A stretch of DNA of 64,000 bases from Fidelibacterota bacterium (GTDB lineage: Bacteria > Fidelibacterota > Marinisomatia > SCGC-AAA003-L08 > GCA-2689995). The stretch is taken from the NCBI GenBank assembly GCA_002689995.1, contig NZIV01000063.1, positions 83,010 through 147,009 on the forward strand. Reading direction: 5' to 3'. Numbering within the stretch: the first letter of the stretch is position 1; each line of letters begins with the position of its first letter. The notes under the pieces are model-generated. The model was not told the origin of the DNA and searched no databases. It saw only the letters and a list, made by a program, of their open reading frames with translations. This document shows positions 1-64,000 of this stretch, piece by piece. The translations under genes were made by a program, and so were the position numbers.

Positions 1-201
1 AATAACATTTTTATCCCATTCGCATCAGGTCCTAGAAAGTGTATTGGGAATAGATTATCATATTTAGAATTAGAAACTATCATAACAAAAATATATTCAA
101 ATTTAAAATTTAAAAGAGAATCAGAAAATGAAATTAAGTATAATCCATTTATAACATTAAGACCAGATCAAAAAATTATAATGAATATTCAACCTATTTA
201 A
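1..201 (+). CDS. Cytochrome P450, C-terminal fragment (5' end outside window)
   Basis: Reading frame 1 is open from the first base to a TAA at 199-201 and gives 66 residues. They contain the heme-binding loop of P450s, seen as F-A-S-G-P-R-K-C-I-G-N-R, where the Cys is the axial heme thiolate ligand. The L helix (LSYLELETIITKI) and the usual short C-terminal beta region follow. P450s are heme monooxygenases that hydroxylate or otherwise oxidise lipophilic substrates. Substrate and redox partner cannot be read from this fragment. The stop lies 14 bases before the ketosynthase start, on the same strand, so the two are probably co-transcribed and may act in one pathway. Assignment to the superfamily is firm; the subfamily is unknown. 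Confidence 0.88.
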   Translation, partial: NNIFIPFASGPRKCIGNRLSYLELETIITKIYSNLKFKRESENEIKYNPFITLRPDQKIIMNIQPI

Positions 202-215
202 AAAAGTAAACAATA

Positions 216-2057
216 ATGAATAATGTATATATAACCTCCCATGGTATTTTTTTACCTGGTAATCCTATAAAAAATGAAAATATTGAAAAATATTTAGGAA
301 TGATTAATGGTAAACCATCCCGAACTAGAAAAAAAATATTAAAACAAAATCAAATTCAAACAAGATATTATGCTATTGATGAAAATCAAAATACGCTTTA
401 TTCAAATGCTGACTTAGCAATAAAAGCAATTAATAGATGTATAAATAATTCTAATATTTTGCAGAATGATATAAACTTTTTAGCAACTGCAACCTCCCAA
501 GGCGACTTACCAATTCCTGGATTTGCAAGTATGGTACATGGAAAATCTAAAATAGGAGAATGTGAAATAGCTTCCTATCAATCAGTGTGTGCCGCAAGTA
601 TGATGGCAATAAAAAATGCATATCATCAAGTCAAAATAAATGATAAAATAAATGCAATAGCCTGTGGTAGTGAAATCCCGAGTAGATTATTCAAAAGTTC
701 AAGGTATGAAAATCAAAAAAGAAAACTATCATTAGAAGAAGACTTTTTAAGATGGATGCTTTCAGATGGATCCGGATCAATTTTATTACAATCTAAACCT
801 AGTAAAACAAATATTTCATTTAAAATTGAATGGATTGATATAAAATCTTATGCACATAATTATGAAACGTGCATGTATGCTGGTACAAATAATCCAAATC
901 AATCTTATTCATGGTTAGACTATAAAAATTTTGAAGAGGCAGCAATAGATGGTGCAATTAATCTAAGACAAAATTTAAAACTTGTCAATAATATGGTTAA
1001 AGTTGGTGTCGACCACTTTTTTAAATTAATGGACCAAGGTTTATTAAATACAAATGAAATTGATCATTTGTTATGCCATTATTCTTCTCATTCTTTTAAA
1101 CAGCCTATTTTAGATTTACTAGATAAGGGAGGAGGATTAATTCCAGAAAATAAGTGGTTTACAAATTTATATTCAAAAGGTAATACTGGATCTGCATCAA
1201 TTTTTATTATGATGGAAGAATTTATTTCAAAAAAGATTCCAAAACATGGTGATAAAGTGTTGATGATGGTCCCTGAAAGTGGAAGATTTATTTCTTCTTT
1301 TATGTTATGTACAGTTCTTTATCCAAAAAAGATAACTCTTAGTAATATTTCAAAAGAAAAAATATCTGCACCAAAGCTTCAAATTGGAAATTCCAAAGTA
1401 CAAGAATGGCTGGTTAGACAATTAACACAAATTTGGATTGATTATGAATCGAAATTAAATAAAATACCAATTGTTAGAAAAATTAATGAATCTACAATTA
1501 CACTTAAAGAATACAGAAAATTATTACTTAACTTAAGGCAACAAGTGGTGGATGGGGCACAATGGATTGCAAGAGCTGCATCTAATGTAAGTGTTGATTT
1601 TTTTGAATCTAGATCAGCATTTATTTCTCATGCAAGAGAAGAGCATCGAGACTTTAGAATGTTAGAAAAAAACTATACTGCTTGTGGTGGAGATATAAAA
1701 AAGATTCAAAATACAGAAAAAAATATTGGTAGTGAAGCACTATCAGCCTGGATGTTCCATCGTGCAAGCCAACCCAATCCCTTCGATTTATTGGGTGCAA
1801 TGTTTATAATTGAAGGAATGGGTAATAATATAGCAGGTAATTGGGGTAAAAAAATTAAATCACATTTAAATCTTGAAAATGAACAAATTTCTTTTATGAC
1901 TTACCACAGTTCTGCAGATGAAAATCATTTTGAAAGATTAGAACTAGCATTATCATCAAACTTATTAACAGATGAAATTGCAAAATCAATTGCAAAAACT
2001 GCTAAAGTCACTGCAAGATTATATTGTCTCCAATTAGAAGAATTAGATAATATTTAA
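216..2057 (+). CDS. Beta-ketoacyl synthase III-like enzyme fused to a heme-oxygenase-like diiron domain
   Basis: This 613-residue protein has two halves. Residues 1 to about 370 have the thiolase fold of KAS III/OleA-type condensing enzymes, with a Cys-His-Asn triad visible as C125 (SVCAAS), H288 (LLCHYS) and N323 (KGNTGSAS). Residues about 430-605 look like a heme-oxygenase-like diiron oxidase (PqqC/TenA/UndA fold), with metal-ligand candidates E475/E476 and H477 (HAREEH), E533 (IIEGMG), and H564, D568 and H571. Canonical KAS III is about 330 residues, so the protein is nearly double length. The length and first half recall StlD/DarB-type ketosynthases of dialkylresorcinol and stilbene pathways, but that is memory, not a search. 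Context (P450 before, unknown genes after) suggests condensation of acyl units followed by oxidation. Product and substrate are unknown. Confidence 0.75.
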   Translation: MNNVYITSHGIFLPGNPIKNENIEKYLGMINGKPSRTRKKILKQNQIQTRYYAIDENQNTLYSNADLAIKAINRCINNSNILQNDINFLATATSQGDLPIPGFASMVHGKSKIGECEIASYQSVCAASMMAIKNAYHQVKINDKINAIACGSEIPSRLFKSSRYENQKRKLSLEEDFLRWMLSDGSGSILLQSKPSKTNISFKIEWIDIKSYAHNYETCMYAGTNNPNQSYSWLDYKNFEEAAIDGAINLRQNLKLVNNMVKVGVDHFFKLMDQGLLNTNEIDHLLCHYSSHSFKQPILDLLDKGGGLIPENKWFTNLYSKGNTGSASIFIMMEEFISKKIPKHGDKVLMMVPESGRFISSFMLCTVLYPKKITLSNISKEKISAPKLQIGNSKVQEWLVRQLTQIWIDYESKLNKIPIVRKINESTITLKEYRKLLLNLRQQVVDGAQWIARAASNVSVDFFESRSAFISHAREEHRDFRMLEKNYTACGGDIKKIQNTEKNIGSEALSAWMFHRASQPNPFDLLGAMFIIEGMGNNIAGNWGKKIKSHLNLENEQISFMTYHSSADENHFERLELALSSNLLTDEIAKSIAKTAKVTARLYCLQLEELDNI

Positions 2058-2061
2058 ATCT

Positions 2062-2940
2062 ATGGTTAATAAATATGAAAATTATAAGCATGATTATAAT
2101 AATCCTAATATCCAATTAGCAATCTATTTAGACAATAGTATTCCATTCAATAAAAAAGCAAAGAGTGCATTTTTATTTGATTCTTCAAGATTATCAAATA
2201 GAGTTTTATTACCTTTTGTCAAAGTAATTGCCAGAGCTTTTAGATTTTTAGTAATTGGTTTTAAAGCTATTTTCCCAAATTTATTAAATATGCCAAAATT
2301 TTTACATTGGCAGCTATATATAGGACAAAAATACTTTTTAACACCTGAAGCAAATTATTTAATAATGAGACATTTTAATATTGGATCAGAGATTTTACAA
2401 TTTATTTCGGATAATGTTAATGTAAAATTAAGTTCAGTAGAATCAATTAAACCTAAAAAACTGAACGAAATAAAAAATAATGTTTATCTTAATCATGATT
2501 TAAATTTATTTAACTTTATTATTGAATTAAATCAAAAATTAAAAAAAGAAAAACGTAAAATTGAAAAAATAGACTTATCAAAAATTAACTTTAGTTCAGT
2601 TTCTTTAGATGAATTTAAATTTGAAAAATTTCCTAACAAAATTACAAATAAAATAGATTTAGCAACTGCGATAGAAATTTTTAGTCCAATATTCCAACTT
2701 TATTTAAGAAATGATGATCATGACAGGGCTGTAAGCTCTCTTCAATTTGATGAAACAATAGGTATTTATGCAGCAACAATTCTAGGAGTTCCAGAAAAAT
2801 TAGTTTTAGTTAATAATCGACATCCGATGATATCTTTAAGTCCTATAAAATCTGGTTTTAGATTATTATTACATGGTTTATCTACAGAAGTACTTTTTGG
2901 CCTTCTCCAAGATTTAAAAAAATTACAAAAAGAAAGTTAA
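2062..2940 (+). CDS. Unrecognised 292-residue protein in the ketosynthase cluster
   Basis: I do not recognise this family. It begins 4 bases after the ketosynthase stop, so it is almost certainly translated with it. The protein has no signal peptide. An amphipathic or weakly hydrophobic stretch lies at about residues 48-75 (RVLLPFVKVIARAFRFLVIG). A Lys-rich middle at about 155-185 separates two better-structured parts. The C-terminal part holds a polar patch, NDDHDRAVSSLQFDETIG, and a segment VNNRHPMISLSP that look conserved-site-like. Paired Asp/His residues could bind metal, but no known motif is complete. Tight coupling to the fused ketosynthase suggests a partner or the next pathway enzyme. 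The start ATG at 2062 follows the previous stop closely and no better start is visible. Confidence 0.6.
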   Translation: MVNKYENYKHDYNNPNIQLAIYLDNSIPFNKKAKSAFLFDSSRLSNRVLLPFVKVIARAFRFLVIGFKAIFPNLLNMPKFLHWQLYIGQKYFLTPEANYLIMRHFNIGSEILQFISDNVNVKLSSVESIKPKKLNEIKNNVYLNHDLNLFNFIIELNQKLKKEKRKIEKIDLSKINFSSVSLDEFKFEKFPNKITNKIDLATAIEIFSPIFQLYLRNDDHDRAVSSLQFDETIGIYAATILGVPEKLVLVNNRHPMISLSPIKSGFRLLLHGLSTEVLFGLLQDLKKLQKES

Positions 2941-2942
2941 AA

Positions 2943-3620
2943 ATTCTGAGATTTATTAAATATACATTATTTTTTTATATTTTTAATATTGCTTTTTCAT
3001 TAGATAACAATTCAATAAATGCTCTTAGAGGAATATTGCAGACTCCTCAAATTATTAACTATTTTGAAAATGTTATTTCTAAAGTTGGCGTAATAATAAA
3101 TGAATCTAATGAAAAATTTACATTAGAACATAATGGGGTAGAAATTCTACTTTATCATGATATATGTGATGATGTTGCTTATATCATTAATTTAAATTTA
3201 AATAATATTGAAAATATAGTTTCACATGCCTATGATGGTAAAATTGATAATCAAGAGTCTTGGAAAATTATAAATGTTTTATTTACACCTATGTTTAAAT
3301 CAACATTTCAATTAACAATGAATAATAATTGGAGAAAAAAATTATCTAATCTTGAAGAAATTACCCATACATATTTATATTCATTCGATAAAAAAGAGTT
3401 AATAGGAAAACATACAATCATTAATAAAAGTCAATTAGTTGAAATAAAATTGGGGATACAAGGAGAAGCTAATAGAGTATATAAATTAGATTCAGATAAT
3501 GCCCTTATCTTTCAAAAAAAAATGCAAAAAGCTATCATAAATGATAATTGGTATGAGTGGCTTAAATTTGCTAAATGGTATCGAGATTGGCAGGAAGATG
3601 TATCTATTTTAATTAAATAA
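2943..3620 (+). CDS. Exported protein of unknown function, probable ATT or CTG start
   Basis: The first standard start is TTG 3036, but the frame is open upstream to the preceding gene and encodes a good signal peptide: a basic start (LRFIKY), a hydrophobic core (TLFFYIFNIAFS), and a likely cleavage before LDNN. The start is therefore probably ATT 2943 or CTG 2946, right after the 2940 stop, giving about 225 residues. The mature protein is mixed alpha/beta with an aromatic-rich tail (WYEWLKFAKWYRDW). No family is recognised. It closes the P450-ketosynthase cluster, which suggests a periplasmic or envelope role linked to the product. Its 3' end overlaps the convergent dapF by 12 bases. Coding is likely; the exact start is inferred. 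Confidence 0.6.
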   Translation: MLRFIKYTLFFYIFNIAFSLDNNSINALRGILQTPQIINYFENVISKVGVIINESNEKFTLEHNGVEILLYHDICDDVAYIINLNLNNIENIVSHAYDGKIDNQESWKIINVLFTPMFKSTFQLTMNNNWRKKLSNLEEITHTYLYSFDKKELIGKHTIINKSQLVEIKLGIQGEANRVYKLDSDNALIFQKKMQKAIINDNWYEWLKFAKWYRDWQEDVSILIK

Positions 3621-4412
3621 GTCGATTTTTATATTAGATTCAAAAACTATTTTTGCAGGTCCACCAAGCCAAACATTTTTCCAAGTTTCATTAAATATTA
3701 AATTTAACTCACCACCTAGCACCTTAATTTTTAATGGACTTATTAATTTTAAATATTTATGAATATAATATGCCGATGCTACCGCACCAGATCCACATGA
3801 TTGCATTACATCCTCAATACCTTTTTCATATGTTATAACTTTAATTATATTATTAGAAATCTTTTGAGAAAAATTAACATTTACACCATTTGGTTGAAAA
3901 AAATCTGAATATCTAATTTTTGGACCAAATTCTTCTACTAAATCTTTAGTTAAATTATCTACGTTGCAAACAAAATGTTTTGCTCCTGAATTTATATGTC
4001 TACCCAAATATTGAAATAAATTAATTTCCTCTGTAACAAAAGATGGTGGTTTCATTTTTATCCAAATTTTATCCGAATTATCAAATTTTAATTGATGTTC
4101 TCCATCACCAGCTAAAAAATTAACTTTTTTTTCAATTAATTTTTTTTTATATAAAATTTTACCAACACATCTTGCACCATTTGCACAAAATGTCTCCCAT
4201 GTACCATCAGAATTATAATAATCCATTTTAAAGAAATTTGTTGTTATTTCTGAGACTATAATTACCCCGTCAGCGCCAACTCCAGTTTTTCTTTTACATA
4301 TATTTTTTATAAAATCTTGATCTTTAATATTAATTGGACATTCATCTGCTATAAAAATTATAAAATCATTACCTGTACCATGTACTTTAAAAAAAGGAAA
4401 TTCTTTAGTCAT
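3609..4412 (-). CDS. dapF: Diaminopimelate epimerase
   Basis: DapF interconverts LL- and meso-diaminopimelate, the last step before meso-DAP is used for peptidoglycan and lysine. The 267-residue length is normal. The N-terminal signature F-F-K-V-H-G-T-G-N-D-F is present, and the two catalytic cysteines are C76 (FCANGARC) and C206 (MQSCGSGA). The sequence before the second Cys (TYEKGIED) resembles the YERGVED form common in Bacteroidota-type enzymes, a small clue to FCB ancestry. It is the last gene of the minus-strand operon that begins at the M48 protease. Its stop overlaps the convergent exported-protein gene, leaving no room for a separate terminator. Confidence 0.95.
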   Translation of the reverse strand: MTKEFPFFKVHGTGNDFIIFIADECPINIKDQDFIKNICKRKTGVGADGVIIVSEITTNFFKMDYYNSDGTWETFCANGARCVGKILYKKKLIEKKVNFLAGDGEHQLKFDNSDKIWIKMKPPSFVTEEINLFQYLGRHINSGAKHFVCNVDNLTKDLVEEFGPKIRYSDFFQPNGVNVNFSQKISNNIIKVITYEKGIEDVMQSCGSGAVASAYYIHKYLKLISPLKIKVLGGELNLIFNETWKNVWLGGPAKIVFESNIKIDLFN

Positions 4413-4802
4413 TTAATTATTAAAAAGTAATTTCCCAGAATAGTAAGATGCTAATATTAAAAGAGGAATAAATAGTCTCAACTTAATTAATAATTTTGGA
4501 AATTGATTTTGTCGTATCGCAATCTCCAATTGTTTGTAAAAATAATGTGATGCACCAATAGAAATCATTGCAATTCCCACTTTAACATGAAAAATTCCAA
4601 CTTGAAACCAATGAGGTAATAATAAAAGTAAAAGAATCCCTAAAAAAAATAAGAATGAAGACAAAAACCATTCAATTTTTGACATTTGTTTAATTAAAGA
4701 ATTTGATTTATTTTTAAGAAAAAAATAAGCTACTGAAAGTAATATTGAATTAAATAAAAAAATAATTGCTGAAGTATGATGTAGAGATTTAATGATTTCC
4801 AT
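4413..4802 (-). CDS. Small integral membrane protein, four predicted helices
   Basis: This 129-residue hydrophobic protein has about four membrane segments, near residues 10-29, 46-62, 70-86 and 106-123. A basic loop (KSNSLIKQMSK) lies between helices 1 and 2 and another (RQNQFPKLLIKLR) between 3 and 4, suggesting both loops face the cytoplasm. A conserved-looking His pair lies in the first helix (SLHHTS), and further His residues sit at PHWF and FHVK. The family is not recognised; heme- or copper-related four-helix proteins are one speculative possibility because of the intramembrane His. Start and stop abut the flanking SDR and dapF genes exactly, so it belongs to the operon. Confidence 0.6.
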   Translation of the reverse strand: MEIIKSLHHTSAIIFLFNSILLSVAYFFLKNKSNSLIKQMSKIEWFLSSFLFFLGILLLLLLPHWFQVGIFHVKVGIAMISIGASHYFYKQLEIAIRQNQFPKLLIKLRLFIPLLILASYYSGKLLFNN

Positions 4803-5468
4803 TTAAACTAATATCAGCTGACCATTTGCTTTTGATTTAATAATTGATTCTATTTTATCTGCAATAGATTCAGGAGTTGTCCAAGAATTAAAATTCGCAT
4901 CGGGCATCGTGTTTCTATTTGTAGGTGTATCTATTATTTCTGGAAGAACTGCATTGCATGTGATATTATTATTAAATTCAAGTGCAATAGTTTTTGTTAA
5001 ATTATGAATTAATGCCTTACTTGAGGAATAAGGTCCAGCAAATGCCATGCCTTTTTCACCTGCTCGACTTCCAAAGTTTATTATTCTACCAAATTCAGCT
5101 TTATTCATAACGGGTAAAATATTTTTTATAGAATTTAAAGCTGTCTTAAAATTGATTTGATACATTTTATCCCATTCATTCACGCAATCTGCAACATTAT
5201 TTCCCATAATAAAACCACCAACCGTATTTATCCATACATGCGGCGCTCCTAAACGATCTAAAATTAATTCAATTGTACCTTCAACTTCATCATTTTCTAA
5301 CAAATCACATTTTGTAAAATATATTCCATCTTGTTCTTTCCACCTCGTATCTAAATTTCTTGCTATACCAACAACAGAATGTGCTTTGAGTTTAAAATAA
5401 TTAATAATTACTTCTGCAGTTGCTCCTTTTGCTCCTGTTACAACAACAACCATCTCATCTAATCGCAA
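4803..5468 (-). CDS. SDR family oxidoreductase
   Basis: This is a classical short-chain dehydrogenase/reductase of 221 residues, slightly short for the family. The nucleotide-binding motif is T11-G-A-K-G-A-T, one residue different from the usual TGxxxGIG. The NTVGG motif lies at 81-85, and the catalytic Ser, Tyr and Lys are S134 (NFGSRAG), Y147 and K151 (PYSSSK). The Asp or Arg that would decide NAD versus NADP is not clear, although an Arg (ARNLDTR) after beta-2 favours NADP. The substrate cannot be told from sequence. It sits 12 bases downstream of plsC in the long minus-strand operon, a lipid and envelope context. Confidence 0.85.
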   Translation of the reverse strand: MRLDEMVVVVTGAKGATAEVIINYFKLKAHSVVGIARNLDTRWKEQDGIYFTKCDLLENDEVEGTIELILDRLGAPHVWINTVGGFIMGNNVADCVNEWDKMYQINFKTALNSIKNILPVMNKAEFGRIINFGSRAGEKGMAFAGPYSSSKALIHNLTKTIALEFNNNITCNAVLPEIIDTPTNRNTMPDANFNSWTTPESIADKIESIIKSKANGQLILV

Positions 5469-5480
5469 TTTTTTATCCTT

Positions 5481-6194
5481 TTAAATATCAGAATTTATTT
5501 CACCTGATAAAGTTTTTAATTCCTTTTCTACTATTTTCAATATTCCATCTACACCTAAAGATTCATAAATAGAAAATGGAATTGGTTTTCCTATTTTGAC
5601 AAGTATCTCACAAGATGTAAGTTTCCATGTAGTTTTTGGTTTTAATTTAAAAGCACCATTTATTCCAATCGGAATAATGCTTGCCTGGGTATTCATTGCA
5701 AGATGAAACCCTCCTTTTTTTAATTTTCCTAATTTACCAGTAATTGTCCTAGTACCTTCAGGTAAAATTGCAATATTAATTCCTTTATTAAGAACTTTTT
5801 CTGCTTTTTCTATACCTCTTAATGCTTGATTCCTATCTTTTCTATTAATTGGAATTGCATTGAGCCTTAGTAAAAATTGTTTCCAAAATGGGTACTTTAA
5901 GTTATAGTCCGCAACTATACCAGTAAACATACCTTTCATAAAAAATGGGTATATAAATGGATCAAAGAAGCTACAATGATTACTCATAACTACTAATTTT
6001 TCATTAGATGGAAATTCACCTTCAACTTTTACTTTTGCACCCAAAATAGTTGCTAATATCCAGCAAAACAACTTTGAATACCTAAATACTAATTTAAGAT
6101 TTATAAAACTAAAAATTATCATAATAGATAAACCAATTATCATTACGGGCAAGAAAACTATCCATCTAATAATTGATGAAATTATATTGATCAT
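5481..6194 (-). CDS. plsC: 1-acyl-sn-glycerol-3-phosphate acyltransferase
   Basis: PlsC acylates lysophosphatidic acid at sn-2 to make phosphatidic acid, the precursor of membrane phospholipids. The 237-residue protein has an N-terminal membrane anchor (residues about 8-35), the catalytic NHxxxxD box at N72-H73...D78 (SNHCSFFD) and the substrate-binding PEGTR box at about 145-149. Length and domain order are standard. Its start overlaps the end of mutY by 4 bases (ATGA-type coupling). Other LPLAT-family acyltransferases share these motifs, so the exact acceptor is inferred from family. Confidence 0.88.
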   Translation of the reverse strand: MINIISSIIRWIVFLPVMIIGLSIMIIFSFINLKLVFRYSKLFCWILATILGAKVKVEGEFPSNEKLVVMSNHCSFFDPFIYPFFMKGMFTGIVADYNLKYPFWKQFLLRLNAIPINRKDRNQALRGIEKAEKVLNKGINIAILPEGTRTITGKLGKLKKGGFHLAMNTQASIIPIGINGAFKLKPKTTWKLTSCEILVKIGKPIPFSIYESLGVDGILKIVEKELKTLSGEINSDI

Positions 6195-7246
6195 AAATTT
6201 TTTACTTTTATTTTATTAAGAATTTTATGACTAGCTTTATGAATTGGATAATTCGATTTCTCATTTATATTTATCCACTTATATTCAGAATGATATTTGC
6301 TGATTAAATTTCCAGATTTATATTGACATTTATATCCTTTTTGATCGATCGAAAAATGAGAATATTGATGTTTAACTGTACCTAAAAAAATCTGTGAATA
6401 ATAATCTAATCCAAAATTACTTAAAACTCTTTTTAATGCTTGTTTTTGACTTTCCTTTGGTTCAATTTTGCCATTTGGTAATTCCCACATTCCACCAAGT
6501 AGACCTTTTGTATTTCTCTTACATAATAAAATTTTATTATTTTTTTCAATTATACCAACAACTGTATTATACTTTGGAGTCTTAGCTCTTTTAACTTTTA
6601 AAGGAATCTGATGTATCATATTATTCTTTAATGCTAAACAATTTGAACTAATGGGACATTCTATACAATTAGGATTTTTAGGCTTACAAATTAATCTCCC
6701 CAAGTCCATAATTGCTTGGTTAAAATCACCTGGCTTTGTAGTTTTTAGAATTTCTTTTGAAAGATATTTAAATATTTTCTTTTTTTCAGATTCAATGTCC
6801 TTTTTAAAACATAAATAACGAGAAATTACTCTTTTAACATTCCCATCAATTACTGGAATTTTTTTATTTAATCCAATTGAATAAACTGCTGCGTGGATGT
6901 ATTCTCCAACTCCTCTTAGTTTTAAAAATTCTTTAGAATTTTTTGGGATTTTTCGGTTGAACTTTTCTAAGACTATTTTACATGAAAATTGGAAATTTCG
7001 AACTCTTGAATAATATCCTAAACCTTCCCAATATTTTAATAGCTCATCTTCATTTGCATTTGCTACAGACTCCAAGCTAGGAAATTTTTTTAGCCATTTA
7101 GTATAATAAGGAATTACGGTATTAACCTGCGTTTGCTGTAGCATTACTTCTGAAAGCCAAATTTTATACAAATCTGTTTCACCTCGCCATGGTAAAGAAA
7201 TATTTTTAGATTTATACCATATTTGTATTGTCTTAGTAAAATTCAA
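6191..7246 (-). CDS. mutY: A/G-specific adenine DNA glycosylase
   Basis: MutY removes adenine mispaired with 8-oxoguanine. Visible parts are catalytic E33 (LSEVMLQQTQ), the helix-hairpin-helix (LRGVGEY) with catalytic D134 (VIDGNVKRV), and the 4Fe-4S cluster ligands C187, C194, C197 and C203 in C-x6-C-x2-C-x5-C spacing. A C-terminal NUDIX-like domain from about residue 225 (GIIEKNNKILLCKRN, LGGMWELPNGKIE) recognises 8-oxoG. The total of 351 residues is typical. It is separated from the upstream marR gene by 3 bases and overlaps plsC by 4, so it is embedded in the operon. Confidence 0.95.
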   Translation of the reverse strand: MNFTKTIQIWYKSKNISLPWRGETDLYKIWLSEVMLQQTQVNTVIPYYTKWLKKFPSLESVANANEDELLKYWEGLGYYSRVRNFQFSCKIVLEKFNRKIPKNSKEFLKLRGVGEYIHAAVYSIGLNKKIPVIDGNVKRVISRYLCFKKDIESEKKKIFKYLSKEILKTTKPGDFNQAIMDLGRLICKPKNPNCIECPISSNCLALKNNMIHQIPLKVKRAKTPKYNTVVGIIEKNNKILLCKRNTKGLLGGMWELPNGKIEPKESQKQALKRVLSNFGLDYYSQIFLGTVKHQYSHFSIDQKGYKCQYKSGNLISKYHSEYKWININEKSNYPIHKASHKILNKIKVKNL

Positions 7247-7249
7247 TAG

Positions 7250-7669
7250 TTATGAATGCTTTGTTTTAGTAAAGGCCCATGATAATTTTTCTAGAGATTC
7301 AAACACAACCTGACGATTTTCATGACCTAAAGCCGAAAGAAGTTTTAAACTAAATTGATTTAGTTTAAATTCTATTTTATCTTTTAACCTTAATCCTTTT
7401 TTTGTTAATGTTACTTTATAAATTCTACCATCATAAGTATCTTTCTTACGTACTACTAATTCAGAACCTTCTAATTTATTCAGATTTCGAGTTAATGTAC
7501 TATTATCAATTCCTAATATTTTAGATAAATCGGTCATAGAGATTGATATAAAAGGAACAGCTAATAATAGTTGAACTTGAGATAAAGTGAAACCCAGTTT
7601 ATTTCCAATTTCACGTAAAATTGAACTTGTTTCTAGGTTTAATTCGTGTATTTGCTCTGATATATTCAT
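7250..7669 (-). CDS. MarR family winged-helix transcriptional regulator
   Basis: This 139-residue protein has MarR layout: an N-terminal dimerisation helix, the HTH core (about 40-75, with SMTDLSKILGIDNSTLTRNLNKLE as recognition region), a beta-wing (VVRKKDTYDGRIYKVTLTKKG; the DGR turn is typical) and a C-terminal dimer helix. MarR proteins usually repress neighbouring genes and respond to small phenolic ligands or oxidation. No Cys is present, so a thiol switch is unlikely. Its place within a lipid/lipase/DNA-repair operon suggests autoregulation of that operon. Ligand unknown. Confidence 0.85.
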   Translation of the reverse strand: MNISEQIHELNLETSSILREIGNKLGFTLSQVQLLLAVPFISISMTDLSKILGIDNSTLTRNLNKLEGSELVVRKKDTYDGRIYKVTLTKKGLRLKDKIEFKLNQFSLKLLSALGHENRQVVFESLEKLSWAFTKTKHS

Positions 7670-7695
7670 TGTTGTATCTTACAAGTTTAATTAGA

Positions 7696-8367
7696 TTAAT
7701 TCAAATTTGAATTTTTTAATTTAGTTTTTAATAGATTTATAGATAATTCTAAATGACTACTTATTATATGATGTGCAATTTGAAGCTCATCTTCAGGAAC
7801 AGAACCTCTAATTCCTACAACAAAAGCACCTGCACTTAAGCCTGAATTAATTCCATGAACTGAATCTTCAATCACAACTGAATTTTGAGGTAAAACAGAT
7901 AATTTATCAAAAGCTAATAAATAAGGGTCAGGATGAGGTTTATTTTTAGCAACCATGTCACCTATTACTATTTCTTCGAAAATATTACTAAATTTTAATT
8001 TTTTATCCACGTACAGAAACATTTCTTTAGGTGAAGCGGTAACTAAGGCTGTTTTAATCCCGTTTTCTTTTAATGAATTATGAAATTCTTTGAATCCAGT
8101 CATAATTTTTAAATTTTTATCAAATTCCGCTTTAACATAACGCCGACCTTTATTTATAAATTTTTCTCTATTTTCAGTAATATTATAGCGATTCATTGAT
8201 AAATCATAAAATGTATGCTCATTACAACCTTTGAAAAGAACCCAGTCCTCTTCTGGTATTTCAACTCCATACTCCCTGAAAAGCTGTATTTGTGCCTTTG
8301 AATAAAGAGGTTCAGTATCAATTATTACACCATCCATATCAAAACAAACTGCTTCTAAGTTACTCAT
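7696..8367 (-). CDS. HAD superfamily phosphatase / phosphomutase-like
   Basis: HAD hydrolase of 223 residues, subfamily I with an alpha-helical cap. Motif I is F9-D10-M-D12-G-V with nucleophile D10 and acid/base D12. Motif II is the Thr in ALVTASPK, motif III the Lys in AKNKPHPDPYLLA, and motif IV V-I-E-D-S-V-H-G. This pattern matches beta-phosphoglucomutase, phosphoglycolate phosphatase and sugar-phosphate phosphatases (YniC-like). The KPHPDPYL stretch is typical of that group. The start overlaps the lipase stop by 4 bases. The specific substrate cannot be assigned. Confidence 0.85.
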   Translation of the reverse strand: MSNLEAVCFDMDGVIIDTEPLYSKAQIQLFREYGVEIPEEDWVLFKGCNEHTFYDLSMNRYNITENREKFINKGRRYVKAEFDKNLKIMTGFKEFHNSLKENGIKTALVTASPKEMFLYVDKKLKFSNIFEEIVIGDMVAKNKPHPDPYLLAFDKLSVLPQNSVVIEDSVHGINSGLSAGAFVVGIRGSVPEDELQIAHHIISSHLELSINLLKTKLKNSNLN

Positions 8368-9530
8368 TTAATTCCTTTTAAAATATTACAATGATTACCA
8401 AATAAATCTTTTAAAAATTGTATATCTTCATTGAAAAATCCATGACCAATGACTTGATGATGATCAATATGAAGCTGTCCCATTAATTGCCAACAACCTG
8501 GTATAGATTTTTCTATAAATTCACAATTTGGTTCTTTTGTTCCATCTAGTCTAAATGGATAGCTCATCGATATTGTATTTACAATTCCATCATTTTGATA
8601 CCATGTTGAATCCGGCGCTTTCATTGTACCTAATAATGTTCCTGACAACCATAAATCTGCATTCATTTTTAAATCTGGTAAATGTTTATTACTATCTTTA
8701 GTTTTTTTTGTACAAAAAGTAGAATAACTGAAATAGTGTACATTAGGATCTGAAATATAGCTTTGATTGAATTTCATTGAACCATCAAAAGATAGGTCAA
8801 ATTGAGATAAATTTTTTGAATTAATAGCAGAAGATTTATTAATTCTAATTAAAAATTCCCTAATTGTTTCATTTTTATTTCGACTTAAACCCCACTGATC
8901 TAAATCAAAATTATAATATTTTTCAAGAAAACCATCATCATATATTGCTCCTAAAAAAACAGCCATTTTTATTGTCATAGGAAAACTTGTCATTACAATA
9001 TCGGTTAATGTTGTACCATTTAATGGTGCAGAAATTGTCGTAATACTTTTAATGTAACCCTTATAATTTTTCGATAAAATTTCAGAATCTTCACCTACTC
9101 TCTCCATTTTCAATAAATACTCTAGCATTAATGCTGTTTGTCCTCCTTGACTATGAGAAATAATATGAATTGGATTATTTTCATCCCATTTTGGATACAT
9201 TCCTTCATAAAATTTTCCCTTTGGTTTTTGTATCAAACCATATTTTTCTGAATGCGCTACTCCATAATTGACCTGTCCTCCTTTAATTTGATAATATGCC
9301 TCAATAGCTCTATCCCAATTTGATGAAACAGGTCCAACGGAAAGTGTATATACTTCGTAGCCCTGTTCTATCAACCAATTTTGTAAATCAAATTTTCCAC
9401 CCCAATAATAAAAATTATCCATTTCATCTCTTCCCCAGCCTAGAAATCCATGTAAAAGAAAAATAGGGGTCCGAATTTCTGCTGTAAGTGATGACAAAAA
9501 AATAAGTATTATGAATTTAATACGATTCAT
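8364..9530 (-). CDS. Secreted triacylglycerol lipase-like alpha/beta hydrolase
   Basis: The 388-residue protein starts with a signal peptide (MNRIKFIILIFLSSLTAE). The mature part opens with the oxyanion-hole strand PIFLLHGFLGWGRDEM. The nucleophile elbow is HSQGG with S127. The acid is probably the Asp in QNDGIVN and the base a His in IDHHQVIGH. The order and the Trp/Gly-rich opening resemble the large bacterial lipases of Staphylococcus and Geobacillus (family I.5/I.6), which use Zn and Ca; a tryptophan-rich lid region is plausible but not proven. It likely hydrolyses glycerides or esters outside the cytoplasmic membrane. Its ATG overlaps the end of the M48 protease gene by 14 bases. Confidence 0.82.
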   Translation of the reverse strand: MNRIKFIILIFLSSLTAEIRTPIFLLHGFLGWGRDEMDNFYYWGGKFDLQNWLIEQGYEVYTLSVGPVSSNWDRAIEAYYQIKGGQVNYGVAHSEKYGLIQKPKGKFYEGMYPKWDENNPIHIISHSQGGQTALMLEYLLKMERVGEDSEILSKNYKGYIKSITTISAPLNGTTLTDIVMTSFPMTIKMAVFLGAIYDDGFLEKYYNFDLDQWGLSRNKNETIREFLIRINKSSAINSKNLSQFDLSFDGSMKFNQSYISDPNVHYFSYSTFCTKKTKDSNKHLPDLKMNADLWLSGTLLGTMKAPDSTWYQNDGIVNTISMSYPFRLDGTKEPNCEFIEKSIPGCWQLMGQLHIDHHQVIGHGFFNEDIQFLKDLFGNHCNILKGIK

Positions 9531-10773
9531 TATTTTTAGTTAAATATAATTTTAAAGCATTAATGCGTTGTAATGTTGGTGGATGACTATAATTGAGCGC
9601 GACATTCAACCAATGAGGTGTTAAATTTGATAAGTTTTCTGCTGATAATTTTTTAAGACTAGAAATTAAATTTTCAGGCTTTCCTGTCGTTTTTGCAGAA
9701 TACTCATCTGCTTCAAATTCATGTTTTCGAGATAAATAATTAAAAATAAATGCCAACACCATCTCAATAGGAGCATAAAGCATACCAAAAAATAATAAAC
9801 TAGCATAAATGGATAAATTTTCCATTTTAAAAACTGTAAACAAATCTTCATTGTTAATAAAAAGAGACATAAGATAGAACATGATACCAGATTGAACTAT
9901 CCCTAGAATTATACCTTTTTGGATATGTTTACACTTATAATGGCCAACTTCATGTGCGATTACAGCTAAAATTTCTTCATCTTTTTGTTTTTCTAACAAG
10001 GTATCAAATAAAGCTATCCTTTTTGTTTTTCCAATTCCACTAAAATAAGCATTTGAATGACTAGATCTTTTTGAGCCATCCATAACATCAACTTTTGCTA
10101 TAGGAAAATTTACTTTTTCAACATATGCCTTGATTTCTGAAAGTAGACTACCTTCATCCAGCGGTGTAAATTTGTTGAATATTGGAGCAATAAATAAATT
10201 AAAAACAGGTTGAATTGCTAAACTTAGGAGAGAAACCGCACCCCACGCATATAGCCAGGCATAACTACCTAAACCTTCAAATAAATATAAAATTAAACTA
10301 ATTATTGGAGCTCCAATAATTATTATTAAAAAATAACCTTTAATTTTATCAATAAAAAAAGTGGATAATTTCATTTTATTAAATTTAAATTTTTCTTCTA
10401 TTATAAAGTTTTTGTAAAGACTAAATGGTGTCATAATTAAATCATTAATTATATATAAAATTCCGTAAAATAATAAACCACTAATAATATCATTATTTTC
10501 AAATTTTCTTACAAATAAATCAATATGATTAAAAAATCCAAATAAAATTACTAATAATGTTAAGATTGTAAAGAATGTTGATGTGAAAAATGAAAATTTG
10601 GTGTTTTCTCGAGTATAATCTTGTGATTTTGCATATTTTTCTTTATCGTATACATCAGAAAATTCTTCTGGTAATTTAGGACTAAGTGCATTCAAATTTA
10701 ACTTATTAACTACAATAGATAATAAAAATTCAAAGACTATAGCAGAAATAATTATTAAAAAATAAATGTTCAT
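9517..10773 (-). CDS. M48 family (Ste24/CAAX protease 1-like) membrane metalloprotease
   Basis: This 418-residue integral membrane zinc peptidase has several N-terminal helices (from about 5-25, 60-80, 97-115, 145-165 and 170-195). The zinc motif is HEVGH at 274-278, followed by membrane helices and the third ligand region H-E-F-E-A-D-E around 351-357. Length and layout match Ste24/CAAX prenyl protease 1 homologs, which in bacteria are thought to act in membrane protein quality control rather than CAAX processing. First gene of the nine-gene minus-strand operon; the promoter should lie in the long gap upstream of 10773. Confidence 0.9.
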   Translation of the reverse strand: MNIYFLIIISAIVFEFLLSIVVNKLNLNALSPKLPEEFSDVYDKEKYAKSQDYTRENTKFSFFTSTFFTILTLLVILFGFFNHIDLFVRKFENNDIISGLLFYGILYIINDLIMTPFSLYKNFIIEEKFKFNKMKLSTFFIDKIKGYFLIIIIGAPIISLILYLFEGLGSYAWLYAWGAVSLLSLAIQPVFNLFIAPIFNKFTPLDEGSLLSEIKAYVEKVNFPIAKVDVMDGSKRSSHSNAYFSGIGKTKRIALFDTLLEKQKDEEILAVIAHEVGHYKCKHIQKGIILGIVQSGIMFYLMSLFINNEDLFTVFKMENLSIYASLLFFGMLYAPIEMVLAFIFNYLSRKHEFEADEYSAKTTGKPENLISSLKKLSAENLSNLTPHWLNVALNYSHPPTLQRINALKLYLTKNNESY

Positions 10774-10799
10774 TAGTTACCTACTTTGATACTTTATAT

Positions 10800-11084
10800 T
10801 CATATATATATGTTGATATTAATTTATTAAAAAATTTAAAGCTAGTATATTGATGTCTAATAATTCCTAAAGCTTTAGAAGCAATTATATTTTTTTATCA
10901 TTAATAAAAATCAACTCTGAGAGTCTAGCTCTAACTTTACTTAGTGTATGCTGAAAAATTTTAGAGATGGCTTTGCACTATTAGCTTCCTCAGATATAAT
11001 GATATTATTAAATAAGTCAAAAAACTTAAGTTTTACTTTTAAAGTATTTAAATAGGAATTAATTATATTTGATATAAAATCCAT
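10800..11084 (-). pseudogene. Possible decayed gene, broken by two frameshifts
   Basis: A minus-strand frame starts with ATG 11084 and stops at 10941 (47 residues). A second frame carries on through about 10978-10884 with an Arg/Leu-rich helix (TLSKVRARLSELIF). A third frame runs from about 10888 to a TGA at 10800 (IIASKALGIIRHQYTSFKFF). The second and third join smoothly if the T7 run at 10889-10895 had one more base. No family is recognised, and antisense reading of a lost plus-strand gene is an alternative. Confidence is low because AT-rich DNA gives such frames by chance. Confidence 0.25.
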
Positions 11085-11218
11085 TTATTTTTTTATAATT
11101 TGCAAACATTTTACAGTTAGTAATTTTACTAAATCTTAGCTAATCAAAACCGATTTAAATTTCTTAATATTTAATTTTCAACCATTATTTAACTTTATAT
11201 TTAACAATTTTGAAAAAA

Positions 11219-11386
11219 CTACAAAAAATTAATTTTTCTTTTCTCGAACTTTGTAAGTTGTACGTTAAATTCAGTATTTACAATACTATATTTATTTTTA
11301 GTTTTTTCAAATACAGAATAAATAAATGTACTTTTATCAAGATCTAAAAGTACACTAAATAAATCAAATAAAAATGTATTTTGCAT
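11219..11386 (-). CDS. Small hypothetical ORF, 55 residues
   Basis: ATG 11386 to TAG 11219 encodes 55 residues beginning MQNTFLFDLFSVLLDLDKS, with a balanced mix of charged, hydrophobic and aromatic residues. No Shine-Dalgarno motif precedes it, no family is recognised, and it lies upstream of the broken frames at 10800-11084, so it may be the first piece of the same decayed gene. A chance frame cannot be excluded. Confidence 0.2.
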   Translation of the reverse strand: MQNTFLFDLFSVLLDLDKSTFIYSVFEKTKNKYSIVNTEFNVQLTKFEKRKINFL

Positions 11387-11468
11387 TGTTATTAAAATAA
11401 GAATGATTAATAAAGTAATTATTTACTTTTTTACTTTAAAATCAATAGGCTAATATAATAATACATAA

Positions 11469-12440
11469 ATGATTCTATTCCAATTTTCTCGTAATTTATC
11501 ATATCTGATGATTACATATCTCGCCAAAAGAATTTTACATAGCATTCCAGTAATTTGGGGTGTACTTACAATTTCATTTATAATCTCTTATTTAATACCT
11601 GGAGATCCAGTATTAGCCTTGGTTGGAGATTTTTATGATGAAGAAACACTTAATCAGCTAAGAGAAGAACTTGGTCTAAATCAATCTATTTTAACTCAAT
11701 ATTTTATTTATTTAAAAAGTACATTGTCTGGAAATTTAGGGATTTCATTTCAAACAAAATCACCTGTTTCAAGTTTAATTCTAGAAAAACTAGAAATAAC
11801 TTTTATACTTGCATTTTCTGCAACATTATTTGCTTCTATAATAGGAATATTTTTTGGTTTAATTTCTGCAATAAAGTTTCATGGTACTTTTGATAGACTG
11901 TTTATATTACTATCATTAGTTGGTATTTCTGTACCAGTGTTTTGGGTAGCACTTTTACTGATTTTTTTTATAGGAGTTGAATGGAAGTTGTTACCTCCAA
12001 CTGGGTACGGTAGTTGGATATTCTACATTCTTCCTGTCATAGCACTTAGTACACGATCTTTAGCAATGATTGCTAGAAACACAAGAGCATTTATGTTAGA
12101 TATTCTAAAAAAAGATTATATACGTACTGCAAAAGCAAAAGGGCTTTCTAAAAAAATAATTTTATTCAAACATGGATTGAAAAATTTACTTGTTCCAATT
12201 ATAACAATTATTGCACACGATTTTGGTAACTACTTATCTGGTACGGTTTTAACAGAATCTATATTTGGATTGCCTGGAATAGGTAGAATGCTTCTCAATG
12301 CAATAATGCAAAGAGATTTTCCTGTTATCCAAGGAACGATCCTGTTTATGGCTTTAAGTTTTGTTTTCATAAATATATTTGTAGATTTGATTTATGGATG
12401 GATAAACCCTAAAATTAGGGAAGAATTTATACATGGCTAG
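11469..12440 (+). CDS. ABC transporter permease, DppB/OppB type
   Basis: Inner-membrane permease of the peptide/nickel (BPD) class, 323 residues with six helices. Seen are the N-terminal helix (LHSIPVIWGVLTISFIISYLIPGDP), the periplasmic segment with LREELGLN, and the EAA loop that contacts the ATPase (IRTAKAKGLSKKIILFKHGLKN). The GDPV and LGLN signatures are characteristic of the DppB branch. Homologs usually begin close to the first helix, so ATG 11508 may be the true start; neither candidate has a clear ribosome-binding site. It overlaps the next permease by 8 bases. No substrate-binding protein or ATPase gene is adjacent, so the substrate is unknown. Confidence 0.88.
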   Translation: MILFQFSRNLSYLMITYLAKRILHSIPVIWGVLTISFIISYLIPGDPVLALVGDFYDEETLNQLREELGLNQSILTQYFIYLKSTLSGNLGISFQTKSPVSSLILEKLEITFILAFSATLFASIIGIFFGLISAIKFHGTFDRLFILLSLVGISVPVFWVALLLIFFIGVEWKLLPPTGYGSWIFYILPVIALSTRSLAMIARNTRAFMLDILKKDYIRTAKAKGLSKKIILFKHGLKNLLVPIITIIAHDFGNYLSGTVLTESIFGLPGIGRMLLNAIMQRDFPVIQGTILFMALSFVFINIFVDLIYGWINPKIREEFIHG

Positions 12441-13257
12441 GTCAAATCTAAAATCTACTAAATTACAAAATGATATTTTTGGTATCATTGGATTTTTAAT
12501 TTTATGCATATTTTTATTATTACCTTTAATTCAATCTTTTTTACCTTCTCCTTTTGAACAGAATTTACAGAATAGATTATTAGAAGTTGGTTCTGGTAGA
12601 TATATTTTTGGTACTGACCAATTTGGAAGAGACTTATTCTCGCGGCTGATTTATGGTATTAGAATTTCATTGGTTGTAGGAATATTAGGAAGTGTAATAT
12701 CTTCACTGATTGGCATTTCTATTGGTTTATTATCTGGTTATTTTGGTGGTAAAATTGACTCTATTCTTATGCGATTAACAGATATGATTATGGGCTTCCC
12801 TACATTATTATTATTAATTGCGCTCTCAGCTGTAATGGAGCCCGGTATAAAAACCGTAATTATTGCAATTAGTTTTGTATCTTGGACTGGAATGGCAAGG
12901 ATTGTACGAAGTCAAGTATTATCCATTAAAACAGATGAATTTATTTATGCAGCAAAATCATTAGGTTTTTCAGAATTTAAAATCTTACTTCACCACGTTT
13001 TGCCAAATTGTATAGGACCAATATTAATTTCATTTACTCTAGGAATTTCTGGAGCAATTATGGCAGAGGCAAGTCTATCCTTTTTGGGTTTAGGTATACA
13101 GCCACCTATGCCAAGCTGGGGTATTATGATAAGTGAAGGTAAAGCTTTTTTTAGAATTGCCCCTGCTTTATCAATATTACCAGGATGTGTAATTGCATTT
13201 GCAGTTATAGGATTTAATTTATTAGGTGAAGCACTTAGAGATTTACTAGATAAATAA
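12433..13257 (+). CDS. ABC transporter permease, DppC/OppC type
   Basis: Partner permease of the preceding gene, 274 residues. It has an N-terminal helix (DIFGIIGFLILCIFLLLPLI), the family's GTDQFGRDLFSRLIYGIRISLVVG segment (GTDxxGRD is the DppC hallmark), and the EAA loop ending in LGFSEFKILLHHVLPN. The two permeases form the heterodimeric channel of a peptide- or oligopeptide-type importer and need two ATPase subunits encoded elsewhere. The stop at 13255-13257 directly abuts the stop of the convergent methyltransferase gene, so transcription termination must run into coding sequence. Confidence 0.9.
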   Translation: MARSNLKSTKLQNDIFGIIGFLILCIFLLLPLIQSFLPSPFEQNLQNRLLEVGSGRYIFGTDQFGRDLFSRLIYGIRISLVVGILGSVISSLIGISIGLLSGYFGGKIDSILMRLTDMIMGFPTLLLLIALSAVMEPGIKTVIIAISFVSWTGMARIVRSQVLSIKTDEFIYAAKSLGFSEFKILLHHVLPNCIGPILISFTLGISGAIMAEASLSFLGLGIQPPMPSWGIMISEGKAFFRIAPALSILPGCVIAFAVIGFNLLGEALRDLLDK

Positions 13258-14013
13258 TTAAATTCCTAATTCATAAATTTGCAGTGTACTTTCTTCAGTA
13301 AATAGATTTAGATTATAATCTCCCCATAAATTTAAAATTTCAAACCCTGCTTCTATTAGCATTCTATTCATTGTATCTGGCCAATACATCCTTGTAGAAA
13401 ATTGACTTATTAAAAAATCTTTTTTAGTCTTTGAAGAGTAATACCAAGTTAATTGATTTATCTCTTTATCGGGATCATAATTATTAGTTTCCTCAATTGT
13501 AACTTCTTCGTTTATTTGAGAATCAAAATATTCTATTGTAGAATAGCGTAAATTTTCTGGTCGATAATAATGAAGAGGTGAAGGCATGTATATATCAATA
13601 TAAAACTTGCCATTTGCTTTTAAATGATTTTTCACACATTTAAAACATGCTTCAACTTGTTCATTTTTTAAAAGATGTAAGAGTGAATTATAGGCAATTA
13701 TTATAATGTCAAATCTCTTTTTAAGATTAAATTTTGTAATATTACCATGTATAAATTTTGCATTATCAAATCCATGATTTGAGGATTGCTTTAAAGCGTA
13801 ATCACAAAAAGATTTTGATAAATCAATTCCTGTAATATTTAATCCTTCTTTTAATAGTGGGATAGAAACCCTTCCTGTTCCGCTTGCTAATTCTAAAACT
13901 TCATTTCCATTAGCATTTTTACATAAAAATTTCCACATTTCAAGGTCATCTTTTTTCCACCAATTCTCTTCTTCGTAACGAATTGGATTATCATATATTG
14001 AAAATTTATTCAG
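13258..14013 (-). CDS. Class I SAM-dependent methyltransferase, probable CTG start
   Basis: The Rossmann methyltransferase core carries motif I ELASGTGRVSIPL, the acidic residue ending beta-2 (TGIDLSKSF) and motif IV DIIIIAYNSLLHL. The first ATG (13938) would truncate the protein just before motif I. The same frame continues upstream with a typical N-terminus, FSIYDNPIRYEEENWWKKDDLE, up to a TAG at 14023-14025, with no ATG, GTG or TTG. CTG 14013, six bases after an AGAGG motif, is the best start and gives 251 residues overlapping the end of the TPR gene. Substrate unknown; the closest resemblance is to generic methyltransferase domain 25/11 proteins. Confidence 0.78.
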   Translation of the reverse strand: MNKFSIYDNPIRYEEENWWKKDDLEMWKFLCKNANGNEVLELASGTGRVSIPLLKEGLNITGIDLSKSFCDYALKQSSNHGFDNAKFIHGNITKFNLKKRFDIIIIAYNSLLHLLKNEQVEACFKCVKNHLKANGKFYIDIYMPSPLHYYRPENLRYSTIEYFDSQINEEVTIEETNNYDPDKEINQLTWYYSSKTKKDFLISQFSTRMYWPDTMNRMLIEAGFEILNLWGDYNLNLFTEESTLQIYELGI

Positions 14014-14686
14014 ATTCAGCCTCTAGTTGAGCTTTAATACATTCTTTAATTTGAATACGCATATATCTTAACCTCCGTTTATTCCCACCTTTTTGCTCAA
14101 CTATTTTTAAAACTTCAAGTGCTTGATGAAAATATCCTTGATTCTGATAAACTTCTGCTAAAGTAAAAGTAGCCATTCTCATACTTATTGGAACAACTTG
14201 CTCTGGAATTGTAATTGATTGGTTTTGTTTAGTATCTTTCTGAATTACTTTTTTAGTAATTTGCTCTTCAATTTGAACTTCTTTAGATTTAACTAAATTC
14301 TTTAACCAATTTGAACATTCATCGTCATTTGGTTTAATCTTTAATAAAGAAGTTGCCGAAGATTTAATTATTTTTTCATTACGATTCAAATCTTTTTGGA
14401 TACGAAATAATAGTTTCCATGCGTTGACATGAGCTGAATGACGATGTACTACAAATTTTAAAACTTTTTCGGCTTCTTGTAAATTATTTTCAAGAATATG
14501 AATTTGCGCAATAATAAAATTACCTTCAATCGACTCAGGTGCAGCCTTTAATCCATTTTTACAAATATGAGAAGCTAGCTTAAGCTCTTCATCTTCTAAA
14601 TAGATATACGATAAAATTGGAAAATATGGTGAACTTGGATTTTCATTTACTTTTTTTATTAACCAGTCTTTATCAAAAGATACCAT
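14006..14686 (-). CDS. TPR-repeat protein
   Basis: The 226-residue protein is mostly helical with tetratricopeptide-like pairs at about residues 18-120 (YFPILSYIYLEDEELKLASH, GNFIIAQIHILENNLQEAEK, NAWKLLFRIQKDLNRNEK) and a C-terminal one at about 175-205 (MATFTLAEVYQNQGYFHQAL). A charged linker (IEEQITKKVIQKDTKQNQ) separates them. It has no signal peptide. TPRs mediate protein-protein contacts; the partner is unknown. It follows the carboxyltransferase gene with 1-base overlap, so it is co-expressed with propionate metabolism genes without an obvious functional link. Confidence 0.7.
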   Translation of the reverse strand: MVSFDKDWLIKKVNENPSSPYFPILSYIYLEDEELKLASHICKNGLKAAPESIEGNFIIAQIHILENNLQEAEKVLKFVVHRHSAHVNAWKLLFRIQKDLNRNEKIIKSSATSLLKIKPNDDECSNWLKNLVKSKEVQIEEQITKKVIQKDTKQNQSITIPEQVVPISMRMATFTLAEVYQNQGYFHQALEVLKIVEQKGGNKRRLRYMRIQIKECIKAQLEAESE

Positions 14687-16269
14687 TATAAAGGAATATT
14701 CCCATGTTTTTTTTTCGGATTTTTATCTACTTTTGTTTTGAGTAACTCTAAACCACTAATAATACGATTTCGTGTTTCGGATGGTTCTATTATATCATCG
14801 ATATATCCTCGTTTTGCTGCAACAAATGGATTAGCAAATTTTTCTTTATATTTTTCTGTTAGATCGTCTATTTCTTTTTTTGAATTTTTACTACCTTTAA
14901 TTTTATTTTTCCATATAATTTCTACAGCACCCTTCGGTCCCATTACTGCAATTTCTGCTGAGGGCCATGCAAAATTTAAATCTGATCTTATATGTTTAGA
15001 AGACATCACGTCATATGCACCACCATATGCTTTCCTAGTGATTATTGTAATTTTGGGAACTGTTGCCTCCGCAAATGCATATAATAATTTCGCTCCATGC
15101 TTTATAATTCCATGCCATTCTTGATCTCTTCCGGGTAGAAATCCAGGTACGTCTACAAAAGTTATAATAGGGATATTAAATGCATCACAAAATCGAACAA
15201 ATCGAGCTCCTTTAACTGAAGAATCAATATCTAATGCTCCAGCAAGGTGAGCAGGTTGACTCGCCACAATTCCAATAGATTGACCATTCATTCTAGCAAA
15301 TCCGACTATAAGATTCGCTGCATATTCTTTATGAACTTCTAAAAATGAATTGGAATCTATAATTTTAAAAATTACACTATGCATATCATACGGTTTATTT
15401 GAATTTATAGGTACAACAGAATTTATTCCATCTGAATTAGGTTCTAAATTTTCTTTAACTAAAATAGGTGGTCTTTCCATATTATTTAATGGTATATATG
15501 ATATTAACTTTCGAATTTCTCCAAGTAATTCAATTTCATTATTATATGAAAAATGGGCAACACCAGTCCTGCTGGCATGGGTTTCTGCACCCCCTAATTC
15601 TTCCATAGTAATATCTTCATGCATAACTGTTTTTACTACACTTGGACCAGTTACAAACATATGGCTTGTTTTTTTTGCCATAAATACAAAATCAGTAATT
15701 GCAGGAGAGTACACAGCTCCACCGGCACATGGACCTAAAATTGCAGATATTTGTGGAATAACTCCAGACGCTAAGGTGTTTTTTAAAAAAATATTTGCAT
15801 ATCCTGCAAGACTGACAACACCTTCTTGAATCCTAGCACCTCCAGAATCATTTAAACCAATAACTGGTGCACCAACTTTTAATGCCATATCCATAATTTT
15901 ACAAATTTTTTCAGAAAATGCTTCAGATAACGAGCCTCCAAAGATTGTGAAATCCTGAGAATATAAAAAAACTTTTCGATTATCAATTTTACCATAACCT
16001 ATTACTACACCATCTGTCAAAAAAGATTTTTTTTCTAAACCAAAATCTGAACACCTATGCTCAACAAATGGATCTAATTCAACAAAAGATTTCTCATCCA
16101 AAAGAATTTCAATTCGTTCACGAGCTGTAAGTTTTCCTTTTTTATGTTGACTATCTAAACGCTTTTTACCACCTCCTTCTTTTGATTTGGCACGTTTTTG
16201 ATGTAGTATATTTTTTAAATTATTATAATTATGTTCGATTTTCTTTAACCCATCCTTGGACATAGTCAA
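14686..16269 (-). CDS. Acyl-CoA carboxyltransferase (propionyl-CoA carboxylase beta / methylmalonyl-CoA decarboxylase alpha type)
   Basis: The 527-residue protein has the two crotonase-like halves of biotin-dependent carboxyltransferases. Typical stretches are [15 protein letters not shown] at the N-terminus, [24 protein letters not shown] and [12 protein letters not shown] in the first half, and [40 protein letters not shown] and [14 protein letters not shown] in the second. It moves carboxyl groups between biotin and propionyl-CoA (or decarboxylates methylmalonyl-CoA in sodium-pump versions). Pairing with a B12-dependent mutase subunit just upstream supports a methylmalonyl-CoA role. The start at 16269 (or ATG 16263) gives the family-normal N-terminus and overlaps the mutase subunit gene by 41 bases. 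The biotin subunit is not in the window. Confidence 0.9.
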
Positions 16270-16633
16270 TTGTTACTTGTAATGAAGTTCCTGGGCCAAA
16301 CAATCTACCTACACCCATTTCCATTAAATCATTAATATCCTTATCAGGTATAATTCCACCACCTGTTAATAAACAATCACCAATACCTTCTTTTTGCATT
16401 AATTCTAATACACGAGGGAATATTGTCATATGGGCACCACTTAAAATTGACAATGCAATTACATCCACATCTTCTTCTAAGGCTGCACTAACAATCATTT
16501 CAGGAGTTTGTCTTAAACCAAGATAAATAACTTCCATGCCAGCTTCTATAAAAGCTCTCGCTAAAATTTTTATTCCACGATCATGACCATCAAGTCCTGG
16601 CTTTGCCATAATTACTCGAATTTTACGATTCAT
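16229..16633 (-). CDS. Methylmalonyl-CoA mutase, cobalamin-binding subunit
   Basis: This 134-residue protein is the stand-alone B12-binding domain of methylmalonyl-CoA mutase. The DxHxxG motif is D15-G-H17-D-R-G, with H17 as the lower axial cobalt ligand. SILSG and LLTGGGIIP form the rest of the nucleotide-tail pocket. It rearranges methylmalonyl-CoA and succinyl-CoA together with a large catalytic subunit, which is not in this window. Split mutases of this kind occur in archaea and several bacterial phyla. Its neighbour is the carboxyltransferase, giving a propionate to succinyl-CoA (or reverse) module. A generic B12-binding sensor is unlikely because the whole sequence is MCM-like. Confidence 0.92.
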
Positions 16634-17080
16634 TTATTTTTCCTTACTATTTAAAACAAAAGTAACAGGTCCATCATTCAAAATATACACATCCATCATT
16701 GAGCCAAATCTTCCACTTTGAACTATTATTCCATAACTTTCTAATTCATTGATAAATAGCTCATATAATTCGTTTGCTTTTCCAGGTTTTGCCGCTAATG
16801 GAAATCCTGGTCTATTTCCATTCCGCCAATCTGCGCATAGTGTAAATTGACTTATAACTAATGCCGAACCATTTACATCTTGAATTGATAAATTCATATT
16901 ATGATTTTTATCAGGAAAAATACGGAAAGATGAAATTTTTTTAGCAAGGAACTCTACATCAATTTTATTATCATTTTTATAGACACCAATTAAAATATTT
17001 AAACCAGATTCAATTTTTCCAACAGTTTTTCCTTCAATAACTACTTTAGATTGTTGCACTCTTTGTAAAACAGCTATCAA
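16634..17080 (-). CDS. dtd: D-aminoacyl-tRNA deacylase
   Basis: Dtd hydrolyses D-amino acids mischarged onto tRNA. The 148-residue protein is full length and shows the invariant N-terminus MIAVLQRVQQSKVVI, the catalytic SQFTL motif (77-81) and the Gly-cisPro motif NDGPVT (135-140) that excludes L-amino acids. It lies 1 base upstream of the mutase subunit start and 1 base downstream of the dnaE stop, so it is in the dnaE operon. Confidence 0.95.
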   Translation of the reverse strand: MIAVLQRVQQSKVVIEGKTVGKIESGLNILIGVYKNDNKIDVEFLAKKISSFRIFPDKNHNMNLSIQDVNGSALVISQFTLCADWRNGNRPGFPLAAKPGKANELYELFINELESYGIIVQSGRFGSMMDVYILNDGPVTFVLNSKEK

Positions 17081-17081
17081 A

Positions 17082-20000
17082 TCAAGTTATCCAAACACTA
17101 GATTTAGAGGTTAAATCACGTAAGTTTTGAACAAATTTTTTAGATGGATTTACCTGACAATTATTTGCAATAATCCTTTCAACTGTCTTCCCATCATCTA
17201 AATAAAAAAGTAATTTACAATAACCCTTACTATTTTTAGAAATTCTAAATATTTCCTGAATTAATTTTTCATCCGTCTGGTTTTTGTCGATACGAATATT
17301 TACATGTTTACTTAAACTTTTCCTGGCATTTTTTAAAGCTATAAATCGATTTGCATTTAAAAGTAATGTATCGTTTCCCTCAAATCGATTTGAAATAGCA
17401 CCTATAAAAAATACCATTTTATCAACTTTTATCAGTTCATTATATTTTTCATAAACATCAGCAAAAACAAAAATCTCACACCTACCTAGTTCTCCCTCAA
17501 GCTTTATTATTGCCCATGGTCGATTTTTTTTATCGAATAACTGACGAACATCTGAAATAATACCACCGATTCGGATTTCTTTGGGTAATCGTTTAGTATT
17601 AAAATTTATTAAGTTTACATTGCTAAACTCTCTTAAATCGTCAAAATGTTTTTCTAGTGGATGGCCTGATAAATAAAATCCAATGAGATCTTTTTCCTTA
17701 ATTAATTTATCTTCTTGGCTCCATTCTACAACATCTGGTAATGATGGCTCAGGAATGACTACTGACATGGTTGTACCAAATAAACTTTCCTGATTAGAGT
17801 TAATATCCTCTAAATATTTTTGACCAAACTTAATACTAATATCTACAGCTTCAAAGTTTTGTGATCGATGACCTTTTAAGCTATCACAAGCTCCCGCGAC
17901 AATAAGACTTTCTAAAACTTTTCTATTTGCTGACTGAGAATCTACTTGCTTACTAATATCAAAAATAGATTTAAAAGTTCCATTTTTTTCACGTACATCT
18001 ACAATTACTGATACTGCTTTTAAGCCAACATTTTTAATAGCAGAAAGTCCAAAGCTTATTTTATTACTACTAATTGCCCTAAATTCAGGAAAAGAAATAT
18101 TTATATCGGGTGCCTCAACTTTAATACCCATATCTCTAGCTTCGCTTATAAGAGTAACAATTCGATCAATATCATTCATTTCTGTATTCATATTAGCTGC
18201 TAAAAACTCCGCAGCATAATGAGTTTTCAGCCAAGCAGTTTGATATGCTACTAAAGCATATGCTGTAGAATGACTTTTATTAAATCCATATTGGGCAAAT
18301 CTTTCAAGAAGATCAAAAATTTCTACCGATAACTTTTGACTTATTTGTAGTTTTTTTGCTCCTTCAACAAAATCTACCTTAAATGCTGCCATTAAATCCG
18401 CCTTTTTCTTGCCCATTGCGCGACGCATCATATCTCCCTGGGCCAAACTAAAACCACCAATTTTTTGAGAAATTTGCATCACCTGTTCCTGGTAAACAAT
18501 GATACCATAAGTTTCTTTTAAGATAGGTTCTAAGGTCGGATGTAGAAATGTAATTTTAGATTTACCATGTTTTCGTGCAATAAAATCTGGAATATTTTGC
18601 ATTGGACCAGGCCGATATAAAGCATTCATCGCAATTAAATCTTCAATAGATGTAGGTTTTAATTGTTTTAAGTATTCACGCATTCCACCAGATTCAAATT
18701 GAAATACACCAATTGTTCTTCCATTTGCAAACAATTCAAATGTATTTTTGTCATTTAAATCCAGTTTATCAATGTTAACTTTAATTTTATGATTTTGATT
18801 AATAGCTTTTATTGTTTTATCTATAACTGTAAGATTACGAAGTCCTAAAAAGTCTAACTTAAGTAAGCCCAATTCTTCCAGTTCATTCATTTCAACTTGA
18901 GTTGCTACATCATTAGTCCCTGGCGGTTTATAAAGTGGGACATAATCTGTTAGTGGTCCTGGAGCAATTACAACACCTGCTGCATGTGTTGAAGAGTGTC
19001 GGTGAAGGCCTTCAAGAACTTTAGAATATTCTATAAGTTCACGATGAGTTTCATCCTGTTTCGTAATAATTGCTAATTCTTTATTTACATCTAACGCTTT
19101 TGTCAAAGTCATTTTTGGTTCAGCAGGTATTAATTTTGCAATTCGATCTACTTCTCCATAAGGCATACCTAAAACACGTCCTACATCACGTACAACAGAC
19201 TTAGCTTTCATTGTTCCAAAAGTAATTATTTGAGCAACAGAATCATGTCCATAGCGATCTTTTATATAATCAATGACTTGCTGACGGCCTTCTATACAAA
19301 AATCAATATCAATATCAGGCATTGATACACGGTCTGGATTTAAAAATCGTTCAAAAAGCAAATTATAACGTATTGGATCAACATCTGTTATTCCCGTTGT
19401 ATATGCAACAATAGAACCAGCTGCAGAGCCTCTACCGGGGCCTACGGGTATAGTTTGATTTTTTGCATATTTTACAAAATCCATGGTAATCAAAAAATAG
19501 CCTGCAAATCCCATTTTTTTAATTACACCGAGCTCATATTCTAATCGTTGTTGTACCGATGAAGTTATATTTCCATAACGCTCAATTAGTCCTTGTTGAC
19601 ATAAAATTCTTAGATAATCATCTGCAGAATTTGCACCTGATGCTTTAGGAATTTGAAATCGAGGTAAATGATAATCTCCCATAGGAATTTCCACATCACA
19701 TTGCTCTGCAATTGCAAGTGTATTTTCTAATGCTTCAGGACAATCCTTGAACAATTCATACATTTCATCTGTAGATTTAATATAAAATTGACGCGGTTCA
19801 TATCGTAGACGATTAGGATCATCTCTATCTTTTCCTGTTCCTAAACAAAAAAGAACATCATGAGCTTCCCAGTGGTCTTCCTGTGCATAGTGACAGTCAT
19901 TAGTCGCAATAAGTGGAAGTCCTAAATCTTTAGATAGTTTTTTAAGCACTACGTGTGAACTTTTTTCTTCTTCAATATCATGATTCTGCATTTCAAGATA

Positions 20001-20525
20001 AAAGCGTCCAGGAAAAATTTCAGAATATTCTATTGCAGCCTTTCTTGCATTATCATAATCACCTATAGAGGCATAGTAAGTTACCTCTCCAGCTAAACAT
20101 GCTGTAGTGGCAATAAGGCCTTCATTATATTTTCGAAGTAAATCTTTGTCTACACGTGGACGATAATAAAACCCTTCAAGATAACCGATAGATACCAGTT
20201 TCATTAAGTTTTTATAGCCAGTTTCATTTTGGCATAATAAAACTAAATGATGATAACCCCATTTTTTACCACTTGCCGTTGTTACCTGCTTACGTTCATT
20301 ATGCTTACCCACAGAGACATATATTTCACATCCTAGAATAGGTTTTATACCTTTTTTTCTTGCCTCTTTATAAAATGGAATCATTGAAAATAGATTTCCA
20401 TGTTCTGTTACAGCAATAGAATCCATATTTAAATCAGTAAGAGTAGAACACATCTGCTCTACTGACTGGGCAGCATCTAAAAGTGAAAAATCTGTATGGT
20501 TATGTAAGTGGACAAAGTCTGCCAT
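17082..20525 (-). CDS. dnaE: DNA polymerase III alpha subunit
   Basis: The replicative polymerase, 1147 residues. The PHP domain opens with H6-L-H8-N-H10. The polymerase palm carries PDIDIDFC near residue 400 with catalytic aspartates, preceded by GPGRGSAAGS. RPGPM, then GVIVYQEQVM-like (YGIIVYQEQVMQI) and QYGFNKSHSTAYA segments follow in the fingers. HhH and OB-fold domains make up the C-terminus. It is the DnaE1 type rather than PolC, since no exonuclease domain is inserted. It is the first gene of a minus-strand operon continuing to dtd and the carboxyltransferase. The start MADFVHLHNHTD is standard; no obvious Shine-Dalgarno is present. Confidence 0.97.
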   Translation of the reverse strand: MADFVHLHNHTDFSLLDAAQSVEQMCSTLTDLNMDSIAVTEHGNLFSMIPFYKEARKKGIKPILGCEIYVSVGKHNERKQVTTASGKKWGYHHLVLLCQNETGYKNLMKLVSIGYLEGFYYRPRVDKDLLRKYNEGLIATTACLAGEVTYYASIGDYDNARKAAIEYSEIFPGRFYLEMQNHDIEEEKSSHVVLKKLSKDLGLPLIATNDCHYAQEDHWEAHDVLFCLGTGKDRDDPNRLRYEPRQFYIKSTDEMYELFKDCPEALENTLAIAEQCDVEIPMGDYHLPRFQIPKASGANSADDYLRILCQQGLIERYGNITSSVQQRLEYELGVIKKMGFAGYFLITMDFVKYAKNQTIPVGPGRGSAAGSIVAYTTGITDVDPIRYNLLFERFLNPDRVSMPDIDIDFCIEGRQQVIDYIKDRYGHDSVAQIITFGTMKAKSVVRDVGRVLGMPYGEVDRIAKLIPAEPKMTLTKALDVNKELAIITKQDETHRELIEYSKVLEGLHRHSSTHAAGVVIAPGPLTDYVPLYKPPGTNDVATQVEMNELEELGLLKLDFLGLRNLTVIDKTIKAINQNHKIKVNIDKLDLNDKNTFELFANGRTIGVFQFESGGMREYLKQLKPTSIEDLIAMNALYRPGPMQNIPDFIARKHGKSKITFLHPTLEPILKETYGIIVYQEQVMQISQKIGGFSLAQGDMMRRAMGKKKADLMAAFKVDFVEGAKKLQISQKLSVEIFDLLERFAQYGFNKSHSTAYALVAYQTAWLKTHYAAEFLAANMNTEMNDIDRIVTLISEARDMGIKVEAPDINISFPEFRAISSNKISFGLSAIKNVGLKAVSVIVDVREKNGTFKSIFDISKQVDSQSANRKVLESLIVAGACDSLKGHRSQNFEAVDISIKFGQKYLEDINSNQESLFGTTMSVVIPEPSLPDVVEWSQEDKLIKEKDLIGFYLSGHPLEKHFDDLREFSNVNLINFNTKRLPKEIRIGGIISDVRQLFDKKNRPWAIIKLEGELGRCEIFVFADVYEKYNELIKVDKMVFFIGAISNRFEGNDTLLLNANRFIALKNARKSLSKHVNIRIDKNQTDEKLIQEIFRISKNSKGYCKLLFYLDDGKTVERIIANNCQVNPSKKFVQNLRDLTSKSSVWIT

Positions 20526-20819
20526 ATATAAATTAATTTTTTCTTAAAAATTTTAAATTATTATTTTTAACATAAAACTTATTAGTAAAATAAGAGAAGA
20601 GGATTAATTTTTAAAAATTAAATAATATCTCATATATTTATATCCTCTATAACTATCATCATATTTTCGTATAATTAATCATTTTCATTTGATGTTTCTG
20701 CAGGCGTTAAAGAAATGATAAGCATTATTAATATTTTTTCCTACAACGTAATCTTTAATATTTATCTATTAATTTATTAAAGTATATTCTTACATACTTA
20801 GACATTTATTTAACGATTA
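20526..20819. other. AT-rich gap between uvrA and dnaE
   Basis: These 294 bases hold the dnaE promoter region and the downstream end of uvrA. A 16-codon minus-strand frame (ATG 20725 to TAA 20675, ending PAETSNEND) looks like a protein C-terminus but has no support. No hairpin with a T run is evident. No RNA gene recognised. Confidence 0.4.
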
Positions 20820-23672
20820 CTAAATTAGTAATTCTTTTAAAAATTGACCTGTATAAGAAGTGTTTATTTTTGCAACCTCTTCAGGAGTGCCCGTTGCAAT
20901 AATATTACCTCCAGCAAATCCTCCTTCTGGACCAATATCAATTATCCAATCTGCAGTCTTTATAACATCAAGATTATGCTCAATAACAATTACTGAGTTA
21001 CCTTTTTCTACAAGTCCATGCAATACATTTAAGAGCATTTTAATATCTTCAAAATGAAGACCTGTAGTAGGCTCATCAAGAATATACATAGTTCTACCTG
21101 TACCAGTTTTAGATAATTCTGTAGATAATTTTACTCTCTGTGATTCACCTCCTGATAATGTTGTTGCTTGCTGGCCAATTTTAATATATCCTAATCCAAC
21201 TTTTAATAGTGTTGATAGTTTTCGATAAATTGAATAGTGGTTTTCAAAAAACTTACAAGCTTCTTCAATTGTCATTTCTAATACATTGGAAATATTTTTA
21301 CCACGATAAGTAATTTCAAGAGTTTCTCTGTTATAACGAGCACCTTTACAATCCTCGCACTGAATATACATATCTGCCATAAAATGCATTTCAATTTTAA
21401 TAAGTCCAACACCCTCACAGGTTTCGCAACGACCGCCTTTTACGTTAAATGAAAATCGTCCTGGTTTATATCCTCTGATTTTTGATTCAGGTAATTGTGT
21501 AAATAGTTCACGAATATGTGTAAATAGTCCAGTATAAGTTGCAGGATTTGAACGAGGTGTTTTCCCAATTGGAGATTGATCAATATTAATAACTTTATCA
21601 AGATAAAGTAACCCTTCAATTGAGCTGAATTTTAAAGGTTTAATGCTACTATTATAAAATTCACGACTTAGTATAGGATAAAGTGTTTGATTAATTAGAG
21701 ATGACTTACCGGAACCGGATACACCTGTGACACAAATCATTTTTCCTAAAGGAAATTCTACGCTAACCTCTTTTAAATTATTACCTTTAGCACCTTTAAT
21801 GATTAAAAACTTCCCATTTCCTTTTCTACGTACTTCTGGAATTTCAATTCTTCTTTTTCCAGATAAATATTTTGCTGTAATAGAATTTTTTACTTTTTTT
21901 ATCTGATTTACGGTCCCTTCAGCAACTAATTCTCCACCATGAACACCTGCTCCTGGACCAAGGTCCATAACCCAATCAGAGGCAACCATTGTTTCTTCAT
22001 CATGTTCAACGACAATAACAGTATTGCCTAAATCTCGTAAATGAGTTAGTGTATTGATGAGCCTTTTATTATCTCGCTGGTGTAATCCTATAGATGGTTC
22101 ATCAAGTATATACATAACGCCTACTAACTGAGAACCAATTTGGGTTGCTAAACGAATCCGCTGCGCTTCACCTCCTGATAATGTTCCTGCAGAACGGTTA
22201 AGTGTAAGATAATCCAATCCTACATTAACAAGAAATCCTAATCTTGAACGAATTTCTTTTACAATCTGCTCTGCAATCAATTCCTGTCTTTGAGTCAATT
22301 GCAGAGTTTTAAAAAATTTAAATAATTTACCAATGGTTTCCTGTGTAAGATCTTCAATATTTTTTCGATTTACTTTAACAGATAGACTTGCAGACTTTAA
22401 TCTTGCACCCTTACATTCTGGGCATTTCTGAATAGCCATATATTTTTCAATCCAATCTCGCATTCCAGTTGATTTGGTCTGTGTATATCTTCGTTTTAAA
22501 TTATTGATAACTCCTTCAAATCCTTTTTTTAATTCACCTGAAAAATTTTCAGAACTGTAGGTCATATTAAACTTTTCATCTTTAGGAGTGCCATATAACA
22601 AAACTTGTCTAACATGTTTTGATAAATCTTTCCATGGAGTTGCAAAAGAAAAATCATAATGTTTAGAAAGACTTTTCATAATAGAACCATACCAAGACCC
22701 ACGAGGTTGCTCTCCGATTGGACTAATACAACCTTGAATTAAAGATTTATTTTCATCAGGAACAACAAGATCAGAATCTAAATTCATCTCTGTACCCAAT
22801 CCATCACAATTACTGCAGGCACCAAAAGGAGAATTAAATGAAAACATTCTAGGTTGAAGTGGTTCAAATGATATATCGCATTCAGGACAAGAAAAATGCT
22901 CGCTATATAAGTGCTCTGTCTTACCAATCTCATCTATAATTACAAGGCCATTACCGATTTTTAGTGCAAGCTCCAAAGACTGTGTTAACCTATCTTTTAC
23001 AGAATCTGATATCTTTATACGATCAACAACGACTTCAATATTATGCTTTTTATTCTTTTCAAGATCAGGAATATCTCTCAAATTATAAATATTACCATTT
23101 ACACGTACACGAATAAACCCTTCAACTGATATTGATTTTAATACATCTTTCTGTGTCCCTTTTTTACTTCGAACTACTGGTCCGAGAATCTGAATTTTAG
23201 AGCCATCATCCATATTCATAATAATATCTACAATTTGCTGAACAGTTTGTTTTTCTACTGGCCCATTACAATTATAACAGTATTGAATACCTATTCTAGA
23301 AAAAAGAAGACGAAGATAATCCTGAATTTCAGTGATTGTTCCAACCGTTGAGCGCGGATTTCGACTGGTTACTTTCTGTTCAATTGAAATCGCAGGCGAT
23401 AGACCTTCTATATAATCTACATCAGGCTTTTCCATGATGCCTAAAAATTGGCGAGCATAAGCAGAAAGAGACTCAACATATCTACGCTGGCCTTCTGCAT
23501 ATAAGGTATCAAAAGCTAAGGATGATTTACCTGAACCAGATAGTCCTGTAATAACCACAAGTTTATTTCGTGGGATTTCAACATCAATATCTTTGAGATT
23601 GTGTTCACGAGCTCCTTTAACAAAAATATGGTTTTCAAATTTGAATGAATTTTTTTCTATAGATTTTGACAT
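20820..23672 (-). CDS. uvrA: Excinuclease ABC subunit A
   Basis: UvrA detects bulky DNA lesions for nucleotide excision repair. The 950-residue protein has two ABC ATPase modules. The first carries Walker [10 protein letters not shown], the continuing signature [13 protein letters not shown], and [12 protein letters not shown] near residue 494. The second carries [10 protein letters not shown] and [12 protein letters not shown] near 836. Zinc modules show as CYNC, CPEC with CSNCDG, and CETCEG with CEDCKG. Length is standard. It appears to be monocistronic; its promoter must lie in the 142-base divergent gap shared with menB. Confidence 0.97.
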
Positions 23673-23814
23673 AAGTCCGAAAACTATTAATTATTTTTAA
23701 TGTCTTTCATTATTTTTTTTGAAATTTTTTGTTATAGAATGAAAATCCGATAATTGCCTTAAATTTATATATGTTTTTCTATCCTACTTATTAAATAATT
23801 GGAGATAATAATTA

Positions 23815-24645
23815 ATGCAATATTTTTGGAATGAAGCAAAAGTATTTAAAGATATCCGCTTTGAAACTGGTGAGGGTGATGCAAAAGGAATTTTAAAAAT
23901 AACTATTAATCGTCCTGAAGTACGCAATGCATTCCGACCGCAAACTGTAAGCGAATTACAGGAGGCGTTTATACTTGCAAGAGAAATGACTGAAATTGGC
24001 GTAGTGGTTTTATGCGGTGAAGGTGAATTTGCGTTTTGTTCTGGAGGTGACCAAAAAATTAGAGGTGATGCAGGTTATATCGGTGATGATGGAATTCCGC
24101 GATTAAATATTTTAGAAGTTCAACGCCAAATCAGAACCTTGCCTAAACCTGTAATTGCCATGGTTGCAGGATATGCCGTTGGTGGCGGACATGTTTTACA
24201 TATGATGTGTGATTTAACAATAGCGTCAGAAAATGCACAATTTGGTCAGACAGGTCCAAAAGTTGGTTCGTTTGATGGTGGCTGGGGCGCTTCTTACATG
24301 GCTCGTATAATTGGACAAAAACGTGCCAGAGAAGTTTGGTATTTATGTCGGTTCTACGATGCAAAAACTGCACTAGATTGGGGGCTAGTAAATACTGTCG
24401 TTCCTTATAAAGAGCTAGAAAATGAAACTATTCGATGGTCTTGTGAAATTCTAGAAAAATCACCAACAGCAATACGGATATTAAAAGCATCCTTAAATGC
24501 AGATTGTGATGGTCAATCCGGATTACAACAGCTTGCAGGCGATGCCACGCTATTATTTTACATGACAGATGAAGCCAAAGAAGGTCGAGATGCTTTTAAG
24601 GAGAAGCGCGAACCAAATTTTGGTAAATATCCACGCTTCCCATAG
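23815..24645 (+). CDS. menB: 1,4-dihydroxy-2-naphthoyl-CoA synthase
   Basis: MenB closes the naphthoquinone ring in menaquinone biosynthesis. This 276-residue crotonase-fold protein carries the MenB-specific stretch [14 protein letters not shown], oxyanion-hole glycines in [13 protein letters not shown] and the C-terminal [16 protein letters not shown], which is nearly diagnostic. A GGAG Shine-Dalgarno lies 9 bases before the ATG. Presence implies menaquinone as a quinone. No other men gene is in the window. Confidence 0.96.
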
Positions 24646-24654
24646 GAGATTACT

Positions 24655-24744
24655 TTGAAATCAAAACAAAGAATAATCCTTACACTTATATTTAGTCCAT
24701 TAATAACTATAGCAATCTATATTGTTTTTTTATATATATTATAA
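24655..24744 (+). CDS. Tiny single-span membrane peptide after menB
   Basis: A 29-codon frame starts at TTG 24655, preceded by a strong AGGAGA motif 6 bases upstream. It encodes a basic N-terminus (MKSKQR) and one hydrophobic helix of about 22 residues up to the C-terminus. It begins 9 bases after the menB stop, so it would be co-translated with menB. The strong ribosome site and clear membrane topology favour a real small protein; no family is recognised and the length makes chance possible. Confidence 0.4.
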   Translation: MKSKQRIILTLIFSPLITIAIYIVFLYIL

Positions 24745-24771
24745 CAAAATATAAGCTAATATCTGTTTTAC

Positions 24772-25635
24772 TTAGTGATTATGATTGTTTTCATCATCAT
24801 GACTATGTTTAGGATCTTCGTCATGATGGTGATGTTCATCTTCTTTTTTATTTGAGTGGTCATCATGACTTTGAGGTTCACCGTTTCCATGAGAATGTTC
24901 TGAATCATCATCGTGGCCATGTTGGTCTTCATAAATTTCTACTTGATGAGTTGGCTCTTCATGATGATTATGCTGGGAAAAATAATTATCCAATTGAAAA
25001 AATACCAAATACATACCAGCAATTACCAATCCCCAGTTTGCAATTTTAGAAATTACATCCATAAACATGCCTCGTGTCAAAAGGATTAGTGGATATGCAA
25101 TCGCCAATGCACCAATCTGTCCAAGCTCTACACCTAAATTGAATGATAAAATGGACATGAGTAAATTACTCTCATCTAATGCTAATTGCTGTAGTCGTGT
25201 AGATAAACCAAATCCATGGATTAACCCAAATATAAAAACCATCATGATAAGATTTGGCGGTTCTATTGAAAAGATTTTTTTGAATCCCCCAAGATTTTCA
25301 AGGCCTTTGTAAATAACGCTGAGAGCAATTATAGCATCCACTAAGTAATAATTAGCGGTAATTTCTAATAAAGTTGCAAAAATTAATGTGATACTATGTC
25401 CAAGTGTAAAAGCTGTAACAAATTTTACTATATCAGAAAATTTTGTTAGAAAGAAAATTACGCCAATTAAAAAGAGAATATGGTCATAGCCGGTTATCAT
25501 GTGTTCGGCACCAAGTGTAATAAAATCAGACAGTGAACCATATACCATTTTGGCTTTATTCGCTTCGGAAATGCCATGTGAAAATGCAAACTCAAAAAGT
25601 AAAATTGATATTAAAAATTTATTTAAAAATCTCAT
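24772..25635 (-). CDS. HupE/UreJ-2 family metal transporter-like membrane protein with His-rich tail
   Basis: The 287-residue protein has a signal-like first helix, then about six more helices. HupE/UreJ signatures are visible: GAEHMITGYDHILFLIGV, FTLGHSITLIF and IHGFGLSTRL, with the conserved His and Asp residues proposed to carry Ni or Co. After residue about 222 comes a roughly 65-residue hydrophilic tail very rich in His, Asp and Glu, probably a metal-binding or storage arm. HupE proteins are secondary Ni/Co permeases. No urease or hydrogenase gene lies nearby, so nickel, cobalt (for B12) or zinc are all possible. The start overlaps the TrmH-like gene end by 4 bases. Confidence 0.82.
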   Translation of the reverse strand: MRFLNKFLISILLFEFAFSHGISEANKAKMVYGSLSDFITLGAEHMITGYDHILFLIGVIFFLTKFSDIVKFVTAFTLGHSITLIFATLLEITANYYLVDAIIALSVIYKGLENLGGFKKIFSIEPPNLIMMVFIFGLIHGFGLSTRLQQLALDESNLLMSILSFNLGVELGQIGALAIAYPLILLTRGMFMDVISKIANWGLVIAGMYLVFFQLDNYFSQHNHHEEPTHQVEIYEDQHGHDDDSEHSHGNGEPQSHDDHSNKKEDEHHHHDEDPKHSHDDENNHNH

Positions 25636-26405
25636 AATAAACTATCCTTGTTAAGATGATTTAAAATTATGCCGCCGGCAACTGCGACATTTAAACTTTC
25701 CTGAATACCTGAACCTTCAATTGTAATTTTCTGATTAATAAATCCATCTAAATTTTCTGATATTCCATGAGCTTCGTTTCCTAATATGAGAATCCAGTGA
25801 GGAATATTTGTATCAATATCCATCAATGGCTTTCCATCCATATAAGCCCCTAAAACTTGGTGGGGTAATTCTTGGTTTTCACTTAACAGTTCATCGAGGT
25901 TAAACACATCACAATCAATTTTAAAATGAGCCCCCATCGCTGAACGCACAACTTTAGGATTCCAAATATTTGCACAATTTTCAGATAATAAAATTTGCTC
26001 AACACCAAACCAGGCTGCTGTTCGCATTATGGTTCCTAAATTTCCAGGATCTGAAATATTATCCAGATATAAAATTTTATCAGCAATTTGAATATCTTCG
26101 TTTTCGTCAAGTATTTGAATTTCTAACGCAATACCTTGAGGGTTTTTAGTATCAGAAATACGTTCCATATCCTTTTGAGATATTAGGGTTGGCTCAATAG
26201 TAACAGAACGTGCCAAATTTAGAGTTCTAGCATATTGAAGTTTTTCTAGATTTTTTTCTACGATAAATAATTGTAATAATGGCCATTGAGATTCAAGACA
26301 ATCTTCAACTAATCGTAAACCTTCAATTAAAACAGCATTCTCATTTTTTCGTCCTTTAGGAGAATGAAGCGATTTTAATCTTAATATTTCATTTCGAGTT
26401 AGCAA
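25632..26405 (-). CDS. TrmH/SpoU family RNA 2'-O-methyltransferase
   Basis: SPOUT-fold methyltransferase of 257 residues. An N-terminal L30e-like substrate-binding domain (KSLHSPKGRKNENAVLIEGLRLVEDCL) precedes the knotted catalytic domain with motif 1 DNISDPGNLGTIMRTAAWFG, motif 2 ILGNEAHGIS and motif 3 (about 235-250) GSGIQESLNVAVAGGIIL. These motifs form the SAM-binding knot. Likely targets are 23S rRNA ribose positions (RlmB-like) but tRNA is possible. It is co-directional with xth and hisS, abutting xth exactly. Confidence 0.9.
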   Translation of the reverse strand: MLTRNEILRLKSLHSPKGRKNENAVLIEGLRLVEDCLESQWPLLQLFIVEKNLEKLQYARTLNLARSVTIEPTLISQKDMERISDTKNPQGIALEIQILDENEDIQIADKILYLDNISDPGNLGTIMRTAAWFGVEQILLSENCANIWNPKVVRSAMGAHFKIDCDVFNLDELLSENQELPHQVLGAYMDGKPLMDIDTNIPHWILILGNEAHGISENLDGFINQKITIEGSGIQESLNVAVAGGIILNHLNKDSLL

Positions 26406-27185
26406 TTAAAATTCAAGTTCAATTTCTACAGGGCAATGGTCTGATCCCAAAATCTCAGGACGGATTTTTGCAGAAACTAAATTAGGGCGTAATTGCGGTG
26501 ATATCATAAAATAATCAATTCTCCAGCCAACATTTCTTTCCCGCGATTTTCCCATATAGCTCCACCATGAATAATGTCCATTCCCGTCAGTAAATTCACG
26601 GAAAGTATCAATAAATCCTGCATTAATTAAATTGTCAAAACTTGCTCGCTCTTCATCTGTGAATCCAGCGTTCCCTGGACGAGATTTTGTGGTTTTATTG
26701 GATTGTGGATTTGCTAAATCATCTTCTTTATGAGCTACATTTAAATCTCCACAAAGCACCACTGGTTTACGTTTTTCCAAATGTTTAAGATAATTTAGAA
26801 AATCAACTTCCCACTCATTTTGACGGTAATCTAAACGTGATAAATCTCTTTTTGAATTTGGTGTGTAGCAATTGACTAAATAAAAATGTTCATAATCGGC
26901 AGTAATCACACGGCCCTCATTATCATGTTTTTCAATACCTATTCCGTTAGAAACTTCAAAAGGTTTTACTTTTGAAAAAACTGATGTTCCAGAATATCCT
27001 TTTTTTTCCGCAGAACACCAATAATCATTATATCCCGGCAATTCTATATCCACTTGTTCAGGGCGAGCCTTTGTTTCCTGAAGACAAAAAATGTCCGAAT
27101 CACTATCATTAAAAAAATTCATAAATCCTTTATTAATTGCTGCTCGAATTCCATTAACGTTCCATGATGTAAGTTTTAATTTCAT
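26406..27185 (-). CDS. xth: Exodeoxyribonuclease III
   Basis: AP endonuclease and 3'-5' exonuclease of the EEP fold, 259 residues. Seen are SWNVNGIRAAINKGF at the N-terminus (catalytic Asn), CLQETKA with the metal-binding Glu, VNCYTPNSKRD, CGDLNVAHKEDDLANP with catalytic Asp/Asn, WRIDYFMIS and the C-terminal SDHCPVEIEL with the catalytic Asp-His pair. It incises abasic sites in base excision repair, a partner role to MutY elsewhere in the window. A GAGG motif sits 5 bases before the ATG. Confidence 0.96.
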   Translation of the reverse strand: MKLKLTSWNVNGIRAAINKGFMNFFNDSDSDIFCLQETKARPEQVDIELPGYNDYWCSAEKKGYSGTSVFSKVKPFEVSNGIGIEKHDNEGRVITADYEHFYLVNCYTPNSKRDLSRLDYRQNEWEVDFLNYLKHLEKRKPVVLCGDLNVAHKEDDLANPQSNKTTKSRPGNAGFTDEERASFDNLINAGFIDTFREFTDGNGHYSWWSYMGKSRERNVGWRIDYFMISPQLRPNLVSAKIRPEILGSDHCPVEIELEF

Positions 27186-27192
27186 AAGTCCT

Positions 27193-28455
27193 CTAGTTTA
27201 AATTGGAAAAATAATGTAGGATAGATGTGATTTTTACTTCAACTTGTTCACCTTTAGTCATATCCTTAATTGCGACAAACTTACTCTTAATCTCATTTTC
27301 TCCAATTATAACAGCAAATTTAGCATTCTGCCTATTTGCTTCTTTCATCTGAGCTTTCACTCCTCTTTGAGAAGGTTCTGTTACTACCGTTAAATTTAAT
27401 TTTTCACGCAAATTATGAGCTATTTTAAGCGCTTCAGGTAATGCTCTTTCCCCAAGAATAACTATGTATATATCAATTGATTTTCTTAAGTCTTGCAAAG
27501 ATTCTTCTAAGACTATTAATAATCTTTCCATACCTGCAGCAAAGCCTACCGCAGGAGTCGGCTCACCCCCAAGCTGCTCTACCAAATTGTCATAACGACC
27601 ACCACCACAGAGAGCATCCTGTGAACCAAGTTCAGATGATGTGATTTCAAATGTAGTGCGAGTGTAATAATCAAGGCCTCGGACTAATTTAAAATCTAAT
27701 AAATACGGAATCCCTAAATGATCTAATAATTGTAAAACTTTTTCAAAATGCTTTTTATCGTCATCGCTTAGAAAATCAGAAATTAATGGTGCATGTTCAT
27801 CCAGCAATTCTTGACAATTTTGATTTTTACAATCAAATATTCTTAGCGCATTTGTATCTAATCGGTGATTACAAGTTTTACATAAGCGCTTAGAGAATGG
27901 CTTTAGATAAACTCGTAACTCTTTTAAATATTTTGGACGAACATTTGGGCTTCCAATTGAATTTATTTTTACTACCATCCCATCAATGCCAAATGATTTA
28001 TAAATATTATAAGCAACTGAGATAACCTCAACATCTATTTCTGGATTCTCGGAGCCAAAGGCTTCAACTCCAAATTGATGGAATTGACGTTGACGCCCTT
28101 TCTGGGGTCGTTCTCTTCTAAAAAGGGCATCAATATAATAAAGACGATTTATAGGCTGCAATCGCCCTAAATTATGCTGTATAAAAGACCTTACAACCGG
28201 TGCAGTTAATTCGGGTTTTAATGTTAAATTATTATTCCCTTGATCTTTCCAAGAATACATTTCTTTAGAAACTACATCGGTATCTTTTCCTACCCCACGT
28301 ATAAATAAACCTGTCTCTTCAAAAGCGGGCGTCCTTATTTCGCCGTAGCCATAATTTTTAATTAAGGAATGTATTTGCTTTTCAACACTCTCCCATTTAA
28401 ATGTATCCACTGGTAATAAATCATGAGTACCTTTAATGTTTTTTATTTTAGAAAT
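27193..28455 (-). CDS. hisS: Histidine--tRNA ligase, apparent ATT (or ATC) start
   Basis: Class II synthetase. Visible are motif 1 region (GYGEIRTPAFEETGLF), motif 2 FRRERPQKGRQRQFHQFGVEAFG, the His-specific LVRGLDYYTRTTFE and motif 3 AVGFAAGMERLL, then the anticodon-binding domain. The first standard start is GTG 28410, which would remove the conserved KGTHDLLP motif present in the same frame just upstream. An AAGGAG Shine-Dalgarno at 28464-28469 lies 8 bases before ATT 28455 (5 before ATC 28458), and a TAA stops the frame at 28468-28470. The true N-terminus is thus ISKIKNIKGTHDLLP (initiated as Met), about 420 residues. Confidence 0.93.
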   Translation of the reverse strand: MSKIKNIKGTHDLLPVDTFKWESVEKQIHSLIKNYGYGEIRTPAFEETGLFIRGVGKDTDVVSKEMYSWKDQGNNNLTLKPELTAPVVRSFIQHNLGRLQPINRLYYIDALFRRERPQKGRQRQFHQFGVEAFGSENPEIDVEVISVAYNIYKSFGIDGMVVKINSIGSPNVRPKYLKELRVYLKPFSKRLCKTCNHRLDTNALRIFDCKNQNCQELLDEHAPLISDFLSDDDKKHFEKVLQLLDHLGIPYLLDFKLVRGLDYYTRTTFEITSSELGSQDALCGGGRYDNLVEQLGGEPTPAVGFAAGMERLLIVLEESLQDLRKSIDIYIVILGERALPEALKIAHNLREKLNLTVVTEPSQRGVKAQMKEANRQNAKFAVIIGENEIKSKFVAIKDMTKGEQVEVKITSILHYFSNLN

Positions 28456-28723
28456 GATAAATACTCCTTAAAATATATAAAAAATATAAAAAATTTATAT
28501 TTTAAATTTCAGGCTTTGAAGGGATAAAATGCGAACAAATATTCAAATAAAATAATTTTAAATTTTAACTTTAAAAATTAATAAAAATAGCGCTTTAGAC
28601 TGATTTAATGTACATATCCTGAATATCAACACTATTAAATGGTTAAAAGTCTATGAAATTAAATGAGAATATTAAATAATAAGTTGCTGTGCTTTATATA
28701 AAAAATTTGAATTAGTTTCTTTA

Positions 28724-29524
28724 TTAACTTGAAGCAGACTCGTATTTTTTAATACCAACCTTCCAAACAATTCTTGATAAAATTAAAAAAATAATTGCAA
28801 TGAATATTTGGCCAAATAGAAAATTCCATCCAGGCCCATAAAGAAGCATTCTTGCTGGGACTGATGAAATTAAAGCCATAGGTAAAATAGTAAACATGGT
28901 ACGTCTTAAAAGTCCTACATAAATGGAGTCTGGTCGTTCTGCAAATTTAAGAAATTCATGGCTCAACCAACCACCAACAGTAAAATTTTTAAACCAAAAG
29001 GCAAGACAACCAGTCATAAAATCTATAGAATACCATATAGACTGCCCAATAAAAAATGATGTTATGAATAAAAAAATATTATCAATAGCTTTATAATCAG
29101 AATTATCTCCGACTAGTTTGGCCAAAAGTAATACTAAAATTATAAGACTAATTATAGCATAGGATTTAACATAGCGAAATGAAACCATAAATTGGCCATT
29201 AACAGGCCTTATTAGAGTAAAGTCCAAATCTCCAGAGACAATTAATTTATTTAATGTAAATAAATTACCTGAAAAAATCATCATATAAACCGTGTCTGCT
29301 AGAAAAGTAATTACTAAAAATATTTTTACATCTTGGGATGTAAACCTACCTAAAACATCTACATAGGAAAAAATAATACTAAAAAAATAATAGTGCGCGC
29401 CGTAATAAACAGCATCAACGATTAAACTACCTATAAAATTTGCCTTAAACTCCATGTCTCGTGTAAGTGTATTAGAAAAAAATGACAACCATAATGATAA
29501 ATATCTAACCACCGAAGCCTTCAT
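28724..29524 (-). CDS. ABC-2 type exporter permease, second subunit
   Basis: Integral membrane protein of 266 residues with about six helices. It belongs to the ABC-2 branch that uses two different permeases with one ATPase (PF06182-like); the segment GDLDFTLIRPVNGQFMVSFRYVK is characteristic, matching the GGLNKYLIRPIS segment of its partner. These transporters export unknown hydrophobic compounds or lipids. The start overlaps the partner gene end by 20 bases. It is the last gene of the operon; the following 268 bases before hisS show no gene or strong hairpin. Confidence 0.82.
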   Translation of the reverse strand: MKASVVRYLSLWLSFFSNTLTRDMEFKANFIGSLIVDAVYYGAHYYFFSIIFSYVDVLGRFTSQDVKIFLVITFLADTVYMMIFSGNLFTLNKLIVSGDLDFTLIRPVNGQFMVSFRYVKSYAIISLIILVLLLAKLVGDNSDYKAIDNIFLFITSFFIGQSIWYSIDFMTGCLAFWFKNFTVGGWLSHEFLKFAERPDSIYVGLLRRTMFTILPMALISSVPARMLLYGPGWNFLFGQIFIAIIFLILSRIVWKVGIKKYESASS

Positions 29525-30313
29525 ATTTTTTTATGCCTCTTTCATAAAGTAAATGCCCGGTAACTACCGTAATCAATGTCCAAATACATCCTTTTAAGAA
29601 TAACCAATCCCATTGTTCAGCCGGAATCTTGCCTAAAGCAATATTTACAGGAATATTCACTAAATACGGTAAAGGTGTATTTTGAATGAATTGTAACATA
29701 TAATTAGGAAAAAACTCTAATGGAATAATTGATCCAGCAAATACACGGCTTGACAAATTAAAAGCTAGAATTAATACCCTGACCTCTCCAAACCAGAAAG
29801 CACAGCAGACTATTAAGAAATAAAGAGAATAAGATAAAAAAACAGCCAAAGTTAAGAATAAAATAAAACCAAATCCCTGAATAGGATGATGAAAAGCCCA
29901 GCCAGGAAAAAATAGCTGAAATAGAATTATCATTATAAAATAGCTAAAATAAAACAAAGAATTATATCCAATAAACAATGAAAAATGATAAGAAAAAAAG
30001 ATATTGGTCGAATTAAATATTTGTTTAATCCACCAGCGCGAATGCATTCAATCATTTCAAAGGATGTTACCCATGATGATTTTAATTGTCCAACCATAAT
30101 TCCAAAAAAAATATAAACAATTAACTGATTTAAGGTAAAGCCGTTAATAACTTCTAGCTGACGCGTATCATAAATTCTTTCCCAGAGTACATACTCAATT
30201 AAAATTCCTGAAAACACAGCAAATAAACCAACAACAGTATTAGCCTTATATTCTAAAGCTTGAATCCAGGTCATACGCATGACTGTATAATATTTTATTG
30301 CTGCAGATCGCAT
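29505..30313 (-). pseudogene. ABC-2 type exporter permease, first subunit, split by a frameshift
   Basis: The N-terminal half (ATG 30313, stop 29933) and C-terminal half (open through 29505) are in different frames of one gene. Normal sequence continues from LNKYLIRPISFF in the first frame to SYHFSLFIGYNSLFYF in the second, exactly at a run of seven T (plus strand A7 at 29993-29999). Eight would restore a single frame of about 268 residues, the same size as its partner. The remainder looks intact and under selection. Explanations are a sequencing or assembly error in a homopolymer, a recent loss-of-function mutation, or slippage-based expression. Flanking ATPase and permease genes are intact. 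Confidence 0.85.
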
Positions 30314-31312
30314 TTATTTTTTAGGTATAAACTTCACTGGATTTGTGAAAAATGCTTTCATAGTCTGTTCGACAGGTAATTCTTCTAGTGAAACCGAAGC
30401 AGGACTGTCTAATTCAAATAATCTATTTAAAAATACCGTCATTTCTTTTTCTGGCAATTCTGCTATAAGTGATTTTTCCTGTATTTTAATGTTTGGATTT
30501 TTAAGGACTTCCTCTAAATGAATGTTTTCAAGTTTTGATGAAAACACAAACTGCAGGCGCTTTTTAGGATTAATATATCTTACTAATTGATCAAAATTAC
30601 CGTCATACAGTCCTTCTCCTCTATGAATTACAAATACACGTTTACAAAGCGATTGAATATCATTCATATAATGACTTGTCAAAAGAAATGTAGTCTGGTA
30701 ATCACGATTATATTTCGTTATAAACTCTCTAATTCTGAACTGTGAAGTTACGTCTAGACCTATAGTAGGCTCATCTAAAAAAACAATCTTGGGGCGATGA
30801 AGCAAAGCTGCTATAATTTCCATTTTCATCCGTTCGCCCAACGATAGTCGTCGGACTTGTACATTTACTTTGTCTCGAACATCAAGTAGGTCGATCATTT
30901 CATTCAGTGTATCTCTAAATTGTTTTTCTGGTATTTGATAAATTTTCTGATTGAGTAAAAAGCTTTCTCCTGCAGGAATGTCCCACCATAATTGATTCTT
31001 TTGCCCCATTACAATTGACACTTTTCTAAGGAATTCATTTTGTCGTTCCCACGGACTAAACCCATTAATTGAAACCATACCAGAGGTTGGATGTAAAAGT
31101 CCGACTAATGTTTTTATAAGAGTTGTCTTTCCTGCACCATTTTCACCCAAAATACCAATAATTTCACCTTCATTTATATTCAGTGAAATAGATTTTAATG
31201 CGTGAAAAGTTTCATATTTTCTATTAAAAAATGATTTTATTGCACCCTTTAAGCCTGCTTCTCGTTTAAAAATTTTAAACTCTTTTGATAGATTGTTTAT
31301 CTGAATTGACAT
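30314..31312 (-). CDS. ABC transporter ATP-binding protein for the ABC-2 exporter
   Basis: ATPase of 332 residues. Walker A is GENGAGKTTLIKTL, the Q-loop VMGQKNQLWWDIP, the signature LSLGERMKMEIIAALLHRP (LSLGE variant of LSGGQ) and Walker B IVFLDEPTIGLD. A C-terminal extension of about 90 residues after residue 240 (PKKRLQFVFSSKLENI onward) is common in DrrA/NodI-like exporters. The WWDIP stretch and gene order ATPase-permease-permease match the two-permease ABC-2 class. It starts the operon; its promoter lies in the 282-base divergent gap before the metalloprotease gene. Confidence 0.92.
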   Translation of the reverse strand: MSIQINNLSKEFKIFKREAGLKGAIKSFFNRKYETFHALKSISLNINEGEIIGILGENGAGKTTLIKTLVGLLHPTSGMVSINGFSPWERQNEFLRKVSIVMGQKNQLWWDIPAGESFLLNQKIYQIPEKQFRDTLNEMIDLLDVRDKVNVQVRRLSLGERMKMEIIAALLHRPKIVFLDEPTIGLDVTSQFRIREFITKYNRDYQTTFLLTSHYMNDIQSLCKRVFVIHRGEGLYDGNFDQLVRYINPKKRLQFVFSSKLENIHLEEVLKNPNIKIQEKSLIAELPEKEMTVFLNRLFELDSPASVSLEELPVEQTMKAFFTNPVKFIPKK

Positions 31313-31594
31313 AGGACATAAATTAATGGGAAAATAATTTAGTTTGAAACTAAAGTGTTAATATTATTTTTATTTAAACTAGTCATAAAAAAATTAATTC
31401 AATAATTCTTAATCTTTCATTAATAAAAATTATATTGAAAGGAAGCTTTTTATTTAATCATATGAATAAGATAAAAATTTTCTAAATTTTATTAATATCT
31501 TCATGTTGGACTGCATTCTATGAATTCTGTATTTTTTATATCTATCCAATTTAAAATTCGACGATATTAGAAACAATTTTTAGAAAGGAATCGA

Positions 31595-34243
31595 ATGAAT
31601 CGAATTCTTAGAAGCTTATTACTTGCATTAATTATATTCAACAATTTGTTATTGATTGCACAGAAAGAATCAATTGAAATTAGAGATAAAAGTAATCCTA
31701 TTGTTAAAAAAACATCAAAAGGTACAGGGAAGTCTTTCTATGATATTGTAAAAGGTATGGACGAAATAAATGGTTTATTCACGATGTTCTGGGATAAAGA
31801 TAAGGATAAAGTATATTTAAAAATTAAACAAACCCAACTAGATAAGGTTTACTTTTGTGATGTTACACGAAGCAGTGGAGACGCCTTTATGTTTGATAGT
31901 GGTGCTATGTTACAAAGCTTTCCATTTATATTTAAAAAAGTAGGAGATAGAATTCAATTTATACATAAAAACGTAATGTTTCGTGCTGAACCAGATGCAG
32001 CAATAAGCAGAGCTATAGATAATAGCTTTTCCCACTCAATAATTGGAAGTGCTCCTATTGTGGGGCTTCCTAATGAAAAAGATGGGTCAATACTAATAGA
32101 TGCAAAAAATATTTTTATACAGGATATACCTCGTGTCAGCTTGGTTTCTGGATATTATCAACGAAAATTTAATTTAGATAAACAAAATAGTTATTTCACC
32201 GATATTGCATCTTTTAAAAGTAATACAGAAATTGATGTTGCTCTTCATTTTAAAAATAATAAGCCTAAGTCTACTTATACTTTGCCAGATCCAACCTCTA
32301 TGGTTCATAAGTACCATTTTAGTCTCAGTGAAATTCCAGTATCTGATTTTAAACCACGGTTAGCTGATGATAGGATTGGTCATTTTTTGACAATGTATCA
32401 AGATTACTCTTCGCTTCTAAAAGATTCTCCTTATGTTCGCTATGTAAATAGATGGCACTTAGAAAAAGCAGAGCCACGATTTGATATATCTAAACCTAAA
32501 AAGCCAATTGTTTATTGGATTGAAAATACAGTCCCCGTTGAATATAGAGACGCTGTAAAAGAAGGTGTGTTATTGTGGAATGATGCCTTTGAAAAAATAG
32601 GCATAAAAGAAGCCATTGTCGTAAAGCAAATGCCCGATGATGCAGCATGGGATCCTGGAGATGTACGATATAATGTCATAAGATGGATAATTAGGCCCGG
32701 GTCCGGATATGCCGTTGGACCATCAAAAGCAAATCCCTATACTGGTGAATTATATGCCGCGGATATTCGTGTTAGTTCTGATTTTGTTAGATCTTTTTAC
32801 AGGAGATATACAAAGCTGATAGGAGGAATTGATAGTGAAAATATGGGTGTTGATGAAGCTTTTAATAGTTGGTGGAAAAATGAAGTCCCTGAAAAACAAT
32901 TGTTTAACTCAGAGTCATGCCATTATGCATCTAACAAAATGGAAGAAATAGATTTTGCATGGAACTATCTTTCTGGAACAGGGGCTTTAACTGAAGGTGA
33001 CTTAAAACAATTTGTGCACGATGGTCTTGTGGATTTAATTGTTCATGAAGTTGGTCATACATTAGGGCTAAGACATAATTTTAAAGCAAGTACTATTTTT
33101 ACTTCTGAACAGTTGAAAAATAAAGAATTTACTGATGAGCATGGAATCACTGGCTCGGTAATGGACTATAATCCTGTCAACTTATCTTCAGATAAAAACA
33201 AAAAAGGTAATTATTTCCAAACAAAACTAGGGTATTATGACTATTGGGCAATTGAATATGCATATGGTTTTCCTAAAGAAGGACAGAGTGAAGCAGACTA
33301 TTTAAAATCGGTTGCCAGCAGAGTCAGTGAACCATATTTACAATATGGAACAGATGAAGATGCACACAGCAGTTCAAGAGGAATAGATCCAATGTGTACG
33401 AGATACGATATGTCTAGTGATGCAATTCAGAACTATGGAGAACGAATTGAATTAGCTAATGAGCTTTGGGATAATATGTTAGATAAATTTGAAAAAAATG
33501 GAGAAAGATATACTACAATGAGGAGTGTCTTTTCATTAGGCGTTAGCCAATATGCCCGTTCAATTGCAAATACAGCAAAATTTGTCGGGGGTATTTATCA
33601 TCGCCGCGACCATATAGGCGACCCGAATGGGCGTATTCCTTTTGAGGTTGTGCCATCAAATCGCCAACGAGAAGCTGTGCGATTTTTAAGTGAAAATATA
33701 TTACATAAAAATTCATTTGATTTTGATCCTGAATTATTAAATAAACTTGCTCCTGAAAGATTGAATGATTTTAAAGGAACACCTTGGAGAACGTCTAGAA
33801 TAGACTTTCCAATTAGAGGAATGGTACAATATTTACAATCTAATGTATTATTTTCGCTATATGCTCCACTAAGAATGCAAAGGATGCTAGATAATGAGTT
33901 AAAATTCAAGAACAATAAAGATAAATTCACTCTCTCTGAAATGTTTGAAATACTTAGGTCTGATGTATGGAAAGAAGTAGAAAAACGAGAAAATGTGAAT
34001 AGTTATAGAAGAGAGCTACAAAGAGTTCACTTAAAAATGTTAATTCATATGGCGATTAAATCAAATAATCAATTCCCTAGAGATGCAATATCTTTAGCGC
34101 GTGCAGACCTAGATTATTTACAAAAACGTATTTCAAGGCTAACAAAACTACAAACGTTAGATTCTTATACAAAAGCTCATATGGCAGAAAGCTTATCTCA
34201 AATTGAGGCTGCACTATCAGCACAACTTCCAAAAGAATATTAA
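31595..34243 (+). CDS. Secreted zinc-dependent metalloprotease (DUF5117/DUF4953-like)
   Basis: The 882-residue protein has a signal peptide (residues 1-22, RILRSLLLALIIFNNLLLIAQ). A central gluzincin/metzincin-like zinc site is HEVGHTLGLRHNF near residue 484 (HExxHxxGxxH, so three His ligands). The upstream region includes VPVEYRDAVKEGVLLWNDAFEKIG, typical of these Bacteroidota and FCB proteases. The C-terminal third is helical (LQRVHLKMLIHMAI). It should act in the periplasm or outside the cell. An AAGGA ribosome-binding site lies 5 bases before the ATG. In the 282-base gap upstream, TTGGAC near 31505 followed about 18 bases later by TATTTT is a possible promoter. Confidence 0.87.
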   Translation: MNRILRSLLLALIIFNNLLLIAQKESIEIRDKSNPIVKKTSKGTGKSFYDIVKGMDEINGLFTMFWDKDKDKVYLKIKQTQLDKVYFCDVTRSSGDAFMFDSGAMLQSFPFIFKKVGDRIQFIHKNVMFRAEPDAAISRAIDNSFSHSIIGSAPIVGLPNEKDGSILIDAKNIFIQDIPRVSLVSGYYQRKFNLDKQNSYFTDIASFKSNTEIDVALHFKNNKPKSTYTLPDPTSMVHKYHFSLSEIPVSDFKPRLADDRIGHFLTMYQDYSSLLKDSPYVRYVNRWHLEKAEPRFDISKPKKPIVYWIENTVPVEYRDAVKEGVLLWNDAFEKIGIKEAIVVKQMPDDAAWDPGDVRYNVIRWIIRPGSGYAVGPSKANPYTGELYAADIRVSSDFVRSFYRRYTKLIGGIDSENMGVDEAFNSWWKNEVPEKQLFNSESCHYASNKMEEIDFAWNYLSGTGALTEGDLKQFVHDGLVDLIVHEVGHTLGLRHNFKASTIFTSEQLKNKEFTDEHGITGSVMDYNPVNLSSDKNKKGNYFQTKLGYYDYWAIEYAYGFPKEGQSEADYLKSVASRVSEPYLQYGTDEDAHSSSRGIDPMCTRYDMSSDAIQNYGERIELANELWDNMLDKFEKNGERYTTMRSVFSLGVSQYARSIANTAKFVGGIYHRRDHIGDPNGRIPFEVVPSNRQREAVRFLSENILHKNSFDFDPELLNKLAPERLNDFKGTPWRTSRIDFPIRGMVQYLQSNVLFSLYAPLRMQRMLDNELKFKNNKDKFTLSEMFEILRSDVWKEVEKRENVNSYRRELQRVHLKMLIHMAIKSNNQFPRDAISLARADLDYLQKRISRLTKLQTLDSYTKAHMAESLSQIEAALSAQLPKEY

Positions 34244-34261
34244 ATAATTAGAAAGGCTCTA

Positions 34262-35734
34262 ATGGCAAAAGGTGTCACACCTAAAAGTGAAAATTTTAAT
34301 CGCTGGTATACAGATATAATTACTAAAACACAAATGGCTGACTATGGTCCTGTAAAAGGTACAATGGTTATTCGTCCCTATGGTTTTGCAATTTGGGAAG
34401 CTCTTCGTAATGCCTTTGATAAACGATTTAAAGAAACAGGGCATGTTAATGCTTATTTTCCATTATTTATACCGAAATCATTTTTATCTAAAGAAGCAGA
34501 ACATATCGATGGATTTGCTAAAGAATGTGCCGTTGTTACTCATTCTAGGCTAAAATCTGTAGAAAATGGGAAAGCCGTTGAAGTTGATCCCGCTTCAAAA
34601 CTAGAAGAAGAAATAATTGTTCGCCCTACAAGCGAAACTGTTATTTGGTCAATGTATAAAAAATGGATTAACTCCTACCGTGACTTACCAATTCTTATTA
34701 ACCAGTGGGCTAATGTAGTGCGCTGGGAAATGCGTACAAGATTATTTATTCGTACAAGCGAGTTTTTATGGCAAGAAGGACATACGGCTCATGCTACAAA
34801 AAAAGAAGCTCTAGAAGAAACCTATAAAATGCTAGAAGTTTATAGAGAGGTTGTAGAAGACATTATGGCTATTCCTGTGATTACTGGTAAAAAATCTAAT
34901 TCTGAAAAGTTTGCAGGTGCAGTTGAAACGCTTTGTATTGAAGCTATGATGGGTGATAAAAAGGCGCTGCAGGCGGGTACCTCTCATTATCTTGGCCAAA
35001 ATTTTGCTAAAGCTTTTGATGTAACATTTCAAACAGAAAAAAACACTGAAGAACTTGTTTACGCAACAAGCTGGGGTGTAAGTACTCGCTTAGTTGGAGC
35101 ACTAATCATGGTTCATGGTGACGATAAAGGATTAAGACTACCTCCAAAAGTAGCTACTAATCAAGTTGTAATTCTACCTATTACAAAAAAGAATGTTAGC
35201 ATGGATTCAATTAAAGAATATATTATGCCAATGTTTAATAATTTAAAAAAACTTGGTATTAGAGTTCTTATTGATGATAGACAAAAAATATCCCCGGGCT
35301 TTAAATTTAACGAATGGGAAATGAAAGGTGTTCCTGTTCGAGTTGAAGTAGGCTCAAGAGATATTGAGAATAATAAAGTATTCGTTGCAAGAAGAGATAC
35401 TGGTGAAAAGCAATCTTTTGATATTGATGAAGCTGGAGATAAAATTGCAAGCTTATTGGTTGAAATTCAACAAAACATGTTTAATCAAGCTGTTAAGTTC
35501 CAAGATGAAAATACTTTTAATGTTACAGAGTGGTCTGAATTTAAATCCAAAGTTGAACAGGGAGGATTTATAAAGTGTGGCTGGGATGGGTCAGAAGAGT
35601 CCGAAATGAAAATTAAAAATGAAACTAAAGCTACAATTCGCTGTATTCCATTTGATGAACAACCTAATGGATTAAATTGTATTTATAGTGGCTCACCTGC
35701 AAAACATGAGGTGATTTTTGCTAAAGCATATTAA
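34262..35734 (+). CDS. proS: Proline--tRNA ligase (short, archaeal/eukaryotic-like type)
   Basis: Class II synthetase of 490 residues, lacking the bacterial insertion domain, so it is the type 3 (archaeal-like) ProRS found in many FCB and other bacteria. Visible are GPVKGTMVIRPYGFAIWEAL, motif 2 RWEMRTRLFIRTSEFLWQEGHTAHA and motif 3 GVSTRLVGALIMVHGDDKGLRLPP. The anticodon-binding domain follows and the C-terminal Cys-containing domain ends in KHEVIFAKAY. An AAGG motif precedes the ATG. Its stop abuts recO directly (1-base gap or less), indicating one transcript with recO, hydrolase and rhomboid. Confidence 0.96.
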   Translation: MAKGVTPKSENFNRWYTDIITKTQMADYGPVKGTMVIRPYGFAIWEALRNAFDKRFKETGHVNAYFPLFIPKSFLSKEAEHIDGFAKECAVVTHSRLKSVENGKAVEVDPASKLEEEIIVRPTSETVIWSMYKKWINSYRDLPILINQWANVVRWEMRTRLFIRTSEFLWQEGHTAHATKKEALEETYKMLEVYREVVEDIMAIPVITGKKSNSEKFAGAVETLCIEAMMGDKKALQAGTSHYLGQNFAKAFDVTFQTEKNTEELVYATSWGVSTRLVGALIMVHGDDKGLRLPPKVATNQVVILPITKKNVSMDSIKEYIMPMFNNLKKLGIRVLIDDRQKISPGFKFNEWEMKGVPVRVEVGSRDIENNKVFVARRDTGEKQSFDIDEAGDKIASLLVEIQQNMFNQAVKFQDENTFNVTEWSEFKSKVEQGGFIKCGWDGSEESEMKIKNETKATIRCIPFDEQPNGLNCIYSGSPAKHEVIFAKAY

Positions 35735-36484
35735 ATGGTTCAGGAGTCTTCTGGAATTATTTTAAAGTCAATCCCGTTTTCTGAATCTAGTATAATATCT
35801 AGGGTTTTTACTCCAGACTTTGGCAAAATTTCACTGATTGCTCGTGGGGCAAAAAAATCGAAAAGTGGTAGTTCTGCCATGCTCGAACCAATGAACATTG
35901 TTGAGTTTCAAATGAATTTTAATGAGTCAAAAGACTTACAGGTTATGAGGGATATTTCAATTCAACACAATTTATCTACAATTCGAACCAATATAAAAAA
36001 AATGGCCACGGGACTTGTTATTGTTGAGATTCTTGATAAGACTTCTCACCAACTTGATCCTTCACCTATTTTATATCGTCTAGTAAAAAGTTCAATTTCT
36101 CAACTAAATAGCTTAGATGTCTCAGAAAAGACCTTGTATATTTTTTTTTTAATACAATTTTCTAAATATTCAGGATTTAATCCTATTTCCGAAAATTGTC
36201 ATAATTGTAAAAGATTGCTGTCAAGTGCTTTTTATAATATGAAAAATGGTTTACTTGCTTGTAAAAATTGTCGAAGTATAGACTCAATATTTTTGGATTG
36301 TGATGTTTTTTTACTAATTAAAGAAGTTTCTAAAACAAATATTAAAAATTTAAATGATATTTTAATTATGCAAAATATGTTGCAGATAATTGAAAAATAT
36401 TTATTACGTTTTATGGAATTTCATTTACATGGAATGCATAATATTAAATCTTTAAGTTTTTTAAACTCAGTACTAATAAAATGA
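35735..36484 (+). CDS. recO: DNA repair protein RecO
   Basis: RecO loads RecA onto SSB-coated DNA in the RecFOR pathway; recF is also in this window. The 249-residue protein has the N-terminal OB fold (SGIILKSIPFSESSIISRVFTPDFGKISLIARGAKKSKS), a helical middle and a zinc site formed by CHNCKRLL and CKNCRS. Length and domain order are normal. It overlaps the downstream hydrolase start by 4 bases. Confidence 0.92.
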   Translation: MVQESSGIILKSIPFSESSIISRVFTPDFGKISLIARGAKKSKSGSSAMLEPMNIVEFQMNFNESKDLQVMRDISIQHNLSTIRTNIKKMATGLVIVEILDKTSHQLDPSPILYRLVKSSISQLNSLDVSEKTLYIFFLIQFSKYSGFNPISENCHNCKRLLSSAFYNMKNGLLACKNCRSIDSIFLDCDVFLLIKEVSKTNIKNLNDILIMQNMLQIIEKYLLRFMEFHLHGMHNIKSLSFLNSVLIK

Positions 36485-37245
36485 ATAATACTGTAAAAAT
36501 TGAAACAAAAGATTTTGAATTTAATATCAAAAGTAAAATTGGATGTTATATTATTCATGGATTTTCAAGCTCAACTTATGAAACAAAAGAGCTTGCGGAG
36601 TTTTTAGGAGCACAAGGCTATCGCTCTTTAACACGAAACCTACCTGGACACGGGACTACTGTTGAAGAATGTAATACGGTAAAATACCAGGACTGGCTAA
36701 GTTTTACCGAAAAAGACCTTGCTGTTTTGTCTAACTCATGTGATAAAATAGTAGTAATAGGAATGAGTATGGGAGGTGTAATAGCATTGCATTTGGCATC
36801 ACTTTTTCCTGTTACATGTGTAATTTCAGCAGCGGCTGTTTTCCATTTTAGAGATCATAAGAAATTAAAATATTTAAACTTTATTTTATGTCATCTATTT
36901 CCAATCCGCCCAAAAATAAAATCCTATCCGAAAAAGATTAAAGCTAGCTTAATATTCCATGGCTATGAACAATATCCTATGATTGCATTAAATGAATTCA
37001 TGAAAATGAATAAAGTTGTCTTCCAGGAATTAAAAAAAATAAAATGTCCTTTGTTATTATTAAGTTCAAATATTGACCAGACTTCGATGCCAATAAATAT
37101 AGAAATTATTAAAAATAATGTTCAATCTAATGTGAAAATAGTGAAAAATTATAACTATGCTACACATAATATTTTTGTTAAAAGTAAAGACCAAATGATG
37201 GTTTTCAACGATATTAAAATATTTTTAGAAAACCATATTTCTTGA
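36481..37245 (+). CDS. Alpha/beta hydrolase, carboxylesterase/monoacylglycerol-lipase-like
   Basis: Cytoplasmic serine hydrolase of 254 residues. It shows the oxyanion strand CYIIHGFSSSTYETKELAEFLGAQGY, RNLPGHGTTVEEC and the nucleophile elbow GMSMGG, a pattern shared with Est30-like carboxylesterases and bacterial monoacylglycerol lipases. The acid is probably the Asp in SSNIDQTSMP and the base the His in NYATHNIF. No signal peptide. It overlaps recO and the rhomboid gene by 4 bases on each side, so it is translationally coupled. Natural substrate unknown. Confidence 0.85.
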   Translation: MNNTVKIETKDFEFNIKSKIGCYIIHGFSSSTYETKELAEFLGAQGYRSLTRNLPGHGTTVEECNTVKYQDWLSFTEKDLAVLSNSCDKIVVIGMSMGGVIALHLASLFPVTCVISAAAVFHFRDHKKLKYLNFILCHLFPIRPKIKSYPKKIKASLIFHGYEQYPMIALNEFMKMNKVVFQELKKIKCPLLLLSSNIDQTSMPINIEIIKNNVQSNVKIVKNYNYATHNIFVKSKDQMMVFNDIKIFLENHIS

Positions 37246-38084
37246 GATATCAATATACAAGCAAAGGTTTTCGGACAACCGTTAATCGCCCTCATTTTTT
37301 TGTTCCTCAAGGCATAAAAACAATCATTATCATAAATATTATAATTTACATATTTCTGGAACTCTCAGGATTGAAATCTGATATATTTCGACAATTTGGA
37401 TTAATTCCTTCTAAGACTTTATTTGAAGCATATATTTGGCAACCCTTTACTTATATGTTTTTACATGACGGCTTTTTTCATATTTTGTTAAATATGCTTT
37501 TTTTATGGATGTTCGGAAAAGATGTTGAACAATCATGGGGTAAAATTACATTTTATAAATATTATCTTGTCACTGGCGTAGGCTCTGGTATGTTGAATGC
37601 AATAATTCATCATGATTCAACTATTCCTGTTGTAGGAGCAAGTGGTGCGGTTTTTGGAATCCTTCTTGCCTTTGCAATGCTGTATCCAAACAGAATTGTT
37701 CTACTTTACGGGCTTGTGCCAATTAAAATTAAATACCTCGTTATTGGATTGGCGATTATAGCTCTTTTTTCTTCAATTTTAATGAATAATTCACGGGTTA
37801 GTCATTTAACGCATTTATCAGGAATGATAACTGGCTATATATACCTAAATTGGAGGTGGTTGAGCTCTAGAAAACCTAAATTCACCAAAAAAAAACAGGT
37901 TTCACGTACTTACTCATTAAATCAAAATAAAAAGAAAAAAATAGACAATAGACTTATTCAACAAAATGTTGACGAAATTTTAGATAAACTCAATGAGAAT
38001 GGTTGGGAAAATTTGACTGATACTGAACAGAAAATTCTGTATCGTGCTAGTGAAGAATACTCTAGAAGAGATCAGCCGAATTAA
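37242..38084 (+). CDS. Rhomboid family intramembrane serine protease
   Basis: The 280-residue protein has six membrane helices. The catalytic Ser is S134 in VGASGAVFG and the catalytic His H191 in SHLTHLSG. HILLNMLFLWMFGKDVEQ carries the conserved HxxxN in helix 2. A basic cytoplasmic C-terminal tail of about 75 residues (KPKFTKKKQVSRTYS onward) ends in an acidic segment typical of bacterial rhomboids. It cleaves membrane-protein helices; substrates are unknown. The start is TTG 37242, overlapping the previous stop (TTGA). Its 3' end overlaps the convergent membrane-protein gene by 23 bases. Confidence 0.92.
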   Translation: MRYQYTSKGFRTTVNRPHFFVPQGIKTIIIINIIIYIFLELSGLKSDIFRQFGLIPSKTLFEAYIWQPFTYMFLHDGFFHILLNMLFLWMFGKDVEQSWGKITFYKYYLVTGVGSGMLNAIIHHDSTIPVVGASGAVFGILLAFAMLYPNRIVLLYGLVPIKIKYLVIGLAIIALFSSILMNNSRVSHLTHLSGMITGYIYLNWRWLSSRKPKFTKKKQVSRTYSLNQNKKKKIDNRLIQQNVDEILDKLNENGWENLTDTEQKILYRASEEYSRRDQPN

Positions 38085-38565
38085 TTTTTGCTTTGGTCTT
38101 AGTCATTTCTAAAATGACTAAAGTATTTTTTTTAAAACATTTATGCTGAACTATTAGTGATTTGATAAAATAATAAACTGTCGCAACATAAAAGGCGTGA
38201 AACCATCCTCTGCTCATTTGCCCCATTAGCCAACCACCATCAAAGATAATCATAGCTACAAATAACAATGTAGCCATCATTGTAGGTGGATATAATACAC
38301 GCTTTATTGAAACTGATTCTTTATGATATTTATGGTCAGTATCAGGGTTTTCTTGAATATATTCTTTAATTGAAACCCCTGTTCCTACAAAGAAAAACAT
38401 AACTAAGGTTTCTGCTGCTACATAAATTAAACTAATAAAAATATCCAACTTTATAGGAGCCATTCCAAAAAAACCAATCTGAAAATAATGATTAAGTCCA
38501 ATAATCATTAATCCTGCTGCTGATAAAGTTAATAGAATATAATTTAAAATCATGAAAAAAAACAT
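38062..38565 (-). CDS. Uncharacterised membrane protein, about four helices
   Basis: A 167-residue protein with hydrophobic segments at about 3-30, 41-62, 92-110 and 121-140. A hydrophilic loop (EYIQENPDTDHKYHKESVSIK) with several His and acidic residues separates helices 2 and 3, and the C-terminus is basic. No known motif is recognised. It lies 8 bases downstream of ychF on the same strand, so it is probably co-transcribed. It overlaps the convergent rhomboid gene at its 3' end. Function unknown. Confidence 0.6.
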   Translation of the reverse strand: MFFFMILNYILLTLSAAGLMIIGLNHYFQIGFFGMAPIKLDIFISLIYVAAETLVMFFFVGTGVSIKEYIQENPDTDHKYHKESVSIKRVLYPPTMMATLLFVAMIIFDGGWLMGQMSRGWFHAFYVATVYYFIKSLIVQHKCFKKNTLVILEMTKTKAKINSADLF

Positions 38566-38573
38566 ATTAATAT

Positions 38574-39674
38574 CTAAACATTAAATTTAAAAAATATGAT
38601 ATCACCGTCCTTGACCAAATAGTTTTTACCCTCTAATCGAACTTTACCCGCATCTTTCAAAGCAGATTCAGATTTATGTACCATCAAATCATCAAAATGG
38701 TAAATTTCTGCCTTAATAAATCCTCGTTCAAAATCAGTATGGATTACACCGGCGGCCCCAGGAGCTGTTGTATTTTGGCGCACGGTCCAAGCTCGAACCT
38801 CTTTTTCCCCGGCAGTAAAAAAAGTTTCCAACCCCAGCAAACCATATGCGCGACGAATAAGTTTAAATAAACCTGGCTCAGATAAATTGTATTCTTCAAG
38901 AAAGACTGAACGGTCACTCTTGGGCATTGTTGAAATTTCCATCTCTATATTTCCACAAAGACGAATTGCTTCACATCCATTTTCATATGCATAATTAAAT
39001 ACTTTTTCTGCACGTGAACTACGATTTTCGACCTGTATTTCATTTTCATCTACATTTGCTATATATAAAACAGGCTTATTAGTTAAAAGTGCAAGAGGCT
39101 TTAAGATTTTGTGCTGATTTTTTGAGAGTTCAATGTTGCGCAGCTGTAAACCTTTATTTACTTGTTCAAGTACATACTCTAGGCATTCTTTTTCAATATT
39201 AGCGTCTTTTTCACCTGTTCGTGCTTGCTTATTAATTTTTACCAGACGCTTTTCTATTGATTGCAAGTCTCGAATTAATAATTCAGTTTCTATAATTTCT
39301 ATGTCTCGAAGAGGCTCTAATTTCCCTTCAACATGTGTTACGTTAGAATCTTCAAAACAACGAACAACATGGACGATTGCGTCAACTGTTCGAATATGTG
39401 ATAAAAACTGATTTCCCAAACCTTCTCCATTGCTTGCTCCGCGAACAAGTCCAGCAATATCTACAAATTCGATAGTGTTAAAAATTTGTTTTTGAGGCTT
39501 TATATATTTTGAAATCTGTACCATTCTTTTATCAGGGACCTCTACTATTCCTACATTAGGATCAATCGTGCAGAAAGGATAATTTTCGGCAGGTATTCCC
39601 GACTCTGTTAATGCATTAAATATGGTGGACTTGCCAACGTTAGGCAAACCTACAATTCCGGCTTGTAAACTCAT
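38574..39674 (-). CDS. ychF: Redox-regulated ATPase YchF (OLA1 family)
   Basis: Obg-related P-loop protein that binds ATP rather than GTP because its G4 motif is altered, and that associates with ribosomes. Seen are G1 GLPNVGKSTIFNAL, the switch region NYPFCTIDPNVGIVEVPD, DIAGLVRGASNGEGLGNQFL, a coiled-coil arm and the C-terminal TGS domain (TAPGAAGVIHTDFERGFIKAEI). ATG 39674 gives the canonical MSLQAGIVGLPN start; an upstream in-frame ATG at 39716 would add 14 unusual residues and is less likely. Length 366 residues is normal. Confidence 0.94.
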   Translation of the reverse strand: MSLQAGIVGLPNVGKSTIFNALTESGIPAENYPFCTIDPNVGIVEVPDKRMVQISKYIKPQKQIFNTIEFVDIAGLVRGASNGEGLGNQFLSHIRTVDAIVHVVRCFEDSNVTHVEGKLEPLRDIEIIETELLIRDLQSIEKRLVKINKQARTGEKDANIEKECLEYVLEQVNKGLQLRNIELSKNQHKILKPLALLTNKPVLYIANVDENEIQVENRSSRAEKVFNYAYENGCEAIRLCGNIEMEISTMPKSDRSVFLEEYNLSEPGLFKLIRRAYGLLGLETFFTAGEKEVRAWTVRQNTTAPGAAGVIHTDFERGFIKAEIYHFDDLMVHKSESALKDAGKVRLEGKNYLVKDGDIIFFKFNV

Positions 39675-39821
39675 GCTTAAAACTACGGGCATATTGTAGT
39701 TTATTACAAAAGACAATAAATAGATATTTTTACTTGATTTTGAAGATTGATTTTCAAACTAAAGATTTGCTCAGAATTATATTGCTCTTGGTTTTTGTTA
39801 TCTATATTCTTTTATTATTTA

Positions 39822-39850
39822 TTGTTAAATAAATATTGATTAATTATTAT
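39822..39850 (+). promoter_or_regulatory. Possible sigma-70-like promoter for rpmH-rnpA
   Basis: TTGTTA at 39822-39827 and TATTAT at 39845-39850 are separated by 17 bases, close to the TTGACA/TATAAT consensus, about 53 bases before the rpmH ATG. The position suits the start of the long plus-strand gene run. In DNA this AT-rich, chance matches are common. Confidence 0.3.
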
Positions 39851-39902
39851 TATTATTTCATAAATTAATAGGCTGTTTTTAGATATAGAATTAAGGTGAT
39901 TT

Positions 39903-40037
39903 ATGAAAGTTACAATTCGCAAAAGTAATAGAAAAAGAAAAAATAAGCATGGCTTCCTAAAAAGAAACCGTTCAAAAAATGGCAAAGCCATGATGGCTCG
40001 ACGCCGACAAAAAGGTAGAAAAACTCTTTCTGCTTAG
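39903..40037 (+). CDS. rpmH: 50S ribosomal protein L34
   Basis: A 44-residue, very basic protein, too short to be found by length filters. The L34 signature is clear: [20 protein letters not shown] followed by [13 protein letters not shown]. The N-terminus MKVTIRKSN differs from the common MKRTYQPS form, as in some FCB lineages. An AAGGTGA ribosome site sits 5 bases before the ATG. It is followed 3 bases later by rnpA, the nearly universal rpmH-rnpA order. Confidence 0.95.
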
Positions 40038-40040
40038 ATT

Positions 40041-40343
40041 TTGAAGTATTCACTAGATGGTCGAGAATTTCGTCAATTATTTTCTTCACATAAATCCCTG
40101 ATTATCGGGGATTTATTATTTCGGTACAAAAAAAATAATTTTTCTAAATTAGGGTTAATAGTATCCAAGAAATATGGTAACGCCGTTAAACGAAACCTCT
40201 TCAAGCGTCGCTGTAGGATGTTATTTGATACATATTTTAAATCAAAAAATATATGTATTATAATACAGCCAAAAGCAAGCCGTCTATCTTGGATTCAACT
40301 AGATCAATGTTTTATAAAACTACATAATCAGCTATATGGCTAA
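40041..40343 (+). CDS. rnpA: Ribonuclease P protein component
   Basis: Protein subunit that helps the RNase P RNA process tRNA 5' ends. The 100-residue sequence contains the RNP motif region KYGNAVKRNLFKRRCRMLF, the family's most conserved segment, and LIVSKKYG before it. The start is TTG 40041. It is placed between rpmH and yidD as expected, overlapping yidD by 8 bases. The RNase P RNA gene is not in the window. Confidence 0.93.
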   Translation: MKYSLDGREFRQLFSSHKSLIIGDLLFRYKKNNFSKLGLIVSKKYGNAVKRNLFKRRCRMLFDTYFKSKNICIIIQPKASRLSWIQLDQCFIKLHNQLYG

Positions 40344-40548
40344 ACTACTTATTGGGCTTGTCAGTATATATCGCAACACGATTGGACTTGTTTTGCCTCC
40401 TGCGTGTAGATACTCTCCGACATGTTCAAGATATATGATAGATTCAATTGAAAAATATGGCTCATTCTTTGGTTTGATTAAAGGACTAAAAAGGATTGGT
40501 AGATGCCATCCTTGGTCTAAACACAATCACTGGGACCCGGTAAAATAA
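40336..40548 (+). CDS. yidD: Membrane protein insertion efficiency factor YidD
   Basis: A 70-residue protein with the diagnostic stretch LPPACRYSPTCSRYMIDSIEKYG and the C-terminal KRIGRCHPW, three conserved Cys in all. YidD is a small membrane-associated protein assisting Sec/YidC insertion. It lies between rnpA and yidC with 7 bases before yidC, in the universal order. Confidence 0.95.
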   Translation: MAKLLIGLVSIYRNTIGLVLPPACRYSPTCSRYMIDSIEKYGSFFGLIKGLKRIGRCHPWSKHNHWDPVK

Positions 40549-40555
40549 GGATATA

Positions 40556-42277
40556 ATGGGAAATTCAGGCAAACAGCAATTACTTGCTTTTTTATTAATT
40601 ATGGTGGTGTTATTTTTAACGCCTAAATATATGGAGTATATTTCTCCTGCTCAAAAAGAAACACCTTCAGAGTTAGCCTTAGAAGATTCGAGCTATTACA
40701 ATAATAAAACAACTGAAGTTTTAAATAAAAACACTATTCATCCCGTCGTTGATAATATAAATAGTTATAATGAGGTCGTTTTTTTTATTGAGACACCTTT
40801 GTATATCGCTGAAGTTTCAAGTATTGGCGGTGGTACAATTAAATCATTTACTTTAAAAAATTATATTAGCGGGTATAGTGATGAGGGTGTTTTTATAGAA
40901 AATGGTTTTGTTTCAATATTGCTTCCTGATGATAATCAATGCTCCCCATGCTTAGCTTTAAGAGATAACTCAAATAATGATGTCTTATTTTTTGATAAGC
41001 CCTTTTTTACTAATATTAAAAATGGTGAAAGGTTCTTATTGGATAGTGGAGAGTCGCATACATTTTACTTTAATTTTAATGACTCTATGGGGAGTGGGGT
41101 TTCCAATTCATTAACAATGTATGGAAGTTTTTATCACTTTGATTATGAATTTAATGTAGAGTCTTTAAAGGAAGGTGATTTTACAAAAGAAATTGCTTGG
41201 ACAAAATCTTTACGTCCAACTGAAAAAAATCAAGACTATGATGTTGCTGAATCGGGAGCCGTAATATGGCAGGTTGATGAGCATGATAATATTTTGCAAA
41301 ACTCTTCCGATAAAATTTACCTAGAGACACTTGATGGTAGAACGGATTGGGCTGCAATAAAATCTAAGTACTTTATCGCGTCAATTATCCCAGAAAACAA
41401 AGGTATATATGGTTCTTACGAAGCAGAAAATCAAGTTTTTGCAAACAGAAAGGTTACCCCTGGATATAAAATTTATATTGGCCACCACAAAAATGATAAA
41501 ATCCTTTCGGGAAAAGTTTATTTGGGGCCCCAAGATATTGTAGAAATGAAAAAAACTGGCAGTAATCTTGAAGAGGCGATTAATTGGGGTTGGTCATTTA
41601 TACGTCCAATTAGCAAATTAATTCTAAAACTATTGAAGTATCTGCATAATCCTTTTTCTGACTTTACAGTTAATTATGGTATTGTTTTAATATTATTTGC
41701 ATTTATTATTCGGGTCTTCACAGGACCTCTTACGAAAAAAGCGACTGTTTCAAATCAAAAAATTCAACAACTACAGCCTCACATAAAAAAGCTTCAGTCA
41801 AAATTTAAAGATGATCCAATGAAGCTTAATCAGGAGACAATGGCTCTTTGGAAAAAACATGGTGTAAACCCTTTAGGAGGTTGTTTGCCAATTGTCGTAC
41901 AAATGCCTTTGCTGTTCGCTCTATTTGTAACTTTCAGAACTACTATTGAGTTTAGAGGTGAACCTTTTATTTTATGGATTACAGATTTATCTCAGCCAGA
42001 CATAATATTTAATCTTCCGTTTCATATACCTATTTATGGTGCACATGTTGCAATTTTACCTCTTCTTATGGGTATCACTATGTTTTTTCAGCAAAAATTT
42101 ACATCTGCATCTATGGATAGCTCACAAAAACCATTGATGTATATTATGACGGGATTCTTCTTTCTTATTTTTAATTCATTTCCTTCTGGGTTAAACCTAT
42201 ACTACGCTACTTCAAATATTTTAAATATAGTTCAACAGTGGAATCTTAAGAAAACTACAACGATATCAAACCGTTAA
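40556..42277 (+). CDS. yidC: Membrane protein insertase YidC
   Basis: The 573-residue insertase has an N-terminal anchor (residues 7-25), a large periplasmic beta-sandwich (about 65-340) as in Gram-negative homologs, and the conserved five-helix insertase core from about 370 to 560. The core includes NYGIVLILFAFIIRVFTGPLTKKA, with the Arg of the hydrophilic groove, and the coiled coil QPHIKKLQSKFKDDP. GGCLPIVVQMPLLFALF and FNSFPSGLNLYYATSNILN are typical of the core. The periplasmic domain supports a diderm envelope. The stop overlaps the mnmE start (TAATG). Confidence 0.96.
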   Translation: MGNSGKQQLLAFLLIMVVLFLTPKYMEYISPAQKETPSELALEDSSYYNNKTTEVLNKNTIHPVVDNINSYNEVVFFIETPLYIAEVSSIGGGTIKSFTLKNYISGYSDEGVFIENGFVSILLPDDNQCSPCLALRDNSNNDVLFFDKPFFTNIKNGERFLLDSGESHTFYFNFNDSMGSGVSNSLTMYGSFYHFDYEFNVESLKEGDFTKEIAWTKSLRPTEKNQDYDVAESGAVIWQVDEHDNILQNSSDKIYLETLDGRTDWAAIKSKYFIASIIPENKGIYGSYEAENQVFANRKVTPGYKIYIGHHKNDKILSGKVYLGPQDIVEMKKTGSNLEEAINWGWSFIRPISKLILKLLKYLHNPFSDFTVNYGIVLILFAFIIRVFTGPLTKKATVSNQKIQQLQPHIKKLQSKFKDDPMKLNQETMALWKKHGVNPLGGCLPIVVQMPLLFALFVTFRTTIEFRGEPFILWITDLSQPDIIFNLPFHIPIYGAHVAILPLLMGITMFFQQKFTSASMDSSQKPLMYIMTGFFFLIFNSFPSGLNLYYATSNILNIVQQWNLKKTTTISNR

Positions 42278-43626
42278 TGTTGAAGCCTATAACACAAGAT
42301 GATATTGTTGCCCTGGCTACACCTCCAGGAATAGGCGCAATTGCTGTTATTAGGGTTTCTGGGTTAGAACTAGAATCTTTATATAAAAAAGTGACCCGCT
42401 CTAAACTAGCCCCAAAACCAAGATATTCAAACTATACCACTATTTACCAACCCAACAACAAACCAATTGACAACTGTTTAATAACTTATTTTAAGAAACC
42501 TAATAGCTTTACAGGTGAAGATGTTATAGAGATATCAAGCCATGGAGGACATTTTATCCCTAAAGCAATACTTGGTATGCTTTATAGGGAGAAAGTTCGC
42601 CAGGCAGCCCCTGGGGAGTTTTCTTATCGGGCGTTTATTAACGGAAAAATGGATTTAATCCAGGCAGAATCAATCTCTGGCATAATTGCATCAAAAACAA
42701 AAATAAATGCTAGTGTTCAATTAAGTAATTTAAATGGCTTCTTGTCGAAATCTATTGCAAGAATAAAGGAAGAGACGGTCCATCTTTTAACTATTTTAGA
42801 ACATGAGTTAGATTTTTCTGAAGAAGAAATTAATTTTACAAAAAAAGATGAAATTTCAAGCGTCCTAGGCTTGATATATACCAAGACAGCAAACATATTA
42901 AACAGCTCTAATTTTGGCAAAGCCATAAATAGCGGCGCTAGAGTTGTTTTGTGCGGTAAACCAAATGCCGGAAAATCATCTTTATTCAATAGGCTTTCAG
43001 GATCAAGCAGGGCAATTGTAACAAATATAGCCGGCACTACTCGCGACACCATTGAATCATGGATAGAAATCGCAGGTATACCTGTTTGCATTGTTGACAC
43101 TGCAGGTATTACTAAAACAGAAAACCCTATTGAGTCACATGGAATAAGAAGAACAAATACTGAAATAGCAAACTCAGACATATTGCTAGTGCTAGACGAG
43201 CAAAACCCATCAAAATTTTATAAACAAAACAGGCTTGAAAATTCTAATAAGGATGTAATACTTATCCACACCAAGTCTGACCTGTTTTCTCCGAGGGATA
43301 TCAACAAAAAACACATAAAGATATCTGTAAAGAAAGACAGTGGAATTAGCACGTTATTAACAGAGTTATCCACACTATTAAAGCAAAACATGAGTTACGA
43401 CTATTCTGTTGACCCTGTTGTTGTGAGTGAGCGTCAGAAAATTCTGCTAAACAAAGGCTTGGCAGTTTTAGGTGTTGCAAAAGAACAAATAAACAGAGAT
43501 GTTGACATGGTTATTTTATCCTCTTTGTTGCGAGAATTTATTGAGCACCTTGAAGAACTTCTTGGAAAAATTGGAAATGACGATATCTTTAACAATCTAT
43601 TTTCCTCTTTTTGTGTTGGAAAATAA
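42277..43626 (+). CDS. mnmE: tRNA modification GTPase MnmE
   Basis: With MnmG it installs the 5-(carboxymethyl)aminomethyl group on wobble U34 of certain tRNAs. The 449-residue protein has the N-terminal tetrahydrofolate-binding domain (IVALATPPGIGAIAVIRVSG), helical domain and an inserted G domain with G1 GKPNAGKSSLFNRLSG near residue 226, GTTRD near 253 and DTAGI. The C-terminus ends CVGK, the catalytic Cys motif C-x-G-K. Its composition is unusually A- and C-rich for a plus-strand gene here. The coding region also holds DnaA-box-like 9-mers (separate entry). Confidence 0.96.
   Translation: MLKPITQDDIVALATPPGIGAIAVIRVSGLELESLYKKVTRSKLAPKPRYSNYTTIYQPNNKPIDNCLITYFKKPNSFTGEDVIEISSHGGHFIPKAILGMLYREKVRQAAPGEFSYRAFINGKMDLIQAESISGIIASKTKINASVQLSNLNGFLSKSIARIKEETVHLLTILEHELDFSEEEINFTKKDEISSVLGLIYTKTANILNSSNFGKAINSGARVVLCGKPNAGKSSLFNRLSGSSRAIVTNIAGTTRDTIESWIEIAGIPVCIVDTAGITKTENPIESHGIRRTNTEIANSDILLVLDEQNPSKFYKQNRLENSNKDVILIHTKSDLFSPRDINKKHIKISVKKDSGISTLLTELSTLLKQNMSYDYSVDPVVVSERQKILLNKGLAVLGVAKEQINRDVDMVILSSLLREFIEHLEELLGKIGNDDIFNNLFSSFCVGK
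43262..43374 (+). promoter_or_regulatory. DnaA-box-like 9-mers inside mnmE
   Basis: Two perfect TTATCCACA boxes lie at 43262-43270 and 43366-43374, and TTATTAACA at 43354-43362 sits three bases (GAG) before the second. This pair has the same layout as the pair before dnaN (51388-51408). They lie within codons of mnmE, so chance is possible, but two perfect boxes about 100 bases apart are notable in an origin-associated gene cluster. Confidence 0.4.
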
Positions 43627-43628
43627 TC

Positions 43629-45422
43629 TTGTCTAAAAAATTAGTAGTTATAGCAGGAGGAGGACATGCTGGGATTGAGGCTGCTCTAGCTGTATCTAGA
43701 ATGGGCGGCAAGGCTATGTTGGTAACAATTGATACAAAAGCGATAGGAAGAATGTCCTGCAACCCCGCTATAGGCGGCCTAGCCAAAGGGCACCTTGTTA
43801 AAGAAATAGATGTTTTTGGTGGTGTAATGGGGTTTTTTGCTGACATGTCTTGTATTCAGTTTAAAACTCTAAACAAATCTAAGGGTAGGGCTGTTTGGAG
43901 CCCTAGAGCCCAGGTCGACAAGATTAAATATGCAGCCCATGTATCTGATTTCGTAAGGTCACAAAGAAATATTATTATAAAACAAGGTGAGATTGTTGGT
44001 TTTAAAACAAAACATGGAAAAATCTCCTTTGCAGTTTTAAGTACTGGGGAAAAAATTTATTGTGAAGCTTTAATTATTACTTCTGGAACCTTTTTAAATG
44101 GGTTAATCCATATAGGTAAAGAGACCTTTAAGGCGGGACGATTTGGGGAAAAAGCGTCCTCTGGACTAACAGAATGTCTTCAAAACTATGGACTTAAAAC
44201 CGGAAGGCTCAAAACAGGTACCCCACCTAGACTTCTAGCAAGCTCAATAGACTGGACAAAAACGGAAAACGCGAGCGGAGAAAACAATCCATTCCCTTTC
44301 TCAATTCACACAAAAAGACCTTTTAAGCCTAAAAACCTTAATTGTAAGATTGTGTATACAGACCTAGATACGCACAACACAATTAGAGAGAAAATAAATG
44401 AGTCTTCGATGTTTTCAGGTCAAATAAAGGGTGTAGGGCCAAGATATTGCCCGAGTATCGAAGATAAAATTTTTAGATTTAAAGAGAAACCGTTCCACCA
44501 ACTTTTTATAGAGCCTGAGTGGGAAAACTCTAAACAAATATATCTAAACGGGTTTTCTACAAGCCTTCCTAAAAAAGTTCAAATTAAATCATTAAAAACA
44601 ATACCAGCATTTAGAAACATAGAACTAATTAGGCCCGGCTACGCAATAGAATACGATTACTTAATACCATCACAATTAAAGCGAAGCCTAGAAAGCAAAG
44701 AAATCAAAGGTTTATTTTCAGCAGGACAGATAAACGGTACCTCTGGATACGAAGAGGCGGCAGCACAAGGCTTGATTGCTGGAATTAATGCAGTAAACTA
44801 CATAAAAAAAATAAAGCCTCTAGTTTTAACTAGAGAAGAGGCTTATATTGGTGTTTTAATAGATGACTTAACAACAAAAGATATTAACGAACCCTACAGA
44901 ATGTTTACTGCAAGCGCTGAGTATAGGCTCCTTTTAAGACCTGACACAGCACAGCAAAGGCTTAACAAGGCAGCAATAACGAGCGGCACTCTATCAAAAA
45001 AACAACAAAAAACAGCAGTAAAATACTTGAGAGAAATAAACAGCAATATAGTCGAATTAAAAAAAGACAGACTTAGTAAAAACTCTCACTACAACAAAAT
45101 ACTAAGAAATGAGACATCTTATCTTGAAATTTACAAAGAAAAAGTTTTCAACAAAAAGTCTTTGGAAGCCTTGTTTGCAGCCGAAACATTAATTAAATAT
45201 GAAGGCTACATTAAAAGAGAGAAAGAAAGGCTGATCAAAACAAAGTTGATGGAAAAAAAAGAGTTTGAACAGAATTTTAACTTTATGCTTATTCCGAACC
45301 TGTCAAACGAAGCACGAGAAAAATTGCAACGTTTAAAACCTGAAACACTGGGTCAAGCATCAAGGATTGCAGGCGTTAAACCTTCCGACATAGCTTCACT
45401 GGCAATAGCTTTATCTAAATAA
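43629..45422 (+). CDS. mnmG: tRNA uridine-5-carboxymethylaminomethyl modification enzyme MnmG
   Basis: FAD-dependent partner of MnmE. The dinucleotide-binding N-terminus VVIAGGGHAGIEAALAVSRMGG, the RMSCNPAIGGLAKGHLVKEIDVFGG block, the FRALN-equivalent LKTGTPPR motif and the C-terminal helical domain (LQRLKPETLGQASRIAGVKPSDI) are all present. TTG 43629, 2 bases after the mnmE stop, gives the standard start MSKKLVVIAGGGHAG. A frame-open TTG at 43611 inside mnmE is less likely. About 597 residues. The stop overlaps the mfd ATG (TAATG). Confidence 0.96.
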   Translation: MSKKLVVIAGGGHAGIEAALAVSRMGGKAMLVTIDTKAIGRMSCNPAIGGLAKGHLVKEIDVFGGVMGFFADMSCIQFKTLNKSKGRAVWSPRAQVDKIKYAAHVSDFVRSQRNIIIKQGEIVGFKTKHGKISFAVLSTGEKIYCEALIITSGTFLNGLIHIGKETFKAGRFGEKASSGLTECLQNYGLKTGRLKTGTPPRLLASSIDWTKTENASGENNPFPFSIHTKRPFKPKNLNCKIVYTDLDTHNTIREKINESSMFSGQIKGVGPRYCPSIEDKIFRFKEKPFHQLFIEPEWENSKQIYLNGFSTSLPKKVQIKSLKTIPAFRNIELIRPGYAIEYDYLIPSQLKRSLESKEIKGLFSAGQINGTSGYEEAAAQGLIAGINAVNYIKKIKPLVLTREEAYIGVLIDDLTTKDINEPYRMFTASAEYRLLLRPDTAQQRLNKAAITSGTLSKKQQKTAVKYLREINSNIVELKKDRLSKNSHYNKILRNETSYLEIYKEKVFNKKSLEALFAAETLIKYEGYIKREKERLIKTKLMEKKEFEQNFNFMLIPNLSNEAREKLQRLKPETLGQASRIAGVKPSDIASLAIALSK

Positions 45423-48367
45423 TGTTTCACGTGAAACAATCCTTTTTTATAGAGTTTTTTGAACAATTTAAAAAGAGCATAACCTGTCAAAGCGCTGTCG
45501 AAATGCCTTTAGAGCTACTTTTGTTTTTATTGAGGGAGTCTAACTGTAGAGCTGTGGTGTGTGTAGAAGATCATGCTTTTTCAGATGTTTTTCATAACTA
45601 TAGCTATATATACAGGGGTGTTGATTTTTTGCCGCCACTATGTTTTTTTGATAGAGATACTCCTGTAGGATTTAAGTCGAATGCCAACGAGCATAGAGGG
45701 CGAGTACTATCAAAGCTTTCCGTTGGAGAAATAAGCAATATTATAATATCCACAAAAAGGGGGATATCAGAAAAATCAATAAAGCAAAACCACACGAAAT
45801 TTATTAATTTTGATACAGAGCTAGACTATGAAGAGCTTGTAAACTTTTTAAGCTTATCAAGTTATGAGCCTGTAGAAACTGTTACTAAATGTGGTGAGTA
45901 TGTTTTAAAAGGTGGTATAGTTGATGTTTATCCATTTAACAAAACATACCCTGTTCGTTTTTCCTTTTTAAGTGAGAGTGTTTCTGTTTATAGGTTTGAT
46001 GTTGAGAGCCAAATTACAGACAACCCTGTTTTGTTGCGTCGGATTGCTGATAGACACATGTCTGGAGAGTCTTCGGTTTTAGATGTTGTTGGCGAAAAAT
46101 TTAAAATATTAAACCATAAAGTAACAAACCTTGTCGAGGGGTGTATGTCTATTTCTTTTAATTTGTTTGATAAAGACTTTAGCGATACATCGTTAAAAGT
46201 TTTACCAAAAAAAAATCTTACTAATAATGGTTATGTTTTTTTAGACCAAATTCTTGTTCCTCGTTGGTTTTTAAGTCGGACAACAAGCTTAGAAAAGCCA
46301 GACATGGCCGATACTATTGACTTTAAGTCTTTAGCGATAAAAGATAGAGTTGTACACAAACACCATGGTGTTTGTGAGTATGGGGGGCTTTATGATTTTG
46401 GTGACAAAGGTGTTTTTGATGAGCGGTTACTTTTAGAGTTTTTAGATGGAGGAAGAATTTATGTTTCCACTCAAAACTTAGGTTTAATTGAGTACCATAG
46501 CTCGAAAGAGGAGCCAGCATTTAAATTGGACAGCCTTTCCAAGAAGGGTGTTTGGCAAAAGAAAAAAAGGTTGGCTAAAAAACAGGTTGATGATATAGTT
46601 GATGATTTGTTGAAGAATTATGCTTCTCGCTCTATCTCTAAAAAAAATCTAGACTCTTTTGACTACAAAGCTGAAAAGCGTTTTATTAAGTCGTTTCCTT
46701 TTGAAGAAACCTTGGACCAAACTCAGTCCTGGAAAGAGGTTTCAAAAGATTTGGAGGACAAAAAACCTATGGACAGGTTGCTTTGTGGTGATGTTGGTTT
46801 TGGGAAAACAGAGATAGCACTTAGAGCAGCCTTTAAAGTTGTTTATTCGGGAAAACAGGTTGCTTTATTAGCCCCCACAACTATACTTGCAAACCAACAT
46901 TTTCACACATTTATAGAAAGGCTTTCACCTTTTTCAATTAATGTTGGTTTAGTTTCGAGTTTTAAAAATAAATCTGAAAATAAAAGCACTTTGGAAAAGC
47001 TTAAAAACAACATGATAGATGTTGTTATTGGCACGCATTCTTTATTGTCTCCTGGTGTTAGTTTTTACAACCTCGGGCTGCTGGTTGTTGATGAGGAACA
47101 TCGCTTCGGTGTTAAACAGAAAGAGAAGATTGTTGACATAAAAAACGACATAGATGTGCTTTCTATGTCAGCAACACCAATTCCCCGGACACTACACATG
47201 TCTTTATCTGGAATAAAAAACATCTCAACCATAAATACTCCCCCAAAAGCCCGGTTTCCAATCAACACACAAGTACAATACTATGATATTGAAAACATAA
47301 AATCCATAATTATGTTTGAGGTAGGAAGAAAAGGTCAAGTTTTTTTTATTCACAATAACATTAAAACTTTAGAGAACATTGTAAGCGTTTTAAGAGATGT
47401 TTTGCCTGGTCTTAAAATTAATTTTGCGCACGGTCAAGAACAAAAAAAATCTCTTGAAAGAAAAATGTCTTTGTTTATTGAAGGTAAAACGGATGTTCTT
47501 GTATGTACATCTATTATAGAAACAGGAATAGATATTCCAAATGTCAACACCGTCATAATCAATCGAGCCCACCTTTTTGGGTTATCACAGCTTTACCAGA
47601 TTAGAGGAAGAGTTGGAAGAAGTGATAGACAGGCGTTTGCATATCTAATGATTCCAAAGGGTTATAGGTTGTCTAAAAATGCATATAAAAGATTAAAGAG
47701 CATTGAAAAAAATACATCTTTAGGCTCGGGTTATAATATTTCAAAGTCAGATATGGAGATAAGGGGTGTGGGTTCTATTTTTGGATATAAGCAAAGTGGA
47801 GGATTAAGCCAAATAGGTTACGGATTATACTCTAAACTGATAAAGGAGTCTCTTGAAGATAAAAATTTTGTTAAAAAGTCTTTTATAATAGACCCTGAGG
47901 ATATTTCTGTCAAACTTTATATAGACATGGCTATACCCCTTGATTATATTTCATCAGAATCTATTCGCTTAGAGTTTTATAGAAAGTTGTCACAATGCGA
48001 TAAATTAGATCATTTTATGAAAATAAAATATGAACTAGAGAACCGGTTTGGTCCTCAGCCAAACTCTGTTAAAAACCTTATAGACAATTATAAGGCAAGG
48101 ATATACTGTGCTAAGCTTGGTATAAAAAGCTGTGTTTACAGCGATGGTATATTACAGTTAGTTTTTTTATCTGCAGGTGTATCTAGGTCTATAGACTCTT
48201 TGATTCCGTTTATTGTTGAGTTTTGTGCCAAAAGAAGCATTACACCAAAGTTTTTACCTGGCGACAGAGAGGCGTTGCTAGTAAACATTTCATTAAATAA
48301 AAATTTAGATATTTATACTTTTTTGGAGTCAATATTAAATAAATTAACTACTCTTATTTTAATGTAA
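45422..48367 (+). CDS. mfd: Transcription-repair coupling factor
   Basis: Mfd removes RNA polymerase stalled at lesions and recruits UvrA. At 981 residues it is shorter than the usual 1100-1150, mainly in the N-terminal UvrB-like region. It has the RNAP-interacting domain (AIKDRVVHKHHGVCEYGGL), the RecG-like translocase with Walker A CGDVGFGKTE near residue 455 and DEEH near 556, motif VI QIRGRVGRSDRQAFAYL, and a C-terminal TRCF domain. The first six residues (MFHVKQ) are dictated by the overlapping parS. Its composition is strongly G- and T-rich on the coding strand, contrasting with mnmG. Confidence 0.94.
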   Translation: MFHVKQSFFIEFFEQFKKSITCQSAVEMPLELLLFLLRESNCRAVVCVEDHAFSDVFHNYSYIYRGVDFLPPLCFFDRDTPVGFKSNANEHRGRVLSKLSVGEISNIIISTKRGISEKSIKQNHTKFINFDTELDYEELVNFLSLSSYEPVETVTKCGEYVLKGGIVDVYPFNKTYPVRFSFLSESVSVYRFDVESQITDNPVLLRRIADRHMSGESSVLDVVGEKFKILNHKVTNLVEGCMSISFNLFDKDFSDTSLKVLPKKNLTNNGYVFLDQILVPRWFLSRTTSLEKPDMADTIDFKSLAIKDRVVHKHHGVCEYGGLYDFGDKGVFDERLLLEFLDGGRIYVSTQNLGLIEYHSSKEEPAFKLDSLSKKGVWQKKKRLAKKQVDDIVDDLLKNYASRSISKKNLDSFDYKAEKRFIKSFPFEETLDQTQSWKEVSKDLEDKKPMDRLLCGDVGFGKTEIALRAAFKVVYSGKQVALLAPTTILANQHFHTFIERLSPFSINVGLVSSFKNKSENKSTLEKLKNNMIDVVIGTHSLLSPGVSFYNLGLLVVDEEHRFGVKQKEKIVDIKNDIDVLSMSATPIPRTLHMSLSGIKNISTINTPPKARFPINTQVQYYDIENIKSIIMFEVGRKGQVFFIHNNIKTLENIVSVLRDVLPGLKINFAHGQEQKKSLERKMSLFIEGKTDVLVCTSIIETGIDIPNVNTVIINRAHLFGLSQLYQIRGRVGRSDRQAFAYLMIPKGYRLSKNAYKRLKSIEKNTSLGSGYNISKSDMEIRGVGSIFGYKQSGGLSQIGYGLYSKLIKESLEDKNFVKKSFIIDPEDISVKLYIDMAIPLDYISSESIRLEFYRKLSQCDKLDHFMKIKYELENRFGPQPNSVKNLIDNYKARIYCAKLGIKSCVYSDGILQLVFLSAGVSRSIDSLIPFIVEFCAKRSITPKFLPGDREALLVNISLNKNLDIYTFLESILNKLTTLILM
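45423..45438. promoter_or_regulatory. parS, ParB-binding centromere site
   Basis: TGTTTCACGTGAAACA is a perfect 16-base palindrome identical to the canonical bacterial parS core. It overlaps the ATG of mfd and encodes its residues 1-6 (MFHVKQ). ParB (not in the window) binds parS to organise and segregate the origin region. In many bacteria the same sequence overlaps the start of rsmG after mnmG; here mfd occupies that place. Single copy in the window. Confidence 0.93.
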
Positions 48368-48377
48368 ACGGAGCAAT

Positions 48378-50078
48378 ATGGTTAAAACATTATCAATATT
48401 AATAATTTTATTCACTTTTGGCGTCGCCAAAGAACATGTTGTTTCAATTAACGGAACCAACTATGGTGAAAACGAGTTTTTTGAGTTTTACCCAAAATCT
48501 GAGTGGGAGAGAATTAACTCGAATCAAAAAGAAAGAATATTAAATGATTTTATTCGAAAAAAAGTTGCTGTTATAGATGCTAAGGAAAAAAACTTCCTTA
48601 ACAACCCAAAAACAGCAATAAAACTTAGAAATAGGTCTGATTTTTTATATGTAAATAAAACATACGAAAAACTTGTTGCCCTTCCACTTGTACCTAAAAA
48701 ATATATTGAAAGTGGAAAAAAACATATATTGAGAGATTTAAATATTAGTCATATTTTGATAGGTTTTATAGGCAGTGAAATGCCTGGTGATTTTACTCTC
48801 TCCGAACAGGAAGCATACGAAGAAGCAAGCGAAGTGTTATCTTTGACCTCTAGTTTTACTGATTTCAAAGAACTGGCAATAGATAAATCTGACGACCCTA
48901 ATGTGGTCAACAACAAGGGTAACCTTGGTTGGGTTTCTTGGGGTAAAATTGACCCTGAATTTCAAGAAAAGGTTTATCAGTTAAGTAAAGGAGATTTCTC
49001 AAATCCTATAAAAACCAAATATGGATACCACATTGTTTATGTTTTAGATGAGAGAGTTTCTGAGGCGGCCAATTATCCCAAAGAAAAGTTAGTTGAAAGG
49101 GTAGAGTACAGCTCGTTAGGGCTTGTAAAGAGTAAACTTAAAAATGCGGCGGATAATTATGATAAAAACTTGCTCAGTGTAATAGGTTTTTCACTAAACG
49201 AAAGCGCTATGGTAGATTTAGGAAAAGTTTTAAGCGAACACCAAGAAAAGATGACATACATGAATAATGTAGATATTATTCCTGTTTTAGAAGGTTATGA
49301 TAAAAAAAATAATATTGTTTTTTTTAATAATAAAGGGTTTGGTGTAAAATGGCTTATTAATAAAATTTCAAAATCTTCTCCATCCAGAAGGCCTTCTATT
49401 GATAGTGTTGAAAGTTTAAAGCTTGCTATTAGAACCCTGGTATTGCAGTTGCTCGCAGTTGAAAAAGGTAAAAAAAACAATTTAGATAGCTCTTATGGTT
49501 TTCAATCTCAATATTCAGGTATTGAAGAAGAAATACTTTATGATGCTTATGTTAAATATTTAGTTAATAGTGCTCCTGAACCGTCTGAAGAAGATCTAAA
49601 ATCTTATTATAAAGAGTTTAAAGAAACAAAATATAAAGAACCTGAAAAATATTCTGTTTATAATTTAAAAGTTAAAACTCAAGCACTTGCGGATAGTCTA
49701 CATAGGGAAATAAAAAGTGGTTCAGATTTTTTTGTATTATCTAAAAAGTTTTCATTGCTAAGCCCTAAAAATGCTGGTAAAATGCACCTTTTTGATAAAA
49801 GTAAAAACAAAGATATTATAGAGGCTATAAAAAATATAAATCCTGGCGATATTTCAAATGTTTTTAACTCTAGAGATAAAAAGTGGTCTATTGTTTATTT
49901 TGAGGAGTTAGTACCTGCAAATATACTGCCTTTTGATAAAGTTAAAAACAGGATAAAGACAGCTCTAAATAAGCAAAACCAGGATTTACACAAAGAAAAC
50001 TCTTTTTCTAATCTAAATAAAAAATATAAAGTTACTAAAAATGATAAATTTTTTAAACCAGAAGAGCAAATTAAATGA
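48378..50078 (+). CDS. Periplasmic parvulin-type peptidyl-prolyl isomerase
   Basis: The 566-residue exported protein has a signal peptide (MVKTLSILIILFTFGVAKE). A SurA/PpiD-like N-terminal helical domain precedes a parvulin (rotamase) domain at about 117-225, with NISHILIGF at its start and NKGNLGWVSWGKIDPEFQEKVYQLSKGDFSNPIKTKYGYHIVYV at its end. A second, more divergent parvulin-like region lies near 430-545. It should help fold outer-membrane proteins. The stop overlaps the next chaperone gene by 4 bases. Family is clear; the substrate set is not. Confidence 0.85.
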   Translation: MVKTLSILIILFTFGVAKEHVVSINGTNYGENEFFEFYPKSEWERINSNQKERILNDFIRKKVAVIDAKEKNFLNNPKTAIKLRNRSDFLYVNKTYEKLVALPLVPKKYIESGKKHILRDLNISHILIGFIGSEMPGDFTLSEQEAYEEASEVLSLTSSFTDFKELAIDKSDDPNVVNNKGNLGWVSWGKIDPEFQEKVYQLSKGDFSNPIKTKYGYHIVYVLDERVSEAANYPKEKLVERVEYSSLGLVKSKLKNAADNYDKNLLSVIGFSLNESAMVDLGKVLSEHQEKMTYMNNVDIIPVLEGYDKKNNIVFFNNKGFGVKWLINKISKSSPSRRPSIDSVESLKLAIRTLVLQLLAVEKGKKNNLDSSYGFQSQYSGIEEEILYDAYVKYLVNSAPEPSEEDLKSYYKEFKETKYKEPEKYSVYNLKVKTQALADSLHREIKSGSDFFVLSKKFSLLSPKNAGKMHLFDKSKNKDIIEAIKNINPGDISNVFNSRDKKWSIVYFEELVPANILPFDKVKNRIKTALNKQNQDLHKENSFSNLNKKYKVTKNDKFFKPEEQIK

Positions 50079-51346
50079 CTAAAATTTTTATAAAATTTTT
50101 ATTTTTATGTTCTCAAACTCTATTTTGTGAAGAATTTGTGGACGGTATTGTGGCAAAAGTTGAAGGAAACACTATAATAAATAGCGATGTATTACAGACT
50201 ATTCAAATGCAAGCCATGCAAATAGGTGTAGATATCTCTACTAGACCATCTTTTGTTGAAGAAAATTATAATCAAGCTCTTGATTTTGTTATAAATCAAC
50301 ACGTTATTTTCGAGTTGGCAAAAAAAGATACACTAATAGAGGTTTCTGGTGATGAAATTCATTCAACAATCGAAAGTGAAGTTGATTTAATGGTTCAAAG
50401 AGCTGGTTCGAAAAACGCCTTAGAAGAAATACTTGGTTTATCAATTCAAGAATATAAGGTTGAAATGTGGAATGATGTTGAAAAGAGGTTGTTAATTGAA
50501 AGATTTCAGCAAAGTTTTATGGCTAAAATAAAAATATCTCGTCAAGAAGTAATTAATTTCTTTTCTGACTACAAAGATTCAATTCCTGTTTTACCCCCAA
50601 GAAGCACTTACTCTGTCGTTGAAATCCCTATAGAGCCAAGCAAAGAGGCAGAAATAAAGACAATCTCATTATTAAAAGCAATAAAAGATAGTATATTGAC
50701 ATTTGGTGGTTTTTCTGATTTTGCTCAAAAATATTCCCAGGATCCTGGATCTAAAAACAACGGTGGTGACCTAGGTTACATTTTGAGAGGCAACCTTGTT
50801 AAAGAGTTTGAAGAGTCTGCTTTTTCGCTCGATATAGGAGAGATCAGTAACCCTATAAAAACAGACTTTGGATACCATTTAATTCAAACAATCAACAAAC
50901 AGGGCGAAAAAATTCATGCTAAACATATTTTAATTCAAACAAAACCAACAAATAAAGATAAATCTAATACGAGAAAATTATTAACAAATATTTATCATAA
51001 AGCTAAAAATAATGTTGAATATTTTGATTCTCTAGCATATAAATATCAAATTGATTACCAAAATAATTCGGGTGTTTTTAAGCTAGTTCCTGATAATACA
51101 ATTTCATCAAAAGTTTTCAATATTATAGAACCCTACAAAGATGTATTGGGTTTGCTTGACCCACAAGAGTCTGGTAATAATAGCTATATTCTTATTTATG
51201 TAAAAAATAGAGTAAAAAAGGAAAAACCTTCCTTGGAAAATTCTTGGCAAGAGCTAGAGTTAATGGCAAAAAATAACAAAATAGCAAATAAATTTGAAAT
51301 GTGGATAAATAGTGAAAAAGAAAACCTTTTTATCAAAAGGTTTTAA
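50075..51346 (+). CDS. SurA-like periplasmic chaperone and peptidyl-prolyl isomerase
   Basis: A 423-residue exported protein with signal peptide (IFIKFLFLCSQTLFCEE) and a SurA_N domain opening with VDGIVAKVEGNTIINSDVLQ, the usual first strand of SurA. Parvulin domain 1 lies near 175-280 (NNGGDLGYILRGNLVKEFEESAFSL, TDFGYHLIQ). Domain 2 begins at KIHAKHILIQTK and looks degenerate. It escorts unfolded outer-membrane proteins through the periplasm. It forms an operon with the preceding isomerase and is the last gene before the dnaN-proximal gap. Confidence 0.88.
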   Translation: MTKIFIKFLFLCSQTLFCEEFVDGIVAKVEGNTIINSDVLQTIQMQAMQIGVDISTRPSFVEENYNQALDFVINQHVIFELAKKDTLIEVSGDEIHSTIESEVDLMVQRAGSKNALEEILGLSIQEYKVEMWNDVEKRLLIERFQQSFMAKIKISRQEVINFFSDYKDSIPVLPPRSTYSVVEIPIEPSKEAEIKTISLLKAIKDSILTFGGFSDFAQKYSQDPGSKNNGGDLGYILRGNLVKEFEESAFSLDIGEISNPIKTDFGYHLIQTINKQGEKIHAKHILIQTKPTNKDKSNTRKLLTNIYHKAKNNVEYFDSLAYKYQIDYQNNSGVFKLVPDNTISSKVFNIIEPYKDVLGLLDPQESGNNSYILIYVKNRVKKEKPSLENSWQELELMAKNNKIANKFEMWINSEKENLFIKRF

Positions 51347-51559
51347 CAACAAATAAATAAAAATATAATTTGATAAAGTTATGCCCATTATCAACAGAGT
51401 TATCAACATAATTTTTTTATTTATTAAATAAATTTAAGTGCTAACATTTTAATATCACTAAATATGTTGAAATTTTTTTTTTAACATATAAACATTACAT
51501 AATAAAAATAACTTTATTTAAATAAAACTTAAATATATATAAAAGGATTTAAAGATTAT
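51347..51559. other. Candidate replication origin region upstream of dnaN
   Basis: This 213-base gap holds two identical direct repeats TTATCAACA at 51388-51396 and 51400-51408, spaced by GAG, and a third related 9-mer TTATGCCCA directly before them at 51379-51387. All differ by one base from the TTATNCACA DnaA box. About 150 bases of almost pure A/T follow up to dnaN, as expected of a DNA unwinding element. The neighbourhood (dnaN, recF, gyrB, gyrA, parS 6 kb away) is typical of origins. dnaA itself is not here. It also contains the dnaN promoter. Confidence 0.55.
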
Positions 51560-52666
51560 ATGAATTTTAAATTATCAAAAACAGAATTATTAAAATCTCT
51601 TCAGAAAATCAACAGAATTATTCCAGCTAGATCTACTCTTCCTATTTTAAGCTGTGTACTTTTTGAGATAAAAAACAATATTTTAAAGTTAAGAGCAACT
51701 GATTTGGAACAATCAATAATGATTGAAATAGACGTTAACTCTGATAATGAAGGAGTTTTTGCTATTCCTGTTAAAACTTTATCAGAGATAACACAAGAAA
51801 TACCAAGTGAGAGTTTGTCTATTAGTGTAACCCCTAATAATAAGGTTGAAATAAAAACTGATTTTGGAAACTATACTATAATGGGAAAAAATGCAAAGGA
51901 ATTTCCGGAGACTCCTGTTATTGAAAATCCTGTTAAGGTTGATATGAGTAAAGAGGAATTAAATGATATTATTCAAGATACTCTATATGCTGCAAGTAAA
52001 GATGAAATGAAAATTTCACTACAAGGAGTCTGTATAAATATAGAAAAAAGAAATGTTGTGGCTGTTGCGACAGATGGTTTTAGACTTGTAAAAAGAACAA
52101 GCAAGTTTAAGGGTAATAATGATTATTCAGGTCAAGTTATTATACCTTCAAAATTTTTAAATGTATTACAATCACATTTGTCAAAAGGTGATTTATCATT
52201 AATGTTAAGTGTAAACCATATTCAAGTAGAGAACGATAAAATGACTTTAATTTCTAGAATTATAAGAGAAAAGTATCCTGATTATGAAAGTATTATCCCT
52301 TCAGATAGTGATAAAATTGCTGTTGTTGATAAAAACTATTTACTTTCTGCGGTAAAAAGAGTTTCAATTTTCTCTAATAGGACAACCAAACAAATAGCTT
52401 TAACTTTTGAAAAAAACAAACTAGTAGTGACTACAGAAGATCCTGAAAATATAACATCAGGATATGAAGAGATTTCTTGTAAATACAATGAAGAACTTAT
52501 TAAAATTGGTTTTAATGCAAATTATTTAAAAGAAATATTAACCCATCAATCTTCAGAAGAAGTATTTATAAAGTTAAAATCTTCCTTAGCAGCTGCAATG
52601 ATAATCCCAAAAGATGAAAATCTTAGTAAAGAATTATTATCTTTATTAATGCCTATTAGAATATAA
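51560..52666 (+). CDS. dnaN: DNA polymerase III sliding clamp (beta subunit)
   Basis: The clamp tethers the replicative polymerase to DNA. The 368-residue length is standard for three clamp domains. Typical stretches are the N-terminus LSKTELLKSLQKINRIIPARSTLPILSCVLFE, VAVATDGFRLVKR in the middle domain and the C-terminal ending LLSLLMPIRI (usual YLIMPMRL). recF follows after 1 base. The absence of dnaA immediately upstream is unusual. Confidence 0.96.
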   Translation: MNFKLSKTELLKSLQKINRIIPARSTLPILSCVLFEIKNNILKLRATDLEQSIMIEIDVNSDNEGVFAIPVKTLSEITQEIPSESLSISVTPNNKVEIKTDFGNYTIMGKNAKEFPETPVIENPVKVDMSKEELNDIIQDTLYAASKDEMKISLQGVCINIEKRNVVAVATDGFRLVKRTSKFKGNNDYSGQVIIPSKFLNVLQSHLSKGDLSLMLSVNHIQVENDKMTLISRIIREKYPDYESIIPSDSDKIAVVDKNYLLSAVKRVSIFSNRTTKQIALTFEKNKLVVTTEDPENITSGYEEISCKYNEELIKIGFNANYLKEILTHQSSEEVFIKLKSSLAAAMIIPKDENLSKELLSLLMPIRI

Positions 52667-52667
52667 A

Positions 52668-53720
52668 ATGTGGCTTGAGAATATTAATATTCAAAACATT
52701 AGATCTTTAAAAGATTTTCAAACAAATTTTTCAAACAAATTAAATATTATTTTAGGTCCTAACGGATCAGGAAAGACTTCTATTTTAGAATCTATTCATC
52801 TACTTTCACTTGGAAAATCTTTTAGAAAAGGATCCGAAAAAAATCTAATTAACTCGAAAGAAGATTTTATTAGAGTAAAAGGTATAATCAATTCTAAACA
52901 AAGACCACTAAATATTAGTTTAAGTAAAAATTATTCCGAAAAAAGAATAAAAGTAAATAATATAAAATTAAAATCAAGATCAGAGTTGATAGGTCTTTTT
53001 CCAACAGTAATTTTCTCACCAGAAACCCTAGATATAATCTCTGGCGGTAGAATAGCAAGGCTTTCTTTTTTTAATAGAATATTTTGTACAATAGATAAAG
53101 AATATACACATGATTTAATTCAGTTTGAAAAAATTTTAATACAAAAAAAATTTTTATTAAAAAACAGAGATGAATCTCAGTTGGATTATTGGAATGAATT
53201 GTTTGCAGAAAAAGCCCATAAAATTTGGAAAAAAAGATATAAATTATGGATTGAGTTTATTGAAGATTTTAAAGATACTTGGAACGTAATTTTTCCAGAA
53301 AAAACTGCGAGCATTAAGTACATGAATTATTCAGAAATGAATGTATCGAAAATAATAAATAAATTAAAAAAAATAAAAAATTTAGAGGTTCAGTCTGGAA
53401 GACTAAATTATGGACCACAAAAAGATGAGTTTATTTTTTTTTATAACTCAACACCCATTAAAGAATTTGGATCTCAAGGAGAAAAGAAGTTTTTTCATTA
53501 TGTACTTAAGTTAGTAGAAGGAGAGTATATAAAAAAAAAGTCTGGAAAAACACCTGTTTTTCTTTTAGATGATTTGTTTGCAAAAATAGACAGCATAAGA
53601 ATTGAAAAAATGTTAGGTACAATGGTAGATAAATTTCAAATGTTTATAACAAGCACAGACATTCACAAAGAAGGAGTTAAGTCTTGGGTAACAAATGAAA
53701 CAAAATTAATTAATTTATAA
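52668..53720 (+). CDS. recF: DNA replication and repair protein RecF
   Basis: SMC-like ATPase of the RecFOR gap-repair pathway, 350 residues. Walker A is G30-P-N-G-S-G-K-T with the flanking SILESIHLLSLGKSFR typical of RecF. The later signature region YGPQKDEFIFF (usual GPHRDD) and Walker B VFLLDDLFAKID are present. Directly after dnaN, as in many bacteria, and shortly before a DciA-like gene. Confidence 0.95.
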   Translation: MWLENINIQNIRSLKDFQTNFSNKLNIILGPNGSGKTSILESIHLLSLGKSFRKGSEKNLINSKEDFIRVKGIINSKQRPLNISLSKNYSEKRIKVNNIKLKSRSELIGLFPTVIFSPETLDIISGGRIARLSFFNRIFCTIDKEYTHDLIQFEKILIQKKFLLKNRDESQLDYWNELFAEKAHKIWKKRYKLWIEFIEDFKDTWNVIFPEKTASIKYMNYSEMNVSKIINKLKKIKNLEVQSGRLNYGPQKDEFIFFYNSTPIKEFGSQGEKKFFHYVLKLVEGEYIKKKSGKTPVFLLDDLFAKIDSIRIEKMLGTMVDKFQMFITSTDIHKEGVKSWVTNETKLINL

Positions 53721-53724
53721 TTCA

Positions 53725-55958
<2,234 letters not shown>

Positions 55959-55973
55959 GAGTTAGGATTTAAT

Positions 55974-58436
55974 ATGTTAGATATTGTTGGAGGAAACACC
56001 AAAGATCGCGATATAATAGAAGAAATGAATGAGTCTTATCTCAACTATTCAATGTCGGTTATTGTTTCAAGGGCACTACCAGATGTAAGGGATGGTTTAA
56101 AACCCGTTCATAGAAGAGTTTTATTTGGAACGTCTGGGCTGGGAGCTTCTTGGAATAGAAAATATAAAAAATGTGCAAGAATTGTAGGAGAAGTATTGGG
56201 TAAATACCATCCTCATGGAGACAGTTCTGTCTATGATGCACTGGTAAGGATGGCACAGCCATGGTCTCTTCGATATCCGTTGATGGATGGTCAGGGAAAC
56301 TTTGGTTCTATTGATGGAGATTCAGCGGCTGCGATGAGATATACCGAAGCAAGAATGGCAAGAGTTTCTTCTGAAATGTTAAGAGATATTGAAAAAGATA
56401 CTGTAGCTTGGGCAGAAAACTTTGATGACTCTTTAGAAGAGCCAACGGTGCTACCATCGGTTATACCAACCTTATTAATGAATGGAGCTGATGGTATTGC
56501 GGTTGGTATGGCAACAAAAATACCGCCGCACAATCTGTCTGAGTTACTTTCAGGGTTAAATGCAATTATTGATAATCCAAAAATTTCAATTGATGAATTA
56601 ATTGAGAGCCATATTTCAGGACCAGACTTTCCTACAGGAGGCATACTGCTTGGTACAGACGGAATCCATAATGCATATAAAAAAGGAAGAGGAAGACTTG
56701 TAATACGTGGCAGGGCTGCTATTGAAGAGTTCAACAATAATAGGGAAAGAATTATTATCAACGAACTTCCTTTCCAAGTAAACAAAGCTAATTTAATTGA
56801 AAAGATTGCAGATCTTGTAAGAGATAAAAGGCTTGAAGGAATTTCTGATTTACGAGATGAGTCGGATAAAGACGGCATTAGGATTGTTGTAGAATGTAAA
56901 AAAGATGCCATAGCAGATGTTGTATTAAATAATTTATTCAAATTAACTCAGCTTCAAGATTCTTATGGTGTGATTATGCTTGCTCTTGTAGATGGTGTAC
57001 CAAAAGTAATGAATATCAAAGAAGTCCTTAATCATTTTCTTGATTTCAGAATTGAAGTTATTGTAAAAAGAACTAAGTTTGAACTTAAAGAAGCTGAAGA
57101 GCGGGCACATATTCTTGAAGGGTTAAAAATTGCTTTAGAAAATATCGATGAAGTTATAAAACTTATTAAGAAATCTAAAGACCCCTTGATGGCTAGAGAG
57201 TCTCTGATGAGACGATTTAGTTTAAGCGAAAGGCAATCAAAAGCTATCCTAGAGATGCGCTTACAAAGATTAACTTCTCTTGAAGTAGAAAAAATTGTTG
57301 AAGAATATAAAGAGCTTTTAAAACTTATTTCAAAGCTTCAGACAATTCTTGGGAGCGTAGACTTACAATATGAAATAGTTAAGTCAGAATTTGAAGAGAT
57401 CTCTAAACAATATGGTGATGAACGACTAACACAAATTATCGAAGGAAGCGGTGATCTTTCTGTTGAAGATATGATTGCAGATGAAGATATGGTTGTAACA
57501 ATCACTCATAATGGTTTTATTAAAAGATTACCATCATCAAACTGGAAGCGACAACGAAGGGGTGGTCGTGGAATGAGGGGGGCTGGAGCGAAAGAAGATG
57601 ATTTTGTTGAACACTTGTTTATTGCTTCAACTCACAGTTATATTTTGTTTTTTACGGATAAAGGTAAATGTTATTGGCTAAAAGTTTATGACATTCCAAC
57701 CGGCGGTAGAGCTGCAAGAGGACGAGCGGTTGTTAATTTAATCGGATGCAACTCAGGAGATAAAATAAAAGCCTTTGTTGCTGTTAAAGAATTTAATAAC
57801 ACTGATTTTATTGCGATGGCAACAAAAAATGGTTTAATAAAAAGAACCGCTCTTAGTCAATATAGTAAGCCTCGCAAAGGTGGAATATATGCAATTGAAA
57901 TTCGTGAAGGGGATGAATTAATTGAAGCAAAAATTACTAGTGGTGAAAATGATATTATTTTAGGCACCCGTCAAGGAAAATCAATTCGTTTTAATGAGAA
58001 AGATGTAAGGCCTACAGGAAGAAAAACAATGGGTGTTAAAGGAATTAAACTTGGCACAAAAGATGATTCTGTGGTTGGAATGATTGTTGTTAAGCGAGAA
58101 GGAACTATTTTGGTTGCATCTGATAAAGGGCTTGGCAAGCGGACTGGAGTTATAGAGTATCGGACTCAAAATAGAGGTGGAAAAGGAATTATCACATTAA
58201 AAACTACTAATAAAGTTGGAAAAATGGTTTCAATGCTTGAGGTTGTAGATAATGACGATTTAATGATAATTACTAATAGTGGAATAATGATTCGTCAACC
58301 GGTTAAAGATATCCGAACAATTGGTAGAAATACACAGGGAGTAAAATTATTAAAACTTGATAAAGGAGCAAAAATTTCTTCAATTACACGAGTTATGGAA
58401 AAAGAAGAAGACCAAGAGGATGAGAGCGAAGAATAA
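55974..58436 (+). CDS. gyrA: DNA gyrase subunit A
   Basis: DNA-cleaving subunit, 820 residues. The catalytic tyrosine is Y123 in [12 protein letters not shown]. The quinolone-resistance region reads [19 protein letters not shown], with Ser (S84) and Asp (D88) at the positions that confer sensitivity. The C-terminal beta-pinwheel carries a GyrA box, QRRGGRG, needed for DNA wrapping, so this is GyrA not ParC. The acidic tail ([12 protein letters not shown]) is typical. The stop directly abuts the yggS ATG. Confidence 0.97.
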
Positions 58437-59138
58437 ATGGTAATACCTGGGAGCATAAGCCCGGATTCGATTAAAAATATTAATAAAAGAATTCGAATAG
58501 CTTGTGAACAATCAGGGAGGCATGAGAAAGATATTAACATTGTAGCAGTGACAAAATCTTTTGGCCTTAATGCAATAATATCAGCTTTAAGTTTAGGGAT
58601 ACGATGTATTGGAGAAAACAAATCACAAGAAGTTGAATTTAAAGTTCCGCAAATAACCAATACTTTAGATAAGGAAATTCACTTCATTGGGCATCTTCAA
58701 TCTAATAAGGTTAGGAAAATTTTAAATCTAGTTGATGTGATTGAAACAGTTGATTCATTAAAGTTGGCAAATAAAATTAACAATTTATCCAAAGAACTTA
58801 AAAAGAGAACAAAAATATTTCTTCAGGTTAATACGGGAAACGATCCTAAAAAATATGGTTTTAATACAAAAAAAATAGTTTTAGCATCAGAAAAAATATC
58901 CCAAATGGATAATTTATATTTGTCAGGGATTATGACAATACCTCCAAGATTAAAAAATACGACTAAACTTAAAGATATTTTTAATAAAACACGAAAAATT
59001 AGAGATGAAATTCAAAAAAATATCAACCCCAACTGTAAAAACTTATCAATGGGAATGAGTGCTGATTTTGAGATAGCAATTAAATGTGGAGCCACACATA
59101 TTCGACTAGGGACAATACTATTTGGAAAAAGAGATTAA
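58437..59138 (+). CDS. yggS: PLP homeostasis protein, YggS/PROSC family
   Basis: Single-domain TIM-barrel PLP-binding protein of 233 residues that buffers pyridoxal phosphate and affects amino-acid and B6 balance. The PLP lysine is K40 in IVAVTKSFG. Other family stretches are GENKSQEVEFK, HFIGHLQSNKVRKIL, LQVNTGNDPKKYGF and LSMGMSADFEIAIKCGATHIRLGTILFGKR. It usually lies near cell-division genes; here it follows gyrA and overlaps nothing at its 3' end. Confidence 0.94.
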   Translation: MVIPGSISPDSIKNINKRIRIACEQSGRHEKDINIVAVTKSFGLNAIISALSLGIRCIGENKSQEVEFKVPQITNTLDKEIHFIGHLQSNKVRKILNLVDVIETVDSLKLANKINNLSKELKKRTKIFLQVNTGNDPKKYGFNTKKIVLASEKISQMDNLYLSGIMTIPPRLKNTTKLKDIFNKTRKIRDEIQKNINPNCKNLSMGMSADFEIAIKCGATHIRLGTILFGKRD

Positions 59139-59140
59139 AG

Positions 59141-59566
59141 TTGATTAAAATTTATACTAAAAGACTAGCTTTATCAAAGTTATTGTCAACCAATGAAGTT
59201 ACAGTTGTAGATGTTTTAGATAATAAATCATTAATTAATCATATGTTGAATATTAAAAAACTAACAAGTTCGATTGAAATATGGGATGTGACCAAAGGGT
59301 ATAATCCAGGCTGTATAGTGGAGGTAAGTGATCATATAAATAAAACGGGAAAAAACCCTTTGTTTGGAAACCAGAAAGCCCTAGGAATTGATTTTCCAGA
59401 CATAACAAGCTTATATCAAAGTGAAAATGGGGTAATTACATCTTGTTATGGAGAGAGTTTTGATAAAATTAATGATAAAAATATTTCAACTTGGATGTGT
59501 CATATCAGCATTGTTTCCCGTGCTTTAGGAATAGAGAGGATTAATGCTAAATTAATATCAATTTAA
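59141..59566 (+). CDS. Purine-nucleoside-phosphorylase-like half protein
   Basis: Starting at TTG 59141, right after yggS, this frame gives 141 residues. The core VEVSDHINKTGKNPLFGNQKALGIDFPDITSLYQ matches the PNP (family 1) segment usually written DHINLxGxNPLxG...FPDMSxAY. It lacks the N-terminal phosphate-binding half of a full PNP (about 270-300 residues), and the C-terminus (WMCHISIVSRALGIERINAKLISI) only loosely resembles the PNP end. It may be a decayed PNP, a fragment kept as a small protein, or a divergent family member. Its TTG start and tight placement after yggS argue that it is expressed. An upstream TTG/ATG at 59084 overlapping yggS is less likely. Confidence 0.6.
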   Translation: MIKIYTKRLALSKLLSTNEVTVVDVLDNKSLINHMLNIKKLTSSIEIWDVTKGYNPGCIVEVSDHINKTGKNPLFGNQKALGIDFPDITSLYQSENGVITSCYGESFDKINDKNISTWMCHISIVSRALGIERINAKLISI

Positions 59567-59590
59567 GAGTATTTTTATATTATTAAAATA

Positions 59591-59622
59591 AAAAAAGCCT
59601 CCAAATAAGAAGGCTTTTTTTT
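59591..59622. terminator. Bidirectional rho-independent terminator
   Basis: A perfect 10-base-pair stem (AAAAAAGCCT pairing with AGGCTTTTTT) encloses a 10-base loop, flanked by A runs on one side and T runs on the other, so it works in both directions. It lies between the convergent PNP-like gene (plus) and rplI (minus), ending the long plus-strand gene run and the minus-strand ribosomal operon. Confidence 0.9.
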
Positions 59623-59632
59623 ATTTAAGAAA

Positions 59633-60076
59633 TTAGCTACCCTTAACCTTAACTTTAACTTTCCCGGTAAATCCTTTATTTAATCTAACCTCAACAAAAT
59701 GGCTACCTTCACTTTTTATAGCTTCAGATATTTGAATTTCTTTTCTATCAATTTCATACCCTTTTTCAGCAATAGCATCTGCAATCATTTGTGCCGTTAC
59801 GGAGCCAAATAGCTTTCCTTCATCGCCAGCTTTAAGTTCAAACTTTAAAGTCAGTTTGTTTAGTTTACCTACTAAGGTTTCCAAATTAGACCTAGTTTTT
59901 GCCTCTTTTTCAGCAATTTTTTCAAGCTCAAGCTCTAATTTTTCAACATTTCTTTTAGTTGCAATCTCTGCAATCCCTTTTGGTATAAGATAATTTCTAG
60001 CAAAACCATCTTTAACAGAGATAACTTCACCAGGATTACCTAGTTTGTTATATGTTTGTTTTAATATAATTTTCAT
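59633..60076 (-). CDS. rplI: 50S ribosomal protein L9
   Basis: L9, 147 residues. The N-terminal domain MKIILKQTYNKLGNPGEVISVKDGFARNYLIPKGIAEIAT matches the universal L9 signature (G-x-V-x-x-V-K-x-G-Y-x-R-N-x-L-I-P). A long connecting helix (about 45-75) and the C-terminal domain with AGDEGKLFGSVTAQMIADAI follow. It is the last gene of the rpsF-rpsR-rplI operon, 9 bases after rpsR. Confidence 0.96.
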   Translation of the reverse strand: MKIILKQTYNKLGNPGEVISVKDGFARNYLIPKGIAEIATKRNVEKLELELEKIAEKEAKTRSNLETLVGKLNKLTLKFELKAGDEGKLFGSVTAQMIADAIAEKGYEIDRKEIQISEAIKSEGSHFVEVRLNKGFTGKVKVKVKGS

Positions 60077-60085
60077 AGTTTCTCC

Positions 60086-60316
60086 TTATTGATGACGAAT
60101 ATCATAAACGTATGGAAGAAGAGCCATATGTCTAGCTCTTTTTATTTCTTGAGTAAGTTTTCTTTGATATTTAGAGGAAACACCTGTAACAAAACCTGGA
60201 ATTATTTTACCCTGTTCTGTTATATACTTTCTTAATAACTTTGTTTCTTTGTAATTAATTCTAAGATCTTTATTTTCTTTGAATGGACATATCTTTTTCG
60301 AAGTAATAAATGCCAT
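60086..60316 (-). CDS. rpsR: 30S ribosomal protein S18
   Basis: S18, 76 residues from ATG 60316 ([16 protein letters not shown]). The core [54 protein letters not shown] is standard. A frame-open ATG at 60445 lies inside rpsF and would add 43 basic residues; it is an artefact of overlap. The single Cys (C11) remains from the ancestral zinc-binding pattern. It sits 4 bases after rpsF with no ssb between, as in many FCB genomes. Confidence 0.94.
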
Positions 60317-60320
60317 TTTT

Positions 60321-60815
60321 CTATCCTTCCTTTTCTTCGTTGGTTTCGGTGTCTTCCTTAGAGGTTTCTTTTTCAACACCCTCTCTTTTACCTTCCTGAC
60401 TTTCATCAGGTTTAGACTTTTCAACTTCACTTTTATCTTCGACAACTTCTTCTTTTTCTGGGGAGCTTGACACCCTTGTTAATCCAGAAATTTGATCCTT
60501 AATATCTTCTATTGATTCTTCAACGTCTGACTCATTAATATTAATTATCATATGTCTTAAAATATTTGGGTTATTTTTCATATCAAAAGTCAATTTATTG
60601 TTATAAGTTCCATCACCTTTATACTGAACAACAACATATGTTCCAAACTTTTGTTTTTGTATAGGGTATGCCATTCGTTTTTTGCCCATTAATTTTGTAT
60701 AAACTACTTCACAATTATTTTCAGATAAATTCTTATCAACTTCTAATATTAAATCATGTAAGCGGCCCATTTCAAGAATAGGGTGAACGATATACATTGT
60801 TTCATAAAATTTCAT
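60321..60815 (-). CDS. rpsF: 30S ribosomal protein S6 with long acidic C-terminal tail
   Basis: Residues 1-100 are a normal S6 ([47 protein letters not shown]). After that, about 60 residues are almost only Glu, Lys, Ser and Asp. S6 tails are known to be modified with glutamates in E. coli, but this tail is genetically encoded and longer than usual. It binds 16S rRNA with S18. Gene order rpsF-rpsR-rplI is standard. Confidence 0.93.
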
Positions 60816-60827
60816 TTTTATTCCTTC

Positions 60828-62966
60828 TTAACTTTGTAATAATGGTGCAATCACTAGAGAGACTACAGACATCAATTTAATTAAAATATTAAGCGATGGA
60901 CCAGATGTGTCTTTAAATGGATCGCCAACAGTATCTCCAACAACGGCTGCTTTATGAGGATCTGTTCCTTTTTTATACTCTTTACCATTGATTGTAATAC
61001 CTTCTTCAAACATTTTTTTAGCGTTATCCCATGCACCTCCAGCGTTTGATTGAAAAATTGCCATCAAAACACCTGAAACAGTGACCCCTGCGAGTAGGCC
61101 TCCCAGGGTTTCTGCGCCAAAAACAAAGCCAACGACTACAGGAGAAATAATTGCTAAAAGACCAGGCAATACCATTTCTTTGATAGCAGATTGTGTTGAA
61201 ATTTCGACACACTTACCATGTTCAGCTTTAGTTAGTCCTTTTTCATATGTTGCTTTTTCTTCTTTAGTCCAATTAGATTCATCTCCTTTGTTTAGAACTT
61301 CTAAAGCATTTTTTAGCTCTGGGATTTCTCTAAATTGTCTTCTAACTTCTTCAATCATACTCATTGCCGCTCTGCCAACAGCGCTCATTGCCATTGCAGA
61401 GAATACAAATGGAAGCATGCCACCAACAAACAAACCAGCCATTACCTGAGGGTTTGATATATCAATATTTTTTATCCCGCTTTTAACCATAAATGCAGCA
61501 AATAAAGCTAGTGTTGTTAAAGCCGCGGAACCAATAGCAAAGCCTTTACCAATTGCGGCAGTTGTATTGCCAACAGCATCTAGCTTATCAGTTCTTTCTC
61601 TAACCTCTTTAGGCAACTCTGCCATTTCAGCAATACCTCCAGCATTATCAGAAATAGGTCCGTATGCATCAACGGCTAATTGAATTCCTGTATTTGCAAG
61701 CATACCTAACGCAGCCATTGCAATGCCGTATAGTCCTGCAAAATGGTGTGCACCCACAATACCTGCAGCTATAATTAAAACAGGTATTGCCGTAGACTGC
61801 ATACCAACTCCTAATCCTGCAATAATATTTGTAGCAGGGCCAGTCAAGGATTGTTGAGCAATTGAATTTGTTGGACCAGTACCCGTACCAGTATAATGTT
61901 CTGTGATTAAACCAATACCAAGACCCGCTGCTAAGCCGATGGTTGTGGCCCAAAACACACCCATATTCGTGTAGGTTGTATCTCTCATAACAAATTCTGG
62001 TGGCAATATCTGACTTATTAATCCATACATAACACATACCATAATAAAAGCAGAGCCAAACTCACCTATATTAAGAGCTCTTTGAGGGTCTCCGCCTTCT
62101 TTAACAGAAACCATGAAAGTTCCAATAATTGAAACAATAATTCCTGAACTTGCAATATATAATGGTAGTAAAACAAAGTTTGAATCAAAAGTCCCTGAAA
62201 CTAGTATTGTAGCGCCTAAAACCATGGATCCAATAATTGACCCAACATAAGATTCAAACAAATCCGCACCCATCCCTGCAACATCTCCGACGTTATCTCC
62301 AACATTATCGGCAATTGTTGCAGGATTTAAGGGATGATCTTCAGGAATACCCGCTTCAACTTTACCCACCAAGTCTGCCCCTACATCCGCTGCTTTAGTG
62401 TAAATACCTCCACCAACTCTCGCAAATAATGCAATTGAAGACGCACCAAGTGAAAATCCAGAAATTACATTTAAGATTTTATCTATATTATCTCCGTATA
62501 TGTTTGTATAAAGTAGAAACAAGCTACCAAGCCCTAAAATACCTAAACCAACGACACTTAAACCCATTACAGAACCTCCGGTGAAAGCTACATTTAAAGC
62601 TTTCGCAAGGCCTTTTCTTGCAGCATTAGTCGTTCTGTTATTTGCTTTTGTTGCAACTTTCATTCCAAGGTAACCTGCCAACGCTGAACAAACAGCACCA
62701 GTTATAAAAGATACAGAAATTAATATGCTTGAATTACTTTGACTAGAATTAGCAAAACCTAATAAGCCTGCAACAACTAATACAAAAACAGATAAAACTC
62801 TGTATTCAGCTTTTAAAAAGGCCATAGCTCCATCAGCAATATTTGCTCCAATTAATTTCATTTTGTCGCTTCCTTCGTCTTGAGCTGTAATCCAGCTTGT
62901 TTTCCAACCTGCAAACAACATTGCAAAGACACCAGAGCCAATAATTAACAAATTACTTATTTCCAT
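60828..62966 (-). CDS. hppA: Membrane-bound pyrophosphatase, K+-dependent type
   Basis: Integral membrane pyrophosphatase of 712 residues and about 16 helices that couples PPi hydrolysis to H+ or Na+ pumping. The PPi-binding block [19 protein letters not shown] followed by [20 protein letters not shown] is intact. [10 protein letters not shown] carries Ala where K+-independent enzymes have Lys, indicating the K+-dependent subfamily; many such enzymes pump Na+. The C-terminus has [16 protein letters not shown]. It gains energy from PPi released in biosynthesis. It lies between pth and rpsF on the minus strand. Confidence 0.96.
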
Positions 62967-63545
62967 TTAATCCTTTCTTATAATAGTGGATTTTTTATTA
63001 AACTTATTCATTGTTTCTTGCATTGAATTAATTAGAAAAAAGTCTAAGGCATTACATGAAAAATCAACTATATCCTTTACTGTTACATGTTCATTTTTTC
63101 GAAACTTTCTTAATACGAATTTTTCAGAAGGTCTCATCTGACCATCGTTCGCAATTCCTATTTTAATTCTAGGGAATATGTGGTTACTTAAATGATAAAT
63201 TACATCTTCTACGCCTCTATGCCCTGCTGATTGCCCGCTTTCTTTAAACCGCAGTGTTCCTAGAGGCAGATCAATATCATCATAAATAAGAATTATATCA
63301 CTTATATGGATTTTAAAATAATCTAGCGCCGATTTAATTGCAAATCCACTATTATTCATATATGTTGTCGGTTTAATTAGAATAAGACCGGTATTTATTT
63401 TAGAATAAACATAATCACCCTTACCTGCTTTAAATGTTGAAGCATTCCTGCGTGCAAACTCATCAACAACCATAAATCCAAGATTATGACGCGTACCATT
63501 ATACTTCTCTCCTGGATTGCCTAAACCGGCAATTGCTTTCATCAA
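62967..63545 (-). CDS. pth: Peptidyl-tRNA hydrolase
   Basis: Pth releases tRNA from stalled peptidyl-tRNA. The 192-residue protein shows GLGNPGEKYNGTRHNLGF with N10 and catalytic H20, TYMNNSG, and YDDIDLPLG with the activating Asp (D90). The usual GGHNG loop reads SAGHRG here, so the conserved Asn (E. coli N114) is replaced by Arg (R110). Directly downstream of rplY, the common rplY-pth order, and abutting hppA. Confidence 0.94.
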   Translation of the reverse strand: MMKAIAGLGNPGEKYNGTRHNLGFMVVDEFARRNASTFKAGKGDYVYSKINTGLILIKPTTYMNNSGFAIKSALDYFKIHISDIILIYDDIDLPLGTLRFKESGQSAGHRGVEDVIYHLSNHIFPRIKIGIANDGQMRPSEKFVLRKFRKNEHVTVKDIVDFSCNALDFFLINSMQETMNKFNKKSTIIRKD

Positions 63546-63550
63546 TTTTA

Positions 63551-64000
63551 CTACGAGCCGCCTTCATTACTATTAGGCTTGTTTTCTGCTTTTGCCTCGT
63601 CATCTGTGTCTTCAAAGCTGAAGTCTTCTGCTTCAGAGCTCTCAGTTACGAGGTCTTGTTCAGTAATACCCTGAGTGATTGATGCAACCACTAAGTCTTC
63701 AGATGCAGTAATTTCAATATTTTTCGAAACATCAATATCTTTAACATAAAAGCTTTCATTGATACCAAGTTCGGTGACATCTAACTCTATAAATTCCGGA
63801 ATATCTGTTGGTAAACATTTAATATCAATATCATTTAACGACTGTGTTAGATGACCTCCATCAGCAGAAACACCTTTGGCTACTCCGGATAGCTGTAGAG
63901 GCACTTTAATATCAATTTTATCTTTTAAGGAAACTCCGTAAATATCAATGTGAAGAATATTATCTTTAACGGGATGATATTGAACATCTTTAAATATAAC
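63551..64000 (-). CDS. rplY: 50S ribosomal protein L25/CTC, 5' end outside window
   Basis: The frame is open from 64000 to a stop at 63551 (149 residues visible). It covers the end of the L25 beta-barrel (VQYHPVKDNILHIDIYGVSLKDKIDIKVPLQLSG), the CTC-type TL5 C-terminal domain (PEFIELDVTELGINESFYVKDI, then NIEITASEDLVVASI) and a strongly acidic tail. L25/CTC binds 5S rRNA; the long CTC form is usual outside gamma-proteobacteria. The GTG at 63904 is internal, not the start. It precedes pth by 5 bases. Confidence 0.92.
   Translation of the reverse strand, partial: VIFKDVQYHPVKDNILHIDIYGVSLKDKIDIKVPLQLSGVAKGVSADGGHLTQSLNDIDIKCLPTDIPEFIELDVTELGINESFYVKDIDVSKNIEITASEDLVVASITQGITEQDLVTESSEAEDFSFEDTDDEAKAENKPNSNEGGS

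Follow-up and report, generated by a model that had tools for sequence, protein, structure and literature searches.

A ketosynthase (KAS), a heme-oxygenase-like dimetal oxidase (HDO) and a DUF6999 protein form a gene cassette that, on the evidence of gene order in unrelated genomes, is the only part of the four-gene group analysed herein that recurs as a conserved unit. In this Fidelibacterota genome, the cassette lies behind a cytochrome P450 gene in a compact, probably acquired insertion rather than at the edge of a larger cluster. We hold with about even confidence that the P450, the KAS-HDO fusion and DUF6999 together constitute a lipid-derived biosynthetic insertion, in which the KAS would condense and cyclise acyl units, the HDO would oxidise the product and DUF6999 would act as the third component.

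The window (the whole stretch of 64,000 nucleotides that was analysed) begins with four consecutive plus-strand genes, which the first-pass annotation had reported as separated by 14, 4 and about 2 bases. These ORFs (1-201, 216-2057, 2062-2940 and one running up to 3620) and their spacing were confirmed. The features are as follows.

1..201, + strand: cytochrome P450, C-terminal 66 aa (PF00067); accessory oxygenase, outside the conserved core
216..1325, + strand: StlD/DarB-type KAS domain, residues 1-370 of the fusion (NF005293, StlD match, predicted model)
1389..2057, + strand: HDO domain (PF14518, profile match to 3dde)
2062..2940, + strand: DUF6999 protein, 292 aa, third member of the cassette (PF22523)
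2943..3620, + strand: exported protein without a family match, judged to lie outside the cassette (relatives elsewhere in the phylum without DUF6999)

The last gap of about 2 bases requires an ATT (2943) or CTG start, because no ATG, GTG or TTG occurs before 3036. An ATT or CTG start for the exported-protein gene is thus probable.

The ketosynthase and its fused oxidase

The KAS and HDO domains are encoded by one ORF of 613 aa (window 216-2057), which bears out the earlier call of a KAS III-like/diiron fusion. The KAS domain gave a full-length match to the StlD/DarB family (NF005293, E 1.5e-116, covering 4-367). StlD was the nearest solved relative (E 5e-74), with the next family far behind (1e-7), and the predicted KAS model superposed on StlD 5gk2 with a target-normalised TM of 0.91. 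The catalytic triad is Cys125, His288 and Asn323, and C/H/N are kept in 82 of 82 sequences. We class the domain by its profile scores as a relative of StlD/DarB and do not file it as DarB proper, because it falls below both curated NCBIfam cut-offs (StlD/DarB, 390 against 450 bits; DarB, 356 against 550 bits). For the same reason, its substrates may differ from those of DarB and StlD, and it need not form a ring.

The HDO domain matched Pfam Haem_oxygenas_2 (PF14518) with an E of 1.6e-9 (38.3 bits; cut-off, 28.9). A search of the PDB with the HDO profile returned 3dde, an HO-fold protein, as the sole match (E 2e-10), and neither UndA nor any other characterised HDO member was matched by sequence in that search. 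The candidate metal ligands are His472, Glu476, His477, Asp479, Glu533, His564, Asp568 and His571 in fusion numbering, positions that are invariant or almost so in the sequences of 26 fused homologues. In a second numbering, the invariant residues are H80, E84, H85, D87, E141, H172 and H179, with D176 mostly kept, which would suffice in number for a putative three-His/three-carboxylate ligand set. The candidate first-helix motif, H-x3-E-H-x-D, is atypical and does not follow the usual Glu-x9-His spacing. A connection with the desiccation-tolerance HDO DtpC (PMC13232832) was considered and dropped, as the two have no conserved context in common.

These data bear on whether a ring is formed at all. 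The KAS could instead join its substrates head-to-tail or head-to-head into a linear beta-keto acyl chain, which the HDO would cleave or decarboxylate to a ketone, alkene or hydrocarbon by an OleA- or UndA-like logic, in line with the oxidised alkyl or alkenyl product proposed in the first-pass annotation. One of the HDOs, UndA, is indeed a fatty acid decarboxylase (PMC13108848), the KAS scores under the DarB cut-offs, and its model also resembles OleA, although far less closely than StlD. However, the distance between the StlD match and the next family, the TM value and the failure of the HDO profile to match UndA all speak against a linear product, and we judge it rather unlikely.

DUF6999, the third member

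The 292-residue protein had been listed as unrecognised. It matches PF22523 (DUF6999) over positions 1-275 of 275 (E 3e-97; 325 bits against a cut-off of 27). Structure prediction gave a confident all-helical AlphaFold model (pLDDT 94.9, pTM 0.92), and remote homology did not connect it to solved structures: the fold search of the PDB had no significant match (best E 1.2). The fold search of viral models likewise had none, and profile searches of the PDB and Pfam matched only DUF6999 itself. The invariant residues, taken as alignment columns, are His104, Asn118, Asp146, Asp199, Asp230, His271 and Glu276. H104, H145-D146 and D199/D230 are reminiscent of the H...HD...D pattern of HD-domain phosphohydrolases and oxygenases. 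An HD-domain identity was dropped, as no HD match was obtained in Pfam, in the PDB by profile or by fold. In the literature library searched, neither the name DUF6999 nor the accession PF22523 led to any publication.

Conservation and distribution of the cassette

At all 80 loci found via the HDO, a KAS was fused or adjacent. DUF6999 was the next gene downstream in 75, once past an inserted desaturase, and four of the five remaining loci are cut off earlier by the end of their contig. In the reciprocal search from DUF6999, HDO and KAS lay directly upstream at 17 of 17 loci, 13 of which belong to genomes not used as search centres. The fusion state of KAS and HDO switched at least four times on the tree, and the pair was nevertheless kept together. 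The sequences establish the obligate linkage of KAS, HDO and DUF6999, as well as the family assignments, the triad, the fusion and the swapping of accessory genes.

The accessory genes vary. Elsewhere, the slot that the P450 fills here can be taken by a fatty-acid hydroxylase or a desaturase, or it can be empty. FA_hydroxylase lies upstream of the cassette at 9 Bacteroidota loci (three scanned, the others assigned by clustering), and FA_desaturase adjoins it at three Myxococcota loci and one Bacteroidota locus. An acyltransferase/acyl-AMP ligase adjoins it at 7 alphaproteobacterial loci, and at most actinobacterial loci no lipid oxygenase adjoins the core. The gene neighbourhoods of the 80 loci held no conserved DarA- or ACP-like neighbour.

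The hosts belong to seven phyla and are patchy. Could the cassette act in situ on a cell lipid or a polar lipid carrier to modify it, in membrane or stress adaptation, and not make a secreted metabolite? DUF6999 is a single-copy gene in 13 of 13 genomes, numerous Microbacterium, Agromyces and Sphingomonas species carry the cassette, and a 1,130-aa MFS-acyltransferase-AMP-ligase protein beside it at 7 loci resembles phospholipid acylation enzymes. Nevertheless, the core has no lipid-head-group gene, and a patchy presence, in about 2% of the genomes sampled from each of three classes, is more typical of an accessory trait. We regard an in-situ role as improbable.

A compact, probably acquired insertion in the Fidelibacterota genome

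The full P450 gene is complete in the contig (C34:81954-83210, 418 aa) and begins 1,056 bases before window position 1. The P450 call held for the full gene (PF00067, 7e-56) and for the window fragment (6e-9). Among solved structures, it is closest to the plant carotenoid hydroxylases LUT5 (E 8e-37). It is rare in the phylum, where the best other match has 33% identity. No P450 adjoins the cassette at the 80 related loci, although one lies 3.3 kb off on the opposite strand at one locus (L040). On this comparison, only this genome has a P450 next to the cassette.

The first-pass annotation had taken the window start as the right end of a possible cluster. Retrieval of the region to the left completed the P450 and yielded no further cluster genes. 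Left of the P450 are an endonuclease/exonuclease/phosphatase-type lipoprotein and a 256-aa exported protein. Half of the related genomes contain this pair, usually side by side, and all of these lack DUF6999. A larger leftward cluster was dismissed since this pair is native to the phylum, and the cluster therefore starts with the P450. At the other end, the last gene has no family match, as had been noted, and its product had been proposed as the envelope protein to which the pathway hands its product. This hand-off is not supported: 15 further genomes of the phylum contain relatives of the exported protein but lack DUF6999, and the 8 loci inspected had no cassette gene nearby. The exported protein was accordingly dismissed as a cassette part after the phylum search.

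DUF6999 was found in 1 of 245 genomes of the phylum, namely this one, and the cassette nests inside a Bacteroidota group on the tree (SH-aLRT 99). Because of this distribution, this tree position and the native genes on both flanks, we read the region as a compact insertion and infer its horizontal acquisition. The G+C content (KAS-HDO, 28.8%; DUF6999, 23.3%; window mean, 31%) is uninformative as a transfer signal. Contamination of the assembly is estimated at 7.3%, yet relatives of both cassette flanks occur elsewhere in this phylum.

The proposed lipid-derived unit thus stood in part. The fusion lies beside an oxygenase here, and KAS-HDO and DUF6999 recur as linked neighbours in unrelated genomes, so that they look like such a unit, whereas the P450 and the exported protein do not recur with them. 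The refuting condition set by the first-pass annotation therefore applies to the two outer genes but not to the two inner ones. A single coherent four-gene pathway that finishes with an envelope-located protein is very improbable and largely refuted by linkage, despite their tight same-strand spacing, given the P450-free related cassettes and the cassette-free relatives of the exported protein.

Proposed function of the cassette

DarB and StlD join beta-ketoacyl and 2-enoyl thioesters, with cyclisation (PMC5515871, PMC3992019). The StlD/DarB pathways (DarABC dialkylresorcinols, isopropylstilbene and the flexirubin DAR moiety) share with the window KAS the ketosynthase family, the fold, the Cys-His-Asn triad and the expected acyl substrates (PMC5515871, PMC3992019). 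They differ in that the window KAS is partnered by DUF6999 and an HDO, often fused in homologues, and the cassette lacks a DarA aromatase or DarC ACP as a conserved neighbour, whereas in the Dar pathway DarA, and usually an ACP, is encoded next to DarB. Compared with known HDOs (UndA, SznF, CADD, AetD and BesC), the window HDO has the same HO-fold domain and conserved His/Glu/Asp positions, but it is fused to a ketosynthase (fused or adjacent in homologues), has no sequence match to characterised members and carries the atypical motif. The words ketosynthase and fusion are absent from a 2026 HDO review (PMC13108848), and our literature searches on KAS with HDO found no paper on a KAS-HDO-DUF6999 system. 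Cyanobacterial bartoloside clusters, which pair DarA/DarB with CylC-type dimetal-carboxylate halogenases, are a precedent for combining DarB chemistry with a dimetal-carboxylate enzyme (PMC8406957). There, however, DarA is kept, the genes are unfused and the oxidase family is a different one; CylC was not recognised in the cassette.

Returning to the biosynthetic reading, we infer the substrate, ring formation, the oxidation target of the HDO and catalysis by DUF6999 as follows. Two activated fatty acyl units supplied by fatty acid synthesis, one a beta-ketoacyl and the other a 2-enoyl thioester, would be condensed and cyclised by the KAS to give a dialkyl-cyclohexanedione-type product. Being physically coupled to the KAS, the HDO would oxidise this product with its dimetal centre and O2, for example by aromatisation, hydroxylation or decarboxylation, and so replace the aromatase DarA. 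DUF6999, all-helical and with invariant His, Asp and Glu, would be a third enzyme or a partner acting on the same intermediate. Tailoring enzymes would be added by lineage: the P450 here, a fatty-acid hydroxylase in Bacteroidota and a desaturase in Myxococcota. The cassette product is probably an oxidised lipid-derived compound not described before, and our best guess is an oxidised lipid of the cyclohexanedione or resorcinol type.

A bolder reading, which we put forward tentatively, is that KAS-HDO-DUF6999 is an undescribed cross-phylum system. The KAS product may pass directly to the fused HDO, DUF6999 may be an enzyme with a fold unseen in solved structures, and the resulting oxidised, lipid-derived metabolites may form a new class.

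The Pfam entry DUF6999 matches the window protein over its full length, and the present analysis adds its link to KAS-HDO. A domain of unknown function thereby becomes one third of a defined, testable three-protein module across seven phyla. This module provides a ketosynthase that carries its own oxidase, a protein whose fold may be new, and culturable hosts, which include Microbacterium, Sphingomonas, Flagellimonas and Corallococcus; DUF6999 is also present in Caulobacter vibrioides.

Gene content at the left edge of the window

The first-pass annotation described four same-direction ORFs within 3.6 kb of the window's left end, and all four are present as it stated. The P450 coordinates refer to the contig (C34).

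C34:81954-83210, + strand: P450, 418 aa; complete gene, of which only the end forms the leftmost ORF of the window
216-2057, + strand: KAS-HDO fusion, 613 aa; StlD/DarB-family ketosynthase (KAS) at residues 1-370, plus a Haem_oxygenas_2 domain (heme-oxygenase-like dimetal oxidase, HDO)
2062-2940, + strand: DUF6999 protein; full-length PF22523 match (E 3e-97)
2943-3620, + strand: exported protein; no family match

In the model of the fusion, the linker between the two domains was poorly ordered (pLDDT < 50 at residues 373-379). The ORF of the exported protein contains no ATG, GTG or TTG start ahead of position 3036. Its homologues, present in 15 further genomes of the phylum, start at roughly the same point and suggest an ATT or CTG start codon, with the beginning near the ATT at 2943.

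KAS, HDO and DUF6999 form a linked cassette

Using the HDO domain as the query, we scanned 84,980 genomes of bacteria and archaea and kept 80 loci. KAS was adjacent or fused to HDO in 80/80, and DUF6999 was the next gene in 75/80, in one of these (L034, Corallococcus) behind an inserted fatty-acid desaturase. Four of the five exceptions (L029, L031, L060 and L079) stop less than 600 bases past HDO; the fifth, L027, has a thiolase in the place of DUF6999, and its contig ends soon after. The HDO of this Bacteroidetes MAG (L027:3170-6433) carries Asn at two otherwise near-invariant positions, His477 and Asp479 in fusion numbering, and its KAS-HDO is possibly a decayed or repurposed copy.

The reciprocal search with DUF6999 as the query found carriers in 6/240 genomes of Alphaproteobacteria, 5/247 of Actinomycetes and 6/295 of Bacteroidia. 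KAS and HDO lay directly upstream of DUF6999 in 17/17 loci. Of these, 13 came from genomes other than the search centres, and some of the 13 may share a species with loci already found in the HDO scan. DUF6999 was single-copy in 13/13 genomes checked. Based on these counts, the KAS-HDO-DUF6999 cassette is conserved, linked and patchy in distribution.

The three genes are adjacent and separate on the Pseudoalteromonas sp. THAF3 chromid. KAS and HDO are a single protein in Bacteroidota, Myxococcota, Cohnella, an Acidobacterium, Kiloniellales/Rhodospirillaceae, one Pseudomonadales genome and two actinobacteria, and separate proteins in all other carriers. In a quick concatenated tree of 77 cassettes, the fusion state switches at least 4 times. 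Because fusion or fission recurs while the linkage persists, we infer that KAS and HDO work in sequence on one substrate.

A literature search, with subscription journals and preprints mostly outside its coverage, returned no paper describing this module. Two of the three positions are held by ordinary families and the third by an uncharacterised protein; the module itself is unreported and strongly supported.

Active sites of the cassette proteins

Cys125, His288 and Asn323 of KAS were kept in 82/82 sequences, and the KAS model matched StlD (5gk2) with a target-normalised TM of 0.91 and 2.1 A rmsd. It scores 390 bits against the NCBIfam StlD/DarB model (cut-off 450) and 356 bits against the DarB model (cut-off 550), below the threshold in both cases, and its sequence is therefore placed beside DarB, not within it. 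The same ketosynthase family occurs in a separate small cluster on a mobilizable Streptomyces plasmid (L018:5706-13030), with a DarB-like ketosynthase, ACPs, an FAD monooxygenase, an SCP2-domain protein, FabF and a P450. On Bacteroides and Prevotella plasmids (L134:4409-6134 and L133:5355-7125), a lone StlD/DarB-type ketosynthase lies right behind a TetR/HTH regulator, with DarA absent beside the gene.

In HDO (domain numbering), H80, E84, E141, H172 and H179 were retained in 82/82 sequences, H85 and D87 in 81/82, and D176 in 73/82. These residues would suffice for a three-His/three-carboxylate site. However, the first-helix spacing is unlike that given for DtpC and SznF (PMC13232832), so metal binding by HDO is rated only as likely. 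Another HDO operon was seen on a Vibrio plasmid (L019:3822-7425), comprising a 'thermostable hemolysin', an AMP-binding enzyme, HDO and an SDR.

The AlphaFold model of DUF6999, built with 50 homologues, was wholly helical (pLDDT 94.9, pTM 0.92). Foldseek found no match among 350,542 PDB chains (best E 1.2, probability < 0.1, TM ~0.2); as a control, the KAS-HDO model retrieved StlD immediately. A viral structure library gave no match, and profile searches of PDB and Pfam returned only DUF6999 itself. The claim is of a protein without a solved relative, not of a new fold. Six residues are invariant (His104, Asp146, Asp199, Asp230, His271, Glu276) and a seventh, His145, almost so; this set fits a catalytic or metal-binding role.

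Borders and origin of the cassette in this genome

Left of the P450 lie a 370-aa Exo_endo_phos (endonuclease/exonuclease/phosphatase) lipoprotein and then a 256-aa exported protein that matches no family (L004:8057-9940). This pair is conserved across the phylum: roughly half of the 60 related genomes have it, most of them with the two genes side by side. The right-hand exported protein (2943-3620) is also found in the 15 other genomes, with neighbours that are not conserved; the earlier proposal that a pathway product is handed to this envelope protein is unsupported. DUF6999 was found in no searched genome of the phylum besides this one. In a quick tree, the KAS-HDO-DUF6999 of the window clusters on a long branch with 8 Bacteroidota sequences (SH-aLRT 99, nearest identity 58%). 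On the simplest reading, P450-KAS/HDO-DUF6999 is an insertion between native genes, transferred from, or common to, Bacteroidota. The contamination estimate of the assembly is 7.3%, but the contig also carries flanks typical of the phylum, which speaks against its being a stray.

Proposed chemistry and accessory genes

DarB and StlD couple beta-ketoacyl and enoyl thioesters to 2,5-dialkyl-cyclohexane-1,3-diones (PMC5515871), which are then aromatised by DarA to dialkylresorcinols (PMC3949708, PMC3992019). DarA is annotated as a DAR-aromatase (PMC3949708), and darA plus darB together yield DAR (PMC3992019). By analogy, KAS may form a 2,5-dialkyl-cyclohexane-1,3-dione-type ring, which HDO would oxidise in DarA's stead. 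A linear product with oxidative decarboxylation is the rival to this ring; both routes are proposals. On the ring route, DUF6999 and the P450 would finish the product.

In the window, the P450 occupies the slot immediately upstream of KAS-HDO. Elsewhere this slot holds a PF04116 fatty-acid hydroxylase (9 Bacteroidota loci) or a fatty-acid desaturase (L027). Myxococcota have a cupin-like protein there, plus a desaturase between HDO and DUF6999; in Corallococcus (L034:4802-9443) the cupin-like protein is JmjC-type and the desaturase is a fatty acid desaturase. An MFS-acyltransferase-acyl-AMP-ligase protein adjoins the cassette in 7 alphaproteobacterial loci. Accessory links other than the hydroxylase and acyltransferase groups involve few loci each, and in many actinobacterial loci the core neighbours are transporters, regulators or unrelated genes, with no lipid gene adjoining. 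Overall the core stays constant while the oxygenase varies, a pattern consistent with a lipid-derived product.
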